In this document: positions 1-64,000 of the stretch, piece by piece
How the letters are laid out: every line of letters begins with the position of its first letter
How positions within the stretch are numbered: the stretch's first letter is position 1
Assembly (NCBI RefSeq): GCF_003258315.1
Contig: NZ_CP030032.1
Coordinates: forward strand, 1,812,001 to 1,876,000
From: Bradymonas sediminis
GTDB taxonomy: Bacteria; Myxococcota_A; Bradymonadia; Bradymonadales; Bradymonadaceae
Direction of reading: 5' to 3'
Length of the DNA stretch: 64,000 bases
Program-made: the position numbers and the translations under genes
Notes under the pieces: model-generated
The model's input: the letters and a program-made list of their open reading frames with translations, nothing else
Database searches by the model: none
What the model was told of the DNA's origin: nothing

Positions 1-588
1 ATGATTGAACATCTTGTCCAGGACGCCGAACGGGATGGTCGCGACATCTGCGCCGAGCATCGCGGCGTCGGTGACGTGGCGCGGATGGCGTACTGAAGCA
101 ACCAATACCTGGGTCTTTAATTCCGGATAGTTGCTATAAATCTCGACGATCTCGGCGATAAGATCCATGCCGTCCTGGCCCACGTCGTCCAGGCGCCCGA
201 TGAAGGGGCTGATATAGGTGGCGCCGGCCTTTGCGGCGAGCAGCGCCTGGTTCGCGCTGAAGCAAAGCGTGACGTTGACGCCGATGCCCTGCGAGCTCAG
301 GCGTTTGCAGGCTTTCAGGCCTTCGCGGGTCAGCGGCACCTTGATGATGACGTTCTCCGACCACTTCGCGTACTCGAGGCCTTCTTCGACCATCTCGTCG
401 GCCGTCAGGCCGGTGACCTCGGCGCTCACGGGGCCGTCGACCAGCGCCGAGATCTCGCCGATGACTTCTTTGAAGTTGCGCCCGCTGCGCGCGATGAGCG
501 TCGGGTTGGTGGTCACGCCGTCGGCAAGGCCGAGGCTCACAGCTTCGCGAATCTCGTCAACATCAGCGCTATCAATAAAAATTTTCAT
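1..588 (-). CDS. Transaldolase-like fructose-6-phosphate aldolase (TalC/FSA family), 3' end outside window
   Basis: The first 196 residues are present, and the stop lies beyond the window edge. The family is about 215 residues long, so only about 20 C-terminal residues are missing. The start is ATG at 588 after a purine-rich GAAGAGACT. The N-terminus [13 protein letters not shown] and the GVTTNPTL motif at residues 24-31 are typical of the short transaldolase family. Lys83 in [13 protein letters not shown] is the expected Schiff-base lysine. Members are cytosolic class I aldolases acting in the pentose phosphate pathway (transaldolase) or splitting fructose-6-phosphate. The two activities cannot be separated from this sequence. 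It is transcribed alone, with about 190 bp between it and the end of the LD-carboxypeptidase gene. Confidence 0.93.
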
Positions 589-778
589 AGTCTCTTCTCT
601 TCAGCACATGAGTGCAGGTTTCGCAAAAAAGCGAGGGGAATGGTGTGTGTGATACATCGCTTTAGACGGGCCACCTGCTAGCATTATGGCGATCAGGGCG
701 CAACGCCCGACGTGTCGGGCGACATAACGCGCGAGGGCGCCCGGATAATCCAAGCGGCGCCGGATTTTTGAGCAAAGA

Positions 779-1774
779 TTAAGCGATCGATGCAGGCTCA
801 GGCGGCGCGGCCGCGTCGGCCTCGAAGATGACCGTTCCGTCCGCGGCGTCAAGGGTTGCGACGCAGCCGACCGGCACGCAGACATTGCGACTGCGGTGGC
901 CGGTTGGGAAGTCTGCGACCACCGGGCACTGAAATTCTTCGGCCAACGATCCGACGAACTCGTCGATCCGATCGTCGTCGATATAGACGCCGCCACAGCC
1001 GCTAAAGTCGCCCAAAATAATCCCCGCGGGTCGCGCGGATTTCTCGGCCAGCCTCAGGGTCGTAAAGAGTCGATCCAGGCGATAGTCCTGCTCGCCGACA
1101 TCTTCTAAGAATAGAATTTTATCGTTTAGATTCGGGCAGTAGGGCGAGCCCACGAGGCTCGCTACAAGGGTCAAATTGCCGCCAAAAACCGGCGCGCGCG
1201 CCTCGCCCGCGCGGACGCGACGAAGCCCCTCGAAGCGAAGCTGACCGGCGGCTGCGCGTGTCCCGAAGAGCGCTGCCCGCAGGTGCTCGAGCGACGCGAA
1301 GGGGTCGTCGGTGTGCAGGCCAAAGCTTTTAACCACGGGGCCGTGCAGCGTCGCGACGCCCACGATGCCAGCGATATAGAGGTGCAGCGCCGTAATATCG
1401 CTGAAGCCGATGAGTAATTTCGGGTGCGCGCGCAGAAAGTCGCCGAACGCGGCGGCCCCGCCCGGGTGTTCATGTGTTACTTTAAGTAGGTCCGGGAGCA
1501 GGCGCATCGCGCCGTAGCCGCCGCGGCTGCAGATAACCGCCGCCACGTCGGGGTCCCAGAAAACCTCGCGTAATGCTTTAAGGCGCGCGGCGTCCGACCC
1601 GGCCAGGTAGCCCCCGGGCTGGTGCCGGGCGAATGTCTCCTCATGCAGGCGCACCTTGAGCCCCCAGGACTCCAGGGTTTGTACGCCTTGCATCAAAAGA
1701 TCGGGGATGACGGGTCCGGCGGGGCTGATGACCGCGACGGTGTCGCCGGGTCGAAGCGAGGGGGGATGAATCAC
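779..1774 (-). CDS. ldcA: LD-carboxypeptidase (muramoyltetrapeptide carboxypeptidase, peptidase S66)
   Basis: This 331-aa protein carries the S66 triad: Ser125 in LIGFSDITALH, Glu224 or Glu228 in FLEDVGEQDYRLDR, and His293 in DFPTGHRSRN. The oxyanion-region motif SRGGYGAMRLLP lies at residues 83-94. Family members remove the terminal D-Ala from tetrapeptide stems during peptidoglycan recycling, usually in the cytoplasm. No signal peptide is visible. The start codon is GTG at 1774, 26 bp after the stop of the DUF3108 gene, so the two are probably cotranscribed. A microcin-C-resistance (MccF-like) role is a possible alternative within the same family, but the length and single-copy envelope context favour LdcA. 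Confidence 0.93.
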   Translation of the reverse strand: MIHPPSLRPGDTVAVISPAGPVIPDLLMQGVQTLESWGLKVRLHEETFARHQPGGYLAGSDAARLKALREVFWDPDVAAVICSRGGYGAMRLLPDLLKVTHEHPGGAAAFGDFLRAHPKLLIGFSDITALHLYIAGIVGVATLHGPVVKSFGLHTDDPFASLEHLRAALFGTRAAAGQLRFEGLRRVRAGEARAPVFGGNLTLVASLVGSPYCPNLNDKILFLEDVGEQDYRLDRLFTTLRLAEKSARPAGIILGDFSGCGGVYIDDDRIDEFVGSLAEEFQCPVVADFPTGHRSRNVCVPVGCVATLDAADGTVIFEADAAAPPEPASIA

Positions 1775-1800
1775 AGCGCTAAATCCTTGGCCGCAGCCGC

Positions 1801-2865
1801 TTATTTAGAGTGGGGCGTGTATTTAATGAGTTCGGCGATGCCGGTGCCGAATTGAGAGTCGATCGCGACCCGGATCGGCAGGCGGTTGGCGTCGCGCGAG
1901 ACCCAGAGATGACCGCTATGGTCGTTGGGGGTTTTCATCGTCAGCGCCGGGGTCGCCGGTTTCTTCTTCTTGTCGCGCCGGCGCTGGGCGGTCAAGACAT
2001 TGCGGGAGAATTTAATCTTCCAGCCCTTAAACCAGCCCATGGGCGTGTAGACGTCTTCTTTGCCCACGACCTCCATATCGACGCGGCTAAATTTCCAGCC
2101 GTCGTAGACGTAATATTCAAACTTATCGCCGACCTTAAAATCGGGGCGCGCCCGCAAATGATAATACCAACTCAGCATATCATGGGTCTCGTAGGGGATC
2201 GCATGATTATAGCGCTGGCTGCTGGTTTTGCGGGACTTAAAGACCTCTGCGCGGTAGAGATCCGCCCAGAAGTCGACCTTATAGATCCGGGTTTGGCCGC
2301 GCTCTTCGAAGTGCTTCTCCGAGCGAATCGGGCGCGCGTCGGCCGGGTCGATAAATGTGTTGGCCCGGTCGACCAGGGGATACACCTTATGGAAGAAGCC
2401 GACCGACTGAGCGAAGGCCGAGATCGGGACATAGTCGCGGTTTTTGGCGCGCTGTTGGTCGCCGCTGCGCAAAATCGCGCGCATCGCCTCGATGCCGTTG
2501 AAGCGGATGGAGAAATAGAGCTCTTCGTTGGGCCAGCGAAACGCGGCCGGCTGTGGTTTAGGCGCGGGGGCAGGGGCAGGCTGAACAACTTTGGACTGCG
2601 CGGGCCCAACGCGCGTCGCCTTCGCGGAGAGCTTCTTGTTTTTCGGCACAACGCGCGCCGGTCGGGCACGCTGCATCTTTGGGCCAAGGGTTCGATTGGT
2701 CGTATTAACCCGTTTCTTTGTGGCGGGGACTTCGGTCTCGGCTTCGTCATTGGTTTGAGCGAATGCCAGCGTCGAGATGAGGCTCAGCGCAAAAAATAGC
2801 GCCACGCATAACGCCGCGAGACGGCCGCGATGTCCGGGAGTCTGTGGGGTGATCATGGGAAACAT
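1801..2865 (-). CDS. Exported DUF3108 domain protein
   Basis: The protein is about 355 aa from the chosen ATG at 2865; another ATG at 2856 is equally possible, and a longer in-frame extension to 2928 would push the signal peptide inward. A hydrophobic segment ending in STLAFAQ gives a signal peptide. A low-complexity Lys/Pro/Ala linker follows, and then a DUF3108-like domain beginning at FRWPNEELYFSIRFNG. DUF3108 proteins are predicted periplasmic beta-rich proteins with no established biochemical role. The gene precedes ldcA by 26 bp in the same direction, which hints at an envelope or cell-wall job. The family call rests on the pattern of the FRWPNEELYFSIRFNG start and the DVYTPMG / WVSRDANRLPIRV end. 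Confidence 0.75.
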   Translation of the reverse strand: MFPMITPQTPGHRGRLAALCVALFFALSLISTLAFAQTNDEAETEVPATKKRVNTTNRTLGPKMQRARPARVVPKNKKLSAKATRVGPAQSKVVQPAPAPAPKPQPAAFRWPNEELYFSIRFNGIEAMRAILRSGDQQRAKNRDYVPISAFAQSVGFFHKVYPLVDRANTFIDPADARPIRSEKHFEERGQTRIYKVDFWADLYRAEVFKSRKTSSQRYNHAIPYETHDMLSWYYHLRARPDFKVGDKFEYYVYDGWKFSRVDMEVVGKEDVYTPMGWFKGWKIKFSRNVLTAQRRRDKKKKPATPALTMKTPNDHSGHLWVSRDANRLPIRVAIDSQFGTGIAELIKYTPHSK

Positions 2866-3180
2866 TGCAGCCCTAAAATTGAGTGTATCGATCGAATGGT
2901 TCGGATCGATGTCAGCCAAACGATGCATATTATTACTATCATATAAGCAATTGCGAGGTGGAACTCATTCCACGGTGACGCCTTTTTGGGGCATCGCGTC
3001 GTGGCGTGGGATGAGGGGCTGTGATAGGGGCAGAGTCGTTTGCGCTCCGCGCGCATTTTTCGTCGACAATGGTGGCGCGAAAGACCTCAAGAACGGCGCC
3101 AGCGCGCAGCTTCGATTTGCTCTCTCAGGCGCCCAGATTCAAGCCCACTATAACCTGTATCCGACCCGAATCCTAAACGA
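2866..3180. other. Divergent intergenic region
   Basis: This 315-bp gap separates the leftward DUF3108 gene from the rightward 670-aa gene and must hold both promoters. No RNA gene, strong dyad or repeat was recognised in it. Confidence 0.5.
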
Positions 3181-5193
3181 ATGAACCAGTCATTGCACGA
3201 ACCCGGCACGCATTTCGCGAATCTATTGGAGCACCTGAAGGCGTTTGATGCGGGCCGCCGGCGCCACCTGGCGACGCTTTACGGGGCTGATTCAAGCGAC
3301 GTGATGGACATCGCGATGCGCTGGTGCAGCGCGCCGGATGCGTTTTGTGAGGTGCTCCAGGCCGAATTGGGCAGCCCCGACGCCTGGTGGGTGGTCGAGC
3401 AGCTGGTCCAGGAGCACGACCTCGAGGTCGACCTTGGCTGGCTCGACGGCGAGGGGCGCGCGGTCTTATGCGAGCTCGGTGTGCTTCGGCCGCGGCGGGG
3501 TCGGCGAAAAAATGACGCCCTGGATACCATCCCCGGCGCCCTCGGCGCGATCCTCGCCCCTCATATCGCCGGCACGCGCCCGACGCTGCCGATCCTGCTG
3601 GGGCGCAGCGAACCCTCGGCGGTCCTCGCGCTCGCGCGCACCTATGATATCCCCACCAAAGGCTCCTTGATCGAGCTGATTTTAAGGATCTCCGATACCT
3701 TCGCGCACCCGGACTTCGTCGCCGGCATCTTGGAGCGCCTGGATAACCCGGAGTGGATCGGGGCCGCGATGATGGCGCTGGAGCTCGGCGGTATTTGCTA
3801 TTGGCGCGAGGTCTTCGGCTACGAAGATGATGAGGAGACCCGCCAGGACAATATCGTCCCGCTGATGCGCAATCACGAGCGGGCCGAGCAGCGCGAGGTC
3901 GCGGCGATTTTGCTCGGCCTGGGCGTCCTATTTAAACTCGAGGAGGAGGAGGTCGAGTACACGCTGGTCGGGGTCCCCGAGGAGCTTTGGCGCGGGCTAT
4001 GGGCGATGGGGCAGGGCTGGCTGATCGAGTGGACGCGGGTGACGACCGAGCAGCTCGCCGAGTTCGCGGTGCGTCGGCTGCGAGAGGCTCCGGTGTGGTC
4101 CACTCAGGCGGCGATGAAATGGTTGGCCGTCGAAGTTGCCCGCGGCAAGACTACCCGCAGCGACCTGTTTAGTGACGGGCTCATCGCTTCTTTTGAGCGC
4201 CGCGCGCCCGCGCTCGATGCGGACTGGACCGTTCTCTTTCAGCGCGCCGCAGACCTCGGCATCGTCGCGCTGGACCTGTCGAGCAAGTCAAAGAATGACA
4301 AGCCCGAGGACATCGTCCTGGCGACCACTGAGCTCGCCTCGGAGATGCTCGATTTGCCCCGCAATCACTTCGCCCGGCGCATGCTCGCCGATTGGGTGGA
4401 CGGCATCAATGGCACCGGAATCGACGCGAAATTGGCGCAGGCGGTGGGGCTCGACGAGGAGTGGCGCACCCACCTGGTCGAGCTCCTGGTGCGCAGCCAG
4501 CTGCCGATCATGCCCTGGATGTATTATGAGGGGCTCGAGCATATCGAGACCGGCGCGGGCTGCCTGCGCGAGGTCGAGCCGGGCGACCACGAGCTTGTGA
4601 TGCTCGAGGCGAATATGACCAACACCAGCATCCGCACGACCAAGATGGCCTGGCTCGACGTGCTGAGCACGCTGGAGTCGGGCAGTTGGTATTCGCTCGA
4701 GGACCTCAGCGATCTCCTGCATTTTGCGGCCTCGACGTCGCTCTTCTCGCTGCTCGAGCATATGATCGAGAACCCGCACTCGAATTATTATTTCCCGCTG
4801 CAGCGCCCGAGCTTTCTGACCTTTCCGACCCACTCGGACGCGTTTGTGGCCTGGTGCAAAGATATTATCGAGAAATTGCTCATCCCGGCTGGGCTCGCGC
4901 AGGTTGATCCGGCCGACGGTCGGGTGCGCCTGGACACCGCCAATATGCTCATCCCGACCCCCTCGGATTGGCCGCACGGCGTGCGCTCCCAATATATGGC
5001 GGCGGTGCTCGAAGATATGGACCAGGACTTCGAGATCCCCGAGATCGAGGTCGCGCCGCTTCGCCCGGTGCCCGAGGCGGTGGGCGAGGATTGCGTGAGC
5101 GCAGCCCTGTCCTTCTCGGAGCTCCTCGCCGCCTGTGAGGGGCGAGAAATTCTCGAGTTTGACGGCAAGATCTTAAGGCTCGCCCCGCTTTAA
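3181..5193 (+). CDS. Large unknown protein, possible SAP-like and winged-helix segments
   Basis: This is a 670-aa, largely helical, acidic soluble protein with no signal peptide and no membrane segment. I do not recognise the family with confidence. A stretch near residues 138-170, where SAVLALARTYDIPTKGSLIE is found, resembles a SAP-type helix-extended-helix. The region around residues 480-540 has the look of a winged helix, with alternating helices and a short basic turn. Such combinations occur in helicase-associated XPB/Ssl2-like regions, and a true XPB lies in this window at 39.8 kb, but the resemblance is weak. The gene stands alone. Its stop is 9 bp from that of the convergent CDF transporter gene, leaving no space for a terminator between them. 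Confidence 0.8.
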   Translation: MNQSLHEPGTHFANLLEHLKAFDAGRRRHLATLYGADSSDVMDIAMRWCSAPDAFCEVLQAELGSPDAWWVVEQLVQEHDLEVDLGWLDGEGRAVLCELGVLRPRRGRRKNDALDTIPGALGAILAPHIAGTRPTLPILLGRSEPSAVLALARTYDIPTKGSLIELILRISDTFAHPDFVAGILERLDNPEWIGAAMMALELGGICYWREVFGYEDDEETRQDNIVPLMRNHERAEQREVAAILLGLGVLFKLEEEEVEYTLVGVPEELWRGLWAMGQGWLIEWTRVTTEQLAEFAVRRLREAPVWSTQAAMKWLAVEVARGKTTRSDLFSDGLIASFERRAPALDADWTVLFQRAADLGIVALDLSSKSKNDKPEDIVLATTELASEMLDLPRNHFARRMLADWVDGINGTGIDAKLAQAVGLDEEWRTHLVELLVRSQLPIMPWMYYEGLEHIETGAGCLREVEPGDHELVMLEANMTNTSIRTTKMAWLDVLSTLESGSWYSLEDLSDLLHFAASTSLFSLLEHMIENPHSNYYFPLQRPSFLTFPTHSDAFVAWCKDIIEKLLIPAGLAQVDPADGRVRLDTANMLIPTPSDWPHGVRSQYMAAVLEDMDQDFEIPEIEVAPLRPVPEAVGEDCVSAALSFSELLAACEGREILEFDGKILRLAPL

Positions 5194-5202
5194 GGGCGCG
5201 GA

Positions 5203-6138
5203 TTAGAGCAATTTTTCGGGGACGTCTTCGATATGGATGGGCTTGTGCGGCTCGATCTGAATCAAGATATCGGCCACCTCGGGGAATGCCTCGCGAAGAT
5301 TGGCCTTCACCGCCAATAGGATATCGCCGGCGGTTTCCAGGGACATCTTGGGGTCAAGCGAGACGTGCAGGTCGAGCTGAACATGCCCGGGCATGCCGCG
5401 GCTGCGCATATTGTGGCAGCTCAGCACGTCCGGGTGGCTTTTAACGACCCGGCGCACCGCCACCGGGTCGAGATAAGACGTGTCCACCAGCACGTCGATG
5501 CCGTCGCGCAGCACGCGATAGGCGGTAATCCCCACAAAGAACATCACCGCGAGCGCGGCGAGGATATCGCCGACCGGAAAGCCGATATCGACCAGGTAGA
5601 TGCCGGCGAGCACCGCCACGCTGGCCAGGCTGTCGGCGAAGGTGTGAGCGGCGTCGGATTTGAGCAGCATCGAGTTGAGTCGATTGCCTTCGCGGCGCTC
5701 ATAAATGCTCACGCCAAGGCTGACGACGAGGCTCGAAATCACGACCAAATAGGCCGCCGGCTCGATGGCGATGGGGGTGTCACTCAACGCGCTTTGCCAG
5801 ACCGTTCGCCCGATCTCCAAAAAGCTCAGGGTGACCATCAAGCCAATAAATAGGCTGACGGCGACCTCGAGTTTTCGGTGCCCGTAGGGATGCTCGGGGT
5901 CCGGCGGCAGGGCGGCCAGGCCCATGGCGACCAGGCCGATGACGTTGGCCGCCCCGTCAAAGACGCTGTCGAAACCCGACGCCTGCAAGCTGACGATGCC
6001 CTTGGAGTAGCCATAGCCAAGCTTGATCATGGCCACGGCGATATTGAGAAACATCGTCACCCATAAAACGCGGCGAATCTGCCGAGCGACATCGCTCTGA
6101 GCATCTTCTGGGGCCCCGCTGATGGGTGATAGTGTCAT
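5203..6138 (-). CDS. Cation diffusion facilitator (CDF) transporter, FieF-like
   Basis: A CDF efflux protein of 311 aa from ATG at 6138; an in-frame TTG ten codons upstream is an alternative start, and neither has a clear ribosome site. Several hydrophobic helices make up the N-terminal two thirds, followed by a cytoplasmic ferredoxin-like domain starting near VRRVVKSHPDVLSC. The first half-site reads DSVFD and the second HTFAD. That is the D-D-H-D metal site of FieF/YiiP, which exchanges Zn(II), Fe(II) or Cd(II) for protons across the inner membrane. The motif PYGHRKLE in the loop after helix 2 is also typical. Metal preference cannot be read from the sequence. It sits 49 bp downstream of manC in the same direction. 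Confidence 0.92.
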   Translation of the reverse strand: MTLSPISGAPEDAQSDVARQIRRVLWVTMFLNIAVAMIKLGYGYSKGIVSLQASGFDSVFDGAANVIGLVAMGLAALPPDPEHPYGHRKLEVAVSLFIGLMVTLSFLEIGRTVWQSALSDTPIAIEPAAYLVVISSLVVSLGVSIYERREGNRLNSMLLKSDAAHTFADSLASVAVLAGIYLVDIGFPVGDILAALAVMFFVGITAYRVLRDGIDVLVDTSYLDPVAVRRVVKSHPDVLSCHNMRSRGMPGHVQLDLHVSLDPKMSLETAGDILLAVKANLREAFPEVADILIQIEPHKPIHIEDVPEKLL

Positions 6139-6187
6139 AGTTACGGGCGTTAAGGCTGTAGGGTTCAATCGAAGACTTCGGGACGAC

Positions 6188-7252
6188 TTATAAGAGGTCG
6201 TCGCGGCCGGCTTCTTTGAGTGCTTCGACTAATTTTTTCACATCCTGGGCGCGCTTTCGGTCGATGATCAGCAGGGCGTCGTCGGTGTCTACCACGACCA
6301 GGTCGTCGACGCCACATACCGCGATTAGGCGGTCACGTTTTTGGCTGTAGATAACCGAGTCGGACACGTCCAGGAGAAGCGCGTCGGCTTCGACGACGTT
6401 GCCCTTGGGGTCAACTTCGCTGACCACGTCGACCGCGTCCCAGTGGCCGACGTCGGACCAGTGGAAGGTCGCCGGGATGACGACCACATTGGCGGCGTTT
6501 TCCATGACGCCGTAGTCGATGGAGATGCCGCGGGTCTTGGAGAAGCAGCGGTCGATGGTCGCGGCCTCTTCGTCGGTGCCGAGCGCCGCGGCGATCTCCA
6601 TCATCGCCTCGTGCATCTCGGGGAGTTGGCGCTTCATTTCGGCCAGCAGCACCGAGGGCTTAAAGACGAAGATGCCCGAGTTCCAGACATAATCGCCGCT
6701 CTCTAAATATTGCTGGGCGACCGCGCGCGACGGCTTCTCGACGAATTCACGCACCGGGTGAGCGGGCGCGTCGGACTCGGTATAGTGGATATAGCCGTAG
6801 CCGGTTTCCGGGCTCGTCGGGGTGATGCCGAGGGTGACCAGATGCCCGGCTTCGGCCTGTTCTTCGGCCTGTTTAAGGCAGCGCTCGAAGTTGGCCAGGC
6901 CGCCGACGCCGCGCCGCCCGATGGCGTGGTCGGCCGGGAAGATGCCGATGGGCTCGTCGCCAAAGCGGTGCTGGGCGAAGACCGCGGCCAGGCCGATGGC
7001 CGGGGCGGTATTTCGCGGGCAGGGCTCCACGATGAACTCGACGCCGGGCAGGGCGGCGCGAGTGGCGTCGACCAGGTGCTCGCCCAGGACCACGAAGGTC
7101 TTGTCGCGCGAGCTCACGCCCGCCAGCCGGTCGATGGTCGCCGCGATCATGGGCTTGTCGTCCCACAGGCTCACCAACTGCTTGGGGCGAAGCTTGCGGC
7201 TCATCGGCCAAAAACGTGTGCCGGAACCTCCGGCCAGAACAATACCTATCAT
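6188..7252 (-). CDS. manC: Mannose-1-phosphate guanylyltransferase
   Basis: A 354-aa nucleotidyltransferase that begins directly with the signature LAGGSGTRFWPMSRKLRPKQ at residues 6-25, which binds GTP. The sugar-phosphate region contains VREFVEKPS, and DYGVMENAANVVVIPATF marks the C-terminal half of the catalytic domain. It makes GDP-mannose from mannose-1-phosphate and GTP for exopolysaccharide or O-antigen. The length matches the short monofunctional type that lacks a phosphomannose isomerase domain. It is divergent from the kinase gene at 7510, with about 257 bp between them, and precedes the CDF gene. No other GDP-sugar genes lie nearby. Confidence 0.93.
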   Translation of the reverse strand: MIGIVLAGGSGTRFWPMSRKLRPKQLVSLWDDKPMIAATIDRLAGVSSRDKTFVVLGEHLVDATRAALPGVEFIVEPCPRNTAPAIGLAAVFAQHRFGDEPIGIFPADHAIGRRGVGGLANFERCLKQAEEQAEAGHLVTLGITPTSPETGYGYIHYTESDAPAHPVREFVEKPSRAVAQQYLESGDYVWNSGIFVFKPSVLLAEMKRQLPEMHEAMMEIAAALGTDEEAATIDRCFSKTRGISIDYGVMENAANVVVIPATFHWSDVGHWDAVDVVSEVDPKGNVVEADALLLDVSDSVIYSQKRDRLIAVCGVDDLVVVDTDDALLIIDRKRAQDVKKLVEALKEAGRDDLL

Positions 7253-7509
7253 ATCAAACTCACTTCATTTGGAGTGTATAGCGTGCGAAATCGCGATTGT
7301 GATCGTTTGCGCTAATAACGGCGCCTGTCAAAACCGACCGCGCTCAAATGTCGGGTTGGTTTGCGTCGTCAACCTGCTATATAGTCGAGTTAGCCTAATT
7401 TCTCACCCGCAAGTTCAAAGCGGCTCTATCGTAGGTCTTTTAGTCCGAATCGCTCTGGGCCCGCACCCGATCAAATCGATAAGATTAAACGATCAGTTCC
7501 GTAAAAGAG

Positions 7510-10500
7510 TTGAAAAATATAGTGACCGTATCTTCCAGAAAAAAACGTATTTTCGCAGGCCGCTATGAATCAATCAACCCGCTGGGGCGCGGCGCCGGCG
7601 GGTCGGTCTACCTCGCCGAAGACCTGCACGTCGACCGGCGAAAGGTCGCGATCAAGGTGCTCACAGCCGACGCCTATAAGACGGTGCAGGGGAAGATGCT
7701 GCGGCGTGAGTTTGAGATTCTGTCGAAGCTCGACCATCCGAATCTTGTGCAGGTCTTTGACTTCGGCAGTTTGTCCGATGGCGGGGTTTTTCTGGCCGAA
7801 GAGTATATCGACGGCTTTAGCCTGCAGGACGCGCGCGCGTTGCTTGACCCGGTCGCCCTGATCGACATCACCTTCCAGATCCTGCTCGCCCTGACGTATT
7901 TGCACGGCATGGGCTGGATTCACCGGGATATCAAGCCGGCCAACGTGATGCTCCTGTGGCTCGACGACGCCTCCGCGCGCCCGATGGTCAAGCTGGTCGA
8001 CTTCGGCCTGTCGAGCATGAACCCCAAGCGCGACACGCTGCGCGGCGGCACGCGCTCCTATATGGCGCCCGAGATCACGCGCGGGGAGAAGGGCGAGTTT
8101 CGCTCGGACCTCTATAGCCTGGGGGTGACGCTTTATTATGCGCTATGCGGCGTCTTGCCGTTTGGCCCGCGCAGCAAAGAAGACCCGCCGCCGACCGAGG
8201 AGAGCTTTCGCCCGCCCGAGCCCCACCGGCTTAACCCGGCGGTGCCGTTGATGCTGAGTCGTTTCACCATGGCGCTGCTGCGGCAATTGCCGGACTTCGA
8301 GTATTTCGACGCCGGAGAGGCGCTCCAGGACCTGGTGCGCGACACCGAACTTTTAGAGGAGTGGTCCGGCGGGGTGCTCGCCAATTCGTTGGATGTGGCG
8401 GCGGCGCCGGTCATTCAGGGGTATTTCGAGCTGGGCATTCTGCCCGACCGGGAGGCCATGCGCGAGGCGGTGGTCGACCGCGCCCTGAACCAGGACCGCC
8501 CCGGCACCAGCGTCTTGCAGCTATTGGTCGGCGACGCCGGGGTCGGCAAGAGCCGGCTGATGCGCGAGACCGCCGCGATCTGCAAATTGAGCAACCGCCT
8601 GGTGGTCTCGGTCGATTGCGCCACGGTCCCCGGGGCGTCCTATCCCAGCGGTGGTGCGATGGCGATGAAGCCCGGCGCGTTGATCCACGAGTTGCTCGAG
8701 CGCGTGGTCGATATCGGCACGAGTCGCAATATCCATCAGATTGAGCGCTACCGCTCCTATCTGACGATCTTGGAGCGAATGTCGCGCCTTGGCGATACCG
8801 AGGAGACCTCGCGCGGCGCCGAAGTTCGCATCGACGCCCAGTGGATCCGGGAGGCCTTCGAGGACGCGGTGGTGATGCTGCATCCACAAAAGGTGGTCCT
8901 GCTGATCGAAGATATTCACCTGGCCGATGAGTTTTCGCGCGAATTCTTCGCCGATTGGTACGCCCGGGCGCAGTGCTTTCATCGCCCGGACGCCATCGCC
9001 ACGGCGCGCACCAACACCATCGAGGACACGGTCGCCACCTGTGAGGCGGTCGAACTTCGCGCCCTCCAGGGCTTGCAGCTCAACGATGTGGAGACCTTCT
9101 TTCGTGAGCGCCTTGGGCTGAACGAGGTCCCTCAACATTGGTTAGAAGAGGTCGCCCGTCGGGCCGAAGGCCAGCCGTTTTATCTGGAAGAACTCTGCCG
9201 GAATTTGATCGACCGTGGGATTTTGCGCCGGCTGTCGGTGACCGATTGGGAGGTCGAGCTCGAGGCGTTTCTGCACTATCAATTGGCCAGAAATGTGCGG
9301 GAGTCCTTTCGCCGGCGCACGATGGCGGTGAGCGCGCTGGGGCGTGAGTGTCTCGAGATCTTGAGCCTCGCCGGGCGTCCGCTGCTCTGGCAGGATTTGC
9401 GCGATATGTTGGTCGCGGGTGGCGCGACGCCCCAGACCGCGGACCGGGCGCTTAAGACGTTAAGTTGGCGCCACCTGCTCAAGATGCGCCTGACCATGAG
9501 CGGGCGCCACCTTGGGCTGATGGACCCGGCGATACGCGAGGTGCTCCTGGACATGGCGAGTCCCAAATGGGACCGCGCGCTGCATCGGCGGATCGGTCAG
9601 GGCCTGGCCGCGCGCTGGAATGATGGCGGCGCGAACGCCCTTGAGGCCGCGACCCATCTTCGCCGCGGCGGTCTGAATGACGAGGCGAGCACCTATTTTG
9701 AGATCGCCGGCGACGAAGCCTGGCGAAAGGCCGAATACGGCACGGCCTTGGTGGCGTTTAGGGCCGCCGCCCAGTTGCGCAGCGAGGGGCCACACACCGC
9801 CGTCGCGCAAATTAAGTTGGCGCGCTGTCTGCTCGCCGCATACGAGCCGGATGCCTGCCGGGTCGCGCTGCATATCGCCTGCCGGATCGCGGAGCACTAC
9901 GGGATTGATTGGCTTATCTATTCGGTATTTCGCGCGGGCATTTCGATCGCGATTTCCCTCGGGGACGACGCGCTCGCCGAGGGGATTCTAACGCGCCTTC
10001 GCCTGTCGCTCCCGTCGCATAGTCACCAGTCCGAGATTCAGGAGATGCACGCTATTTTGTGGGCGCGCCAGGGACGATTGCCATGCGCTGGCGGGAAGTT
10101 GACCGCGTGTGTGGCGCATTGCCGCGAGAAAAAGAATCGCGAGGGCCTTACCTCCGCGCTCACGAGTCTGGGGGATATTCTCCATATCCGCGGGGAAAAA
10201 GAGAAGGCGCATCAAGCCTTCGAGGAAGCGATTGAGATCGCCCGAGACCTCGGCCAGGCGCAATATTTGGGGCGCGCCTTATGTCACTTCGGCGCGGCGC
10301 TGGCGCGCGAGCATCAAGGCGAGCGCGCCCTTGAGATTCTCACCGAAAGTCTGGAGTGGCTGAGCGACGGGCAATTCCCCGACGAGTGGATAGACGCGCT
10401 GCTGCATATCTCAGTGGCGAAGCTCTCGCAGGGGAAATTTGAAGAGGCGCGTCGCTATATTGGCGACACCCGAGTCTTCGCCCGGCAGTTCAACGCGCGT

Positions 10501-10764
10501 ACCGTCGAATTACTCACCGACTTTATTCTGGCAGAGATGGATTTCACGGAGGGTAAAAACCCGGATGAGGCCCTTGAGGCATTGGGCGGATATGTCGATA
10601 TCTTGGGCGAGTTGAACGGTGACATATGCCAACATCTGCGCGTTAAATCGCGTTACGCGCTGCATCTGCAACGCGCGGGGCGCGACGAGGCCGCGCAGGT
10701 TTTCGCCGAGGTGACCAAGGTTGCCAATGATATCGGAATGAGCCTGTGGCTTCTGGCGAAATAA
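7510..10764 (+). CDS. Ser/Thr protein kinase fused to AAA-type ATPase and TPR-like helical repeats
   Basis: The protein is 1084 aa from a TTG start; a GTG at 7522 is an alternative, and the ribosome site is weak for both. The kinase domain spans residues 19-280: glycine loop GRGAGGSVYLAE, Lys49, catalytic loop HRDIKPANV at 138-146, DFG at 164-166, and the APE-type YMAPE at 184-188. A P-loop ATPase follows, with Walker A GDAGVGKS at 341-348 and a Walker-B-like VVLLIEDIHLAD. A long helical region rich in TPR-like pairs runs from about residue 680 to the end. There is no transmembrane segment, unlike many bacterial PknB kinases, so it is probably cytosolic. This architecture, as in the fused kinase-AAA-TPR regulators of Myxococcota, suggests signal integration by ligand binding. 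Substrates are unknown. A second protein of the same plan starts at 27132. Confidence 0.93.
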   Translation: MKNIVTVSSRKKRIFAGRYESINPLGRGAGGSVYLAEDLHVDRRKVAIKVLTADAYKTVQGKMLRREFEILSKLDHPNLVQVFDFGSLSDGGVFLAEEYIDGFSLQDARALLDPVALIDITFQILLALTYLHGMGWIHRDIKPANVMLLWLDDASARPMVKLVDFGLSSMNPKRDTLRGGTRSYMAPEITRGEKGEFRSDLYSLGVTLYYALCGVLPFGPRSKEDPPPTEESFRPPEPHRLNPAVPLMLSRFTMALLRQLPDFEYFDAGEALQDLVRDTELLEEWSGGVLANSLDVAAAPVIQGYFELGILPDREAMREAVVDRALNQDRPGTSVLQLLVGDAGVGKSRLMRETAAICKLSNRLVVSVDCATVPGASYPSGGAMAMKPGALIHELLERVVDIGTSRNIHQIERYRSYLTILERMSRLGDTEETSRGAEVRIDAQWIREAFEDAVVMLHPQKVVLLIEDIHLADEFSREFFADWYARAQCFHRPDAIATARTNTIEDTVATCEAVELRALQGLQLNDVETFFRERLGLNEVPQHWLEEVARRAEGQPFYLEELCRNLIDRGILRRLSVTDWEVELEAFLHYQLARNVRESFRRRTMAVSALGRECLEILSLAGRPLLWQDLRDMLVAGGATPQTADRALKTLSWRHLLKMRLTMSGRHLGLMDPAIREVLLDMASPKWDRALHRRIGQGLAARWNDGGANALEAATHLRRGGLNDEASTYFEIAGDEAWRKAEYGTALVAFRAAAQLRSEGPHTAVAQIKLARCLLAAYEPDACRVALHIACRIAEHYGIDWLIYSVFRAGISIAISLGDDALAEGILTRLRLSLPSHSHQSEIQEMHAILWARQGRLPCAGGKLTACVAHCREKKNREGLTSALTSLGDILHIRGEKEKAHQAFEEAIEIARDLGQAQYLGRALCHFGAALAREHQGERALEILTESLEWLSDGQFPDEWIDALLHISVAKLSQGKFEEARRYIGDTRVFARQFNARTVELLTDFILAEMDFTEGKNPDEALEALGGYVDILGELNGDICQHLRVKSRYALHLQRAGRDEAAQVFAEVTKVANDIGMSLWLLAK

Positions 10765-10871
10765 TTAGATATGCAACCTCCCAGGCGTCGATGACATGGC
10801 GCCAGAAGTTAAAGCGAATTCTGTAAAATGGATTCGAGATTCCATCCATTATTCATGAGAACACCGCCGTT

Positions 10872-12533
10872 ATGTCTCAAAGCCCAACTTCCCGCCGATA
10901 TCGAGTCAATAATCTGGTGCGCGCCTATGACGAGGACGAAAGCGTCCTGCGCGAGCGTGCCGCTAAAATGATGAAGGTTTCCGAGGATGAGATCTCGGAT
11001 ATTGTCTTGATTCGTCGTAGCCTCGACGGGCGCCATCGCCCGCGCTTTTTATATAATGTCGAAGTGGAGCTTGAGGGGGCGAAGGCCCTGGGCCAGGCGG
11101 GCAAGGATTTGCCCAAGAATGTCGAGTGGGCGCCCGATCCCGGGCTGCTCGCACGCCGCAAATTTAAGCCGCGCACCGATGAGCGTGTTGTCGTGATTGG
11201 CGCCGGCCCAGCCGGGCTCTTCGCGGCCCACCGACTCGCCGAGAGTGGTCTCACGCCCATTCTTTTGGACCGCGGTCAGCCGGTCGAGATTCGTGGTCGT
11301 CAGGTCTCGGGGCTGATGCATCGCGGCGAGCTCGACCCGGATAGTAATATTTGCTTCGGCGAGGGCGGGGCGGGCACCTGGTCGGACGGTAAATTATATA
11401 CCCGCGTCAGCGACATCCGGGTGCGCCATATCCTGGAGACGATCGTCGAGCTGGGCGGACCGGCCGACATCCTTGTGTCCGGGAAGCCGCATCTGGGCAC
11501 CAACCGCCTGGTCGCGCTGTGTAAGGCGTTTCGAGCGAAGCTCACCGAGATGGGCGCCGAAGTGCGCTTCGGCGCGTTCGTCAAAGATTTTGAGATCGAC
11601 AAGGGCGTCGGCGGCGATAAAGTCAGCGCCGTGGTGCTTCGCGACGGCGAGCGCATCGAATGCGACCGGGTCATCATGGCGGTCGGTCACTCGGCGCGTG
11701 AGATGTATCATTGGATGGCGCAGAATAAGGTCGCGATGACGCCCAAGCCCTTCGCGGTTGGCTTTCGCGTGGAGCATCGCCAACAACTTCTCAACGAAAT
11801 TCAATACGGCAAATGGGCCGACGTTCCGGATCTTCCGACCGCGGATTATCGCCTGGCGGCGAACCTCAAAGACGGCAATACCAAACGCGGCATCTACAGC
11901 TTTTGCATGTGCCCAGGCGGCCAGATCGTGCCCTCGCCGACGCTGCCCGGCGGGGTTTGCGTCAACGGCATGAGTCACGCGAGTCGACGCGGCCAATTCG
12001 GCAACTCGGCGCTTATTGTCAGCGTGGAGCCGAGCGATTTCGGCAGCTTCGGCGATATCGAGGGGCTCAATGACTACGACGGTCTCCTCGCCGGGATGGC
12101 CTTCCAACACGAAGCCGAGCGCCGCGCCTATGAGCTCGGCGGCGGTGGGTTTATCGCGCCGGCCCAGCGCCTCTGCGACTTCCGCGAGGGACGCCCCAGC
12201 GTGGATATGCGTGAGTCGACCTATAAGCCCGGCATCGCCGCGGGTGACCTGAGCCGTTGCTACCCTGAGTTCATCATCAAGAGCCTTCAGACCGCGCTGG
12301 AGCGCTTCGAGCAGAAGATGAACGGCTTTCTGACCAACGACGCCATCCTGGTGGGCGTCGAGACCCGCACCAGCTCTCCGGTTCGCATCGAGCGCGACGA
12401 CTCCAGCTTCCAATCCCTCTCGATCGCGGGTCTTTATCCGACCGGCGAGGGCGCCGGCTACGGCGGCGGAATCGTGAGCGCGGCGCTGGATGGGTTGCGC
12501 GTATCGGAGCGAATTTTGGAAGAACTAAGCTAA
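10872..12533 (+). CDS. NAD(P)/FAD-dependent dehydrogenase (COG2509-like)
   Basis: A 553-aa flavoprotein. Residues 106-120 carry the Rossmann motif VVVIGAGPAGLFAAH, preceded by a roughly 100-residue N-terminal domain. The conserved FGEGGAGTWSDGKL at residues 160-173 and the C-terminal YPTGEGAGYGGGIVSAALDG are typical of the uncharacterised FAD-dependent dehydrogenase family COG2509. These proteins are cytosolic oxidoreductases of unproven substrate. Distant relatives are the HI0933/BaiN-type flavoproteins. It follows the first giant kinase by about 107 bp in the same direction and may be part of the same unit. Confidence 0.88.
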   Translation: MSQSPTSRRYRVNNLVRAYDEDESVLRERAAKMMKVSEDEISDIVLIRRSLDGRHRPRFLYNVEVELEGAKALGQAGKDLPKNVEWAPDPGLLARRKFKPRTDERVVVIGAGPAGLFAAHRLAESGLTPILLDRGQPVEIRGRQVSGLMHRGELDPDSNICFGEGGAGTWSDGKLYTRVSDIRVRHILETIVELGGPADILVSGKPHLGTNRLVALCKAFRAKLTEMGAEVRFGAFVKDFEIDKGVGGDKVSAVVLRDGERIECDRVIMAVGHSAREMYHWMAQNKVAMTPKPFAVGFRVEHRQQLLNEIQYGKWADVPDLPTADYRLAANLKDGNTKRGIYSFCMCPGGQIVPSPTLPGGVCVNGMSHASRRGQFGNSALIVSVEPSDFGSFGDIEGLNDYDGLLAGMAFQHEAERRAYELGGGGFIAPAQRLCDFREGRPSVDMRESTYKPGIAAGDLSRCYPEFIIKSLQTALERFEQKMNGFLTNDAILVGVETRTSSPVRIERDDSSFQSLSIAGLYPTGEGAGYGGGIVSAALDGLRVSERILEELS

Positions 12534-12823
12534 GCGCTTATTCTAATCAGGGGGGGCTTTGCGATAGCCGAAGTGGCCAGCCGCGCGAAAGATCGCGGCG
12601 CCACGGCCTCCCCGCGCCGATTCCGTGCTTCGCTCGCATCGTCTTTCGCTTATAATCCGCTCGATTTAAATCAGCGCTTGCGCGCAGCGAATTCCGCCGT
12701 TAAGTGTTTTGTTAGCACCTATAAAATGGATTGTTTATGGATTGATAACTCAACGCGGTATGCGCTGAATTCGCAAGAGAGATCGGCGTCCTTCTCGGGC
12801 GGCGGAGCCTTTAAACGGAGACG

Positions 12824-13876
12824 ATGATGATGGACCTATTCGAGTACGCGGAAGACCTCGATTTTGGAGACATTCACTTCAAGGTTAATCCGAAGACAGG
12901 ACTCAGGGCGATTGTTGCGCTGCATAATTTAACCCTCGGCCCGGCGATCGGCGGGTGTCGGTTTTTGGAGTATGACTCCAGTGACCACGCGGTCCGCGAC
13001 GCGATGCGCCTGGCGCGCGGGATGACCTACAAGTCGGCCATCACCCGCGTGCCTCATGGGGGCGGCAAGTCCGTTGTGATACGCCCCAAGAATATGTCCG
13101 ACGCCCAGCGCGTCGAGATCATGGAGGAGTTCGGGGAGTTCGTCGACAGCTTCGGCGGCGCCTATATCACCGCCGAGGATAGTGGGACCACGGTCGCAGA
13201 TATGGATATTATCGCCACGCGCACCGAGCATGTCCTGGGCACCTCGACCAACGTCGCCAGCTCGGGCGACCCCTCGCCGGTCACCGCGCGCGGCGTGCTT
13301 CACGGCATCCAGGCGGCCGTGAAATATAAATATGACCGCGACGACCTCGCCGGGCTTAGGGTGGCGGTGCAGGGCGTCGGAAGCGTCGGCTATCACCTCG
13401 CAAAATATCTTCATGAGTTGGGCGCCGAACTCATCGTCACCGATATCAACCAGGACGCGTTGAAGCGCTGTGAGCGCGAATTCCACGCAGCGATCGTTGC
13501 GCCGGAGGCCATTTATTCGGCCCAGGCCGACATCTTTGCACCCTGCGCGCTCGGAGCCTCGATCAATGACTCGAGCATCGCCCAGCTGACCTGCGATATC
13601 GTGGCGGGCTCGGCCAATAATCAGCTGGCCGAAGACCGACATGGCGCGGAGTTGCGGGCCCGCAATATTCTCTACGCCCCCGATTATGTCATTAATGCCG
13701 GTGGGCTCATCCAGGTCGTCGCCGACCTGGCCGGCGAAGACGCCGATTGGGCGCGCGCCAAGACCGAAGGGATTTATGACTCGCTGATCGAGATATTCCG
13801 CCGCGCCGATAGCGACGGGCTTCCGACCGGGGAGGTCACCGATCGCATCGTCGAAGAGATGCTTGGTTTGAAATAG
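12824..13876 (+). CDS. Leucine dehydrogenase (Glu/Leu/Phe/Val dehydrogenase family)
   Basis: A 350-aa amino-acid dehydrogenase. GGAG at 12817-12820 lies before three successive ATG codons at 12824, 12827 and 12830, so the exact start is uncertain by two residues; the later ones have better spacing. The catalytic lysine is in RVPHGGGKSVVI near residue 80, and TAEDSGTTVADMD is the second family signature. The NAD-binding loop is VQGVGSVGYHLAKYL in the C-terminal domain. Length and motifs match leucine dehydrogenase, which deaminates Leu, Val and Ile to 2-oxoacids with NAD+. These products are substrates for the E1 enzyme encoded at 31820-34012. The gene is followed by a clear hairpin terminator. 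Confidence 0.92.
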   Translation: MMMDLFEYAEDLDFGDIHFKVNPKTGLRAIVALHNLTLGPAIGGCRFLEYDSSDHAVRDAMRLARGMTYKSAITRVPHGGGKSVVIRPKNMSDAQRVEIMEEFGEFVDSFGGAYITAEDSGTTVADMDIIATRTEHVLGTSTNVASSGDPSPVTARGVLHGIQAAVKYKYDRDDLAGLRVAVQGVGSVGYHLAKYLHELGAELIVTDINQDALKRCEREFHAAIVAPEAIYSAQADIFAPCALGASINDSSIAQLTCDIVAGSANNQLAEDRHGAELRARNILYAPDYVINAGGLIQVVADLAGEDADWARAKTEGIYDSLIEIFRRADSDGLPTGEVTDRIVEEMLGLK

Positions 13877-13893
13877 ATTGAGCGCCTCACCGC

Positions 13894-13940
13894 AAAACGC
13901 CCCGCCATCTCATATAAAATCGAGGTGGCGGGGCGTTTTT
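13894..13940. terminator. Bidirectional hairpin terminator between leucine dehydrogenase and the CDC48-type gene
   Basis: Arms at 13894-13907 and 13926-13939 pair perfectly over 14 bases (AAAACGCCCCGCCA and its complement). A T-run follows on the plus strand and an A-run precedes it, so it can stop both converging genes. Confidence 0.9.
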
Positions 13941-13958
13941 GTGTCCGGTGGTTCGCGA

Positions 13959-16262
13959 CTAATTCGACGCGTCGCCGGTGCTAAATCCGAGTCGTCCACG
14001 ACCGGAGGGGTTCTCGCGCTTTAGCTCGACGCTCATCTCCTCGTACTCCTTCTCCATCTCGACGGTGACGGAGGGATAGGAGTCCTTGAGCGCGTCTTCG
14101 AAGGCGCTCATGGGGATGGTGGCGGACGTGAGATCCATGCGCAGGGCGTTGAGGCCCGCGCGGCGAACCAGGTTCTCCAGGTCGGCGCCGGTAAAGCGCG
14201 GTGTGCGCTCAACGAGTGAATTCAGGTCAACATCGTCGGCCAGTGGCATGGCGTCGGTGTGAATCTCAAGGATCTTGAGGCGACCTTCGTCGTCGGGCAC
14301 CGGGATGTAGACGATTTCGTCGAAGCGTCCCGGACGAAGCAGCGCCGGGTCGAGCAGAGTGGGGCGGTTGGTCGCGCCGATGACCACGATATCGCCAAGC
14401 CCCTCCAGCCCGTCCATCTCGGCGAGCAAGGTGTTCACCACGCGCTCGGTCACCGCGGGTTCTCCCAACCCGCTGCCGCGTTGCGGCGCCAGCGAATCGA
14501 TCTCATCGATGAAGATGACAGTCGGCGCGACCTGTCGGGCCCGGGCAAAGAGGCGCGCGATTTGCTTCTCCGACTCGCCGTACCATTTGGACAACAGATC
14601 GCTCGATTTAATCGACAGGAAGTTAGCCTCGGCCTCACGCGCCACCGCCTTGGCGATGAGCGTCTTACCGGTGCCCGGCGGGCCGTAGAGCAAGAATCCA
14701 CGCGCCGGGCGAATCCCCATGCGCTCAAACGCCTCGGGATGCTGCAGCGGCAACTCCACGCCTTCGCGCAGTTGTGTTTTAGCCGCCTCAAGCCCGCCGA
14801 TATCCGCCCAGCGCACATCGGGCACCTGAATCATAATCTCGCGAAGCGCCGAGGGCTGGACGCGTTTGAGCGCGTCGAGAAAGTCCTCGCGGGTGACGAT
14901 GAGGTTCTCCAAGACCTTGGGGTCAATCTCCTCGCGATTCAGGTCGATGTCGGGAAGATTTCGGCGCAGCGTCTCCATGGCTGCTTCGCGCGCCAGGGCG
15001 GCCAGGTCGGCGCCGACAAAACCATAGGTCTTGCGCGAAAGTTCCTCGATCTTGACATCATCCTTAAGCGGCATGCCGCGGGTATGAATATTGAGGATCT
15101 GGTTGCGCCCTTCCTGGTCGGGCACGCCAATGACAATCTCTCGGTCGAAGCGGCCCGGGCGGCGCAGGGCCTCATCGACCGCGTCCACCCGGTTGGTGGT
15201 CGCGACGACGACGACATTCTCGCGCGCCTCCAACCCGTCCATCAGCGTCAGCAATTGGGCGACGATGCGCCGCTCGGTCTCCCCGGTCGTCTGCTCGCGC
15301 TTGGGCGCGATGGAGTCGATCTCGTCGAAGAAGACGATCGCCGGAGCGTTTCGCTGAGCCTCGTCGAAGATCTCGCGCAGCCGCTCCTCAGACTCGCCAT
15401 AATGCTTGCCCATAATCTCGGGGCCAGCGACATGGAAGAACGCCGCGTCGGATTCGTTGGCCACCGCGCGCGCCAGCAGCGTTTTACCGGTGCCGGGCGG
15501 TCCGTGCAAAAGCACCCCCTTGGGCGGATCGATGCCCAGGCGCTGAAATAGCGCGGGTTGCTTGAGCGGAAGCTCAATCATCTCGCGTACCTGCGCCACC
15601 GCGTCGCCCAGGCCGCCGAGGTCGTCATAGGTCACCTGCGCGCGGCGCGTCTCTTCGGGAGCGACGCGCTCCGGGCGCAGCTCAATCTCGGTGTCCTTGG
15701 AAACCTGGACGATCCCCTTGGGCTTGGTCGCCACGACCTGCAGGCGGATCTCTTGGAGGCCGAACGCGCGCTGCTGGAAGAATTGGCGAAAGACATCTTC
15801 GGGGAATTGCCCCTGGCTCATCCCGGGCTCGCGCCGATAGACCGAGGTCGACACGACGTCGCCCGCGCTCAACGGCCGCTCGATCAGGGTGCGCATCAGC
15901 GCCTCGCCGCTGCCCTGAAGGCGCATATTCTCGTGCGCCGGGGCCACGACGACCTTTTGCGCCGGTTTGGGCTGCCCGGCCAGCACCTCGACCTTGTCGC
16001 CCATGCTCACGCCGGCGTTCGCCCGGATGAGCCCGTCGAGGCGAATGATTGGCAGCGTCTCGTCTTCAGAGAAGGGCGGCAGCGCAATCGCCGCGGTGCT
16101 GCGCGCACCGCGGATCTCGATGATATCGCCCTGGCGAATACCGAGCTTCTCGAAGACCTCTTTGCTGACGCGCGCCCCGCCTTTTCCGACGTCGCGCTCA
16201 TTGGCGCCAGCGACCTGCAATTCGATAATTTTCTTTTCGATTTCGTTCGTCATACCCCTCAT
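13959..16262 (-). CDS. CDC48/VCP/p97-type AAA+ ATPase
   Basis: A 767-aa protein with the complete p97 plan: N domain (residues 1 to about 195, with [19 protein letters not shown] of the double-psi barrel) and two AAA modules. D1 has GPPGTGKT and [13 protein letters not shown]2 has GPPGTGKT and [12 protein letters not shown]. Arginine fingers are present in both (RPGRFDREI and RPGRFDEI). The GESEE and GESEK second-region motifs are intact. The family unfolds proteins and dismantles complexes in the cytosol using ATP. It is standard in archaea (VAT) and eukaryotes, and patchy in bacteria. Two starts three codons apart (16262, 16253) are possible; GAGG just before the second favours 16253. The gene appears monocistronic. 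Confidence 0.96.
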
Positions 16263-16599
16263 CCATTTAATAACTGTCGATTTAGAGAGAGTGCTGCGTT
16301 GTCTTGTGGGATGGGTTTGGGCCTCAGAAATTAGCGCTCAGACCCATCGTCGCGACAAATCTGAACACACGTACAGAATAGTCCAGCCGCGGCCGCAAAT
16401 TTTAGTGACGCTCGCAGCCCAGCCTCCTGTGCGCCTTTGGAGCGCGCATGCGCGCGTCGAGGGCTGCGATTCACGGCGAAGGCCGGCGCCTGGTTCGGCA
16501 GCCCAGCGGCGCCCAAAGACAAAAAAGCCAAGCGGTTGGTTGCCGCTTGGCTTTGGAAAACTCGCTCGTCCAGTCGACGATGTAGATTCGCGCTCGGAG
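16263..16599. other. Intergenic region with one terminator
   Basis: This 337-bp gap lies upstream of the CDC48-type gene and downstream of the M23 peptidase gene. Apart from the terminator at 16524-16554, no gene was recognised; short frames here have no ribosome site or conserved motif. Confidence 0.5.
16524..16554 (-). terminator. Rho-independent terminator of the M23 peptidase gene
   Basis: Arms 16524-16535 and 16543-16554 pair perfectly (AAAGCCAAGCGG with its complement) around a 7-base loop. Read on the minus strand it ends in six T residues, about 45 bp after the peptidase stop codon. Confidence 0.9.
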
Positions 16600-17367
16600 T
16601 TATTTGGGAGCGGGCTGAAGGTCTGTATTTCCGCCGATTGCCGCCGCGGCGTTGTCGGCCGAGCCGGTGGGCGTGGTGGTCTTGTCGGCCGCATTCGCCT
16701 TTGAGGTCGGAGTCTTCGTGGCAACGGCGCTCGCCGCGTTGGAGTCGTCCAGTGGAAGGTCATCCATGGGGGATTGGTCAAGCGGTGATTCGACCGGTTG
16801 GGTACAATTCGCGGAGGTTAATTCCTCACCTGCGCCCGGGTCGCCGTGCTCGGCAAAGGTCGCCGGGACCGAGGTGCACCACCAGGAGTCGCAGGTCTCT
16901 TGGACCTGGAAATGCAGGTGCGGCCCGCAGGTATATCCCGACATGCCGATCTTTCCGAGGGTGTCGCCAACCTCGACCTTGTCGCCCACCGAGAGCGTTG
17001 AGGAATTGGCCTGAAGGTGAAGGAAGAGCGCTTCGGTCCCATCGCCGAAGTCGACGATGATATAATTCGCGTCGTAGGCAAATTTGGGGTCACAGCCGAA
17101 GACCGTCGAGTCTTGGCGCAGCATTCGCACCGTGCCGGCGGCCGGCGCCACGATCGGTGTGCCGACCGGCAGGGCGAAGTCCCAGGCTTGCGCGCCTTTT
17201 CCGAGGTGGCTGCCGGTATGGTGGGATTGCGAGACCGGGAAGGTTTGCTCGCACATCCAGGGGGTTTTAAGCGGTGGTGCGCTGCTGGCTGCGACCGAGA
17301 AAAGCAGCACGCTGACGGCGCAGAGCGTGCTTAGAAATTGGCGAGTAGAGCGAGAGTGGAGATACAT
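16600..17367 (-). CDS. Exported M23-family metallopeptidase
   Basis: A 255-aa protein. The first 30 residues form a signal peptide ending near VAASSAPP. The M23 (LytM/peptidoglycan endopeptidase) domain occupies residues 40-180. Its zinc ligands are the His and Asp in HLGKGAQAWDFALPVGTP and the His pair in CGPHLHFQV. The turn APAAGTVR and the VGDKVEVGDTLGKIGMSG strand are family landmarks. It probably cuts or remodels cross-links in the periplasm or outside the cell. The last 75 residues are a Thr/Ala/Asp-rich, probably disordered tail. Several cysteines (in VFGCDPKF, GYTCGP, ETCDSWWC) suggest disulfides in the mature protein. The gene is transcribed alone and ends in a strong terminator. Confidence 0.92.
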   Translation of the reverse strand: MYLHSRSTRQFLSTLCAVSVLLFSVAASSAPPLKTPWMCEQTFPVSQSHHTGSHLGKGAQAWDFALPVGTPIVAPAAGTVRMLRQDSTVFGCDPKFAYDANYIIVDFGDGTEALFLHLQANSSTLSVGDKVEVGDTLGKIGMSGYTCGPHLHFQVQETCDSWWCTSVPATFAEHGDPGAGEELTSANCTQPVESPLDQSPMDDLPLDDSNAASAVATKTPTSKANAADKTTTPTGSADNAAAAIGGNTDLQPAPK

Positions 17368-17546
17368 CGATGACTACTACGTACGGCTTAAATGAAGGGG
17401 ACAAGCCGTCGCCATGAATCAGTCCATGCGCGGCGTGACCCTTCATTTGTAGCAATCTCGAAGTTCTTTGTATAGCGGAAAAGTGAACTAATGCTATATT
17501 TTTCAGTGACTTAGCCCTGTTCGGGTGGGCGCGGAGTCGCGCTCAC

Positions 17547-18458
17547 TCAGGCCTCGTCAGGGGATTCGGCGAGGTCGTCATTTAAATGACAACGCTTATA
17601 TTTGCGTCCACTGCCACACCAGCAGGGCTCATTTCGACCAAGGTGGCGGTCTTTTTTGACGGTCTGAGAGTCGTCGGCCGAATCTTTGGCATGCAGCTTG
17701 TCGAGGGCAACCTCGGAGGCCGAGCGATTGGCTTTGAGGCGCATAATGGCGCCCTTTTGCTCGCCGCGTAATGCGCCGCCCAATTGTTTGATGGCGTCAG
17801 CCAGCGCAAAGATTGGACGTCGGTATTTCGGGTCGTCCTTGGCCGATGCGATATAGCGGTCCATCGCCACTGAGAGCGCATCGACCGCGACCGGGTCGCC
17901 GAAATTGGCGAGCAATTCGGCGCCGGGGACGGGATATTTGATGAAGAATTTTAGCAGAACCTGCAAGGCCTTTCGGTGCAGCTCCGGGTCGTGTAGGCCG
18001 AGTTGCTCGGCGCCCTCAACCTGGTTCGCCGGCGAGGTGTTTAGCTCGGAGAATAGAAAGGCGAGGTCGGCCAGGAACGGGTCGTCCCAGGACTCGAGGG
18101 CGCGAAGCCCTGCCGGGATCGCCGCTTGTCCGTACGCGCGGATCGCATCGGTGAGCGCGTCATCGAGGATCGCGTCGCGGTCGACCTTTCGGAAGGCAAC
18201 ATAGAGCGCGTCGAGCGCGTCGGGGTCACCGATCTCGCCAAGAATCTCGGCCGCATAAATGGGCGCGAAACCCTCTCCGGGCGCTTGATCGTCCCAGAGC
18301 TTACGGTCCTCGAGGATTCTAATGAGTTCCGGAGTGGCTGCGGTGCCCAGCGCGACGATGTCCGCGCGCGCGGACGCCGTCAGCGCCTCTCCTTGGTTGA
18401 GTAGCACGTCGATGCGTTGGCGAATTGTCTGGGTGCTAAATATTTCAGTATTTGTCAT
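17547..18458 (-). CDS. HEAT-like repeat protein with C-terminal SEC-C zinc motif
   Basis: A 303-aa soluble protein. Residues 25-200 contain paired helices resembling HEAT repeats, with the recurring pattern E-I-G-D-P-D-A-L-D-A. The last 35 residues carry the SEC-C motif NEPCWCGSGRKYKRCH, a CxC...CH zinc-binding site also found at the end of SecA. Proteins with this layout are often grouped with DUF1186-like sequences and have no proven function; the motif suggests binding to ribosomes, nascent chains or another zinc-dependent partner. It is separated by about 17 bp from the coiled-coil gene upstream, in the same direction, and the two may form an operon. Confidence 0.85.
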   Translation of the reverse strand: MTNTEIFSTQTIRQRIDVLLNQGEALTASARADIVALGTAATPELIRILEDRKLWDDQAPGEGFAPIYAAEILGEIGDPDALDALYVAFRKVDRDAILDDALTDAIRAYGQAAIPAGLRALESWDDPFLADLAFLFSELNTSPANQVEGAEQLGLHDPELHRKALQVLLKFFIKYPVPGAELLANFGDPVAVDALSVAMDRYIASAKDDPKYRRPIFALADAIKQLGGALRGEQKGAIMRLKANRSASEVALDKLHAKDSADDSQTVKKDRHLGRNEPCWCGSGRKYKRCHLNDDLAESPDEA

Positions 18459-18475
18459 GGCGCGCGGATTCTACA

Positions 18476-19000
18476 CTATAAAGTCGTGCGATTGAAAGAG
18501 GGCGGATCGCTGGCAGGGAAGGATTCGATGCCCGCCTGGTGGAGAACTTCGGCGTCGTCAGGTTCCTGGTCGCTCTTGAGGACATCGTGAAAGCTGTCGG
18601 CGCGTATGCCCCGCATTGTCTCGATGGTCTTTCGCAGAGTTTTTTGGGTTTGGCGATGGGTTTCGCCGGATTTCTGCAATTTTTCGCGCAGTTCGCGATG
18701 CGCCTTGCGATGTTCTTCGAGGTCGCCGTACGGGTTGGGCGCGATGGGGTGGCTTTGCCCGTTGGTCTTTGAGGCGTTCCGCTTCTCTTCATGCTCGATA
18801 AAAAGATTGTGGCGGCGAATCTGGGCAAGCTGCGCGTCGATCTCGGCGTCGTGCTCCATCAGGGCCGCCTGCATCTTTGTCAGCTTCGCAAGCGCCTCTT
18901 TATGCTCAATCCGCCACTTTTCAAGGGTGTCGATCCAATGCTGGTGCTCGCGGGCTTCCTGGCGATTGGTGTCGTGCATGGACTTTGATTGGTGCTTCAT
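18476..19000 (-). CDS. Coiled-coil protein ending in an ESFPASDPPS motif
   Basis: A 174-aa, highly charged protein with a good ribosome site (GGGAG, 8 bp before ATG at 19000). Residues 15-75 and 90-130 are strongly helical with heptad-like spacing of Ile/Leu. The C-terminus reads AGIESFPASDPPSFNR. This short motif recurs at the ends of otherwise unrelated small bacterial proteins and has no known role. No signal peptide or membrane segment is seen. It probably heads an operon with the SEC-C gene, whose start is 17 bp downstream. Function unknown. Confidence 0.75.
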   Translation of the reverse strand: MKHQSKSMHDTNRQEAREHQHWIDTLEKWRIEHKEALAKLTKMQAALMEHDAEIDAQLAQIRRHNLFIEHEEKRNASKTNGQSHPIAPNPYGDLEEHRKAHRELREKLQKSGETHRQTQKTLRKTIETMRGIRADSFHDVLKSDQEPDDAEVLHQAGIESFPASDPPSFNRTTL

Positions 19001-19152
19001 CGGGATACTCCCGGGGTTGAAGGGGAAAATATGGTGATTCCGACTTCAAGGTTGGGAGAAAGCTGGGAACGCTGTGGTATGAGTCAAGGGCGGTCGGCTG
19101 GCGGTGAGGTGGCTTTGGATGCCGGTTCGCGCATAGGCAGGCCGAAAAAAAT

Positions 19153-19180
19153 CAGCCCGGGCGACGTATCGCCCGGGCTG
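19153..19180 (-). terminator. Hairpin terminator of the Cys-repeat lipoprotein gene
   Basis: Perfect 12-bp arms, 19153-19164 and 19169-19180 (CAGCCCGGGCGA with its complement), with a 4-base loop. The A-run at 19145-19151 becomes a T-run on the minus strand, the direction of the lipoprotein gene that stops 63 bp before it. Confidence 0.9.
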
Positions 19181-19242
19181 CTATTGTGATCTTTTGCGGC
19201 GGCGCTTAGTCGATCAAACGCCGCCGCGCCAGGCCCAAGCGC

Positions 19243-21348
19243 TTAGGGAATCACGTATTTCACGGTCAACTGCGGGCGCTCGCCGGAGACCGAGTATTCG
19301 CGCGAGCGATAACTGGTTTTATAGCCCGATGAGTGCAGGCGAAACGAGATGGTGCCGTCGTCGTCAAACTCGCCCTGAACCGCGTCGCGAAGCGCCTCGG
19401 TGCTGAATCGTCCGACTTTGTTTTCGATCTCATAGTTGTACCAGAGCCACCAGAAACCGAGTGAGTCGCTGGCCGCGGGCGGCGCGTTCATGGCGTTGAT
19501 GGCGCCTTCTGTCCAGCTATCATCGCTGACCAGGTGGGTGTAGACATTGCCGTTCCCCCCATATGCGTGGCCCTTGTAGGCTGTCATGGAGAACGTGGCC
19601 TCGACCACTTTCGCCCCGGCAGGCAGGCTATTGAGATCGAAGCGCACGTAGACATTGCGTTCGCCTCGGTTCGACGGCATGACCTCAAGGCTCGTATCAC
19701 CGCCATTATTGAGGGTGCTGCCGGCCTCGGTCCAGGCATCCGCGCTGGGCTCAAGCGTGGTGGTCGATGCGTTCAAATAGCCGATGCGCAACTTGGGGCG
19801 CTCAGCGGTATTCGAATATTCGCGCGAGCGATAGGTGGTGTCGTAGCCCGGCGAATGAAGGCGCAGGCTGACCATTTTGTCGCCATCATGCTCGCGCTGG
19901 ACGACCGCGGCGAGCGCCGCGCTATTATTAACGCCGAGGCGGGTCGCCGGGGTGGCATTATACCACAGCCACCAATGCCCGAGTCGGGTAGGTTCGGCGG
20001 TCGGGGCGTTATCCCAGGTGACCGTTGTCTCGCCCCACGCGTCGTCGCCGACGAAGTGGGTATAGACGTTGCCATCACCGCCGTGAGCGTAGCCCTTATA
20101 GGCCGTCGCTTCGAGACGCACTCCCTGAACAACCGCGCTGGCGGGTAGTCCCGACAGATCAAAGCGAAGGTAGGTCCTGGCTTCCGAAGCGCGAGATTGC
20201 GCGTGAACGCTGAGATCCTGGGAGGTGCCGTAGTTCGAGGTCGCGTCGCTTTTTCGGACCGATGCATCTGCGACCGGGGTGAGCTCTAAGGTCGGACATG
20301 CCTGCGCGCCGGTGTTTCCGTCAACGCATCGCCCACAGAGGTCCATCTCGGCGCTGCCGCCCCAATCACCGTTGCAGTCCTGGGTGCAATCGTTGCTCGC
20401 GTCGGCGTCGCAGGTTCCACATTGGTCCACGACGGCTGCGCCGCCCCAGGTGCCCGCGCAGTCCTGGGCGCAGTCGTTGGAGGGGTCGGTGTCGCAGGTG
20501 CCACATTGGTCAACCGCTGCCGGGCCGCCCCAGTCGCCGGCGCAGTCCTGGGCGCAATCATTGCTGGGGTCGCTATCACAGGTCCCGCAATTATCCAGCG
20601 TCGCCGCGCCAGCCGGCACGCCGTTGCAGTCAAAGATGCAGTCATTCAGGGGGTTGGCATCGCAGGTGCCGCAGCCGTCGAGGGTGGCGCTGCCGCCCCA
20701 ATCGCCCGCGCAGTCCTGAACGCAATCGTTGCTCGCGTCGGCGTCACAGGTGCCGCAATTGTCGACCGCGGCGCTTCCGCCGGGGGTGCCGGCGCAATCG
20801 CAGTCGTTGCTTGGGTCGGCGTCGCAGGTGCCACAGGCGTCTTCGACGGCGCTGCCGCCCCAGGTGCCGGCGCAGTCCTCGACGCAATCATTGCCGGGGT
20901 CTTCGTCGCAGACACCGCAATTGTCGGGCAGCGCGGCTCCACCCCAGGTGCCGGCGCAATCTTGTACGCAATTGTCGGCGGGGTCGGCGTTGCATGAGCC
21001 ACACTCGTCCTCGACGGCGCTGCCTCCCCACTCTTGGTTACAGTCCTGCACGCAATCGTTGGTGGGGTCGTCGTCGCAGACGCCACATTGGTCTTCGACG
21101 CAGTTTGGGGCGATATCGGCGTCGGTGTCTTGCTCGACGTCGCCCTCGTCGATGTCGGTCTCAACATCTGCGTCGACGTCGGTGTCGCCGGCGTCACTCG
21201 CGACGTCAGGCTCATCCTGGACGTCTGTCGCCGCATCCGCTCCTGCATCCGAGATGGGAGAGACTTTGTCAGCGGTGGATTCGGTACAACCCACCGCAGC
21301 CGTCACTAAGGTGCACACCAATAATAATCTGAAACTTGACCACTTCAT
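19243..21348 (-). CDS. Lipoprotein with ten Cys-rich repeats and two DNRLRE-like domains
   Basis: A 701-aa exported protein. A lipobox (VTAAVGC) places the lipidated Cys at residue 21. Residues 30-80 are an Asp/Ala-rich acidic linker. Residues 82-351 hold one partial and nine full repeats of about 28 residues of the type CGTCDADPSNDC-xQDCAGTWGGSA, each with four cysteines and many Asp. The rest contains two copies of a roughly 160-residue beta domain (DNRLRE-like), each with the landmarks YVRFDL, GNVYTH, WWLWYN, FRLHSSGY and SYRSREYS. A surface-exposed adhesin or calcium-stabilised stalk is likely, though unproven. The ribosome site GGAG lies 8 bp before ATG at 21348. Repeats 8 and 9 are the closest to one another. 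Confidence 0.9.
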   Translation of the reverse strand: MKWSSFRLLLVCTLVTAAVGCTESTADKVSPISDAGADAATDVQDEPDVASDAGDTDVDADVETDIDEGDVEQDTDADIAPNCVEDQCGVCDDDPTNDCVQDCNQEWGGSAVEDECGSCNADPADNCVQDCAGTWGGAALPDNCGVCDEDPGNDCVEDCAGTWGGSAVEDACGTCDADPSNDCDCAGTPGGSAAVDNCGTCDADASNDCVQDCAGDWGGSATLDGCGTCDANPLNDCIFDCNGVPAGAATLDNCGTCDSDPSNDCAQDCAGDWGGPAAVDQCGTCDTDPSNDCAQDCAGTWGGAAVVDQCGTCDADASNDCTQDCNGDWGGSAEMDLCGRCVDGNTGAQACPTLELTPVADASVRKSDATSNYGTSQDLSVHAQSRASEARTYLRFDLSGLPASAVVQGVRLEATAYKGYAHGGDGNVYTHFVGDDAWGETTVTWDNAPTAEPTRLGHWWLWYNATPATRLGVNNSAALAAVVQREHDGDKMVSLRLHSPGYDTTYRSREYSNTAERPKLRIGYLNASTTTLEPSADAWTEAGSTLNNGGDTSLEVMPSNRGERNVYVRFDLNSLPAGAKVVEATFSMTAYKGHAYGGNGNVYTHLVSDDSWTEGAINAMNAPPAASDSLGFWWLWYNYEIENKVGRFSTEALRDAVQGEFDDDGTISFRLHSSGYKTSYRSREYSVSGERPQLTVKYVIP
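20296..21105 (-). repeat. 84-bp in-frame tandem repeat array in the lipoprotein gene
   Basis: Nine full units plus a partial one encode residues 82-351. The period is 84 bp (28 residues), except one 78-bp unit (repeat 5, lacking two residues) and a 90-bp last unit. Units share the core CGTCD-x-D-x-SNDC. Confidence 0.9.
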
Positions 21349-21867
21349 TGCTGAAACTCCGTTGAAATTATTAATTATTCGTCAAAAATACCTCCAAATA
21401 ACCGACAAGAATGCGTCTCCTCGCGAAAGCCCACCCCGGGGCGAATAGCGAAGCACGAATAAGGCGAATTGCCCATTCACGAGACCGTCGATTAAGTGTG
21501 ATACTTTGCGAAAGTATCACGCGCATCGGATGTGGTAAATCTTAAGATTCATATTTATGTGGTTGAGGTTGTTGGTTGGCTGTGGGGCATCTGATCGCGG
21601 AGATGGTGGAGAAATCCACGGGCGTTCAGGCTTCGAATCGCGGCGTTATGCGTTTTTGGAGTAATATTTCGACAGATATATGCGCTTATTTGCCTACGTT
21701 CTGCCAATTAATTTGGGTCGTTTTCGTGCGGGGCTTGAATAGTGGCGGCGTGTGAGGATAATCGACGCGAAAGTCGGCGGCGCCAATGGGATTGTCGATC
21801 CTGGGTTGGGCGCCGGCTTTTTTGACCGTCCTTAACTATGATCATCCAAAATTTAGGAGTTGCTGCG
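21349..21867. other. Divergent intergenic region with a 23-bp perfect dyad
   Basis: This 519-bp region separates the lipoprotein gene from the oxygenase gene. Its only recognised feature is the dyad at 21498-21520; the rest, including an AT-rich stretch near 21360-21390, holds no gene. Confidence 0.55.
21498..21520. promoter_or_regulatory. Perfect inverted repeat, candidate operator
   Basis: GTGATACTTT at 21498-21507 and AAAGTATCAC at 21511-21520 are exact complements around GCG. There is no T-run on either side and it is far from both gene ends, so an operator for a dimeric regulator fits better than a terminator. It lies 151 bp upstream of the lipoprotein start and about 350 bp before the oxygenase start. 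Confidence 0.5.
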
Positions 21868-22977
21868 ATGTCTCAGAGCACTACGGAAATTCCGGTTGTC
21901 GACCTTGGTGATATCAGCAGTCCGCGCAGCGAGGTGCGTGAGCGCGCGGCGGCCCAGATTCGCGAGGGGTTTGGCCACTTCGGGCTGATCTATATCCGCA
22001 ACCACGGCGTGGATATGGACCGACTGGAGTCCTTTTACGATGCCTACCTTGAGTTCTGCGCTCAGCCCGAGTCGGAGAAACAAAAGATGTCGACGCCGTC
22101 GATCTGGTATCAGCGCGGCTGGACGCCGCCCAACACCGAAAAGGCAGTGGTGGCCGGCGGACAGCCCGACTTTAAGGAGTGCTATTTTGTGACGCCAGAG
22201 GAGCCCTCCGAGGAGTTGCAGCGCGAGTACCCGGAGCTATACGCGAAAAATATTTGGCCGGAGGGTGCCCCTGAATTTAAGGAGCATTATATTGAGCTTA
22301 GCCGCCAGCTTCAGCAGGTCGCGGCCCATTTGATGCGTGGCTCCGCGCTGGCCCTGGGCCTGGCTCCTCATACCCTGGAGGGCGCAGTCGACGGCGGCCC
22401 GCATGTTACCCGAGCGCTTCGCTATATCCCGCTGACCACCGATCAGGTCGACACCGATATCGTCTGGGGTGAGGAGCATACGGACTTTAACCTCGTGACG
22501 ATTTTGCCCGGCGGTCGTTTCCTCGATCCGGACGGAAATCGCTGCGACAAGCCCGACCCGGACGCGGGACTTTACCTGCGCACCCGCCCGACGGCCGAGC
22601 ATCCGCGCGGGCGTAAGATCCAGGGCAAGACGCCTGCCGGCTGCATCGTGGCCCAGGTCGGCCAACAGCTCGAGATCCTCACCGGCGGCCAATTCCTCGC
22701 CACCCCGCACGTCGTCGAGGCCCCCAATAAGGCGGGTTACTCGCGCGTCGCCGTCGCACATTTCGCGCATCTGCATGCCCATCAGCACCTCTTCCCGCTC
22801 AAACCGTTTCAGACCGAGGAGAGCACCCGAGGTTATGGCCCACGCGTGCTGGTCGGGACCTATAATCTTAAAACCCTCGTCGACATCGGGCTGGCGCCGG
22901 CCGACGCGCTCAACCGCCTCGGCTATACCCACTATGACCGTCTCGGGAAGATGCGCGAAGAAGAGGACGGGAAATAA
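21868..22977 (+). CDS. Isopenicillin-N-synthase-family 2-oxoglutarate/Fe(II) oxygenase
   Basis: A 369-aa cytosolic oxygenase. TAGGAG lies 8 bp before the ATG at 21868, so this start is preferred to an in-frame ATG ten codons upstream. The N-terminal DIOX_N region starts with IPVVDLGDISS and includes GFGHFGLIYIRNHGV. The iron ligands are His204 and Asp206 in EEHTDFNLVT and His281 in ATPHVVEAP. Arg293 in YSRVAVAHF fits the co-substrate carboxylate. Family members oxidise diverse small molecules; the substrate cannot be assigned here. The gene is not inside a visible biosynthetic cluster, so a housekeeping or catabolic role is as likely as secondary metabolism. Confidence 0.92.
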   Translation: MSQSTTEIPVVDLGDISSPRSEVRERAAAQIREGFGHFGLIYIRNHGVDMDRLESFYDAYLEFCAQPESEKQKMSTPSIWYQRGWTPPNTEKAVVAGGQPDFKECYFVTPEEPSEELQREYPELYAKNIWPEGAPEFKEHYIELSRQLQQVAAHLMRGSALALGLAPHTLEGAVDGGPHVTRALRYIPLTTDQVDTDIVWGEEHTDFNLVTILPGGRFLDPDGNRCDKPDPDAGLYLRTRPTAEHPRGRKIQGKTPAGCIVAQVGQQLEILTGGQFLATPHVVEAPNKAGYSRVAVAHFAHLHAHQHLFPLKPFQTEESTRGYGPRVLVGTYNLKTLVDIGLAPADALNRLGYTHYDRLGKMREEEDGK

Positions 22978-23031
22978 TCCTGATCACGAAGCCCGATGTA
23001 TCTCAGCCAACCCATCACGCAATGAGTTTAG

Positions 23032-23535
23032 ATGTCAGGAACGAACCAAAACGGTCAGAATGAAGCTCCCGGAGTGGGGCTTCGTCGCACGATTCTCTCG
23101 AAATCCGCCGCGGATCTTGGGTTCGAATCAGACGCGGAATTCCCCACGATCTGGGGCGTCGTCGTCGACTTTTCGATCGGCGAGGCTATCGCGACCGTCG
23201 TGGCGTTGCGTGATGGGACGGCGAGTTTATATACAACCGGAAACTTCGGCATGATCGGCGGGGAGCGCTTTTTATCGGTGCGCCACGCCGCGATTACCTG
23301 TGTCAATGAGTCGGCCCAGATTCTCAGTGAGCACGCCGGCGCTTTCGAAAGGGTAGACACCTTTGCGTATCCCGAGGAGGGGCGGATGAACTTTCATCTG
23401 CTGGGGTACGATGGGGTGGAGAGGGCGAGTGTGTCGGAGGAGGAGGTCTATAATCGGGCGCATCTGCTTACGCCGATTTTCGCCTACGCCCAGGGGGTTC
23501 TGACCGAGCTGCGCCTGGCCTCCGACATCGAGTAG
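23032..23535 (+). CDS. Unknown 167-aa protein
   Basis: A 167-aa soluble protein without signal peptide or membrane segment. I do not recognise the family. It alternates beta-like stretches (PTIWGVVVDFSIGEAIATVV, ASLYTTGNFGMIGG) with a long C-terminal helix, and it has the look of a compact regulatory or adaptor fold. A typical codon pattern for this genome and the good fit to the gap downstream of the oxygenase (54 bp) support it as real and possibly cotranscribed. Function unknown. Confidence 0.75.
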   Translation: MSGTNQNGQNEAPGVGLRRTILSKSAADLGFESDAEFPTIWGVVVDFSIGEAIATVVALRDGTASLYTTGNFGMIGGERFLSVRHAAITCVNESAQILSEHAGAFERVDTFAYPEEGRMNFHLLGYDGVERASVSEEEVYNRAHLLTPIFAYAQGVLTELRLASDIE

Positions 23536-23572
23536 GGCCCAAGCTTCAACCCGGTCTCTTGCGACTTCGGTC

Positions 23573-24160
23573 TTAGAGGGCGACCGGGCAGCTCACACCA
23601 GTACCTTTGACGCCACAATACCCGTTCGGGTTCTTCGCAAGATATTGCTGGTGGTAGTCTTCGGCATAATAAAAAGTAGGGGCGTTGATAATCTCGGTGG
23701 TGATGGCGGTATAGCCGGCCCTGCCGAGCTCTTCCTGGTAGGCGTCGCGTGACGCGATGGCCGCGGCGAGTTGCGCCTCACCGTAGGCGTAGATGGTCGA
23801 GCGATACTGGGTTCCGCGGTCGTTCCCCTGGCGCATGCCCTGGGTGGGGTCATGATTCTCCCAGAAGACCCGCAATAGCTGCTCATAGCTGATGACTTCG
23901 GGGTCGAAGATGACCGCGACCACCTCGGCGTGTCCGGTGCTGCCGGAGCATACCTCGCGGTAGGTGGGCTTCTCGGTGTGCCCGCCGGCGTAACCCGCGG
24001 CGGTCGTGAAGACGCCGTCGAGTTGCCAGAAGATCCGCTCGACACCCCAGAAGCAACCCATGCCGAAGACCGCGCGCTCGAGGTTCTCGGCGAAGGGGCC
24101 GTGAAGCGGTGTGTCGAGGACGATATGTTTGGCGCTGTCAGGGTTCGGGGCGTCGAGCAT
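23573..24160 (-). CDS. msrA: Peptide-methionine (S)-S-oxide reductase
   Basis: A 195-aa enzyme with the catalytic Cys36 in the hallmark [10 protein letters not shown]. Other MsrA landmarks are [38 protein letters not shown] and [12 protein letters not shown]. It reduces methionine-S-sulfoxide in oxidised proteins, using thioredoxin. A strong ribosome site (AGGAAG) precedes ATG at 24160. No signal peptide is seen, so it is probably cytosolic. The stop is close to that of the convergent unknown gene, with 37 bp between them. Confidence 0.97.
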
Positions 24161-24172
24161 GGGTCTTCCTTT

Positions 24173-25462
24173 TTAATTCGATGAGAGTTTGGCGGTTTCT
24201 GCGTTCCACTCGTCTCGCTCGGCCAGGGCGCGCGCGACGCTGTGGAGGCGATATGTCAGCTTATGGTCGACATGAAAGTCGGTGAAATCCGTGGTCTTAC
24301 CGGTGATGACGTGGCGAATCAGCGTGTCGCTCGGAGCGTCGAACCAGACCGACCAGAAACCCTCCTGGTCGCGCACCAGATTCTCAGCTTTTCGCATCGA
24401 GCGCTTGTTGTCCATATCTGTAATGATCTTGGTGTCCTGGGGATTCCGCCAATAGCGTTTTAAATGCGAATCAACGTGGGCAAAGCGCTTATAAAATGCC
24501 TCGCCGACATTCGAATTATGTCCGCGTCGCGGAAGTTTGCCGCTGCGCGAGAAGTCGACATCGGTTTGGTAGAGCAAGCCGCCGTAGAAATAATAGGTGA
24601 CCGTGCAAGACTTGCCCTGCACGTTGCAATTCGGGCTGCTCCACTGGGTGCGTTGGGCCGAGCGGGGCTTGACGCCGCTTGGGCCTCGATTCTCTTTTAG
24701 GTGCATCTTGCCGGCGGGCGAAAAGCTCGCCGTGACCCAGTTCTGGGCGCGCTCGCGGAAGGTGCGAACACGTTGGACGCCGGCGTCGCGGAATGCCTGG
24801 TCGGTCATGAAATCAAAATATTGGGACCAATAGCGCGGATTGATATTGACAATTCGGTGCTCGGCAATCCCGTCCATACTATATTGAATGGTATAGCGAA
24901 CGGTGCCGTTCTTGAGCTCCCAGCGGTAGCGCTCGCCAAGAAGGTCCCAGTCGAGCGAGCGCGTGGCCCGCAGGCTATCGTCGCCCATCTCCTCGGAATA
25001 TTCCTTATTGGTGCGAACCTTTTTGATGGCCGGCTCGCCCAGTTTTGCGCTCAGAAAACGCGCCGCTTTGTGGTTATTATCGTAGGAGACAACATCCGAG
25101 ATCGTGCCCATGCGCGGCTTCACCAGGTGCTCGGTGCGCGTATAACCCTGGGCGATCAGCTTGTCGTTTGAGAAGACGAAGAACTGCTTCCAATTCTCCG
25201 AGGCTATGCTTACCGACCGCTGATAGCGGGTGTATTTACCCACATGCTCGCCCTTGAGCGAGGTTTGAAGCTCATCGGTGATGGTTTGAGCGCTGCTTGA
25301 CCACTTGAATTGGGTGGGGTCGAGCGTTGCTTCTTTCTCGGCGCTCGCCACGGGTTTGGACTGCGCGAAAGCGCTGGTCGCGGGCAGGCCAAGGGTCAGC
25401 GCGGCTGCAAACAATAGCGATAATTTAAGATAGCCGGATGCGTGGTTCACGATATGCCTCAT
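24173..25462 (-). CDS. Exported protein of unknown function
   Basis: A 429-aa protein from ATG at 25462, which gives a normal signal peptide (SLLFAAALTLGLPATSAFAQ); the frame stays open for 36 more codons but that extension has no membrane-targeting sense. The mature part is rich in aromatic and basic residues and lacks recognisable motifs. Two cysteines in NCNVQGKSC could form a disulfide. It ends 12 bp before the start of msrA, which is downstream in the same direction, so the two may be cotranscribed and share a role in the envelope under oxidative conditions. That last point is inference. Confidence 0.75.
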   Translation of the reverse strand: MRHIVNHASGYLKLSLLFAAALTLGLPATSAFAQSKPVASAEKEATLDPTQFKWSSSAQTITDELQTSLKGEHVGKYTRYQRSVSIASENWKQFFVFSNDKLIAQGYTRTEHLVKPRMGTISDVVSYDNNHKAARFLSAKLGEPAIKKVRTNKEYSEEMGDDSLRATRSLDWDLLGERYRWELKNGTVRYTIQYSMDGIAEHRIVNINPRYWSQYFDFMTDQAFRDAGVQRVRTFRERAQNWVTASFSPAGKMHLKENRGPSGVKPRSAQRTQWSSPNCNVQGKSCTVTYYFYGGLLYQTDVDFSRSGKLPRRGHNSNVGEAFYKRFAHVDSHLKRYWRNPQDTKIITDMDNKRSMRKAENLVRDQEGFWSVWFDAPSDTLIRHVITGKTTDFTDFHVDHKLTYRLHSVARALAERDEWNAETAKLSSN

Positions 25463-25550
25463 GGGAGTCTTTGGAACGTATTTGCTGATACCGCAGTGAT
25501 AGACGTCGATGGCCGCCAGTGTATTCAAAACCAGCATAAATCCCAAGCGA

Positions 25551-25591
25551 CACCGCCCGCGGGTTCGCAAAAAGCGGACGCGCGGGCGGTG
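25551..25591 (-). terminator. Possible terminator hairpin after tgt
   Basis: Arms CACCGCCCGCG at 25551-25561 and its exact complement at 25581-25591 enclose a 19-base loop, 29 bp downstream of the tgt stop on the minus strand. No T-run follows, so it may act as a weak or Rho-assisted terminator. Confidence 0.55.
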
Positions 25592-25619
25592 TAGAACAGT
25601 CGTCTAGGCGATGATCGTC

Positions 25620-26858
<1,239 letters not shown>

Positions 26859-27131
26859 TTAAAAAAACGTCTCTAAATTAGGAATGATGCAGCCCGGTTG
26901 ACTTGCCCGGGCCAATGGTTCAGACGAGGTTGCGAAAACCCGAATTTGCGGCCATCTTGTTGCACACGGTCAAGCGCGCATGCTACTTTCTGTCAGTGTA
27001 TGCGAATCATTGCAACCGCGCGTTCTTTACAGCCCGCGGCGCCCCGACTCAAGCAGCCAATAGGCGCGTGAGCGCTTTGCGATTCGCGACCGTATCACCG
27101 CGAGCTTCATCAAGCAGAAAGAGCCAAGAAT

Positions 27132-30100
27132 ATGACCGTCGAGACACCACAATTACCGCAGCCGGGCGACCTCGTCGGAGGACGTTTCCGCATTCTCGAG
27201 CACCTGGGGACCGGTGGCTTTGGGACGGTATTTAAAGCGGTTCAGGAGAACGTCGGCCGCGAGGTGGCGCTGAAGTTTCTGACCCCCGGCGTCGCCGAAG
27301 ATCCGATCAACGTCGAACGCTTTCGCCGCGAAGCCTATCACGTCAGTCAATTGCGCCATCCGCACACGATCACGCTGTATGATTATGGGCAGACCGAGAA
27401 CGGCCTGGTCTTTATGGTCTTGGAGTTCCTCGACGGTGAGGAACTCTCCGAGCAAATCCAAGCCCGCGGCGCGATTCCGGCGCCGCGCGCAGCTCATATC
27501 TTTATCCAGGTGCTCAAGAGCCTGACCGAGGCGCACCGCCGCGGCCTGGTCCACCGGGATCTCAAGCCCGAGAATATCTTCATCTGCACGATGTTCGGCG
27601 AGCAGGATTACGTCAAAGTTCTGGACTTCGGCGTGGCCAAGATGACGCTGATGGAAACCGAGCACGAAGACGAGGGCGAGGAGGCGCTGACCCGGGCGGG
27701 GCGCATCTTCGGCACGCCGATGTATATGGCGCCCGAGCAAGCCTGCGCCGAGCCGATCACCCCAGCTACCGACGTCTACGCCCTGGGTCTGCTGATCTAT
27801 GAAATTTGGACCGGCAAGCCGCCGGTGACCGGCAAGAATCGCATGGAGGTCATCCACAAACAGATCCGCGATCCGGTCCCCGAGATGTCGCCCGCGCTGG
27901 AGCAGACGCCCCTCGGCCAGGTCATTCGTCGCGCGTGCATGAAGGCGCCCGAGCGGCGCTATCAGGACGCCAGTGAGTTTTTGACGGCCTTTGTCAACGC
28001 GCTGCATCAGATGCGGATTTTCCCCGCGCCCGCCGGCGGCACGTCGCCCGAGATTTCGCTGACGATGGCCGTGCCGTCGGAGCTTTTGTCCGCGGACGCG
28101 ACCCAGGTGATGACGCCGCCCAGTGAGCTTATGACTCACCCCGGCCACCAGGCGTTGGACCCGTCGGCGCAGGCGCGCACCGGGCAGCGCACGCCCGCGC
28201 CGTCGCCGGTCCAACGGATGCGGCGAACCCCAAAGCCCGCCAAACCAGGCGAGTTGCCGGCGTCTTTGCACGCGCAAAATCACCAGCCCACGCCGGTCGT
28301 CCAGCAGGTCTCCTCCCCGACGGTCGCGGTGCCCGCAGAGGCCGGCGCCGCGGCACGACCGCGCTATCAAATCGAGCTGGTCGGCCGCGATATGGTCCTG
28401 TCGCAATGCATGGAGATTGCCCGCGATAGTATCAGCGGGCGCAGCGGGCAGATTATCTTAATCGAGGGCGAAAGTGGGATCGGTAAATCCCGGGTGGTCC
28501 GCACCTTTTTGGCCCAGACGAAGACGCTTGGCTTCGAGAGTTGCCTGGGGCATTTCCGCCGCCGCGCACTCCCCATGGAGGCGCTTCGCGAGGCTCTCGC
28601 CGCGTCCTGGGGCGTGTCTCATAGCGAGCGTTCACGGGTCGAGCAGGTGATCGGCCAGGACCTGCGCTCATTGGGCGGTCTCACCGCGCCGGAGATCGAT
28701 TTCATCATCGACTTCGTTCGCCCCAAAGCCCTCGACGCCTCACAGTCGCCGACCTCCGATAGCGAGGCCGGCGCGCTCTTCGCCCGCCTTGAGCGCGTCC
28801 TGTTGATGCTCGCTGAGCGGCGCCCGTTTTTGCTTGCGCTTGAAGACGTCCACTATGCCGACAGCGCGACGATCTCGTTTTTGGAGTACCTCGCCGTCAC
28901 GCTGCGCACCCAGTCGGTGCCCCTGGTGGTGATGCTCAGCCTGCGCCCCGAGGAGCGCAGCGTGAACTCGGACCTGGAGCACAGCCTTCGCACCATTAAC
29001 GCCAATATCGGCGTGGGCTTTAGTCGGATTCGGCTCAAGCGCCTGCGCGGTGGTGAACTGGCGCGTCTACTGGACGCGATTTTACCCCTGCAGCCGCGCC
29101 TCAAAGAGCGCATCGCCTGGCTTAGCCAGGGGGTGCCGCTGCACGCGATTCAGATCATTCGCTACCTGCGCAGCGAGGATAAGCTCGTGCTCAGCGGCCG
29201 GCGGTGGGCGCTCAAGCTGGGCTCGCCGCGCGAGATCAACCTGCCGCCCGATCTCATGGACTTGATGTATCTTCGCCTGGAGCAGGCCGTCACCGGCTAT
29301 TCCGGCAGCGCCGACCTGCGGGCCTTGCTCGAGTGGATGGCCGTGCTCGGCATGCGCACGCCGATTGATCTATTGGTCAACGTCCTCGCCGCGACCGGTG
29401 ATGTGGATGTCGAAGACCTCGACGCCGCGCTCGACTCGCTCATCGACGAGGGCATCATTCACCAGGCGATGCACCGCAATCTGGTCTGCGTCGAATTTGA
29501 CAGCAGCTTGCTGCGCGAGGCGCTCCTGGGCGCGTTGTCGGACCGTTGGTCGAATCGACGCCTGCACGAAGACGCTGCGCGCCACAAGATCGAGTTTTAT
29601 CAGGAGAAGGCGCTGGAGCCTGCGCTGGTCGAGATTGCCGAGCATTGGCGCCAGGCCGGGCAAATGGAGGCCTATCGCGACACGCTCTTTGAGGCCGCGT
29701 CGCGCGCCAAGGCCCGCTTCGATACCCGCGGGGCGCGCGAGCGATTCCGCGAGTTGATCTACGAATTGGAAGGCCAGGGCGACCGCAGCGACAAATGGGT
29801 GCAAACCCACCTTGCGCTGGCCGAGTTGGCGCGCCATTTCGGCGAGTTTGGGCTGGCCGAGGAGCATTATCGTCGGGTGCTGGGCGAGGATGGCTCGGAG
29901 CCCTCGATGCGCCCGGAGCACGCCGAAGCCTTGCGCGGCTTCGCTCATCTACTCTTCTTGCAGCGCCGAAATAACGAGGCGCTTCATTGCTATCGTCGCG
30001 CGCTTAAGGTCAGCCAGAATTACAAAGACGTCGCCGGCGTCTCCAAGGCCCTGGTGGGGCTGTCGCGGGTCTATTTGATGCGTGGTGACGCGCGCGAAGG

Positions 30101-31319
30101 CGCCAAGGTGCGCGACCACCTGGAGCAGATGCTGCCGCATTTGCCGCCGGGTGAGACCGCCGGGCGGGTGCTGCTGCATCTGGCCGAAGTCGCCCAGCGC
30201 CAGGGTAAGCTGGGCGCGCGCTACGGGTATCTGGTGCGCGCGCGTGACCAGCTCGACGACAGCGCTGACCGCCGAAGCCTCAGCAATGTGCTGCTCGCCC
30301 TGGGCAGCTCCTTGATGGACCCGGCGATGAACGCGCCCGACCGGATGCAACGCGCCGAGCAGGTGCTGCGCGAGGGGATGGAGATCAAGCGCTCGGTGGG
30401 CGACCGCCACGGCGTCGCCGAGGCCTATCGTCACCTCGGGCAGCTCGAGCTGGAGCAGGCAAACTACCCGGCCGCCCAGCAATTGTTGGAGCAGAGCCTC
30501 ACGATTCACCAGGCCCTCGGCGCGCCATTTAATATCGGCGCGACCCACAATAGCCTGGCCATCGCGTGCCTGTATCGCGGCGAGTTCAGCGTGGCCGAGG
30601 AGCATTGCGACAGGGCGATTGAGCTTTTTGAGCGCATCAACGACCAGATCGCGGTCTCCCACGTGATGCTCAATAAGGCCATCGTCCTGCTGAATCGCTG
30701 CGATATCCGCGGCGCCCAGCGCCTGCTGCGCGAATCGCGTCGTATTAAAGAGGCCCTGGGCAGCAATTGGGCGTTGTTTGACCTGCGTAATTATCTGGCG
30801 ATCTCGGCGATGTGGCTGGGCGATTTCGAACAGGCAGAGCAGGTCCTCGAAGAGACCCTTCGCGGCGTCGACGAGCATGGTACCGACGAGGACCGTACCA
30901 TCGCACGCAGCCTCAACGGGCTCCTCGCCGCGGTTCAAGGGCGGCTGCAGGTCGCCGCGGTCGAGTTTAGCCGCGCCCGCCAGGACGCCGACGAGCTTGG
31001 TATCAACCGTGTCAGCGCGTTCTGCCACGCGAATACCTCGGTTTATGCGTATTTGAACGGCGACCAGGTTGGGTTCGACTCGCTGGTCAACGCGGTCGTG
31101 CCGACCAAATTATACCATATGCTGCACCGCGAGATCTGGCTGTCATTTGTCGAGAATATCGTTCATCACGCCGTTCAGCAGGGCCGAGATGCCCACGCCG
31201 CGCGCTTGCTTCGCTGCATGTCGGAGCTATTTAATCGCTACGGATACCGCGAGCGTGGCGGGCTTTTACGCAGCGACGCCGAAGCTATTGAGGCTGAGTT
31301 AGACGCGCTTAGATCTTAG
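27132..31319 (+). CDS. Ser/Thr protein kinase fused to AAA-type ATPase and TPR repeats (second copy of the plan)
   Basis: A 1395-aa protein built like the one at 7510. The kinase domain covers residues 18-290: glycine loop GTGGFGTVFKA, Lys48, catalytic loop HRDLKPENI at 141-149, DFG at 165-167 and PMYMAPEQ near 196-203. A Pro/Ala-rich linker spans about 300-410. The AAA region has Walker A GESGIGKS near residue 445 and a Walker-B-like LLALEDVHYAD near 570. The C-terminal half is TPR-rich, with many repeats such as the one containing SHVMLNKAIVLLNRCDIRGA. There is no transmembrane helix, and the start ATG is weakly supported by AAGAAT. It likely senses a small molecule or a protein partner and signals by phosphorylation. 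The cognate substrate is not visible. Confidence 0.94.
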   Translation: MTVETPQLPQPGDLVGGRFRILEHLGTGGFGTVFKAVQENVGREVALKFLTPGVAEDPINVERFRREAYHVSQLRHPHTITLYDYGQTENGLVFMVLEFLDGEELSEQIQARGAIPAPRAAHIFIQVLKSLTEAHRRGLVHRDLKPENIFICTMFGEQDYVKVLDFGVAKMTLMETEHEDEGEEALTRAGRIFGTPMYMAPEQACAEPITPATDVYALGLLIYEIWTGKPPVTGKNRMEVIHKQIRDPVPEMSPALEQTPLGQVIRRACMKAPERRYQDASEFLTAFVNALHQMRIFPAPAGGTSPEISLTMAVPSELLSADATQVMTPPSELMTHPGHQALDPSAQARTGQRTPAPSPVQRMRRTPKPAKPGELPASLHAQNHQPTPVVQQVSSPTVAVPAEAGAAARPRYQIELVGRDMVLSQCMEIARDSISGRSGQIILIEGESGIGKSRVVRTFLAQTKTLGFESCLGHFRRRALPMEALREALAASWGVSHSERSRVEQVIGQDLRSLGGLTAPEIDFIIDFVRPKALDASQSPTSDSEAGALFARLERVLLMLAERRPFLLALEDVHYADSATISFLEYLAVTLRTQSVPLVVMLSLRPEERSVNSDLEHSLRTINANIGVGFSRIRLKRLRGGELARLLDAILPLQPRLKERIAWLSQGVPLHAIQIIRYLRSEDKLVLSGRRWALKLGSPREINLPPDLMDLMYLRLEQAVTGYSGSADLRALLEWMAVLGMRTPIDLLVNVLAATGDVDVEDLDAALDSLIDEGIIHQAMHRNLVCVEFDSSLLREALLGALSDRWSNRRLHEDAARHKIEFYQEKALEPALVEIAEHWRQAGQMEAYRDTLFEAASRAKARFDTRGARERFRELIYELEGQGDRSDKWVQTHLALAELARHFGEFGLAEEHYRRVLGEDGSEPSMRPEHAEALRGFAHLLFLQRRNNEALHCYRRALKVSQNYKDVAGVSKALVGLSRVYLMRGDAREGAKVRDHLEQMLPHLPPGETAGRVLLHLAEVAQRQGKLGARYGYLVRARDQLDDSADRRSLSNVLLALGSSLMDPAMNAPDRMQRAEQVLREGMEIKRSVGDRHGVAEAYRHLGQLELEQANYPAAQQLLEQSLTIHQALGAPFNIGATHNSLAIACLYRGEFSVAEEHCDRAIELFERINDQIAVSHVMLNKAIVLLNRCDIRGAQRLLRESRRIKEALGSNWALFDLRNYLAISAMWLGDFEQAEQVLEETLRGVDEHGTDEDRTIARSLNGLLAAVQGRLQVAAVEFSRARQDADELGINRVSAFCHANTSVYAYLNGDQVGFDSLVNAVVPTKLYHMLHREIWLSFVENIVHHAVQQGRDAHAARLLRCMSELFNRYGYRERGGLLRSDAEAIEAELDALRS

Positions 31320-31419
31320 TTTAAGGCGCTTCTTTCGATTTGAGCACCCGCGCGCGTCGGGGCGCGCATCATTATTCGATTGATTATAAATTGATGGATT
31401 CTTTGAACAGGAGGATACG

Positions 31420-31704
31420 ATGGCGGCCGATTTATTATCTGTAGAAGAGATTGATGAAGCATTGTTGACCCTCGACGGCTGGGAGGTCGTCGACGATTCG
31501 ATTCGGCGCGAGCTCGAGTTCGACGACTTTATGGAGGCGATCGATTTCATCACGCGCATCGCGGTCTATGCCGAGGAGATGGATCACCACCCGGAGATTC
31601 GAAATGTCTATAATATCGTGTCTCTGGCGCTGACCACGCACGACGCCGGCGGGCTCACCCAGAAGGACTTTGACCTGGCGTTAAAGATCGATATCGAGGC
31701 CTGA
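31420..31704 (+). CDS. phhB: Pterin-4a-carbinolamine dehydratase
   Basis: A 94-aa enzyme with the family motif EEMDHHPEIRNVYNIV, followed 12 residues later by the third His in TTHDAGGLTQKD. It dehydrates 4a-hydroxytetrahydrobiopterin formed during aromatic amino-acid hydroxylation. A strong AGGAGG precedes ATG at 31420. It lies 100 bp after the second giant kinase and ends in a terminator. No phenylalanine hydroxylase gene is present nearby, so its partner would lie elsewhere in the genome. Confidence 0.95.
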   Translation: MAADLLSVEEIDEALLTLDGWEVVDDSIRRELEFDDFMEAIDFITRIAVYAEEMDHHPEIRNVYNIVSLALTTHDAGGLTQKDFDLALKIDIEA

Positions 31705-31738
31705 GACCGCGCGGATTGTCCAGGTTGGCAGACAAAAG

Positions 31739-31775
31739 AAAACGCCCGGTGGCTCAATGCCACCGGGCGTTTTTT
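31739..31775. terminator. Rho-independent terminator after phhB
   Basis: Arms 31741-31752 (AACGCCCGGTGG) and 31760-31771 are complementary around a 7-base loop and followed by TTTTTT on the plus strand. The A-rich left flank lets it act for the converging E1 gene as well. Confidence 0.92.
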
Positions 31776-31819
31776 ATGCTCTGTGGAGGGCAGCGCCGAA
31801 GCGCCGCCCCCGCCAAGCA

Positions 31820-34012
31820 TCAATAATTATGCAGCCACTCAACCGCTTCGGCGATATCGTCGATCTGGGGCAAGATGCGGTCCTCCAAATCGGGGTGATA
31901 CGCCACGAAGCTGTCGAGCGCGGCCACCCGGCGCACCGGGCCGTCCAGGTACTCGAAGAGCTCGTCGCCGATACGCGTGGCGATCTCGGTGCCGTAGCCC
32001 CAGCTCTGGCCGTCTTCATAGACGATCAGCGCCTTATTGGTCTTCTTGACCGACTTGGCGATCGCGTCGAAGTCGTAGGGCTGCAGGCTGCGAAGGTCGA
32101 TGACCTCGGCGTCGACGTTGCCGAGCTTCTTGACCGCGCGCAGCGTGCGCTCAACCGTGGCGCCATAGGTGATGACCGTAAGGTCGGCGCCGGGGCGCAC
32201 GATCTTCGCTTTGCCGAACGGGATCATATAATCGTCGCCCGGGTTCAGCGACTTATTATAGGTCTGGCGATACAGATGCTTGTGCTCCAGGAACATGACC
32301 GGGTCGTCGCAGCGGATCGCGGTGCGCAATAGGCCCGCGGCGTCCGCGGCGTTCGACGGCATCACCACCCGAAGGCCCGGAATATGCGTGAAGAGCACCG
32401 CGCCCGACTGGCTATGATAGGGCGCGCCGCCCTTGAGGTAGCCTCCGATCGGCACGCGCACGACCACCGGTGCCTTGAAGTTGTTATTTGAGCGCCAGCG
32501 CATATTCGACAGCTCGTTCTTAAGCTGCATATAGGCGGGCCAGATATAGTCGAAGAATTGAATCTCGACGACCGGCTTAAGCCCGCGCGTCGCCATGCCG
32601 ATGGCGCGCCCGATGATATTGGCCTCGGCCAAGGGGCTGTTGAAGACGCGGCGATAGCCGAACTCCTCCTGCAGGCGGTGCGTGACCTTGAACACGCCGC
32701 CTTTGCCTTTGACCTGGCCTTCGTATTCGGTCTTCGTGAAGTCAGCGACGTCTTCGCCGAAGATCACGATGCCCGGGTTGCGCCGCATCTCGGTGCGCAT
32801 CGTGTGGTTCAACAGGTCGACGACGGTCTTCTCGCCGCCTTCCTCATCCCACTGCGGCTCGGTGGAGAAGTCGTCGCTGGTCGGGTCGACGTCCGGGCTG
32901 AAGATATAGTCCAGCGCGGTGTCGGGGTGGGGCGTCGGCAGCTCAAGCGCGGTGTCGACCGCGGCCTCGACGGTGGCCTCGACCTCGGCCTTGATCGCCT
33001 CGACCTCTTCCTCGGTAAGGATACCCTCTTTGATGAGGAATTTCGGGTAGGTCGTGATCGGGTCGCGCTCCGCGTCGGCGTCGCGCTCCTCTTCGGGGCG
33101 GTACATCGACTCGTCGTCGGACATCGAGTGGCTATAGGGGCGTACTACATGCGCGTGGAGCAGGGCGGGGCCGTGGCCCGCGCGGGCGTAATCGACCGCC
33201 TTTTGCGCCTCGATATAGCTGACCACCGGGTCGCAGCCGTCATATTCGGTGATGTAGAGGTTCTTAAAGCCTTTGACGGCGTGCGAGATCGAGCCGCCGT
33301 GGACCTGCTCACTGCTCGGCACGCTGATGGCGTAGCCGTTGTCCTCGACCATAAAGATGACCGGCAATTTGAAGGTCGCGGCGGTACCCACGGCCTCCCA
33401 GAACTCACCCTCACTCGAGGCGCCATCGCCGATCGACACGTAGACCACTTCATCGGTCTCATAGCGGTCGGTTTGGCCTTTGAGCTCGGCGATCTCCTGC
33501 ATGATGCGCCCGACTTCGGCGGCACCGGTGGCCTGCAGATGCTGGGTGCCCGTGCACGAGGATTGGCTGACGATGTTGAGGTCCTTATGACCCCAATGCG
33601 CCGGCATCTGGCGGCCACCCGAGTTCGGGTCTTCGCTAGAGCCGACCGCTTCGGCCAGGACCTCGACCGGCGTCATGCCAAGGGCAAGCACCAGCGCGCG
33701 GTCGCGATAATAGGGGTAGAACCAGTCGTAGGCCGGGCGCAGCGCGCGCGCCGCGCCGACCAGCGCAGCCTCATGGCCCGCACCCGAAATCTGGAAATAG
33801 ATCTTCTGCAAGCGCTTGAGGTTGACCTCGGCGTCGTCGAGCTTTCGCGAGGTGTACATCTGGCGAAAGAACTCGACCAATTCCTGCTTGGTCAGCCCGC
33901 CATAGGGCGCATCGGTCGGGGCGCTCGACTTTGATGCGGGCGCTGATGTCTTGGCCAGAACCGTCTTGGTAGCGGCATCTGGGGCCGTGTTTTCCTCAAT
34001 ATTCCTGGTCAT
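31820..34012 (-). CDS. 2-oxoacid dehydrogenase E1 component, alpha and beta fused (branched-chain type)
   Basis: A roughly 730-aa protein. ATG at 34012 is preferred, with GGAT seven bases before; ATG at 34030 is an alternative. The N-terminal half is E1 alpha, including the thiamine diphosphate motif from GDGASSEG to the Asn of [10 protein letters not shown]. The C-terminal half is E1 beta, with [14 protein letters not shown] and the ending [17 protein letters not shown]. Such a fusion typifies branched-chain 2-oxoacid dehydrogenase, which decarboxylates the 2-oxoacids made by leucine dehydrogenase and passes the acyl group to an E2. A pyruvate or acetoin substrate cannot be excluded. E2 and E3 genes are not visible. 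Confidence 0.93.
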
Positions 34013-34234
34013 GTTTTTATCCGATTCCATTGGGTTTGGCGTTGTGTATTTCGGGTCCTCAGCACCTTCGGCTTACGTGCGATAAAAGGTGAGAACGCGA
34101 AAAAATGGGCTGCTGGATTCCACTGTTAGCATAGCGATCGCGGGAGGGTAAAGCCGGGAAGTAACCGGCGATGCAACCCGCTAATAAGCCTGGGCCAAAG
34201 ATGCGATTGCCGCCCGTGCGGGCGCCCCAAAACA

Positions 34235-36643
34235 TCATCTGCGCCGGCGCCACAGCACTGCAGCGGCCAGCAGCGCCAGCAAGCCGGCTTCGCCGGGCGC
34301 CGCGTCGCTTTGATTGCAGGCACAGCCCGAGGTCGAGGCGGTCTTCGGTCGGTCAATTGTGTCGTCCTGGGCGTCGGGGTCAGCGCCGATATCAGAGCCG
34401 ACGTCCTGGCCGGAAATCGCATCCGCGGGATTCCCCGGCGCGTCTGCGTCGGAATCGACGCTCTGGGTGTCATCGGGCCCGCCCGCATCTGCGGGAGCTC
34501 CCGCATCCGGTGAGTCGCCTGCGTCACCGGGGAAGCCGGCGTCTTCGCCGGGCTCTGGCTCTTCTTCCTCCTCGCGCGGGGGCGGGTCGACCACTTGAAT
34601 GGTCGAATAGAGGGCCGGCTCACCCCAGCCTTCACCCTCGCTCCAGGGCGGGCCTTGCAGGTCGGTGTCGCTGCCATCGAAGGGCGCAGTCGCGCAACTA
34701 AAGCGGCTATAGCCTCGGGCGCATAGGTCGGCTTTGCCGTCACCATCTACATCGGCGACGCGGATCGTCGAATAATATTTGATTCGGTTCCAATCGCCGT
34801 CGTTCGACCAGGGCGGGCCGCTGATCGTCGGGCCAAAGCCGTCGCCCTCAAATCGATGACATACGATCTTCGCGTTTGCGCGGGCGCACACATCCAATTG
34901 CCCGTCGCCGTCGATATCGGCCATGCGAATGGTCGAGAAATTATCGTGGTCATCCCAGCCCGATGCGTTCGGCCACAGGTCGCTGCCGAGCGCCGGACCG
35001 AAGCTTGTGCCGCGCGACAGGTGGCAGCGAAACCCGCTCCCGCCGCGCGCGCACAGGTCGGCCTTGCCGTCTCCGTCAACATCTTTGAGGCGAATCGTCG
35101 GCCAATAGGGGAGCTTATGCCAGCCACCGGCGTCGCTCCAGCCGGGGCCGGAGATCTCGGTGCTGAAGTTCTGCCCATCCGATAGCCAACAGCGCATGCC
35201 GTCTTTGGTGCGCGCGCAGACGTCGGCCTTGCCGTCTCCGTTCACGTCGCCAAAGCGAATGGTTCCGTAATATTCAGGGGCTCGAAAGCCCTCACCGTTA
35301 GATAGCTCGCTCAGCACCGTGCTTCGCCCCGAGAAGCCGCTGCCGGTGCTATAATAGCAATACAGACCGGCCGCCCCGCGGGCGCAGAGGTCATCCTTCC
35401 CATCGCCATTGATATCGGCCATCGCCAGCGTCGAATAATAACTCGCCGAGCCTCCCCAACCGGAGTCATCGGAGAGCTCGGGGCCGTCAAAGCGCGACCC
35501 GAAGCTGCTGCCGTCGGATAGGTAGCAGCGCACCCCGGCGTTATAGCGCGCGCAGACGTCGGCCTTTCCGTCGCCGTTGAGGTCCCCGTAGCGAATGGAG
35601 GCGTAGTTTTTGGGGTTATTCCAGCCCTGGTTTAGGGGCATATTGGGGCCCTGAACACGCGTCGTGAAGCCGCCGGCGGCCAGGTAGCATTCGAGCCCGT
35701 TGGGCCCGAGCGAGCAGGCGTCAGCGATGCCGTCCCCATCGACATCCGTCGTCGTGCTCGCCCCGCGCGCCGCGCTTTGCAGGGCCGCTTCTTCGTAGGA
35801 TCGGTCGCAGGCGTTCGGCTCACCGGCGCCTTTTGCGAACACCGCCAGGTGATTGGCCACCACCCGCTGGGAGCCATCGGAGGGGTTGTTGACGACGCCG
35901 CTGCCGCGCACCCACATCGCGCTTGAGCCGCCGCCGTCGAGGTTCACCGCGCTATGCGCGCCGAGCCCCTTCATCACATTGGCCAACTCCACGCAGGTCA
36001 TGCCGCGGCTCGAGGTGCTCCGTCCGTCGACCACCGCCATATAGAGGGTGCGTTTGTCGGCCGAGATCCCCATCGCCGTACGGGGGTGGCGCTGGGAGCA
36101 ATGGGACGGGCGACTGGGGTTGGTGGTGATGGATTGACCGTCTTCGACCAGCACGCCCAGGCCCGAAGTCACCGAGCGCATCCAACTCTCGGCGCCGCGG
36201 GATTCGTTCGACCCCGAGAACTCGACCCGGTTCTTGCCAAACGCGACATAGGTATTCGCCGCGCCGTCGCTGCTGCCCGACCAATGCTGCCCCTCACCGA
36301 TCGCCAACCCGCTGGTCGAATAGCCCGAATAGTTGAAGAAGTCGCCGTTTATTACCGCCTCGGCCCCGACCAGGCTGCCGAAAGAAGACGGCGTGCGCTG
36401 ACGCTCATTCGACTTGGTGGTCCGCACGCCCACGCCGGCTTTGCACAGGTCGACCTCGAGCGCGTGAATGCGGTTGGGCCCCGACGCGGTGCGATAGAGC
36501 TTGCGCATGCCGGGGTGCGGCGAACTCCAGGTGTCTGCCGCCACGGCCTCTGGGACGCATGCCAAAAGGGTGAGCGTCGCGAGGGTTATGACCAGACTCG
36601 GGCGAAGGGCGTTCGCCCTGGTGTTTAGGCCGACTTGTCTCAT
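34235..36643 (-). CDS. Exported NAGPA-domain protein with FG-GAP repeats and MYXO-CTERM-like tail
   Basis: An 802-aa protein. AGGAG lies 8 bp before ATG at 36643, so this start is chosen over a TTG six codons upstream. A signal peptide ends near LLACVPEAVAA. Residues 70-230 form a phosphodiester-glycosidase-like (NAGPA) domain, with INGDFFNYSGYSTSGLAIG and VNLDGGGSSAMWVRG. Eight or so FG-GAP/VCBS-like units follow, each with a DVNGDGKADVCAR-type calcium loop. A Glu/Pro/Asp-rich linker leads to the tail: GCACNQSDAAPGEAGLLALL then AAAVLWRRRR. This Cys, hydrophobic helix and Arg cluster is the MYXO-CTERM sorting signal, processed by myxosortase in Myxococcota. The protein is therefore probably on the cell surface. 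Confidence 0.92.
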   Translation of the reverse strand: MRQVGLNTRANALRPSLVITLATLTLLACVPEAVAADTWSSPHPGMRKLYRTASGPNRIHALEVDLCKAGVGVRTTKSNERQRTPSSFGSLVGAEAVINGDFFNYSGYSTSGLAIGEGQHWSGSSDGAANTYVAFGKNRVEFSGSNESRGAESWMRSVTSGLGVLVEDGQSITTNPSRPSHCSQRHPRTAMGISADKRTLYMAVVDGRSTSSRGMTCVELANVMKGLGAHSAVNLDGGGSSAMWVRGSGVVNNPSDGSQRVVANHLAVFAKGAGEPNACDRSYEEAALQSAARGASTTTDVDGDGIADACSLGPNGLECYLAAGGFTTRVQGPNMPLNQGWNNPKNYASIRYGDLNGDGKADVCARYNAGVRCYLSDGSSFGSRFDGPELSDDSGWGGSASYYSTLAMADINGDGKDDLCARGAAGLYCYYSTGSGFSGRSTVLSELSNGEGFRAPEYYGTIRFGDVNGDGKADVCARTKDGMRCWLSDGQNFSTEISGPGWSDAGGWHKLPYWPTIRLKDVDGDGKADLCARGGSGFRCHLSRGTSFGPALGSDLWPNASGWDDHDNFSTIRMADIDGDGQLDVCARANAKIVCHRFEGDGFGPTISGPPWSNDGDWNRIKYYSTIRVADVDGDGKADLCARGYSRFSCATAPFDGSDTDLQGPPWSEGEGWGEPALYSTIQVVDPPPREEEEEPEPGEDAGFPGDAGDSPDAGAPADAGGPDDTQSVDSDADAPGNPADAISGQDVGSDIGADPDAQDDTIDRPKTASTSGCACNQSDAAPGEAGLLALLAAAVLWRRRR

Positions 36644-36802
36644 CTTCTGGGCTCCTCTCAAGCTGGTTAATATCTATTAGTTCAATGGGTATTGGACTAG
36701 CAGCGCATGATTGAGTGGGTCAATAGGCGAAGATGAGGGTGAGATACCAGCGAGTAAAACCCCTCGGCCCGCTTGTAGGTATGTCGATGTACACGCGATC
36801 GC

Positions 36803-37048
36803 CTTCGGCGCACACCTCTGGGGCACTCACCGCGCCCGAGTGAGACAAGTTGGCACGCTGGAGGGGATTGCACGGGCCGCGAGCACGACTTCGGCGCATA
36901 CTTTTGGGGTACTCACCGCGCCCAAGTGAGACAAATTGGCGCGCTGGAGAGGGTTGCACGAGTCACGAGTTCGCCTTCGCCCTCTACCTCTGTGCATCTC
37001 ACTGGCCAGAGTGAGACATCATGGCACAGGTGATGCGTGCTCGGGTGT
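36803..37048. repeat. Non-coding 86-bp tandem repeat, three degenerate copies
   Basis: Matching landmarks (CTTCGGCGCA or CTTCGCC) occur at 36803, 36889 and 36975, exactly 86 bp apart. Copies 1 and 2 also share TTGGCxCGCTGGAG and TTGCACG. Each copy has a small dyad (CTCAC...GTGAG) in its middle. The block is between the MYXO-CTERM gene and the end of hrpB and is unlikely to be coding. Confidence 0.85.
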
Positions 37049-37095
37049 CTGACCACGTTAGTCGCAGCGGGCAATGCGGTGTTCGTGCGCACTCG

Positions 37096-39684
37096 TTAGC
37101 GTAACTTCACGATACGACTTGCTTTGCGGTGGTAGACGGAAAAGCTGCGAAACCGGGGGAGATGCGCCGGGTTGGGGTCCTTGCCTTTCTTCGCCTTCTT
37201 GTTGGCCGGTTCAAGCACAACTTTACGCGAGGCGGCCTGGACGGTGCAGATGTAGGCGTGGCCCATATGTTCCCAATGGCGGGGGAAGTCGTCGGCGAAG
37301 CGCTCGAGGTCGTAGGCGGTGATGCCCAAAAGGTCGACGAGGTCGGGGCGCAGGTCGTCGGTCTCGAGCAAGGCGAGTTCTTGGGCGGATTGAAGACCGA
37401 GGGTTTGGAGCTTTGACAGGAGGAAGTCGTGGGGGGATATGGGCGCGGGCTCGCACTTCCAATAGCGCTCGGGTTCGGGCCAATCGGCCAGGAGGCTCCA
37501 GAGGTGAAGGTCCTCGCGGACCTTGTCGTCCGCGCCCTTAAATAGCCCGCCGGGGAAGGTGCGCCCGGCGAGGATAAAGTCGGCGACGACTTTGAACAGT
37601 TTGGGACCGCGCAGGGCTTCTTCGCGCGCCGAGATGGTGACGCCGGCGAGGTTGCGCTCGACGAGGGCGACGATATGGGGGGCGCCGTGTTTTCGCATCA
37701 TCTCAGCCTTGCCGACAGCTTCGTCGCCCAGCCCCGCGTCGGCGAGCGCCGCGTAGCTGCAGGGCAGGAGCATACGGCCGGTGCCGCGCACGCCGATGCC
37801 GGTATCGCCCAGCCAGAAGTGGTCGAGGACAAGACCGGCGACCGGGTAGTCCGTCGGCTTTTGATCCACCGCCGCCTCGGCCGGGCGCGGCGGATCGTAG
37901 GGCCACACGCTCAACTCCAGCTCACCGTTTGACCACGGCTCGGATTGTCCGGGCGGCGTCTTCTTGGTGGCGCGTTTTTTGAGCGCGCGCTCGCGCAGCA
38001 CACACGCGGTCTCGGGGATGCGCTCGAGCAAATAACGCGCGAAGTCGGCGGTTGGTGGGAAGTCGAGGGTATCTTGAGTTGGCTTAAGGATAGGCGCGCC
38101 GACCCACTCGCGCAGGCTGGTCGCGACCTGGCGCGCCTCGCGAAGGGCGGATGCGTGCAGGCCGTGGCGCTGCGGGTCGCCCGCGCGAAGCATGGCGATC
38201 TCGGCATAAACCTCATTGTCGACGCCAGTCAGCAGCGCGGCGCGCTCGTGGTGGACGTCGCGCGAATTCGTCTGTCCCAGGAGGCCGCGGTTGAGCTGCA
38301 AGAGCGCGACGAGATCGCAGGCAATGCCGGCCATGGTGTCATCGGCGCTAATGAGCATCCGCGCGGCGTGGCCGTCGACCGGGAGCTCGGCCAATTGCCG
38401 GCCCTTGTCGGTCATCCGAGCTTGGTCGTCGAGCGCATCTGCGGCGATCAGACGCCGGCGAGCCTCGGCGACCGCGAACTCGGGCGGTTCGGTCACCCAG
38501 GGCGCGTCATCAAAGGCGTCGCCGTCGAGACCGCAGACTCCCGCGTGCAGAAGTACGTCGTCGAGTTCGATGCGCTCAACTTCTGGTGCGGTCGTGGTCG
38601 AGGGCCGAAAGCGCTGGCTCCACAGGCGCACGCAGCGCCCCGGGCGCACACGTCCGGCGCGCCCCGCGCGCTGGTCCATCGAGTCTTCGGCGATCGGCAC
38701 CATCGCTAAAGCCGAGCGCCCGCCGCGATGGATGCGCATGCGCGCCAGCCCGCTGTCGATGACGGTGGTGACGCCGGGGAGCGTGACCGAGGTCTCGGCG
38801 ACGTTGGTCGACAGGTAGACGCGGCGTTTGTTCTTGGATTGGGCGAGCGCGGACTTCATTTTGTCGGGGGGCAGGCCGCCGTGGACGGCGACCGGCTCCA
38901 GATTATGCTGGCTGGCCACCTTCGAGAGTGCCTGCATGCACCCATTTATCTCGCCCTTGCCGGGCAAGAATACGAGGATATCGCCGCCTTCGTCATCCGG
39001 ATGATTCGCCTTCGAGTCGAGCTGCGCGGCCTGGCGTACCGCGTCGGCGACCCGGCGCTCAAGGCCCTGGGCCGATGGAGCCGCGGGAGCCGCCGGCGCG
39101 TCGATATAGCTGATATCGACGGGAAAGCTTCGGCCCAGCGCCTCTAGATGATGCGTCTTGAGCCCGTGGGCGGCGAGCTGCGCGCTGAGGTCTTCGACGT
39201 CGAGGGTCGCGGACGTGATGACAAGGGGGCAGTCGTCGCGCTTAGTTTTGGCCCGAGCCAATAAGATCGCGGCGATCAGATCGACCTGCCAACTGCGCTC
39301 GTGAAACTCGTCGATGAGCACCCCGGCAAAGAGCGACTCTTTCGCATTTTGTTGGGCGGCGAGCATGCGAAGGGCGACGCCGGTGGTGGCGAAGATGACC
39401 TTTGTTTGGTTGCTCGTCCGGTCATCAAAGCGCACACGATACCCGATCGAGTGCCCAACCTTTTCGCCGCGCTGCTCACTGAGCCATCCGGCCAGGGACC
39501 GGCAGGCCACGCGGCGAGGCTCGACGACCAGGACGGGTTTGTCGTCGGAATCACAGGCGTCGGCCATCCACAGCGGCAGCCGCGTCGATTTGCCCGATCC
39601 GGTCGGGGCGGTCACGATGATCGGGGCGGGTCCGGACAGCGCGTCGAGGAAGACCGCGCGGATTTCATCTACGGGTAATTGCAT
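37096..39684 (-). CDS. hrpB: ATP-dependent RNA helicase HrpB
   Basis: An 862-aa DEAH-type helicase. Motif I is APTGSGKST near residue 27, motif II is IDEFHERSW (the DEFH variant of HrpB), motif III is SATLD, and motif VI is QRAGRAGRVRPGRCVRLW. The C-terminal OB-fold and HrpB-specific region are present to the usual length (about 820). HrpB is a conserved bacterial helicase of unclear cellular role, thought to act on RNA or ribosome-related substrates. The gene diverges from xpb with a 111-bp gap. No ribosome site is strong, and ATG at 39684 is the only near start. Confidence 0.95.
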   Translation of the reverse strand: MQLPVDEIRAVFLDALSGPAPIIVTAPTGSGKSTRLPLWMADACDSDDKPVLVVEPRRVACRSLAGWLSEQRGEKVGHSIGYRVRFDDRTSNQTKVIFATTGVALRMLAAQQNAKESLFAGVLIDEFHERSWQVDLIAAILLARAKTKRDDCPLVITSATLDVEDLSAQLAAHGLKTHHLEALGRSFPVDISYIDAPAAPAAPSAQGLERRVADAVRQAAQLDSKANHPDDEGGDILVFLPGKGEINGCMQALSKVASQHNLEPVAVHGGLPPDKMKSALAQSKNKRRVYLSTNVAETSVTLPGVTTVIDSGLARMRIHRGGRSALAMVPIAEDSMDQRAGRAGRVRPGRCVRLWSQRFRPSTTTAPEVERIELDDVLLHAGVCGLDGDAFDDAPWVTEPPEFAVAEARRRLIAADALDDQARMTDKGRQLAELPVDGHAARMLISADDTMAGIACDLVALLQLNRGLLGQTNSRDVHHERAALLTGVDNEVYAEIAMLRAGDPQRHGLHASALREARQVATSLREWVGAPILKPTQDTLDFPPTADFARYLLERIPETACVLRERALKKRATKKTPPGQSEPWSNGELELSVWPYDPPRPAEAAVDQKPTDYPVAGLVLDHFWLGDTGIGVRGTGRMLLPCSYAALADAGLGDEAVGKAEMMRKHGAPHIVALVERNLAGVTISAREEALRGPKLFKVVADFILAGRTFPGGLFKGADDKVREDLHLWSLLADWPEPERYWKCEPAPISPHDFLLSKLQTLGLQSAQELALLETDDLRPDLVDLLGITAYDLERFADDFPRHWEHMGHAYICTVQAASRKVVLEPANKKAKKGKDPNPAHLPRFRSFSVYHRKASRIVKLR

Positions 39685-39795
39685 AAAATCGGATGTGGGC
39701 GTGAAGGGTCACTCAACAGATACGCCGAGTTTGTAGTATGTGGGTGGAGAGATGCAAAGCTTGAGCGAACTTCTAATTGAGCGCAGGCGCAACGA

Positions 39796-41244
39796 ATGAG
39801 CGAACAACTGGTTCTAAAACTCGACGGCTCCGCAGACGCCGACGCGTCGAAATCGCTGACCCTTCGCTTCGAGGCGGGGACGCTGGTGGTCGACGGTTTG
39901 GCGCGCGACGATGTGTCGCCCGAGGTCTATCCTGCCGGCCATCCCTTGCGAAAGCACCTGGTCTGGGATGACCGAGTCGATCGATTCCGGGCGCCGGCCA
40001 TTGAGTACCGCCTGGTGGTCGCGGCGATGCTGCGCGAGGGTTTTACGATCTATGACGAGGCGCGCACCTACCGCGAGGTCGCGCTTGAGATGGCTGATCG
40101 CTTCGAGCCGCATGAGCATCAGCAGGGTGCGTTTGACGCGTGGGTTGAGGGAAATAAGCGCGGCGTGGTCGTGCTGCCGACGGGCTCGGGCAAGACCTAT
40201 GTCGCCCAGATGGCCATCGAGGAGGTGGGGCGAAGCGCGCTTGTGCTGGTGCCGACGCTCGATCTGATGAATCAGTGGTCGGGGGTGTTGGCTAAGAATT
40301 TCGGCTGCCCGGTCGGCCTGCTGGGCGGTGGGTATCACGAGATCGAGGATCTCACCGTGACCACCTACGACTCTGCCGCGATACATATGGAGCGGCTGGG
40401 CGGGCGCTTCGGTTTGCTCGTCTTCGACGAGGTGCATCATTTGCCGGGCGAGGTGTATCGGCAGGGGGCGGAGTGCGCGATCGCGCCGTTTCGGCTGGGT
40501 TTGACGGCCACCCCCGAGCGCGCCGACGGCAAGGAGGTGGTGCTGGACCGCCTGGTCGGGCCGGTGGTCTTTCAGAAGTCGATCAAGGAATTGTCGGGCG
40601 ATATTCTGGCCGATTACGAGATCAAGAGCGTGCCGGTGGCGATGACCGAAGGTGACTTCGAGCGCTATACCACAGCGCGAAAGGAGTATCGCGATTTCGT
40701 TGAGGCCCGAGGCATTCGCATGTCGAGTCGCCACGGGTGGCCGTCGTTTTTGGCGGCGACCAATAAGTCCGAAGAGGGTCGGCGTGCGTTCAAGGCGTAC
40801 CGGCTCCAAAAGCAACTGGCGCTCGTCCACGAGGCGAAGATGCAGATGCTCTACGAGCTGCTCGAGCGCCATCATCACGAGCGGGTGCTGGTTTTCACCA
40901 ACGATAACGACAGCGTCTACGAGATCAGCGAGCGCGCGTTGGTCCCCTCGATTACCCATCAGACGCCGATTAAAGAGCGAAAGGAGATCCTGAAGCGATT
41001 TAATGAGGGGAAATACCGGGTGATCGTCACGAGCAAGGTGCTCAACGAGGGCGTCGACGTGCCAAAGGCGGCGGTGGCGGTGATCTTGTCGGGCTCCGGC
41101 TCGGTGCGCGAGCATGTGCAGCGGCTGGGTCGAATCCTTCGGCGCCACGAGGGAAAGCGCGCGTTGCTCTACGAGTTGATCACCGAGAACTCGGTCGAAA
41201 CCTATGTCAGCGAGCGCCGGAGGAAGCACGATGCTTACGAGTGA
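39796..41244 (+). CDS. XPB/Ssl2-type DNA helicase (archaeal XPB-like)
   Basis: A 482-aa superfamily 2 helicase. The N-terminal region (residues 1-110) is a damage-recognition-like domain. Motif I is LPTGSGKT, motif II is FDEVHHLPGE, and motif III is LTATPERADG. Motif VI is QRLGRILRRHEGK, all typical of XPB. Archaeal XPB unwinds DNA and works with the Bax1 nuclease. The bacterial gene here is followed by a Bax1-type gene with a 14-bp overlap, exactly as in archaea. XPB in bacteria is uncommon, which suggests transfer or an old retention. Role: DNA repair, perhaps a nucleotide-excision-like cut, by inference from archaeal pairs. Confidence 0.95.
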   Translation: MSEQLVLKLDGSADADASKSLTLRFEAGTLVVDGLARDDVSPEVYPAGHPLRKHLVWDDRVDRFRAPAIEYRLVVAAMLREGFTIYDEARTYREVALEMADRFEPHEHQQGAFDAWVEGNKRGVVVLPTGSGKTYVAQMAIEEVGRSALVLVPTLDLMNQWSGVLAKNFGCPVGLLGGGYHEIEDLTVTTYDSAAIHMERLGGRFGLLVFDEVHHLPGEVYRQGAECAIAPFRLGLTATPERADGKEVVLDRLVGPVVFQKSIKELSGDILADYEIKSVPVAMTEGDFERYTTARKEYRDFVEARGIRMSSRHGWPSFLAATNKSEEGRRAFKAYRLQKQLALVHEAKMQMLYELLERHHHERVLVFTNDNDSVYEISERALVPSITHQTPIKERKEILKRFNEGKYRVIVTSKVLNEGVDVPKAAVAVILSGSGSVREHVQRLGRILRRHEGKRALLYELITENSVETYVSERRRKHDAYE

Positions 41245-42490
41245 TTTGTTATGTGTGAAGGTGAGCAAGAAGACGGTCGAGGGCAAGAAGTCGAAGGTTG
41301 CGTTCGTGGAGCCTGAGTATCTCGATGTCGGCGCGAGCGAAGCGCTGCAGCGGGCCGAGGAGTTGGTCTCGATCTTCGAGCGTCACCTGGGCGACGCCGA
41401 GCAGAACACGCGGGGAGCGCTCGAGGAGTCGCTGGCGGACCTGGTCGGCCACGGCACGGATTTTGTGATCTGGCGCGGCCTGGCCAAACTCCTGCTGGAC
41501 CGCTCGGAGTTCGAGACGGTGTCCTCCATCGACCCCGACGAGATTCGCCGCCATGTCTTTGAGGCGAGCGCTGAGCTTGGCCCGGTGACCTCTGAGTCGG
41601 TTCGCCAAAAGGTCTTGGCGCAGGCGGGCGCAACCCTGAAAGTTGCGCCCGACGAAGTCGAGCACGGCCTCTACGCCGACCTCGAGGCGCGCCAGCGCCT
41701 GACCTCCTTTAAGACCATCGACCCCCAGGCGCTCCTCCACCGCTATAATCTCGCGCTCGCTCAGGCCGTGCTCTATAAGGCGACGCGCCTGGTCGTGGAG
41801 TTCGGGGACCTCGACTCCAACCAGCTTCGCTACCTCTTTCAGATGCTCAAGTTCCACCGCTTGATGCACCGCTTCGAGCGAAAGAAGGGCGGCTACCGCC
41901 TTGAGATTGATGGTCCGGCGAGCTTATTTTCGAAGAGTCGGAAGTACGGGCTGCAGATGGCGGTGTTTTTGCCGGCGCTCCTGGTCCTCGACCGCTGGGA
42001 ATTATGCGCCGAGCTTGATTGGAAGGGCGGAGGGAAGTCCAAGGGGAGCACACCCTATCGATTCCTTCTTAGCCACACCGACGGCCTCGTCTCCGACCGC
42101 CGCGTCACCGGCCAATGGGTGGCCGAAGAGGAGCGCTATTTCGAAGATCGCTTCGCCGAAGCCGACACCGAGTGGAAGTTGGCGCGCCAGGGCAGTATCG
42201 TCGAGCTGGGCGACAACCAGGTCATCATCCCCGACTACCGGCTCACCCATCCCGACGGACGCGAGGTGCTGCTTGAGGTCGTCGGGTTCTGGCGACTTGA
42301 TTATCTGGAGCGGCGCATCGACTTGTTGGCCAAGTCGAAGAAGGTTCCGCTTGTGTTGGTGGTTAGTGAGCGCCTCAAGACCGGGCGCGGAAAGCTCGCG
42401 AAAGTTCCGGCCGAGGTGGTGTTTTTTAAGGGGGTTATTCTGGTGAATCGCGTTCTGGAGGCGGTCGAATTGGCGAGCAAGTCGGGGTGA
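41231..42490 (+). CDS. Bax1-type nuclease (DUF790)
   Basis: A 419-aa protein. GGAGGA six bases before ATG at 41231 favours this start, which overlaps the end of the XPB gene by 14 bp (translational coupling). The C-terminal nuclease-like motif VIIPDYRLTHPDGRE followed by EVVGFWRLDYLERR matches the conserved DUF790/Bax1 PD-(D/E)xK-like core, with Asp and Glu in the usual places. Archaeal Bax1 is an endonuclease that binds XPB and cuts next to bubble structures. The XPB-Bax1 operon layout is conserved here, which gives strong support to the identification. Activity has not been shown in bacteria to my knowledge. Confidence 0.92.
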   Translation: MLTSDLLCVKVSKKTVEGKKSKVAFVEPEYLDVGASEALQRAEELVSIFERHLGDAEQNTRGALEESLADLVGHGTDFVIWRGLAKLLLDRSEFETVSSIDPDEIRRHVFEASAELGPVTSESVRQKVLAQAGATLKVAPDEVEHGLYADLEARQRLTSFKTIDPQALLHRYNLALAQAVLYKATRLVVEFGDLDSNQLRYLFQMLKFHRLMHRFERKKGGYRLEIDGPASLFSKSRKYGLQMAVFLPALLVLDRWELCAELDWKGGGKSKGSTPYRFLLSHTDGLVSDRRVTGQWVAEEERYFEDRFAEADTEWKLARQGSIVELGDNQVIIPDYRLTHPDGREVLLEVVGFWRLDYLERRIDLLAKSKKVPLVLVVSERLKTGRGKLAKVPAEVVFFKGVILVNRVLEAVELASKSG

Positions 42491-42491
42491 T

Positions 42492-42740
42492 TTAGTCGCC
42501 GTTTTCCGTGCCCTCGTCGCCCTTGGGCGCGGGTCCTTCGTCCTCATCGGCGCCAGCGAGAATGCTGGCCTGGTCGCGACGCTTCTGTGCCTCGGCGCGG
42601 GTCTTGGCGACCTCGTTGTTGAGCTTTTCGACCTTTTTATCGACGTCGATGGTGGGTTCGGGCGGTTGGGCTGGGGCGTCGCAGCCCCAACAAATAACGC
42701 CCAGCGTGGCCGCGAAGCATAGGATGCGAAAGGAGGGCAT
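42492..42740 (-). CDS. Small lipoprotein
   Basis: An 82-aa protein. A signal peptide leads to ICWGC, a lipobox with Cys20 as the lipid site. The mature part is a charged coiled-coil (DVDKKVEKLNNEVAKTRAEA) and a Glu/Asp/Gly tail. The stop lies within a few bases of the convergent Bax1 stop. It lies 12 bp downstream of the unknown gene at 42753 and may be in its operon. Function unknown. Confidence 0.7.
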   Translation of the reverse strand: MPSFRILCFAATLGVICWGCDAPAQPPEPTIDVDKKVEKLNNEVAKTRAEAQKRRDQASILAGADEDEGPAPKGDEGTENGD

Positions 42741-42752
42741 GAGGTGTCCGGC

Positions 42753-43229
42753 TCAGGTCGCCAGCGACTTCAGCGAAAGGTGGGAGAGGTCATCGTCGGA
42801 GATCACGCGCATCAGCTTGATAAGCGGCTTCATCAGGCGTGCGAGCACCGGGAACTCATCCATGTCGGAGTCCCAGAACTGCAGCGCGCCGTGAGTGCCC
42901 GCGGCGTGGTCGGCGAAGCGAAGATGGATATTGGTGTCGCCTTCTTCTGGGCCGCGGCGCGAGGGCGACGCGTCCCAGAACGGGTAGGTGCGAAGGAGTC
43001 GAAATAAGTTGAGGTGATCTTCCTTGGAGAGTTGGACGCTGAAGAGTTCGTTCTCATCCTCGTTGCGCCAACTTAGGAGCGTGCCACCCGAGCCTGCGAC
43101 CTGCAGCGTGGTGAGCCCACGCGCGTCGATATTACTGCCAATTTGACAGAAAAAATGAAGGCCGTAAGTGTCCTGCGTTTCTGCGACTTTATCGAGGCGT
43201 CGCTCCAAGATTTCTTTTGGGTCGGACAC
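42753..43229 (-). CDS. Unknown 158-aa protein
   Basis: Start GTG at 43229 is preferred: AGGAG lies 8 bp before it, whereas the upstream TTG is too close. A compact soluble protein with Leu-rich helices (KEDHLNLFRLLRTYPFWDA) and a long hydrophobic C-terminal helix (PVLARLMKPLIKLMRVI). No family recognised. It precedes the small lipoprotein in the same direction and is divergent from the glycosyltransferase, with a 255-bp promoter gap. Confidence 0.72.
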   Translation of the reverse strand: MSDPKEILERRLDKVAETQDTYGLHFFCQIGSNIDARGLTTLQVAGSGGTLLSWRNEDENELFSVQLSKEDHLNLFRLLRTYPFWDASPSRRGPEEGDTNIHLRFADHAAGTHGALQFWDSDMDEFPVLARLMKPLIKLMRVISDDDLSHLSLKSLAT

Positions 43230-43484
43230 AGACAAATCTCCTCAATGGAAAATAGGGCGTCAATCCGGCGCCAGAGCGCCGCGAATACTTATAGGACCGC
43301 GCGCGATTATGCGTCAAGGTTGCCAAAGGCGGCGGGTCAAAGTGTTTCGCGGTAAATCAGCGCTGGCGGTGGAATTGTAGGTTCGACTAATGCTAATAAC
43401 AGGCGCCGGTAATTTTGCGCGTCGCGGGCGTCTTTGTCGCGCGCGACGCGCTACCTTCTACATATCTGTATATAAGACGTAAGT

Positions 43485-45860
43485 ATGAGTTCTAAAAATA
43501 CCCAAGACGCCGCTGAGACGGTTGAGCCGCAGGCCACGTCCGACGCGGTCGAATCCGCCAACAATGCTGCCGCGACTGAGGAGCCTGCGCGGTTCTCGCT
43601 CAGTTCATTGCGTTGGTTCGAAGACGACACCAAAGCCTGGTGGCGTGACCGCGCCATCGTGGTCACGGTCTTTGGCCTGCTCTTTCTCCTCTTTTTGGGG
43701 AGTTTTGGCCTCTGGGACCCATGGGAGGTGCACTACGGCGAAGTCGCGCGTTCGATTTTGGAGCGAAACGACTGGATCAGCACCTGGTGGGGCAGTCATT
43801 GGAAGAACTCCACCGGCAGCGCCGAAGGATCCTATTTCTTTTCCAAACCGATTTTGCTGATGTGGATGATGTCCATCGGCATGCAGGTCTTCGGGTTTTC
43901 GGCCTGGGGCGTGCGCCTGGGGGTCGCGTTGATCGCGTTGATGGGCGTGCTTCTTGTCTATTCGATGGGGGCGAGCGTGTTCCGCCGCCGCGTCGGATTC
44001 CTGATGGCGGGTATTCTGGGGACAAGTCCGTTCTGGTCGATGCTCAGCCGCCAGGCGCAGACCGATATGCCCTTCGTGGGGTTGATGACCGTCGGTATCT
44101 GCTTCTTTATGATGGCCGTCTTCGGCAAAGACCGTGACTTGCCGGCCGATAAATTCTCCTATTCGCTGACCTTCGGGTGGGTCGCCCTGGTCTGTATCCC
44201 GCAGGTGATTCTGGTCCTGGTCGGGCTTTCCAGTTGGCGCGGTTCGACCAATCCCTTTATGGAGGCGTTCACTTCGCCGCAAACCCAGGGGATTATCTTT
44301 GGGGGCGTCATTCTTGGGCTGGGCACGCTGCTGCTTTTGACCGGTCTGTGGAAGGGCAGGGCGAATACCGAGAAGTCCCGTAAAACCCGCAGCCGCCTGG
44401 CGCTGGCCGCGCTGGCCGTGGTGTGGGTGCCGCTGCTGGTGGTGCTGGTGATCGCGCTGGTCAGTGGCGATAACGCAGCGAAGTCGTTGGAGGGTTGGTT
44501 TGTCTGGGGGCCAACCCAGGCCGCTCAATACCTGAGTATGTTCTCCCTCGCCCTATACCTGACGTTTTCGCGCCCGATTGTTGAGCGGCGTCGCATCTAT
44601 CTTATTGGTTTTTATACCTTTGTGGCGCTGGCCACGATGGCCAAGGGGCTGCTCGGCTTTATGCTTCCGGGCGCGATATTCTTCTTCTATCTGCTCATTA
44701 CGCGCGAATGGAAGATGCTTAAACAGGTCGATTTGCATATCGGCGTTCCGATCTTTATCGCGGTTTGTTTCCCCTGGTACGCGGCGATGTTGATTCGTCA
44801 TACCAAGGGGTTTTGGACGCGCTTCTTTGTCCATGACCACTTCAAACGCCTCTCCGGCGGCGTCCACCAGATCGACACCGGCAGCTTCGAGCATTTCGTG
44901 CGGTGGCTGGGATATGGGCTCTTCCCCTGGTTTGCCTTTTTGCCGGCGACCTTCGGCTATCTGTTCTCGGGCCGCGGTCTAAAGATGGACGATGACCGTG
45001 GGCGCGCGACCCTGATGCTGCTGATCTGGGCGGCGCTGGGCTTTATGCTCTTCACGCTGTCGAGCACCAAATTCCATCACTATATCTTCCCGGTCGTGCC
45101 GCCGCTGGCGATGCTTATCGCGCTGGCGATTGACGACGCCCTGGACCGCGAATTGCCGCACCCCTGGCCGCTGTATTTTGCCGGTATCGGCGTGCTCGGC
45201 ATGTTGACCTGGGACCTGGTCGGTGACCCGCAGTTGCTCAAAAACCTCTTCACCTACAAATATGACCGCGTGTGGCTGGTCGACCTGGACCCGGGCTTTA
45301 GCCGCTGGATCTTTGGCGCCGGTGCCGTGTCGTTAGTCGGTATGGTCTTATTCCTGGTGAGGAATCGCGTGATACGCCGCGCCGGCCTAAGCGCGGTGAT
45401 GGCGGCGGCCTTTGTTTTTACGGTCTTCTGTATCGATATCTACATGCCCGCCATCAGCGGCTCTTGGAGCCAGAAGGGCCTGTGGGACGCGTATTATGCG
45501 CAATGCACGCGCATCGACGGCCCGCCCGGCGCGCACCGATTTAAGCGCTTCTGCGAGGAGCCCGCGATTGCCTTCCGCCTGAATTGGCGCGGCGAGACCT
45601 TCTATACCCAGAACGAAGTGCTGCCGATGAGCAAGGACAAGGATTTCGACCATTTCCTTAAGGAAAATGGGGACGAGACTTTCTACGCCATCATGGAATA
45701 TTCGAGTTATCGTGGTAGTTTCCCGCGCGCGCTTCCGGCGCATCTAAAGGGAAAAGCCTGCATCACTTATAATGAAAATATTAAATTTGCGCTCGTGAAG
45801 GTTCCCTGTGCGCCCGACGATCCAAATCGTACTGAGGACAAGCCCAAAAACAGGCGATAA
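43485..45860 (+). CDS. PMT/ArnT-like glycosyltransferase (GT-C fold)
   Basis: A 791-aa integral membrane protein with about 11-13 predicted helices from residue 60 on. Residues 70-105 carry the first extracytoplasmic-loop motif: LWDPWEVHYGEVARSIL, whose acidic residues match the catalytic Asp/Glu of GT39/ArnT proteins. The N-terminus (residues 1-50) is a hydrophilic Ala/Glu/Thr-rich leader. These enzymes transfer a sugar from a lipid-linked donor (undecaprenyl or dolichyl phosphate) to lipid A or protein in the periplasm. ArnT or protein-mannosyl substrate cannot be decided. The gene is transcribed alone. Confidence 0.88.
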   Translation: MSSKNTQDAAETVEPQATSDAVESANNAAATEEPARFSLSSLRWFEDDTKAWWRDRAIVVTVFGLLFLLFLGSFGLWDPWEVHYGEVARSILERNDWISTWWGSHWKNSTGSAEGSYFFSKPILLMWMMSIGMQVFGFSAWGVRLGVALIALMGVLLVYSMGASVFRRRVGFLMAGILGTSPFWSMLSRQAQTDMPFVGLMTVGICFFMMAVFGKDRDLPADKFSYSLTFGWVALVCIPQVILVLVGLSSWRGSTNPFMEAFTSPQTQGIIFGGVILGLGTLLLLTGLWKGRANTEKSRKTRSRLALAALAVVWVPLLVVLVIALVSGDNAAKSLEGWFVWGPTQAAQYLSMFSLALYLTFSRPIVERRRIYLIGFYTFVALATMAKGLLGFMLPGAIFFFYLLITREWKMLKQVDLHIGVPIFIAVCFPWYAAMLIRHTKGFWTRFFVHDHFKRLSGGVHQIDTGSFEHFVRWLGYGLFPWFAFLPATFGYLFSGRGLKMDDDRGRATLMLLIWAALGFMLFTLSSTKFHHYIFPVVPPLAMLIALAIDDALDRELPHPWPLYFAGIGVLGMLTWDLVGDPQLLKNLFTYKYDRVWLVDLDPGFSRWIFGAGAVSLVGMVLFLVRNRVIRRAGLSAVMAAAFVFTVFCIDIYMPAISGSWSQKGLWDAYYAQCTRIDGPPGAHRFKRFCEEPAIAFRLNWRGETFYTQNEVLPMSKDKDFDHFLKENGDETFYAIMEYSSYRGSFPRALPAHLKGKACITYNENIKFALVKVPCAPDDPNRTEDKPKNRR

Positions 45861-46006
45861 TTCGCGCCAAGGGCGCTAGGAATTGCCCGGAAAGGGTATC
45901 ATAGAGGACGGCGAGTGGAGCCGGAATGTGACGGAATGAATCGTCATTCATCACTTCCCAAATCCGCATATTTTTGGTAGGTTTCGCTCGCTGTGAGACT
46001 TTAAAA

Positions 46007-46027
46007 AAACCACCCGGTCGGTGGTTT
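46007..46027. terminator. Small hairpin between the glycosyltransferase and gltA
   Basis: AAACCACC at 46007-46014 pairs with GGTGGTTT at 46020-46027 around a 5-base loop. An A-run precedes it and AT-rich sequence follows; it may end the glycosyltransferase transcript 147 bp downstream of the stop or mark a regulatory stem-loop before citrate synthase. Confidence 0.55.
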
Positions 46028-46106
46028 ATATATCTAATTCACCGTTTTATATGCGCGGTGCGAACAGTTCCACGGTAATAAACATACTGTTGAAGAGGAG
46101 ATTTCA

Positions 46107-47366
46107 ATGACGGACGCGAAATTAGTTCTTAATGGTCAAGAGTGCGAATTCGGCGTATTCGAGGGAAGCGAAGGAGAAGTCGGCGTCGATATGCGGAAAT
46201 TGCGCGGGATGACCGGCGCGATCAGCTATGACCCGGGCTATGGCAGCACTGGTTCGTGCAAAAGTGAGATCACCTTTATCGACGGCGAGAAGGGCATTCT
46301 TCGCTATCGCGGCTATCCTCTTGAGCAGCTCGCCGAGGGCGTCAGCTTCGAAGAGGTGATGTACCTGATGATCTGGGGCAAGCTGCCCAACCAGGCGGAG
46401 CTCGACGGCTTCAACGCCAAACTCGCCGAGCACGCTGAGCTTCCCGAAGGGATCGTCGCTGTGCTGGACAACCTTCCGAAGAACGCGCATCCGATGACCG
46501 TGATGCAGACCCTGGTCGCCACGCTTGGTGACTATTATGAGCCTGCCGACGAAGAGACCGATATTATTCGTCTCCTGGCCAAATCCAAGGCGCTTGCCGC
46601 GTATTCCTATCGCAAGCAGACCGGCAAGGAATATCTCAAGCCGAGCAAGGGCGCGAGCTTCGCCGGTGACTTCGCGCATATGACCTTTGGCACCTCGGAT
46701 GAGTATAAAGTCAGCGACGTGCTTGAGGCTTCGCTCGATAGCCTCTTCATCCTGCACGCCGACCACGAGCAAAACTGCTCGACCTCGACCGCGCGTATGA
46801 TCGGTAGCGCGCAGGCGAGCCTTTACGCCTCGATCTCGGGGGCGATCGGCGCTCTGAGCGGCCCGCTGCATGGTGGCGCCAACCAGAAAGTTATCGAGAT
46901 GCTTGAGAATATTCGCGCCGAAGGACGCTCGCTCGAGGATCATATCGAGCTGGTCAAAGACAAGTCCTCCGACGTGAAGCTGATGGGCTTCGGTCACCGC
47001 GTGTACAAGAACTTCGATCCGCGCGCGCGCATCCTCAAGAAGTCGGCTGACGAGCTTTTCGCCGACCTCGGCGTGGAAGACCCGGCGCTTGACCTGGCCA
47101 AAGAGCTTGAGAAGGTCGCGCTTGAGGACGAGTATTTCGTCAAACGTCGCCTCTACCCGAACGTCGACTTCTACAGCGGCACGATCTATCGCGCCCTGGG
47201 CATCCCGACCAATATGTTCACGGTGATGTTCGTGCTTGGACGTCTTCCGGGCTGGATCGCTCAGTGGAAAGAGATGCGCGATGACGCCGACCAGCGCATC
47301 CACCGTCCGCGCCAGATCTATATCGGCGAGAACGAGCGCAACGTCACTCCGATCTCGGAGCGATAA
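46107..47366 (+). CDS. gltA: Citrate synthase
   Basis: A 419-aa enzyme of the type II citrate synthase family. The active-site residues are found in LHADHEQNCSTSTARMIGS (His), GPLHGGANQKVIEML (His) and MGFGHRVYKNFDPRA (His-Arg). It condenses acetyl-CoA with oxaloacetate at the start of the TCA cycle. The long form with an N-terminal beta domain (residues 1-60) is typical of proteobacteria. A strong GAGGAG ribosome site precedes ATG at 46107. The 3' side contains two hairpins. Confidence 0.96.
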   Translation: MTDAKLVLNGQECEFGVFEGSEGEVGVDMRKLRGMTGAISYDPGYGSTGSCKSEITFIDGEKGILRYRGYPLEQLAEGVSFEEVMYLMIWGKLPNQAELDGFNAKLAEHAELPEGIVAVLDNLPKNAHPMTVMQTLVATLGDYYEPADEETDIIRLLAKSKALAAYSYRKQTGKEYLKPSKGASFAGDFAHMTFGTSDEYKVSDVLEASLDSLFILHADHEQNCSTSTARMIGSAQASLYASISGAIGALSGPLHGGANQKVIEMLENIRAEGRSLEDHIELVKDKSSDVKLMGFGHRVYKNFDPRARILKKSADELFADLGVEDPALDLAKELEKVALEDEYFVKRRLYPNVDFYSGTIYRALGIPTNMFTVMFVLGRLPGWIAQWKEMRDDADQRIHRPRQIYIGENERNVTPISER

Positions 47367-47431
47367 TTTAAAGGGTCGATGGGCGCCTCCGAAACTTCGG
47401 TCGCGCTCATCGGCTGCGTAGCAAAACAGAG

Positions 47432-47468
47432 AAGGCCCCGCGGATATGGTTATCTGCGGGGTCTTTTC
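47432..47468 (+). terminator. Terminator after gltA, first hairpin
   Basis: AGGCCCCGCGGATA and TATCTGCGGGGTCTT pair with two G-U type mismatches around TGGT, followed by TTTTCTT on the plus strand. It is 65 bp past the citrate synthase stop. Confidence 0.85.
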
Positions 47469-47523
47469 TTATGCCGATCTAAGCGCGTCGGCGAGGCGCC
47501 TTGCTCATGCGTGAGATACACGC

Positions 47524-47560
47524 AAAAGCCCCGCGGAGAAATAACTCCGCGGGGCTTTAT
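47524..47560. terminator. Bidirectional terminator between gltA and the carboxylase gene
   Basis: Perfect 14-bp arms (47525-47538 and 47545-47558, AAAGCCCCGCGGAG) around six bases. T-rich flanks exist on both sides, so it serves both converging genes. It ends 21 bp from the carboxylase stop. Confidence 0.9.
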
Positions 47561-47580
47561 TGCCGGATTAACCGGGCCGC

Positions 47581-49125
47581 TTAGAGCGGGATATTGCCGT
47601 GCTTTTTGGGCAGGCTATCGATGCGCTTATTCTGCAGCATCTCCAGCGAGCCGATGAGGCGCGGGCGGGTGTCGATGGGATCGATGATCTCGTCGATATA
47701 ACCGAGCTCGGCGGCCTTGAACGGGTTGGCGAAGGTCTTGCGGTATTCCTCGACCAACTCGTCCTTTTTGGCGACGGCGTCGTCGGCTTCTGCCAGCTCG
47801 TTGCGGAAGACGATATCGATCGCACCAGCCGGGCCCATGACCGCGATTTCGGCGGTGGGGTAGGCCAGGTTGATATCGGCGCCGATATGCTTGGAGGCCA
47901 TCACGTCATAGGCGCCGCCATAGGCTTTGCGGGTGATGAGCGTGATGAGCGGGACGGTGGCTTCGGAGTAGGCGTACAAAAGCTTCGCGCCGTGCTTGAT
48001 GATGCCGCCGTATTCCTGGTCCACGCCGGGCAAGAAGCCGGGGACGTCGACCAGGGTGATGATCGGGATATTGAAGGAGTCGCAAAAGCGCACGAATCGC
48101 GCGGCTTTCAGGCTCGCGTCGATGTCCAGGCAGCCGGCCAGCGCGTTGGGTTGGTTACCGACGATGCCCACCGAATGCCCACCAAGGCGCGCGAAACCGA
48201 TGACGATATTGCGCGCGTATTCGGCTTGAACTTCGAAGAAATAGCCGTCGTCGACCACCGCTCCGATAATCTCGGTCATATCGTAGGGCTTCGACGGGTT
48301 GGCCGGCACGATATCGTTGAGCTTGGCGTCGCGGCGATTGACGTCATCGTCGGTGGGCACAAAGGGCGGGTCTTCGGCGTTATTGGAGGGCAGAAACGAG
48401 AGCAGCTCGCGCACGCGCGCGATGCATTCGTCTTCGGTGGCGCACTCAAAATGCGACACGCCGCTCTTCTCGCTATGGATGCGCGCGCCGCCCAACTCCT
48501 GCTTGGTCACTTCCTGGCTGGTGACCGTTTTCACGACCTCCGGCCCGGTGATGAACATATAGCTGGTGTCCTGGACCATGAAGATGAAGTCGGTGATCGC
48601 CGGGCTATACACGGCGCCGCCGGCGCAGGGCCCAAGGATGGCCGACAGCTGCGGGACCACGCCGCTGGCGCGCACGTTCTGGTGGAAGATGTCGGCATAG
48701 CCGGCGAGGCTCTGCACGCCTTCCTGGATGCGCGCGCCGCCGGAGTCGTTGAGGCCGATGACCGGAGCGCCGACCTTGGTTGCCAGATCCATGATCTTGC
48801 AGATCTTCTCGGCGTACGCGCCGCTGAGGCTACCGCCGAAGACCGTGAAGTCCTGGGAGAAGACATAGACGGTGCGCCCGTCGACCTTGCCGTAACCGGT
48901 GACCACGCCGTCGCCGGGGATCTTCTTTTTCTCCATGCCGAAGTCGGCACAGCGGTGGGTCTTGAGCTTATCAAGCTCGACAAAGGTCCCCGGGTCGAGG
49001 AGCAGGTCGATGCGCTCGCGCGCGGTGTATTTTCCGGCGTCATGTTGGCGCTTGATGCGCGCTTCGCCGCCGCCCATTTCGGCTTGAGCGTTCAATTCTT
49101 GAAGACGTTTGACATTATCGGTCAT
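47581..49125 (-). CDS. Acyl-CoA carboxylase carboxyltransferase (propionyl-CoA carboxylase beta-like)
   Basis: A 514-aa carboxyltransferase. Landmarks are [20 protein letters not shown] at the N-terminus, [20 protein letters not shown] and [12 protein letters not shown] in the crotonase-like N domain, and [20 protein letters not shown] in the C domain. It transfers CO2 from biotin to propionyl-CoA (or a related acyl-CoA), giving methylmalonyl-CoA. The biotin carboxylase/carrier partner is not in this window. Combined with leucine dehydrogenase and E1, it supports branched-chain amino-acid breakdown. Ribosome site AAGGGAATATA precedes ATG at 49125. Acetyl-CoA specificity is less likely. Confidence 0.93.
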
Positions 49126-49182
49126 TATATTCCCTTGTGACTATCATCGGCACGAGAACCTTCCAGGGTCGCTGGGAGGTGC

Positions 49183-51018
49183 TTATTTCTTTGCGTCGTC
49201 CTTCTTGGGGACTCGCCTGGTTGCGCCTTTCTTCTTAGCGCCTTCTTTTTTGGTGCTGTCCTTCTTCGCGCTGCTTTTGGGTTCCGATTTCTTCGCGCTC
49301 TTCTTCGTTGTTTCTTTTTTCGCGCTATCGGTTTTGGCGGTGGCCTTCGAATCCGCCTTCTTTGTGCTCTTCTTCGACGAGGACTTCTTTGAGGTCTTTT
49401 TCGCCGCGGATTTCTTCTTCGGGGAGGCCTTCTTTTCTTCGGTCTTCTCGGCTGCTTTCACTTCAACCGGGCGACCAAGGGCCTTCTTATAGATGTCGAC
49501 GTATTGGCTGGCCGAGTTCCCCCAAGAGAAGTCGCGCTCCATGGCGTTTTGGATGACCGGGCGCCACTGGCGGTGGTTTCGGTAGCGCGTGGTGGCGCGC
49601 GCGATGGTCTCGCGAAGCGTGTCGACGTCGAATTTTTCGAAGGCAAAGCCGGTGCTTCCCTCGATAATATCGCCGGTCTTCTTGTCGCGCTTGGGGTCGA
49701 TGACGGTGTCTTTGAGCCCGCCGGTGGCGTGCACCAACGGCAGGGTGCCGTAGCGCATGGCGTAGAGCTGCGTGAGTCCGCAGGGCTCAAAGCGACTCGG
49801 GATCAGCAGGATGTCCGCCGCGGCCTGGAATTTGTGGGCCAACTCCTCGCTATAGCCGAGGTGTGCGGCGATATGACGCGGGAATTTCTCGACCAATCGG
49901 GTGATCTCGTCGGCGTATTTTTGCTCGCCTTCGCCCAGGAATACGACCTGGAAGGAGTCTTTCTCGTGCTCGAAACCGTCGAGTAAGGTCTCAAGCGCCG
50001 GCAATAAAAGGTCGAGGCCTTTTTGCTCGGTGAGCCGTCCGACCATCGCCAGAAGCGGAAGGGTGGGGCGGTCGGGGAGGCCGAAATGGGCCTGCAGAGC
50101 GGCCTTATTCTTGCGCTTGCCGTGCAGATCGTCCGAATCATATTGGACGTCGATATAGTGGTCGACCGACGGCGACCAGACCGAATAGTCGGCGCCGTTG
50201 AGGATTCCGGTGAGCTTGGCCGAGGCGTCGCGCAGGGCTTCGCCCAGGCCAAAGCCGCCCTCGTCGCTCTGAATCTCTTCGGCGTAGGTCGGGCTGACGG
50301 TGGTCACCTGCGAGGCGTATTTGATCCCGCCTTTAAGGTAGTTGATGGCGTCGTCGACGCGCATCTCCGACGCCGCATAATACTTTTTGGGCAGGCCGGT
50401 CTCAGGCATCGCTTCGCCGTCGAATCGGCCCTGGAATGCCAGGTTATGAATGGTCAGCACGCACGCGGTGTCCTTCATCTCCTCGGCGTAATAATGCTCG
50501 CGGAAGATGGGCGCCAGCGCGGTATGCCAGTCGTTGCAATGAATGACGTCGACCGGGACGCTATATTGCATCGAGAATTCGACGATCGCGCGGCTAAAGA
50601 ACGCGAAGCGCGCCGGGTTCGACTGCAGGTCGCCGTCGCCATAACCGTAGAGGTTATCGTTCTGGCCGAAGAAGTCGTCCTGCTGGATGAAGAAAATGCG
50701 CACGCCGCCTTCGGTGCGGCCTTCCCAGATGGTGGCTTCGACTTTTTTGCGCAATTTGCCCAGCCGCGGGACCTGCAGGGGCTGCAGGCGCCGGCTAAGA
50801 TGAAGCGCCTCGGGGTCCAGATGCTTGTACAGCGGGGTGATGATCGAGACCCGGTGTCCCATCGCGTTGAGCGCTTTGGGAAGACTCGCCGCAACATCGG
50901 CGAGGCCGCCGGTCTTCGAATAGGGTGCAACCTCACTGGAGGCAAATAGAATATCGAGGGTTTCCGCAGCACTGGGCTTCTCAGAGTGCTTGGTGCGGAT
51001 CAACTGGGCGAGTTCCAT
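49183..51018 (-). CDS. glgA: Glycogen synthase with Lys-rich histone-H1-like tail
   Basis: A GT5 glycogen/starch synthase, 611 aa from the ATG at 51018; a TTG nine codons upstream is less likely. The N-terminal motif EVAPYSKTGGLADVAASLPK binds ADP-glucose, and the C-terminal Rossmann domain has SRFEPCGLTQLYAMRYGTLP. It extends alpha-1,4-glucan with ADP-glucose in the cytosol. Length of the enzyme part is normal (about 515). The last 94 residues are a tail of Lys, Ala, Ser and Thr (35 Lys) after GRPVEVKAAEK, with runs like SPKKKSAAKKTSKKSSSKK, as in eukaryotic histone H1 tails. The tail may bind nucleic acid or polyanions. Such a fusion is unusual. Confidence 0.93.
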   Translation of the reverse strand: MELAQLIRTKHSEKPSAAETLDILFASSEVAPYSKTGGLADVAASLPKALNAMGHRVSIITPLYKHLDPEALHLSRRLQPLQVPRLGKLRKKVEATIWEGRTEGGVRIFFIQQDDFFGQNDNLYGYGDGDLQSNPARFAFFSRAIVEFSMQYSVPVDVIHCNDWHTALAPIFREHYYAEEMKDTACVLTIHNLAFQGRFDGEAMPETGLPKKYYAASEMRVDDAINYLKGGIKYASQVTTVSPTYAEEIQSDEGGFGLGEALRDASAKLTGILNGADYSVWSPSVDHYIDVQYDSDDLHGKRKNKAALQAHFGLPDRPTLPLLAMVGRLTEQKGLDLLLPALETLLDGFEHEKDSFQVVFLGEGEQKYADEITRLVEKFPRHIAAHLGYSEELAHKFQAAADILLIPSRFEPCGLTQLYAMRYGTLPLVHATGGLKDTVIDPKRDKKTGDIIEGSTGFAFEKFDVDTLRETIARATTRYRNHRQWRPVIQNAMERDFSWGNSASQYVDIYKKALGRPVEVKAAEKTEEKKASPKKKSAAKKTSKKSSSKKSTKKADSKATAKTDSAKKETTKKSAKKSEPKSSAKKDSTKKEGAKKKGATRRVPKKDDAKK

Positions 51019-51208
51019 AGGTTTTGTTCTCAGGTAAACGGACAAAATACAGATAATAAACCAGGCGCTTCTCTATAAATAAACAACCTCGAAAATACAA
51101 CCACACCCTTGGGCATGCCGTATTTCGGGGTTGTTTGAGGCGCGATTAATTCGGCAAGGGCGCCGCGAAAAAGGCGCCGATGGCGAGTCGCGAACACGCT
51201 AGGTCGTG

Positions 51209-51382
51209 TTAATTGGCGTCCATCTCATGGAGCAGCTTGATGGCTTGGGTCATGCCGTCGATCTGCGCGCGTTTGACCCGGATCTGATTCTGCAATTCGC
51301 TGCGGTTATCTTCGAGGGTTTGGAGTTTCTCTTCGATGCTTTTGAGAACCGCTTCAAGGTTCGTGTCGTTCTGATTGTTCAT
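51209..51382 (-). CDS. Short coiled-coil protein
   Basis: A 57-aa protein from ATG at 51382; a longer frame to 51472 has less support. Residues 8-50 are a continuous heptad-like helix (LEAVLKSIEEKLQTLEDNRS), with hydrophobic positions every three or four residues. AGG lies nine bases before the start. No family recognised. It lies on the same strand as the frameshifted gene at 51512-51966 and may share its transcript. Confidence 0.6.
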   Translation of the reverse strand: MNNQNDTNLEAVLKSIEEKLQTLEDNRSELQNQIRVKRAQIDGMTQAIKLLHEMDAN

Positions 51383-51511
51383 AAAAAATGCCTGTGGATC
51401 TGAGGCGTCGAAAGATGAATTTCGACCCGTTAGCGTCAATATAAGGATGGAAAATTCTGGGGGCTTACTCACCCTATTTCGATCAAAAGGGAGTATTGGC
51501 CAGGCGCCAAC

Positions 51512-51966
51512 TCAACGCGTTAGCTGCCATTTGCCACGGCCCACTTTGGTGACGATCTCTTCGTCCATTAGTGTGCTCATTACAGCATATGTGTAGCTTT
51601 TCATGCCTTGAGATAGTTCATTTTCGATCTCGCGCAGAACGTTGAGAACGTCGACGGTGCGAAATGCTTGATTGCCCTTGCCCAGCTTAAGACAAATGCT
51701 CTCAATTTGTTCGCGCCGAGCGCCGGACGCCCACTCTCGGGGTTAACTTCCAATGAAGTCAGCGAACCCGACGCCTGGCGGGACTTGGTTTCGGGGACTT
51801 CGCCGCGCAGCGCGCAGCGCAGGTTTTCAAGGGCTTCGCGGGTCTCCTGGGTCTTAAGATCGTAGTTCTGACTACGCTTCTCAAGCTCGGCCAATTCGGC
51901 GCGTGCCGTGGCAAGGGCGGTTTCCAGGGAGGCGATATTGTCTTTGAAACTAATTTGGTGGCTCAT
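51512..51966 (-). pseudogene. Coiled-coil plus winged-helix-like protein, split by a frameshift
   Basis: The frame from ATG at 51966 encodes a coiled coil (residues 10-55, SLETALATARAELAELEKR) and then Gly/Ser/Pro linker to about residue 80. After that, the same frame gives a poor C-terminus ending at 51601. A frame shifted by one base, open from 51742, continues well: QIESICLKLGKGNQAFR, TVDVLNVLREIENELSQG and DEEIVTKVGRGKWQLTR, then stop at 51512. This has the helix-turn-helix-wing pattern of a DNA-binding fold. The shift lies between 51742 and about 51690, consistent with loss of one base, for instance in CCCC or GGG. True pseudogene, programmed shift and sequencing error cannot be separated from sequence alone. 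Confidence 0.75.
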
Positions 51967-52297
51967 AGATCTATTTTCTTATCAAGGGTTGAAAAAGCAG
52001 AGGCCTATTATCTTTGTGCGTCCTGTATCCATCAAATCTATATAGATAATGGGACGCATATCATTCCAGAATAGCGAGCCTATTCTATTTGGGCATTCAA
52101 ACACAAGAGTGCGCTCATCTCAATAGGATATAGTGCGAGAACGGGGTGAAGACGCAAAAATTATATTTGGCAATTCTCTTTGGTGTCTATGTTGGCAGTG
52201 AGGCGCGGGGGGAAATGCGCTGCCGAGCAGTTGGGCAAAGCGTATTCTTTGTGAGCGAGTTTCATATTCGTTCTTTTGTGCGTGCCAAGGAGGAGTT
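51967..52297. other. Divergent intergenic region
   Basis: A 331-bp AT-richer gap between the frameshifted gene and the membrane-anchored paralogue. It contains a 12-bp palindrome (ATCTATATAGAT, 52036-52047) and offset arms GCGTCC/GGACGC at 52018 and 52052. No RNA gene was recognised. Confidence 0.45.
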
Positions 52298-53089
52298 GTG
52301 GTCGAGAGATATGAGGAAAGTCGTCGAGGCGCAGGTTGGGTTTGGGCGATTGTAGGAATCATCGTAGCGGCCTTAGTCATCTGGTGGGTCGGTGCAGCGC
52401 TAACCGATAACACAGATGATAGCTATACCGCCCAGGGGGAGCAGGTTAGCGAAGGTTATAATACAAACGAAATAGCAGAAAACGAACCATCGCCGGAGCT
52501 CGGCGAGGAGGCGATCACCGACCCGGCGCAGGACTCCGATGAGTTGGCGCAGGCCGATCTCCCAGCCGGGTTCGACGAGGCCGAGTCGACGGGCGATGAC
52601 ACGTCGCTGGCAAACCTCAACGCGTGGACCGAGCAGGATCACCCGAGCCTCGACGCCGCCGCCCTCGACGATGGCACGGCGCGCTTGAGCGAGGCCGCCG
52701 GGGAGGTTGCCACGCTGTTTGGCGCCGCGGCGCTCGACGAGGGCAGCCAGGTCGGTGGTGGCCCGCCCGATGAGAGTGCGCAGGCGCTCGTGTCCGAGCG
52801 TACCCGCCTGGAGGCGTCGGTCGAAGAGTTGAAGAACTCACAGTCGGCCGAATACCCCGGGGTCTTCTATCAGGTCGCCAAGGACTTCGTGGCCCTGGTG
52901 GATGGGATTCAAAATCAGGCCGATACGGAGGAGGCCAGTGAACCGCTGGAGCAACTCCACGGGGCTTTGGATGAGCTTTCCCCGACCCAGGATCTCGATG
53001 AGCAAGAGTCGGCGATTAAGTCGTTCTTCGACAACGGGGCCCAGGTCCTCAATGCCTTCGCCGAATCCACCGCGGAACAACCCGAGTAA
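52298..53089 (+). CDS. Membrane-anchored paralogue A of a tandem exported pair
   Basis: A 263-aa protein with start GTG at 52298 directly after AAGGAGGAGTT. One transmembrane helix (WVWAIVGIIVAALVIWWVGA, residues 14-33) anchors it, with the acidic rest probably outside. The middle is Ala/Asp/Glu-rich; a SQVGGGPPDES motif and the helical C-terminus (SAIKSFFDNGAQVLNAFAES) resemble those of the next gene. No family known to me. It is followed 128 bp later by paralogue B, whose mature domains align in the same order. Function unknown; an envelope or stress-structural role is inferred from location. Confidence 0.8.
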   Translation: MVERYEESRRGAGWVWAIVGIIVAALVIWWVGAALTDNTDDSYTAQGEQVSEGYNTNEIAENEPSPELGEEAITDPAQDSDELAQADLPAGFDEAESTGDDTSLANLNAWTEQDHPSLDAAALDDGTARLSEAAGEVATLFGAAALDEGSQVGGGPPDESAQALVSERTRLEASVEELKNSQSAEYPGVFYQVAKDFVALVDGIQNQADTEEASEPLEQLHGALDELSPTQDLDEQESAIKSFFDNGAQVLNAFAESTAEQPE

Positions 53090-53216
53090 ATGAACAATTT
53101 TGGGGAGCCCGAGCGTGGGTGAAGGCGAGAAGGTCGCCTTCACCCTGGGCGCCGCGTTCCCTAAAGCGTGGACTAAGCACCCGCGAACACACCCAGAAAA
53201 ACACAAGGAGAGTATC

Positions 53217-54050
53217 ATGCAGTATATAAATATTCGCACCATTCTCGCGCTGCTTCTCTCAATGGGCCTCGGTTCCGCCGTGCTCGCCCAGGGCGGCGAC
53301 GCGATGGCCGAGGGCAGCTACGACAAGCAAGCTGAGAAGATCGATGACTCCACCGAATCGGCCACCGACAAGGCGGTCGATGATTCCAAGAGCGCCGAGA
53401 TGGGCAGCAAGGATGAGTCAAAGAGCGACGAGATGCGTAGCAGCGAGGAGTTGGCCAAAGACTTCAAGGAATGGACGAAGTCTGAGAAGCCCGACGATAA
53501 TGTCGACGGCTATGCCAGCAACGGCCTGACCAAGCTCGATGAGGCGATTGGCTCCGTGATCGAGGACGTGAACGCACAGCCTATGGGGGGCGGCCCGGCC
53601 GGTGACGAGAGCTCGGACAAGGAGGCTACGCACGAGATGGACAAGTCCGCGCTAAAGGACCTTAAGTCCGAGCAGGAGCGGCTCTCCAAGATCGCCTCGG
53701 ATATCAGCGGCGACGCCAAGAGCGAGCATCGCTCCAAGCAATTCCACGAGGCCGCAACCGCGACCAGCCAGATCTTCTCCTCCCTCCAACAGGCGCATTT
53801 CCCCAAGCTAGAGAAGGACGTCAAAAAGTTGCAGGAGCGCGTGGATAAGATCGACGCCAGCAAACCGCTTGCATCGCAGGAGAAGGATGTCGAGAAATTC
53901 TTTAAGGAGTCCTCGAAGGTTCTCGATAAGATGTCCGATGAGCTCAAAAAAGACGCCATCGGCGGTGGCCCGGTCGAAGACGACATGAGTCACGAGGGCG
54001 ATAAGAGCAGCGACGAGAAGGTCGATGAGGTGACGCCCGAGATCGAATAG
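53217..54050 (+). CDS. Exported paralogue B of a tandem pair
   Basis: A 277-aa protein. AAGGAG lies 7 bp before ATG at 53217, giving a signal peptide (TILALLLSMGLGSAVLAQ). The mature part is Lys/Asp/Glu/Ser-rich and helical. Blocks matched with paralogue A: KEWTKSEKPDDNVDG with NAWTEQDHPS, PMGGGPAGDES with VGGGPPDES, and VEKFFKESSKVLDKM with IKSFFDNGAQVLNAF. The second GGGP (IGGGPVEDD) near the C-terminus is extra. The gene ends with a strong terminator. It is probably periplasmic, with no enzyme motif seen. Confidence 0.85.
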   Translation: MQYINIRTILALLLSMGLGSAVLAQGGDAMAEGSYDKQAEKIDDSTESATDKAVDDSKSAEMGSKDESKSDEMRSSEELAKDFKEWTKSEKPDDNVDGYASNGLTKLDEAIGSVIEDVNAQPMGGGPAGDESSDKEATHEMDKSALKDLKSEQERLSKIASDISGDAKSEHRSKQFHEAATATSQIFSSLQQAHFPKLEKDVKKLQERVDKIDASKPLASQEKDVEKFFKESSKVLDKMSDELKKDAIGGGPVEDDMSHEGDKSSDEKVDEVTPEIE

Positions 54051-54077
54051 CCCGCAGCCTTCCCCATCAGTGCATAG

Positions 54078-54114
54078 AAAAAGCCCCGCCGGCGCGATGC
54101 CGGCGGGGCTTTTT
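54078..54114 (+). terminator. Rho-independent terminator after paralogue B
   Basis: Arms 54078-54092 (AAAAAGCCCCGCCGG) and 54100-54114 are complementary over 15 bases, loop of seven, ending in TTTTT. The A-run allows it to serve the converging DUF72 gene too. Confidence 0.93.
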
Positions 54115-54139
54115 CGATGCGTATCGGTGCGAGCTAATC

Positions 54140-54841
54140 TCAGAGCGCGTCGTATTCGAGCGCGACCTTCAATTCACGGGCATGTTCCCATTTGAACCGT
54201 CCGCGCATAAAGCAGAAGACGCGCTGATAGTTGTCGGCCCAGTCGATCATGGTCTCCATGTCGAATTGGTCGAGTTTGCGCCGAAGGCCCGCGCGCTCGG
54301 TGAGCACCCACGCGGCGTCGCCGCTGGTGTGGGGGATCTCTTCGCGATACGCGATGAACGGGTCATGCGCGTATACAAGGCCGATGGAGTTCGCGAATTC
54401 GAGGGTGTCGCGAAGCTGCCACAGGCCGTCGCTCTCCCAGATAACCAGGGGCTTAATCGGGGCGGCCAATTCGTTGACCACCTTCTCGAGCAGGTCGCGC
54501 GAGATCTGTCCGGGCCGGAAATTCGCAGGCGTGCGGATCAGAATTGCGCGGGCGGCCAGGGCGTGGGCGCGGTCAACATTTGCCTGCCAAGCCTCACGGG
54601 CGGCGGCGTCCAATTCGGTGGCGCCGCGGGCGCTTAAGCGCGTCAGGGCGTTCACGAATTTGCTATCTGCGCATAGCGTAAAGCTGAAACCCTTGGGCGA
54701 CTCAACCCGCCAGCGGTTAAGCGTGGCGGTTTTGGGGAGCGCGTCAAGCGTCTCGAGGTCCAACTGAAGCGCGTTGCAGCGCTTAAAATAATGATCCCAG
54801 CCGCGATCTAATTCATCGCAACCGTAATAAAGCTTCGTCAT
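54140..54841 (-). CDS. DUF72 (YecE-like) protein
   Basis: A 233-aa protein of the DUF72 TIM-barrel family, short against the usual 240-300. It opens with LYYGCDELDRGWDHYFKRCN, where the family's YYGTSxW-type start is altered. LQLDLETLDALPKTATLNRW and ESPKGFSFTLCADSKF match the second strand and the FxxKxP-like motif. The final region DWADNYQRVFCFMRGRFKWEH replaces the typical FNN motif. The function of DUF72 is unknown. The gene is single and converges with paralogue B. Confidence 0.75.
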   Translation of the reverse strand: MTKLYYGCDELDRGWDHYFKRCNALQLDLETLDALPKTATLNRWRVESPKGFSFTLCADSKFVNALTRLSARGATELDAAAREAWQANVDRAHALAARAILIRTPANFRPGQISRDLLEKVVNELAAPIKPLVIWESDGLWQLRDTLEFANSIGLVYAHDPFIAYREEIPHTSGDAAWVLTERAGLRRKLDQFDMETMIDWADNYQRVFCFMRGRFKWEHARELKVALEYDAL

Positions 54842-54978
54842 AGGCCTGAAGTCCGTCTGTAGGTCATCTTTTTATAGGTTAAAAATGCTCGAATTGTTCG
54901 GGTTAAGCGCGCGAGCCTTCGTTGAGACTGCTCACTTGCTGTGCAGGCCATACGCGCGTGCATGGCTGAACGCAAGGA

Positions 54979-57900
54979 TCACTCAAAGCGGAGGACCTCC
55001 TTTTCGCCGCGCGCGGCGACCAGTGAGTTGATGCGCTCAAGCGCCAGCGCGCGCTGGCTCCAGAAGAGATCGACGCGCACTCGCTCGCCGGCGTTGGGTG
55101 CGGGGAAGAGGCGCTCGGCGGCGAGTTCTCGGTCGATAAGCCGCAGCGAAGCCACTGTCGCCTTGCTAAAGCGGCTGGTCCAATCGAAGCGTCCTTTGAT
55201 GCGGGTCGACGAGCGGGGCTGAAATGCGCCCATATTCGCCGTCGAAACCAGGACACCGTCGCGAAGCCCGAGTTGGTTGCCCCAGCCGGCGGCGGTCGGG
55301 CTAAATCGGTCCCAATTATTTGTCAGATAATCGACGAGCAACACCGACGAAAGTTGCGCGGCCAGGCGCGCCAGCGTGACATCGTTGGCCTGGGCGAGCA
55401 GGGGCGTATAGAAGTCGTCCTCGAGGCTCTTGAGCGAGGCGAGGCCCTCGGCGAGCGGCATCTCAAGGTCGTCTGCGCTCCCCGGTGCCAGCCACGGGCG
55501 CCAGAGGCTGATGCGCTCGATGGGGAAGCGAGCCGGTGCGTCGAGCGCGTCGATTAGCGCGCCGTAGAGGTATTCGCCGTCGTCTTCTTTGACCCAGTTC
55601 AGCGCGCCCAGCTTATCGGCGTGCTCGCCCGGGGCTTCGCCCACGAGTTTTTGGAACGCAGCGCGCTCGATTCGGGCAGGGCGTGCGCGGGGGACCTCAA
55701 AGTTGCAAACCATCATCTGGCAAAGTCGCCAGGAGGCGATGGCCATGCGCCAGTCGCGCTCGAATTGAGCCTGCGCGGGTTCGAAGACGAAGGCTGGCTT
55801 CTGCCCTGTCGACAGGTGGATGGCCAGGCGGTTATTCTTCTTGCCGTGAAGCGCCAACGTCGCGGCGTCAACGCCTGCTTCTGCGCTGATGTCGACCGTT
55901 TTATAGGCGCCCAATTCGGGGTTCTTCTCGATGGACTGCTTGAAAAGGGTTTCGAATTCTCGGGCGGCCTCCTCATCGCCGTTTGCGTTGGCGGTCAGCA
56001 TCGCGGCGATCGCGACTTCGCCGGCGGCCGAGAATCGCTGCGCGTCGACGAGCACGGTCACGTAGCGTTTGGCGAAGTCAGCGTCCTCGCCGCGCTCTTG
56101 CCAGAGAAATCGCATGATGTCGGCGGCGCCAGCATGATCGCCATCAGCGATAAGCTCTGCGGCGAGCTCATCCTGCGATTGTGGGGTGTCCAGCTCGACG
56201 TCGGCTGCGCTCTCAACCTCGGCGCGCGCTGCGTCGACCGCCGGCGCAACGGCCCCCGACGCCGCCTGGGACTCGTCCTTAGGCGCGTCTCCATTATCGC
56301 CCACGACCGGCTTGCTATCGGATGCACCCTTTGAGGCCAAAGCGTCTTTTGCCTTCTGGATATAGGGTTGTCCAAACGGGCTAATAGCCAGGCCGACGAC
56401 GGCGGCCATGATCAGAAGCCCGACGATAATGCCTGCTTTTTTGCCGCCTGCGCCGGACGGGATGGGGGCGTCCTCGAAGTAATCGAGGCCGTCTTCTTCT
56501 TCTTCGGCCGGTTCCTCCGGCTGGAGGGCCGGGGCCGAATCCGCGAAGCCTTCGGGGAGTGACGGAGCCGGCTCGCTGCTTTCGGCGAGGTCGACGGTCG
56601 ACGGGGATTCGGTGTGCGTGCTGTCGGCTTGCGTGATTTGCGTGGCGGCATCGCCCGCATCGTTGCTTTCTGTGGTGTTAACTTCGGCAGCGGCGTCGGG
56701 GCTCTCCGCCAGCGGCAGCGGCGCAGAATCGGCCTGGGCGGCGGTGTCGGAGGCCGGCTCGTCAAGCGAGATATCGCTCGCAGAGTATAACTTCTCGGTG
56801 ACGACTTTCTTGCGGGGTTCTGCGTGTCGCAGGGCATCCACGTCGGCGAAGAGGCCGCTGTTGACCGTTTCAAAATCCGAGTCACCGCTCAGTGAGTCCG
56901 TCAGGCTTTGGCTCAGCGACGGAATCGCGGCGATTTCGGTGGAGTCCTTGAGGTCAGCGAAGTCGTCGGCGCCGTCAAAGCGCTCAAATAGGCGGCCCGA
57001 CGACGCCGGTTTGGGTAGCGGCGCGGCGCCGGATTGCGATGCCCGGGGCAGCGGTGCACGCGCGAGGGTGGAGAGCATCTCGTGGGCCTCGGCGGCCATC
57101 TTCTGGCGCAGATCGGCCAGCACCGGGTGCTCCCCGATCGGCATCCAATCGCCGTCGGATTGGGCGATCTCGGCGGCGCCCATCAGCACGCCGCGCTTGA
57201 CCAGCTCGGTCAAGCCGGCCTTGTCGATGGGCTCATAAATGATCTCTTCGACGCGCAGCCGGTAAGTTCCCTGGCCCAAGACATCCTGGATCTCGGCGGT
57301 CGGCAGCCGGATATAGCCGCTGCCTCGGCGCTCGCTGGCCGCGCCGGGTTGCTGGTTCTCGGCGACCCGGCGGCGAAGCAGGTCGATCATGCTGGAGTCG
57401 CCGGTGTCGTAGGCCAGCGCGTCCTGGTCGGGCGCGGAGGCGACCGAGTACATCTTGGTGGTGCCGGTTCGCTTCTTTCCATCGAGCGCCCGCGCGGTTT
57501 CGTCCGCCAGGGAGTTCAGGGCGCGGTCCAGGGCCGCGGCCGACTTGCGGCGGGCCAGATCGGCCGAGTTGCGCGGTTTGGCTGAGCGTTTGGGGAGCGC
57601 GCTGATGCGGTCGCTCGAGGCCTCCGACGGCGAGGGAAGATCGATTTTTCGTTCGCGCGCCTTCTTCAGCAGCGTCGCCAGCGAGGGCTTGGTCTGCTCC
57701 GGGACCAATGCCTCGCCCGCGTCCGGCGAGGTGTCTTTCTTCAACTTCTGCTGCAACTTTTGCTTAATTTTGATGCGGCCAAGGACCATCTGCTTCGGCA
57801 CTTCTGAGGTCGGGTCCGGGTCCAGGTCGAAGGGCGGCTTGGTCTCGTTTTGCGAGGCCAGCAAGGCCTCATCGGAGAGGTCTAGCGTCTTTTTGGCGGA

Positions 57901-58605
57901 TCGGTTTTTATGGGTCGGCGCCAGCCGTTCTTTGAGGGTGGCGCGGTCGAGGGCGTTTTGCTCGGAGGTTTCGGCCAGACCCGCGTCGGACGAAACACGA
58001 AACTCTTCGGGCAGCGGCTTGGTATTCGGCTTGGTGGTCGACTCTTGCTTAAATCCGGAGGCGTCGCTCTGTGCTCCATCGTCGGCCTTCAGGACCTGGT
58101 CGACCAGCGAGCCGTCGACGACCTTGGTGTGCTCGTCGGTAAATTTGCTGGTCTTCTTCTTTCTTGAGGCGTCGATCGCCATCAGGCCGGCGCCCATGCC
58201 CAGATAGGTCGAGCGGGGGCTGCTGTCGGTGAGGCCTGGCATGATGTCGAGGTGCGCGAAGTCGTCCTCGTCGAGCGGGGTGCTACGGTGCGAGAGTCGC
58301 GGCGCGCCGGTGGCGGTCGCTCGGCGCGGGCGCGCCGCGTCGGTGCCCGAGACCGGCGTCTCCGACGGGTTCGAGTGAATGATATTGCTCTCGGGCGCCG
58401 GGGAGGCGCCGAAAGCTCCACTCGCACTCCTGTCCTGTGTCGACTCGTCGTCGTGGCTCAGATTTGCCTCGACAACGGGAATCTCCTCGCCACACCGCGG
58501 ACATGGGATGGCCTCCTTGGGCAGCCGTCCTTTTTTGGGCTTGAGCCGAAACTGCGTGTTACAGCCGGGGCACACGATTTTTATCTGCGCGGGGATATCT
58601 CCCAT
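54979..58605 (-). CDS. Zinc-ribbon membrane protein with GYF-like region and Fam20/HipA-like kinase-type C-terminus
   Basis: A 1208-aa protein in four parts. Residues 8-40: zinc ribbon with C12, C15, C35 and C38 (VCPGCNTQF / PCPRCGEE), as at the start of Myxococcota signalling proteins. Residues 40-430: long disordered Ser/Lys/Asp region. About 446-500: a GYF_2-like module (YEPIDKAGLTELVKRGVL). One transmembrane helix at about 720-740 (GIIVGLLIMAAVVGLAISPF) sets the C-terminus outside or in the periplasm. Residues about 915-1130 resemble the Fam20/HipA kinase fold: PAFVFEPAQ near 935 where FKP is expected, ASWRL, YLTNNWDRFS near 1095 (N-x-D-R-like), and ANMGAF where DNG-AF is expected. The Lys and second metal Asp appear substituted, so the domain may be inactive. 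The kinase-like reading is inference. Confidence 0.8.
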   Translation of the reverse strand: MGDIPAQIKIVCPGCNTQFRLKPKKGRLPKEAIPCPRCGEEIPVVEANLSHDDESTQDRSASGAFGASPAPESNIIHSNPSETPVSGTDAARPRRATATGAPRLSHRSTPLDEDDFAHLDIMPGLTDSSPRSTYLGMGAGLMAIDASRKKKTSKFTDEHTKVVDGSLVDQVLKADDGAQSDASGFKQESTTKPNTKPLPEEFRVSSDAGLAETSEQNALDRATLKERLAPTHKNRSAKKTLDLSDEALLASQNETKPPFDLDPDPTSEVPKQMVLGRIKIKQKLQQKLKKDTSPDAGEALVPEQTKPSLATLLKKARERKIDLPSPSEASSDRISALPKRSAKPRNSADLARRKSAAALDRALNSLADETARALDGKKRTGTTKMYSVASAPDQDALAYDTGDSSMIDLLRRRVAENQQPGAASERRGSGYIRLPTAEIQDVLGQGTYRLRVEEIIYEPIDKAGLTELVKRGVLMGAAEIAQSDGDWMPIGEHPVLADLRQKMAAEAHEMLSTLARAPLPRASQSGAAPLPKPASSGRLFERFDGADDFADLKDSTEIAAIPSLSQSLTDSLSGDSDFETVNSGLFADVDALRHAEPRKKVVTEKLYSASDISLDEPASDTAAQADSAPLPLAESPDAAAEVNTTESNDAGDAATQITQADSTHTESPSTVDLAESSEPAPSLPEGFADSAPALQPEEPAEEEEDGLDYFEDAPIPSGAGGKKAGIIVGLLIMAAVVGLAISPFGQPYIQKAKDALASKGASDSKPVVGDNGDAPKDESQAASGAVAPAVDAARAEVESAADVELDTPQSQDELAAELIADGDHAGAADIMRFLWQERGEDADFAKRYVTVLVDAQRFSAAGEVAIAAMLTANANGDEEAAREFETLFKQSIEKNPELGAYKTVDISAEAGVDAATLALHGKKNNRLAIHLSTGQKPAFVFEPAQAQFERDWRMAIASWRLCQMMVCNFEVPRARPARIERAAFQKLVGEAPGEHADKLGALNWVKEDDGEYLYGALIDALDAPARFPIERISLWRPWLAPGSADDLEMPLAEGLASLKSLEDDFYTPLLAQANDVTLARLAAQLSSVLLVDYLTNNWDRFSPTAAGWGNQLGLRDGVLVSTANMGAFQPRSSTRIKGRFDWTSRFSKATVASLRLIDRELAAERLFPAPNAGERVRVDLFWSQRALALERINSLVAARGEKEVLRFE

Positions 58606-58947
58606 GCGATCAACTCGGAGGATAGGAATTACTGCACACCATCGGTGCGGGCGAATCGGTAATGGCTCAGATGCTGGAGCTGCAGATGAATCGCAACTCC
58701 AATGATTTGAGGCGCTTGAGGGCGCGTCGCGTCAAAGTCTGAGCGTCGAAGCCAAATAGGATTCGATGGGCCGCGAATAAGCTCGACTCGAGTTTTGATT
58801 GGCTCGGTTGGCTAAAATCTCAGCGAGGCGATGTTTCACGGATCTTCCTACGCGGACTGTATCGCAGAGATCGGAATGTCTCAACTTAGACCTGATTTCC
58901 CCCGATAAGTTTCTCCCTCAGTTTGATGGGCGTGCAGAGCGTAATCT
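58606..58947. other. Intergenic region, nothing recognised
   Basis: A 342-bp gap between the zinc-ribbon gene's start and the end of the VWA gene. I see no RNA gene, repeat or strong hairpin in it. Confidence 0.5.
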
Positions 58948-61347
58948 CTATAGGCGTCCCCAGCGTCGGCGCAAAGACCACTCGGCGGCCAGCAGGCCGA
59001 GGATGAGAAAGAAGATCGCGAAATGGTCCCAGAGCTGAATGACCCGGCGGTGGTTGACCTTTACGAAACGCGGCGGCTTGAGCTTGACCGAGTCCGGGCT
59101 GAATTTGGGCAGGGCTGCGTGGTAGCCGCCGCTCGCGCTGGCGAGGTCCGACAGCAGCGGGTCGCGCGGGATGATCTCACGGAACTCATTGATATTCTGG
59201 AGGGCCAAAAAGCTCTCGCGATCGACGAGTTTCCCGGCCGCCCCTGGGGCCTCGGCGATCAACTCATAGACGCCGGTTTTGGGGACCGGCAGCTTCAGGA
59301 TGGCTTCGCCGCGCGCGTTGGTGGTGAAGGGGATGGTCTGAATCGTCTTCTTATCGGGGACCTTGAGTTGTCGGGCGGTTGGGCGCGCGCCTTGATGACC
59401 CTCGATGGCTTTGTGGGACGGGTCGACGAGGTCGCGGTGCAGCAGCTGAAGTGTGCCCTCGACGCCGACCGCCGGTGTGTAGTCGGACTTCGCCAGATGC
59501 ACGAGCACGTCGACCTCGCTGCCGGGCGGGTAGATATTCTCGGGGACTTCGACGCGGATGAGTTTGAGCTCCGGGTCCTGGATGAGCCAGCGGATCGCGC
59601 TATTCCAGAAGACCTGGTACTCGCGGCCGACGCCGCCGCGGTCGACTTGCTCGAAGGCCCAGCGCCAGGTGGAGTCCGAGGTGATCGCCATGCTGCGGCC
59701 CTTGCCGACCTCGGAGACCGTGATAACCGGCATCGGCTCGCCGCCCGCGCGCAGGGTCGGGTGGGTCGCGAGCACCGTGGCGCCCGGCTTGGCGCCGGTG
59801 ACGATATTGCTGCCGCGCATCCCGGGCAATTGACTCCAGATCTTGAGGTTCGACGCCGGGTCAAAGGCGAGCTGGGTGATGGGGTGGTAGAGCCCCGCGC
59901 GGGTCAGTTCGGGTTGGAATTCGTCGAAGTTGACCGCGCCGCTGACGTTGCTCATCGGGGGTAAGAAGACCGGCAGGATCTCCTCGATGGGCGTATTGGA
60001 ATAGCCGCCGGCCGCAAACGACAGCTCCCCGCCGATCATGACAAAGCCGCCACCTTCGCGCACGAATTCGGCGATGCGCGGCAGATAGCGACGCATCTGG
60101 TAGGGGCCGAAGTTGAAGTTCTGGAAGATGACCATATCGAAGCTCCCCAGCTCGTCCTCGAAGAGTTCGCGGGTGGGGAAGGGGATCAGGCTCATCTCAT
60201 TATTGGGCACCAGTTGGACGCTTGAGTCGGTGCGCAGGATAAAGAAGCTGATGAGGTCATAATTCGGGTTGTTTTTGAGCAGGCGGCGCATAAAGCGCTC
60301 GTCCCAGCTTGGCTGGCCGACCACCTGGAGCACGCGAATCTTGTCGCGGATTACATTGAGCAAAAAGTGGCTGATATTGTTCTCGGTGAGAACCTCGCCC
60401 GGGTATTCCGGCGCGGCGACCGTGTAGATCTCTTTTCCCATATGCTCCGGAACCAGCTCGAAGCTCACGCGGTATTCGGTGGTATCCGGTGAGATCTGAA
60501 GCTGGCGGGTTTGCAGGAGTTGGCCTTCGCGGCGCAGCTCTACCTGCACGGTCGGGGTGTTCAGGCCGATAATTTGCAGGTCGACGTCGATGCTCACCTT
60601 GTTGTGAATATAGGCGAAGTCGTCGTGATGAACGCGGGTGATGGCCAGGTCGCGCAGTGATTCGGCCGAGGCGGCGGCGAGCGTGTTGAGCGGGGCGTCG
60701 AGATTCTTAAGGGTCTCGAGCGTCGCCTGGTCGAGCTCCTCGCCGCGCTGGATGCGCCGCCCGAGCGCGCCGGTGTCGATGCCATCGGAGATGAGGATCA
60801 TGCCGCCCAGGTTCTGCGGGTCGATATGGTCGGTGAGCGCGTCAAAGGATAGGCCGATTTCGGTCGCGTCGGCGCTCGGCGTAGCCGCCTGAAGCGCCGT
60901 CAATGAGGACGGGCGCAGGCCGTCGCCGACGCTAAAATAATGGAAGTTATGATCTTCTTTTCCGCGCTCAATCAGCGGCTTTAGACCGTCGAGCGCCTCG
61001 GTCGCGCGCTGGTAGCGTGTGCCTTCGCTGTCGGCCTCGGCGCGCAAGCCCATCGACTTGCTGGTGTCGACCATGACGACCACGTCGTTCTTCACCTTCG
61101 AGATATGCTTGAGGTCGATCGCCGGTTCAAGGAGCAGCAGCACCGCCAGGGCGTAGACCGCCACGCGCAGCCCCACCAGGGTCCAGCGGCGCAGCGCCCG
61201 CAGGTTGCGCAAATCATAGGCGCTGATCGCGAAGATGACCGTCCCGAGCACCACCAGCATCGTGATCCAGGCGGGGCTCCAATCGCCCAGCCACAGCAGG
61301 TCCCCTGCGTTATAGTCCCCGAAGGAAAAATCCCCGAAAGTAATCAT
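58948..61347 (-). CDS. VWA-domain membrane protein with GATase-like domain
   Basis: A 799-aa protein. Two N-terminal helices (residues 27-44 and 56-75) and one at the C-terminus (LWDHFAIFFLILGLLAAEW) flank the extracytoplasmic part. A VWA domain begins at residue 89, with MIDAS residues in VDTSKSMG (94-101). A beta region with CARDB-like character follows, then a glutamine-amidotransferase-like domain around 395-440 (FREGGGFVMIGGELSFAAGG-type turn: VREGGGFVMIGGELSF). The same combination is known from large planctomycete and Myxococcota membrane proteins often encoded beside DUF4159 and MoxR/DUF58 genes. Function is unknown; a role in envelope protein assembly or sensing is inferred. It lies 94 bp downstream of the DUF4159 gene. 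Confidence 0.87.
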   Translation of the reverse strand: MITFGDFSFGDYNAGDLLWLGDWSPAWITMLVVLGTVIFAISAYDLRNLRALRRWTLVGLRVAVYALAVLLLLEPAIDLKHISKVKNDVVVMVDTSKSMGLRAEADSEGTRYQRATEALDGLKPLIERGKEDHNFHYFSVGDGLRPSSLTALQAATPSADATEIGLSFDALTDHIDPQNLGGMILISDGIDTGALGRRIQRGEELDQATLETLKNLDAPLNTLAAASAESLRDLAITRVHHDDFAYIHNKVSIDVDLQIIGLNTPTVQVELRREGQLLQTRQLQISPDTTEYRVSFELVPEHMGKEIYTVAAPEYPGEVLTENNISHFLLNVIRDKIRVLQVVGQPSWDERFMRRLLKNNPNYDLISFFILRTDSSVQLVPNNEMSLIPFPTRELFEDELGSFDMVIFQNFNFGPYQMRRYLPRIAEFVREGGGFVMIGGELSFAAGGYSNTPIEEILPVFLPPMSNVSGAVNFDEFQPELTRAGLYHPITQLAFDPASNLKIWSQLPGMRGSNIVTGAKPGATVLATHPTLRAGGEPMPVITVSEVGKGRSMAITSDSTWRWAFEQVDRGGVGREYQVFWNSAIRWLIQDPELKLIRVEVPENIYPPGSEVDVLVHLAKSDYTPAVGVEGTLQLLHRDLVDPSHKAIEGHQGARPTARQLKVPDKKTIQTIPFTTNARGEAILKLPVPKTGVYELIAEAPGAAGKLVDRESFLALQNINEFREIIPRDPLLSDLASASGGYHAALPKFSPDSVKLKPPRFVKVNHRRVIQLWDHFAIFFLILGLLAAEWSLRRRWGRL

Positions 61348-61441
61348 CGTGTCAGCCGCATAAGTGACGAGGCGTCGAAAGAAGCGCGCTCATAAGAGAG
61401 GCGCCTCATTAAGCATAAGAGTTGGCGGTCGGTTGGTCGGC

Positions 61442-62221
61442 TCAATTCACCTTCCATTGGCGCCGCTCCAGGATAAACGGAACGTGGACCTGATCAGCCT
61501 TATAATTGATGGTCAGCGCGTACATCACCAGGTTGATGCCCATGCGAAAGGCCATCTCGCGCTGGCGCTCGCCGCCGGGGCTTACGTCGAATTGCCAATT
61601 GCCGAAGTTATCGCGCGCCAGCGCCCCCATCAGATCGTTGGGGCAAACCACCACCATCAGGCGGTCGCGGTCGAAGATACCGCGCATGGTCGGCGCGACT
61701 TTGACCCGGCCCAGCGGCTCATCGATGAGGTAGAATGAGTTATAGAGCACATGCCCCTTGGGGATCACGGTGAGTTTTTTATCCGGCAAGATTCGCTTCA
61801 GCTCGCGCTCGGCCGACTGCATAAATGGGCCGGAGCTGACGCCCTCTGCCGAGTCAACCAGCAGGAATCCGCCGGCCTGAAGATAGGTGCGAAGATTCTC
61901 GACGACCTTGTCCTCGAGCGCCGGGATCGCCGCGTCCCCGGCCAGCGACAAGAATGGGTTATCGAAGAGGTCCGAGCCTCGCCCGTCGATGATGGGCACG
62001 TCGGTGTTCACCGAGATGCTCGTGCGCTTGGCGACCTCGAAGAGCAGGCGGCGAATCCCCGAGGGCCGCGGGTCCCAGCCCTGCGCGGCGTATTTGAACT
62101 TGGCGATGCTGAAGTTCGTGCTCTCACCCATCGCCTGCGCCTCCGAAGACAGCAGGGCGTTGGGCAGCAGTCCACCTAATCCGGCCAGGGCCAGCGCTTT
62201 TAGGAAATCACGTCGGTTCAT
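61442..62221 (-). CDS. DUF4159 protein with Tat signal
   Basis: A 259-aa protein from ATG at 62221, giving the twin-arginine signal MNRRDFLKALALAGLGGLLP, cleaved near SEAQA. An in-frame ATG at 62296 directly after an upstream stop is possible but puts the Tat motif 28 residues in. The mature part is DUF4159, a GATase-like fold (YLQAGGFLLVDSAEGV; DRLMVVVCPNDLMGAL). DUF4159 is usually part of larger MoxR-linked clusters. Together with the VWA gene 94 bp downstream it forms a two-gene unit. The Tat motif suggests folded export, perhaps with a cofactor. Confidence 0.85.
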   Translation of the reverse strand: MNRRDFLKALALAGLGGLLPNALLSSEAQAMGESTNFSIAKFKYAAQGWDPRPSGIRRLLFEVAKRTSISVNTDVPIIDGRGSDLFDNPFLSLAGDAAIPALEDKVVENLRTYLQAGGFLLVDSAEGVSSGPFMQSAERELKRILPDKKLTVIPKGHVLYNSFYLIDEPLGRVKVAPTMRGIFDRDRLMVVVCPNDLMGALARDNFGNWQFDVSPGGERQREMAFRMGINLVMYALTINYKADQVHVPFILERRQWKVN

Positions 62222-62408
62222 AGGATTCAGGTCTTCGCTAGGTTCAAAGGGCCTTCTAAAAAAGAGGTTCTCTTTAGGGATGTCTCCATCAGACATTCAA
62301 GAGAACCGTTCGTCTTCCTGCAGGAACATAGGTCGGATGCCTATCCATTCCAAGTCGCTCAAAAAGCCACCAGTATAGAGGCGCGACCCGGCGAGCGACC
62401 TTGGAATC

Positions 62409-63050
62409 TCAGGGCATTCGCATCGTTTCGCCCGGGGCGAGGCTGTGGAAGCGCGTCGCGTCGCGTCGCGCTTCTGCTCGCTTATAAGGTTGCGCAATAC
62501 TTCCACGCCGTGGTTTAGCGGTTTGTTGCTCAAATCAAAGGCCCCCCAATGCATCGGCACGAAATGGCGGGCGTCGAGGGTGTCGAAGACCTGCAGGGCT
62601 TCGGCCGGGTTCATATGATTAAAACGCACAAACCAGCGCGGTTCATAGGCTCCGATGGGCAGTATCGCCACATCAATCTGGGGAATACCCGCGAAGCCGC
62701 CTCGAATCCGCCGTAATAGCCGGAGTCCCCGATATGGTAAATGGTGTGTGTGTTGGATTGGAGCATCCATCCGCCCCAGAAAACGCAATCTATATCAAAA
62801 AAAAAAAGACGCTTATGCCAGTGCTGGGAGGGCAAAAAGCTGAGCGCGAGTGAGTCGCTCCCAAGCTCGACCCGGTCCCACCAATCCTCCTCTCGAACCG
62901 TTTTGAGTCCACTGGGTATCTTCGATGATAGTCCAAGCGGGCACAGAAGTGTGATATGCGCGCACTGGGCGGCGCCGGGATGCGCGGGTATCATGCGGGC
63001 ATCGTTGACATTTGTCATCTGTGTCGCTAGTGATTGCGGTTCGCTGCGGC
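62409..63050 (-). pseudogene. Decayed metallo-beta-lactamase-fold hydrolase (NAPE-PLD-like)
   Basis: Three frames together encode the family. First frame (63018 down to about 62710): EEDWWDRVELG, LSFLPSQHWHKR, FWGGWM and IGDSGYYGGFEA. Second frame (about 62700 to 62470): PQIDVAILPIGAYEPRWFV, NHMNPAEAL and ARHFVPMHWGAFDLS. Third frame: RFHSLAPGETMRMP and stop at 62409. The second shift lies in a 5-bp repeat (CGCGT three times at about 62452-62470), and one extra copy would explain it. The N-terminus with the HxHxDH zinc motif is missing or decayed; AATCAC then GACAC near 63020-63036 may be its remnant. The intact family hydrolyses phosphodiesters such as N-acyl-phosphatidylethanolamine. A real pseudogene is the simplest view. 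Confidence 0.8.
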
Positions 63051-63149
63051 TGTCGAAATTTTCGATCGCCGCAAGTTATATTATAGCAAGCCTTTGCCCC
63101 GGCAAGCGACGCTATTATTCGTTTCGAATCCCTAGAAGCAAGACCCGCT

Positions 63150-63758
63150 ATGGCTGCGTTTCAAATTGAGCTGAAACATCTGGAGAGGAATCCGGTCGAG
63201 AAGGATTTTCGCCCCAGCGCGGAAGCGCTTAAGGCGCTTTTCGACGATATCTCCGACGACTTTCGTCTGACAAATTTCGACGGATTTCAAGCCAAGGTTC
63301 GCGCGCAGATGAGCGACTCTACCGTTCATATTAACGGCGAGGCGAAGGCTCAGTTTGAGTATAAATGCGGACGATGCCTGGACGCGCAGCGATTCGATAT
63401 CGACACCGAGATCGATTTTGTCTTGATGTCTGAGGCAGTGTGGTCTAGTTCCTACGCCGGCCATGAAGAGATTGAATTGAGCGAGGCTGACCTCGACGTC
63501 AATTTCTACACCGGTGATTCCGTCGATATTGGCGAGTTGATTCGCGAGGCAATTCTGTTGCAATTGCCGGCTTTCCCGCGATGCCCGTCGGATATCAGCG
63601 ATAAATGCGATGCCCGTTATAATGAACGCATTGGAACGGAAGCGCTCGAAGTGCTTGAGCAGAACTCCTTAGACCTTCGCATGTCGGCGTTTCGCCAACT
63701 TGAGATTGCCGAAGACGGCAAACTCAGGAAGAAGGGCAACGGAAAAAAATCGGATTGA
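63150..63758 (+). CDS. DUF177 / YceD-family protein
   Basis: A 202-aa soluble protein. CGRCLD at residues 74-79 and CPSDISDKCDARYN near 150 are the conserved YceD cysteine-containing regions, and ELIREAILLQLPAFPRC is the matching helix. The gene lies 99 bp before rpmF, the usual bacterial order. YceD has been linked to 23S rRNA accumulation or to ribosome biogenesis in plants and E. coli. The promoter likely lies within the 100 bp upstream, just past the decayed hydrolase gene. Confidence 0.92.
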   Translation: MAAFQIELKHLERNPVEKDFRPSAEALKALFDDISDDFRLTNFDGFQAKVRAQMSDSTVHINGEAKAQFEYKCGRCLDAQRFDIDTEIDFVLMSEAVWSSSYAGHEEIELSEADLDVNFYTGDSVDIGELIREAILLQLPAFPRCPSDISDKCDARYNERIGTEALEVLEQNSLDLRMSAFRQLEIAEDGKLRKKGNGKKSD

Positions 63759-63857
63759 GGCCGTATATTTCGGTTCTTATATATAATGACGGGTCGCCGC
63801 GCACGAAATGGATTTCGGCGAGGCGTCCCATTTAAATAACATACCAAGGAGACTCAA

Positions 63858-64000
63858 ATGGCAGTTCCAAAGAAACGTAAATCGCAAGCAAAAACCCGTT
63901 CGCGCCGCTCGGCCAACATGAAAATGGTCGCTCCGCAGTCGCAGCGCTGCCCCGATTGCTTCGCTCCGAAGCGTTCGCACCGTGTTTGCGGTGAGTGTGG
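63858..64000 (+). CDS. rpmF: 50S ribosomal protein L32, 3' end outside window
   Basis: About 47 residues are present, with the end beyond the window. The start AVPKKRKSQAKTRSRRSANM is the L32 signature, followed by the zinc-binding CPDCFAPKRSHRVCGECG. L32 is part of the large ribosomal subunit. AAGGAGA at 63855 region precedes ATG at 63858. Its location behind the DUF177 gene is the standard arrangement; genes for fatty acid synthesis would be expected downstream. Confidence 0.97.
   Translation, partial: MAVPKKRKSQAKTRSRRSANMKMVAPQSQRCPDCFAPKRSHRVCGEC

Follow-up and report, generated by a model that had tools for sequence, protein, structure and literature searches.

Introduction

Why a glycogen synthase should end in a lysine-rich, histone H1-like tail is the question raised by glgA of Bradymonas sediminis, which lies in the 64,000-nucleotide stretch of DNA analysed here (the window; contig NZ_CP030032.1, positions 1,812,001 to 1,876,000). 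Comparable tails occur on proteins of other storage polymers. The H1-like C-terminal domain of AlgP binds DNA and is needed for the spacing of polyphosphate granules, and PhaF and PhaM anchor granules to the nucleoid (accessible parts of PMC9239181 and PMC13052382). Lysine repeats on actinobacterial TopA stabilise that enzyme on DNA (accessible part of PMC7398561). The word glycogen does not occur in the accessible parts of PMC9239181 and PMC13052382, and the latter, a review of organelle positioning, does not cover there how bacterial glycogen is positioned and shared at division. No reports of such tails on glycogen enzymes were found among the papers listed in searches of open-access full texts.

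Results

An ordinary glycogen synthase with a predicted disordered tail

The following features of the window are all located on the minus strand:

49183..51045, minus strand: glgA, glycogen synthase (GT5), 620 aa counted from TTG (TIGR02095 E 3.7e-162, Glyco_transf_5 E 5e-74)
49468..51018, minus strand: GlgA catalytic core, confident predicted fold (pLDDT, Foldseek)
49186..49467, minus strand: GlgA C-terminal tail, 94 residues, lysine-rich, predicted disordered, H1-like (composition, pLDDT, PASK windows)
47581..49125, minus strand: acyl-CoA carboxyltransferase-like gene directly downstream of glgA (name read from sequence)

The B. sediminis enzyme is an ADP-glucose glycogen synthase that is ordinary apart from its tail. 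Its core scores 540 bits against the curated TIGR02095 model (cut-off 328), placing it among GlgA proteins, and the best Foldseek matches, 6gne, 1rzu and 2qzs (E 7e-44 or better), are starch and glycogen synthases from plants and bacteria, with the GT5 fold. The ATG at 51018, nine codons inside the TTG, is the likelier start. Structure prediction yields pLDDT values of 83-98 in most blocks of the core, with lower values at the N-terminus and in a few loops. The tail is predicted to be disordered (pLDDT about 27-40 for residues 531-620). Its 94 codons specify 35 lysines, 14 alanines, 14 serines, 9 threonines and 2 arginines together with 12 acidic residues (7 glutamates, 5 aspartates), giving a calculated charge of +24.7 and a pI of 10.3; the pI of the core is 6.05.

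The original prediction of a 94-residue histone-H1-like tail with 35 lysines on a normal GlgA is borne out by the open frame, the composition and the TIGR02095 score of 540 bits. The range given for it, 49183-49470, contains the tail but adds the stop codon and one core codon, and the description as SPKKK/AAKK-like runs is loosely right, the actual counts being one SPKK, one AAKK, four [AS]AKK and 16 KK pairs. The repeated S/T-P-K-K of linker histone H1 is not found, only one [ST]PKK being present in the tail, and the globular winged-helix domain of H1 is absent from GlgA, for which Pfam gives glycosyltransferase families only. The tail resembles the AlgP/PhaF type as a long lysine-rich C-terminal domain with predicted disorder; it differs in lacking the KPAA repeats that the accessible sources describe for AlgP and PhaF, with no KPAA and 3 prolines in 94 residues.

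The tail is real and exceptional within its genome

The GlgA tail of B. sediminis is real. The glgA reading frame stays open from the core through the tail to a stop codon 57 bases short of the conserved next gene, and GC content by codon position in this frame is 0.37, 0.47 and 0.69, highest at the third position. One antisense frame is also open with high third-position GC, and there is an antisense ORF of 127 aa (49109-49492, plus strand), but such an ORF is the expected by-product of lysine codons read backwards. It is rich in phenylalanine and leucine. Codons for lysine, serine, alanine and threonine are mixed within the tail and Tandem Repeats Finder detects 2.2 copies of a 27-base unit in the tail DNA and nothing more; the tail is not a simple DNA repeat. 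An assembly artefact is unlikely because the genome is assembled as a single contig with 99.81% completeness, the frame is kept and the downstream gene order is intact.

In 1.66 Mb of the B. sediminis genome, 970 ORFs reach 200 aa; the net charge of their last 94 residues averages -2.1 (SD 6.7), with GlgA topping all at +25. Searching the genome with a profile of the tail returned only weak other matches (best E 0.17), and lysine-rich ends were then counted directly in sampled stretches. At least 20 lysines per 60 residues are found in three of the 1276 ORFs of the 1.66 Mb: GlgA, topoisomerase I and a membrane-anchored kinase-like protein, the last two named from sequence. Topoisomerase I (L154:590-3334) carries a 46-residue tail with 23 lysines. 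This tail is patchy among relatives with a TopA match, being present in G001, G009, G012, G027 and G029 and absent in the other ten read. The kinase-like protein (L187:17891-19336) has a tail with 25 lysines in 60 residues that comes after an apparent membrane span and may lie outside the cytoplasm.

The B. sediminis tail was probably gained recently

The tail extension occupies an otherwise conserved gene slot. Of the 19 family loci, 18 have the carboxyltransferase-like neighbour next to glgA and the remaining one is cut by a contig end, an arrangement that rules out an invading ORF as the origin of the tail. None of the 18 readable same-family orthologues (19 fetched, one cut by a contig end) has a long GlgA tail. 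The closest, G010, is 72% identical and ends 5 residues past the core. In G006 the end measures 19 residues, 8 of them lysines. Absence from all 18 combined with conserved gene order suggests that the tail was probably gained recently, and since the closest relatives lack it, its function would not be general in the family. According to the original prediction, the tail would be refuted if all relatives lacked it and low-complexity assembly error was evident as well: the former nearly holds within the family, and no signs of the latter were found.

To look further afield, a query spanning the GlgA C-terminus and the tail was searched against 377 genomes of the same phylum (244 matched), 398 of the L071 phylum (219 matched) and 392 of the L070 phylum (233 matched). 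Among the own-phylum matches listed, only B. sediminis runs through the tail without a stop. Across all three phyla, again among the matches listed, at least 12 residues past the core without a stop are found only in B. sediminis, in G967 (48 aa, arginine-rich), in G1191 (43 aa, arginine-rich) and in a few short ends, three of which were read as 14-21 aa. The family containing Collinsella served as positive control: there the query extends through the tail, as it also does in two members of the same class, G638 and G521. On the matches listed, a long basic tail is rejected as a common GlgA feature. No second species of the B. sediminis genus was present among the relatives searched; the dN/dS values for tails given below come from the Collinsella family.

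GlgA tails arose independently in the Collinsella family

A scan of 80 GlgA loci from named genomes identified two with long basic ends, both from Collinsella and 282 and 319 residues in length. The gut family that contains Collinsella has GlgA in 63 of 65 genomes. Open GlgA frames of at least 600 aa, counted stop to stop, are present in 58 of the 63, and the tail count rests on the 44 genomes whose GlgA ends were read: 42 have a long basic tail, the exceptions being G381, without a tail, and G415, cut by a contig end. The tails span 100-320 residues with net charges of about +6 to +46 where read, the two lowest-but-one figures including stretches cut at the end. They begin with an acidic proline-rich stretch followed by the lysine-rich part, and contain 16-42 aspartates and glutamates. 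Two lineages have much of the lysine replaced by arginine, namely G435 (26 R and 15 K, net +22) and G425 (33 R and 10 K, net +27, in a stretch that includes an ambiguous codon). Outside the family, two class-level relatives have lysine-rich GlgA ends, of at least 260 residues in G638 (L286; cut at its end) and 60 residues in G521 (L287). Some KPAA or AAKP units occur in the Collinsella-family and G638 tails.

GlgA tails arose independently in the B. sediminis lineage and the Collinsella family. In a 70-row GlgA tree, the 80 named loci were represented by a random draw of 26, to which L107 and L110 were added; L077 and L083 (duplicates of L258 and L253) and rows whose match spanned fewer than 420 query residues were left out. 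The tail trait needs at least 2 changes on this tree, forced by its starred branches. All eight tailed rows of the Collinsella family fall into a single clade with a support of 99.

Tails in the Collinsella-family cluster are confined to GlgA and GlgB

The 20-kb stretch around glgA of G407 is a glycogen cluster whose branching enzyme, GlgB, also ends in a lysine-rich tail:

L343:10921-13305: G407 glgB with basic tail (stretches of the other genomes: L344-L363)

The comparison covered G407 and 20 further genomes, chosen mostly by sequence length. A basic GlgB tail, 33-138 residues long, is present in all 21, and GlgA is tailed in 20 of the same set. In none of the 21 do GlgP, GlgC or GlgD extend beyond the G407 versions, and the G407 proteins end about where their family models end. 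Basic tails are thus confined to the polymer builders GlgA and GlgB as opposed to GlgP, GlgC and GlgD. In contrast to the GlgA tails with their acidic start, GlgB tails are almost purely basic. In a 400-kb sample of G407 (330 ORFs, with the glg stretch included on purpose), no lysine-rich tail of this type is found among the 316 ORFs besides the glg stretch; the one other lysine-rich ORF is IF-3-like, the name being read from sequence.

Collinsella-family GlgA and GlgB tails are under purifying selection, evolving fast but constrained. Among nine near relatives, dN/dS is 0.25 for GlgA tails, 0.36 for GlgB tails and about 0.03 for the cores; these values derive from 36 overlapping pairs, and low-complexity alignment may favour identity. 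Lysine positions are kept in 1630/1825 aligned pairs in GlgA tails, compared with 5668/6921 at other positions, and in 739/789 in GlgB tails, compared with 1601/1911.

Discussion

We tentatively propose, as the likeliest of the readings considered although with less than even confidence, that the GlgA tail is a disordered polycationic tether linking the builders of the alpha-glucan to a polyanion, most likely nucleoid DNA. The core would remain on the growing alpha-glucan, the tail would bind the polyanion without sequence preference, and the nascent glycogen particle would thereby be anchored to the nucleoid, distributed along the cell and divided between the daughter cells. This model is patterned on PhaF and PhaM for polyhydroxyalkanoate and on AlgP for polyphosphate granules. 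An electrostatic tether is suggested by predicted disorder, high positive charge, restriction to polymer-building enzymes and the preservation of charge when lysine is exchanged for arginine, and is further supported by the independent origins and by the selected tails on both GlgA and GlgB. These observations suggest a link between the growing glycogen particle and another charged cell structure, perhaps the chromosome. Against the tether, GlgP also binds glycogen and has no tail, and the only match to a TIGR01515-type branching enzyme in B. sediminis is weak (E 2e-7, below the cut-off), the lack of this GlgB type weighing against a glycogen-granule model in this organism.

The tail by itself does not name its partner, because topoisomerase I and the membrane kinase of the same genome have such tails. 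DNA is rated the likeliest partner on the precedent of AlgP and PhaF together with the TopA tail in the same genome. Inorganic polyphosphate comes second, and binding to it (or to RNA), which would place or regulate GlgA at polyphosphate granules, is the main rival to DNA, above all in B. sediminis, although we consider it rather unlikely. By the PASK definition of polyphosphate binders (20 residues, at least 75% D/E/S/K and at least one K; accessible part of PMC12345225), 27 windows of the B. sediminis GlgA tail qualify, and of the 1276 ORFs sampled from the genome just 8 contain a qualifying window. Escherichia coli binders rely on lysines of both PASK-like and non-PASK regions according to the accessible part of the same paper, and bradymonabacteria store polyphosphate and polyhydroxyalkanoate granules (accessible part of PMC7460792, in which the word glycogen does not appear). 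Unlike the B. sediminis tail, none of 21 GlgA tails and none of 21 GlgB tails of the Collinsella family fits the PASK definition. The window also encodes a second PASK-definition protein (53100-54050, plus strand), acidic and secreted-looking as read from sequence, with a similar gene adjoining at 52298-53089.

The B. sediminis tail might instead be a recent low-complexity expansion that is tolerated and functionless, as its restriction to one genome (0 of 18 readable family orthologues) and the coming and going of similar TopA tails in the same family would allow. This is improbable given that the tail is in-frame with codons mixed at synonymous sites, is the most highly charged of 970 C-termini and is paralleled by Collinsella-family tails under purifying selection. 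It is less probable still that the tail joins glycogen builders to each other or to acidic partners in a charge-driven condensate with no tether to a cell structure. The acidic stretches of Collinsella-family GlgA tails are as compatible with assembly or coacervation as with DNA binding, their acidic start could pair with the almost purely basic GlgB tails, and tails occur on just the two polymer builders of that cluster; but B. sediminis GlgA is tailed although no TIGR01515-type GlgB accompanies it, and its tail has only 12 D/E per 94 residues. That the tail is an assembly or frameshift error, or that the antisense hydrophobic frame is the true gene, is hardly credible in view of the single-contig genome, the open sense frame and its codon-position GC.

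Tethering to a polyanion, nucleoid or polyphosphate, stays our best reading of the original prediction and is partly supported, by the independent and selected Collinsella-family tails. No supporting evidence was found for acidic glycans, which had also been put forward as a partner. The resemblance to H1-like granule tethers would extend to the way of working. As described in the accessible sources, AlgP and PhaF of Pseudomonas and PhaM of Cupriavidus likewise carry a lysine-rich disordered C-terminal tail on a storage-polymer protein, for which a nucleoid tether has been proposed. Theirs are located on a separate organiser or phasin, whereas here the tail belongs to the polymerising enzyme itself, and an alpha-glucan is the polymer. 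The lysine repeats of actinobacterial TopA and the tails of HupB and HupS are similarly basic, have been compared with histone H1 and belong to GC-rich bacteria (accessible literature), and the B. sediminis genome has such a TopA tail itself; unlike GlgA, TopA, HupB and HupS act on DNA anyway.

What appears to be new here, judged from sequence, is the fusion of an H1-like tail to glycogen polymerising and branching enzymes, twice independently for GlgA. It is possible, and we advance it with reserve, that an H1-like polycation has been joined to glycogen builders independently in two or more bacterial lineages, such that the polymerase serves as its own granule-to-nucleoid tether, with both GlgA and GlgB anchored in the Collinsella family. 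The presence of tails on two builders and their absence from the remaining enzymes of the cluster offer a direct, testable handle. The best system is the Collinsella family, in which the trait is conserved, under selection and common to two enzymes. If true, glycogen would be a third storage polymer positioned by a histone-like tail, besides polyhydroxyalkanoate and polyphosphate.

Follow-up and report, generated by a model that had tools for sequence, protein, structure and literature searches.

A conserved Fam20-type pseudokinase of Bradymonas sediminis, predicted to be joined through the membrane to a cytosolic zinc ribbon and GYF-like domain

A gene of Bradymonas sediminis encodes a protein of 1208 amino acids whose C-terminal domain belongs, as judged from its modelled structure and from transitive homology, to the Fam20 fold group, and in which most of the kinase active site is gone. 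Because this loss is accompanied by purifying selection in the orthologues tested, the sequences identify the protein as a conserved pseudokinase, not a pseudogene. The gene lies in the window, the whole 64,000-nucleotide stretch of B. sediminis DNA that we analysed (Table 1), and its product is predicted to join the pseudokinase domain, through a single transmembrane (TM) helix, to a zinc ribbon and a GYF-like domain on the cytosolic side. The same partner genes are kept across the family, which suggests that the dead kinase domain is used in binding or signalling, not in catalysis.

Table 1. Features of the pseudokinase gene and its conserved neighbours; positions are those of the window, residue numbers those of the 1208-residue protein.
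Feature	Position	Strand	Basis
Fam20-type transmembrane pseudokinase gene, 1208 aa	54979..58605	-	ORF with ATG start; translation
Zinc ribbon, N-terminal, predicted cytosolic, residues 9-40	58486..58581	-	Pfam Zn_ribbon_4 E=0.003, sub-threshold; CxxC pairs conserved
GYF-like domain, residues 437-513	57067..57297	-	Orthologue identity and hhalign
Single predicted TM helix, about residues 719-737	56395..56451	-	Hydropathy scan
Possible TPR-like helices between TM helix and kinase fold, residues 818-868	56002..56154	-	Pfam TPR_19 E=0.023, sub-threshold
Fam20-type pseudokinase domain, residues 887-1208	54982..55947	-	AlphaFold2 and Foldseek
E942, replaces β-3 ATP-binding Lys (FKP to FEP)	55780..55782	-	Alignment
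A955, replaces α-C Glu (RAEIA to RMAIA)	55741..55743	-	Alignment
C962 and C967, invariant Cys pair, possible disulphide	55705..55722	-	Invariant columns of alignment A1
D1099, catalytic-base Asp retained (NWDR)	55309..55311	-	Alignment; aligned to Fam20C NMDR
A1123, replaces metal-binding Asp (DNGAAF to ANMGAF)	55237..55239	-	Alignment; aligned to Fam20C LDNGRGF
VWA/GATase1-like membrane protein, upstream conserved neighbour	58948..61347	-	Pfam; synteny
DUF4159 protein with TAT signal, conserved neighbour	61442..62296	-	Pfam; synteny
DUF72 protein, downstream conserved neighbour	54140..54841	-	Pfam; synteny

Intact relatives of the domain carry the motifs LGGG[KRS], FKP, RAE, NWDRF and DNGAAF; the corresponding motifs of the 1208-residue protein are LALHGK, FEP, RMA, NWDRF and ANMGAF. 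Of the five catalytic elements four have gone, namely the GGG loop, the lysine, the α-C glutamate and the metal-binding aspartate, and D1099 alone remains. The original prediction had placed FxFKP-like, AxxxL-helix, N-W-D-R and N-x-G-A-F landmarks in this order and proposed that the ATP-binding lysine and the second metal aspartate are replaced. We find the landmarks in that order, as FEP, RMAIASWRLC, NNWDRF and ANMGAF, together with both replacements (E942 and A1123); the loss of the α-C glutamate (A955) and of the GGG loop, which it did not mention, comes in addition. The order and spacing of the landmarks recur in about 60 relatives, and the spacing between NWDR and MGAF is kept across the orthologues.

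In the closest relative, L039, with about 50% identity, the lysine and both aspartates are still present and the GGG loop and the α-C glutamate are missing, while a large subclade has NWERF and HNGDAF instead and keeps the lysine and the glutamate. These differing losses point to degeneration by several routes. Among the orthologues, the catalytic aspartate is E or N in most, the metal-binding aspartate is A, E, H, C or V depending on lineage, and the lysine is retained in most. The second copies in the same family have the lysine, the glutamate and both aspartates in all 19 cases in which motifs could be read, and the GGG loop in 18 of them (the assemblies of G002 and G017 contain just part of the second copy). 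In the tree, the family's degenerate rows group together (94/98, not starred); a tree in which L077, the degenerate row of a sister family (f2), was added to this group was not rejected and was slightly better.

AlphaFold2 models the last ~320 residues as a kinase fold with a mean pLDDT of 94.4 (94.5 for the intact paralogue). In Foldseek, all ten PDB matches at E<0.001 are Fam20C, Fam20A or Hydra Fam20 (probability 1.00, TM-score 0.51-0.58), and the first 22 PDB fold matches of the intact paralogue are likewise all Fam20. The fold had been anticipated as Fam20/HipA-like; the first half of that description stands, and HipA proves not to be equally related. We rejected HipA as the closest relative: it is absent from the 50 fold matches listed, in which Fam20 comes first, and the profile searches agree. 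Searched against the PDB, the family profile matches FAM20C with E=2.9e-5 (1.5e-4 with the window-first alignment) and FAM20A with E=0.025. The 1208-residue protein itself has no match to PF06702, the Pfam Fam20C family, at E<1, and its intact relatives score 12-20 bits against a cut-off of 26.8; no NCBIfam family is above cut-off. The distant Myxococcota relatives L139, L141, L147 and L148 do pass the PF06702 cut-off. The profile of the protein's own family (A1) aligns to L141 with 99.6% probability over 280 columns (hhalign), and L141 in turn matches Fam20C/A at E of about 1e-8 (phmmer). With this bridge and the fold matches, the Fam20 link rests on structure and sequence together.

The secretory kinases FAM20C and FAM20B (PF06702) provide the best PDB sequence and fold matches and have in common with the bacterial intact paralogues the order FKP, AE-helix, N-x-D-R, D-N-G-x-x-F. 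The 1208-residue protein differs from them in lacking most catalytic residues and a PF06702 match of its own, and identity in the structural alignments is 12-15%. FAM20A, a secreted animal pseudokinase (PDB 5wrr, 5wrs, 5yh3), resembles it in the Fam20 fold, in the loss of catalytic residues and in having an intact paralogue in the same genome; it is likewise extracytoplasmic, a placement that for the bacterial domain is predicted. By contrast, the bacterial protein has lost the lysine, the α-C glutamate, the metal aspartate and the GGG loop, whereas in FAM20A a glutamine replaces the Mn-binding glutamate, and yet ATP is bound, upside down (PMC7948968). The bacterial protein differs further in its predicted membrane anchor with a cytosolic zinc-ribbon/GYF half and in having a sister family without an intact partner. 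A second acidic residue of Fam20 is Glu213 of the worm enzyme (PMC5865150), and the HMMER alignments of the bacterial kinases break at that point. The SCO1664 family (TIGR03843) and the HipA/PI3K-like kinases belong to the same broad kinase-like superfamily and give weak profile matches, but these score below Fam20, and HipA is not among the significant fold matches.

The Fam20-type proteins of Myxococcota (for example L139-L148) are mostly 350-520 amino acids long, several lie above the PF06702 cut-off, and some have lipoprotein-like or hydrophobic N-termini. In L137, an intact Fam20-type kinase domain sits behind an FGE-sulfatase-type (formylglycine-generating enzyme-like) region, and L138 contains a similar protein.

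Selection on the degenerate copies was read from syntenic orthologue pairs. The dN/dS of the pseudokinase domain is about 0.06-0.09 within one genus, and one intact pair at similar distance gives 0.08; these ratios indicate strong purifying selection in the pairs tested. No stop was seen inside the matches of about 20 orthologues, and on the open frames together with dN/dS we rejected a pseudogene. Mean pairwise identity among 17 syntenic orthologues is 71% for the GYF-like domain and 40% for the kinase fold; among 14 intact paralogues the values are 34% (ten with the GYF-like domain detected) and 46%. Judged by these identities, the cytosolic adaptor is the part now conserved in the pseudokinase clade, and in the intact paralogues the order is reversed.

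The zinc ribbon consists of CxxC-x21-CxxC at residues 12-38 with all four cysteines present, and it is conserved in most of the family. A long low-complexity linker separates it from the GYF-like domain, and a second lies between the GYF-like domain and the TM helix. Both N-terminal domains miss their Pfam cut-offs in the 1208-residue protein: Zn_ribbon_4 (PF13717) with 17.9 or 23.2 bits against 30.3, and GYF_2 (PF14237) with 12.6 bits against 25.8. The conservation of the CxxC pairs supports the first, and for the second, hhalign (pairwise, not a library search) aligned the GYF-like region to three GYF_2 domains of the same genome with 87% probability over 51 columns. The hydropathy scan predicts the TM helix weakly in this protein and more strongly in most orthologues. 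A zinc ribbon, a GYF-like domain and a predicted TM helix occur in one protein, as had been proposed. Beyond the membrane, the TPR_19 match reaches E=0.0004 in L039, still below cut-off. Elsewhere, two tandem copies of the GYF-like domain occur in a 650-residue frame (G010:C1:4630152-4630712) that lies apart from the two Fam20-type genes of G010.

The Fam20-type fold is probably extracytoplasmic. A TM segment is predicted before the domain, and many short family members in other bacterial families start with predicted lipoprotein-type signal peptides, which backs the proposed location of the pseudokinase beyond the membrane. The predicted signals and the invariant cysteine pair (C962, C967) both fit a periplasmic domain.

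A single other copy of the C-terminal domain occurs in the genome, in an 882-residue paralogue that has the same layout and is intact, and the zinc-ribbon/GYF/TM/Fam20 layout is common to most of both the degenerate and the second copies. Three other proteins of this genome combine a zinc ribbon and GYF_2 with a hydrophobic segment, and their C-terminal ends are unrelated. These proteins (L149-L151) resemble the pseudokinase in the cytosolic zinc ribbon, the GYF domain, the low-complexity linker and the one TM helix with a C-terminal domain beyond it. They differ in that their ends are TPR or other periplasmic domains without a kinase fold, and in that their GYF_2 domains reach the cut-off, whereas that of the 1208-residue protein is divergent. 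The zinc-ribbon/GYF/TM plan by itself is not unusual in this lineage. As this scaffold is carried by further proteins of the genome, what is less usual is its attachment to a Fam20-type pseudokinase, and the supposed novelty of the combination narrows to that part.

At the start of the intact paralogue, no ATG, GTG or TTG lies between the in-frame stop and the zinc ribbon in the window's genome (L059:11650-11690, minus strand) or in G010 (L061:7430-7480). Both L059 and L061 have AGGAG, nine bases and then ATC where L058 has ATG, and ATC is a possible conserved start codon of this paralogue.

Gene order in the window is DUF4159, VWA/GATase1-like, pseudokinase, DUF72. The degenerate copy adjoins VWA and/or DUF72 in 18 of 20 relatives, hence with the window in 19 of 21 genomes. 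In genus g4 the pseudokinase gene has moved away; in one of its two genomes, G003, VWA and DUF72 directly adjoin, and in the other, G015, the VWA contig showed no DUF72. In most of the class each genome has a single copy of the VWA gene. This gene occurs without the pseudokinase in many families, which, together with the relocation in g4, argues against an obligatory physical tie to VWA. Both the degenerate and the second copy are present in each of the family's 21 genomes; the intact paralogue has no neighbours common to most genera and is unlinked to the pseudokinase gene. In the sister family f2, a copy that is degenerate or hardly recognisable occurs in four genomes, and no genome has an intact copy; two of the four copies (L077 and L155) are followed on the same strand, about 2-5 kb downstream, by a DUF72 gene. 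PADLOC gave no defence-system match for the pseudokinase or its two upstream neighbours. On the plus strand at 53100-54050, the window encodes a Ser/Asp-rich, probably secreted protein; G010 has about five tandem relatives of it at the corresponding site (L039:9763-15999).

We put at about even the chance that the protein is a non-catalytic transmembrane adaptor or sensor, whose periplasmic pseudokinase domain would bind an envelope component and whose GYF-like domain would recruit cytosolic partners, probably in a VWA/DUF4159 context. The protein would cross the membrane once with its N-terminus inside, keeping the zinc ribbon, the linkers and the GYF-like domain in the cytosol and the pseudokinase in the periplasm. 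Having presumably lost phosphate transfer, the periplasmic domain would work as a module that binds or senses an envelope nucleotide, glycan or protein, and the state of this module would be relayed across the membrane to the GYF-like domain. The complex encoded by the adjacent DUF4159-VWA genes would be the likeliest setting in which the protein works.

It seems to us somewhat unlikely that the protein instead acts as an allosteric activator of the intact paralogue, as a periplasmic counterpart of FAM20A, which activates FAM20C by heterodimerisation (PMC5865150, PMC7948968). Such a role would be in line with that documented precedent, with the co-occurrence of both copies throughout the family and with the layout that most of them have in common. 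The two genes are unlinked, however, the kinase gene lacks a conserved neighbourhood and the pseudokinase fold evolves faster than the rest; moreover, the role is weakened because the f2 genomes have the degenerate copy only. Kinase folds can also carry other chemistry, AMPylation in SelO and glutamylation in SidJ. With D1099 kept here and the lysine kept in most orthologues, residual nucleotide binding or another transferase activity of this kind is possible. We give only a small chance to an enzyme that would pair the catalytic-base aspartate with another residue set: the fold is predicted to be intact and L039 keeps the lysine and both aspartates, but no common alternative set emerges, and the mixture of residues at the two aspartate positions is not what a newly evolved, conserved active site would be expected to show.

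That the protein is a genuine kinase with unusual residues that phosphorylates proteins or glycans of the envelope is highly improbable, since the lysine, the α-C glutamate, the metal aspartate and the GGG loop are lost together, even though close relatives look fully intact and L039 nearly so. That the gene is a decaying duplicate with a functionless C-terminal domain would agree with motif loss by different routes and with fast divergence of the domain; the low dN/dS within one genus, the uninterrupted orthologues, the confident model and the persistence of the domain across two bacterial families make this improbable as well.

Fam20 kinases are described as a group of the animal secretory pathway, and both the Fam20 fold and Fam20 pseudokinases are already known. 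A survey of Legionella, amoeba and human kinomes called the Fam20 cluster eukaryote- or Metazoa-specific (PMC9758233). In the open-access literature we found no description of a bacterial, membrane-wired, synteny-conserved Fam20-type pseudokinase, nor of a wide spread of Fam20-type proteins in Myxococcota, the one phylum searched, in which 111 of 379 genomes have a match. Within one clade, the active site has been lost repeatedly while the gene neighbours and the cytosolic adaptor domain were kept, which offers a bacterial system in which relatives can be compared to follow how a kinase turns into a pseudokinase. By analogy with FAM20C and FAM20A, the class might run a periplasmic pair of Fam20-type kinase and pseudokinase, the latter wired to a cytosolic zinc-ribbon/GYF adaptor, a proposal that we consider unlikely; if true, the pair would constitute transmembrane, phosphorylation-based envelope signalling of a type whose known examples come from the animal secretory pathway. 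Whether phosphorylation takes place in the periplasm of these bacteria becomes a question that can be tested.
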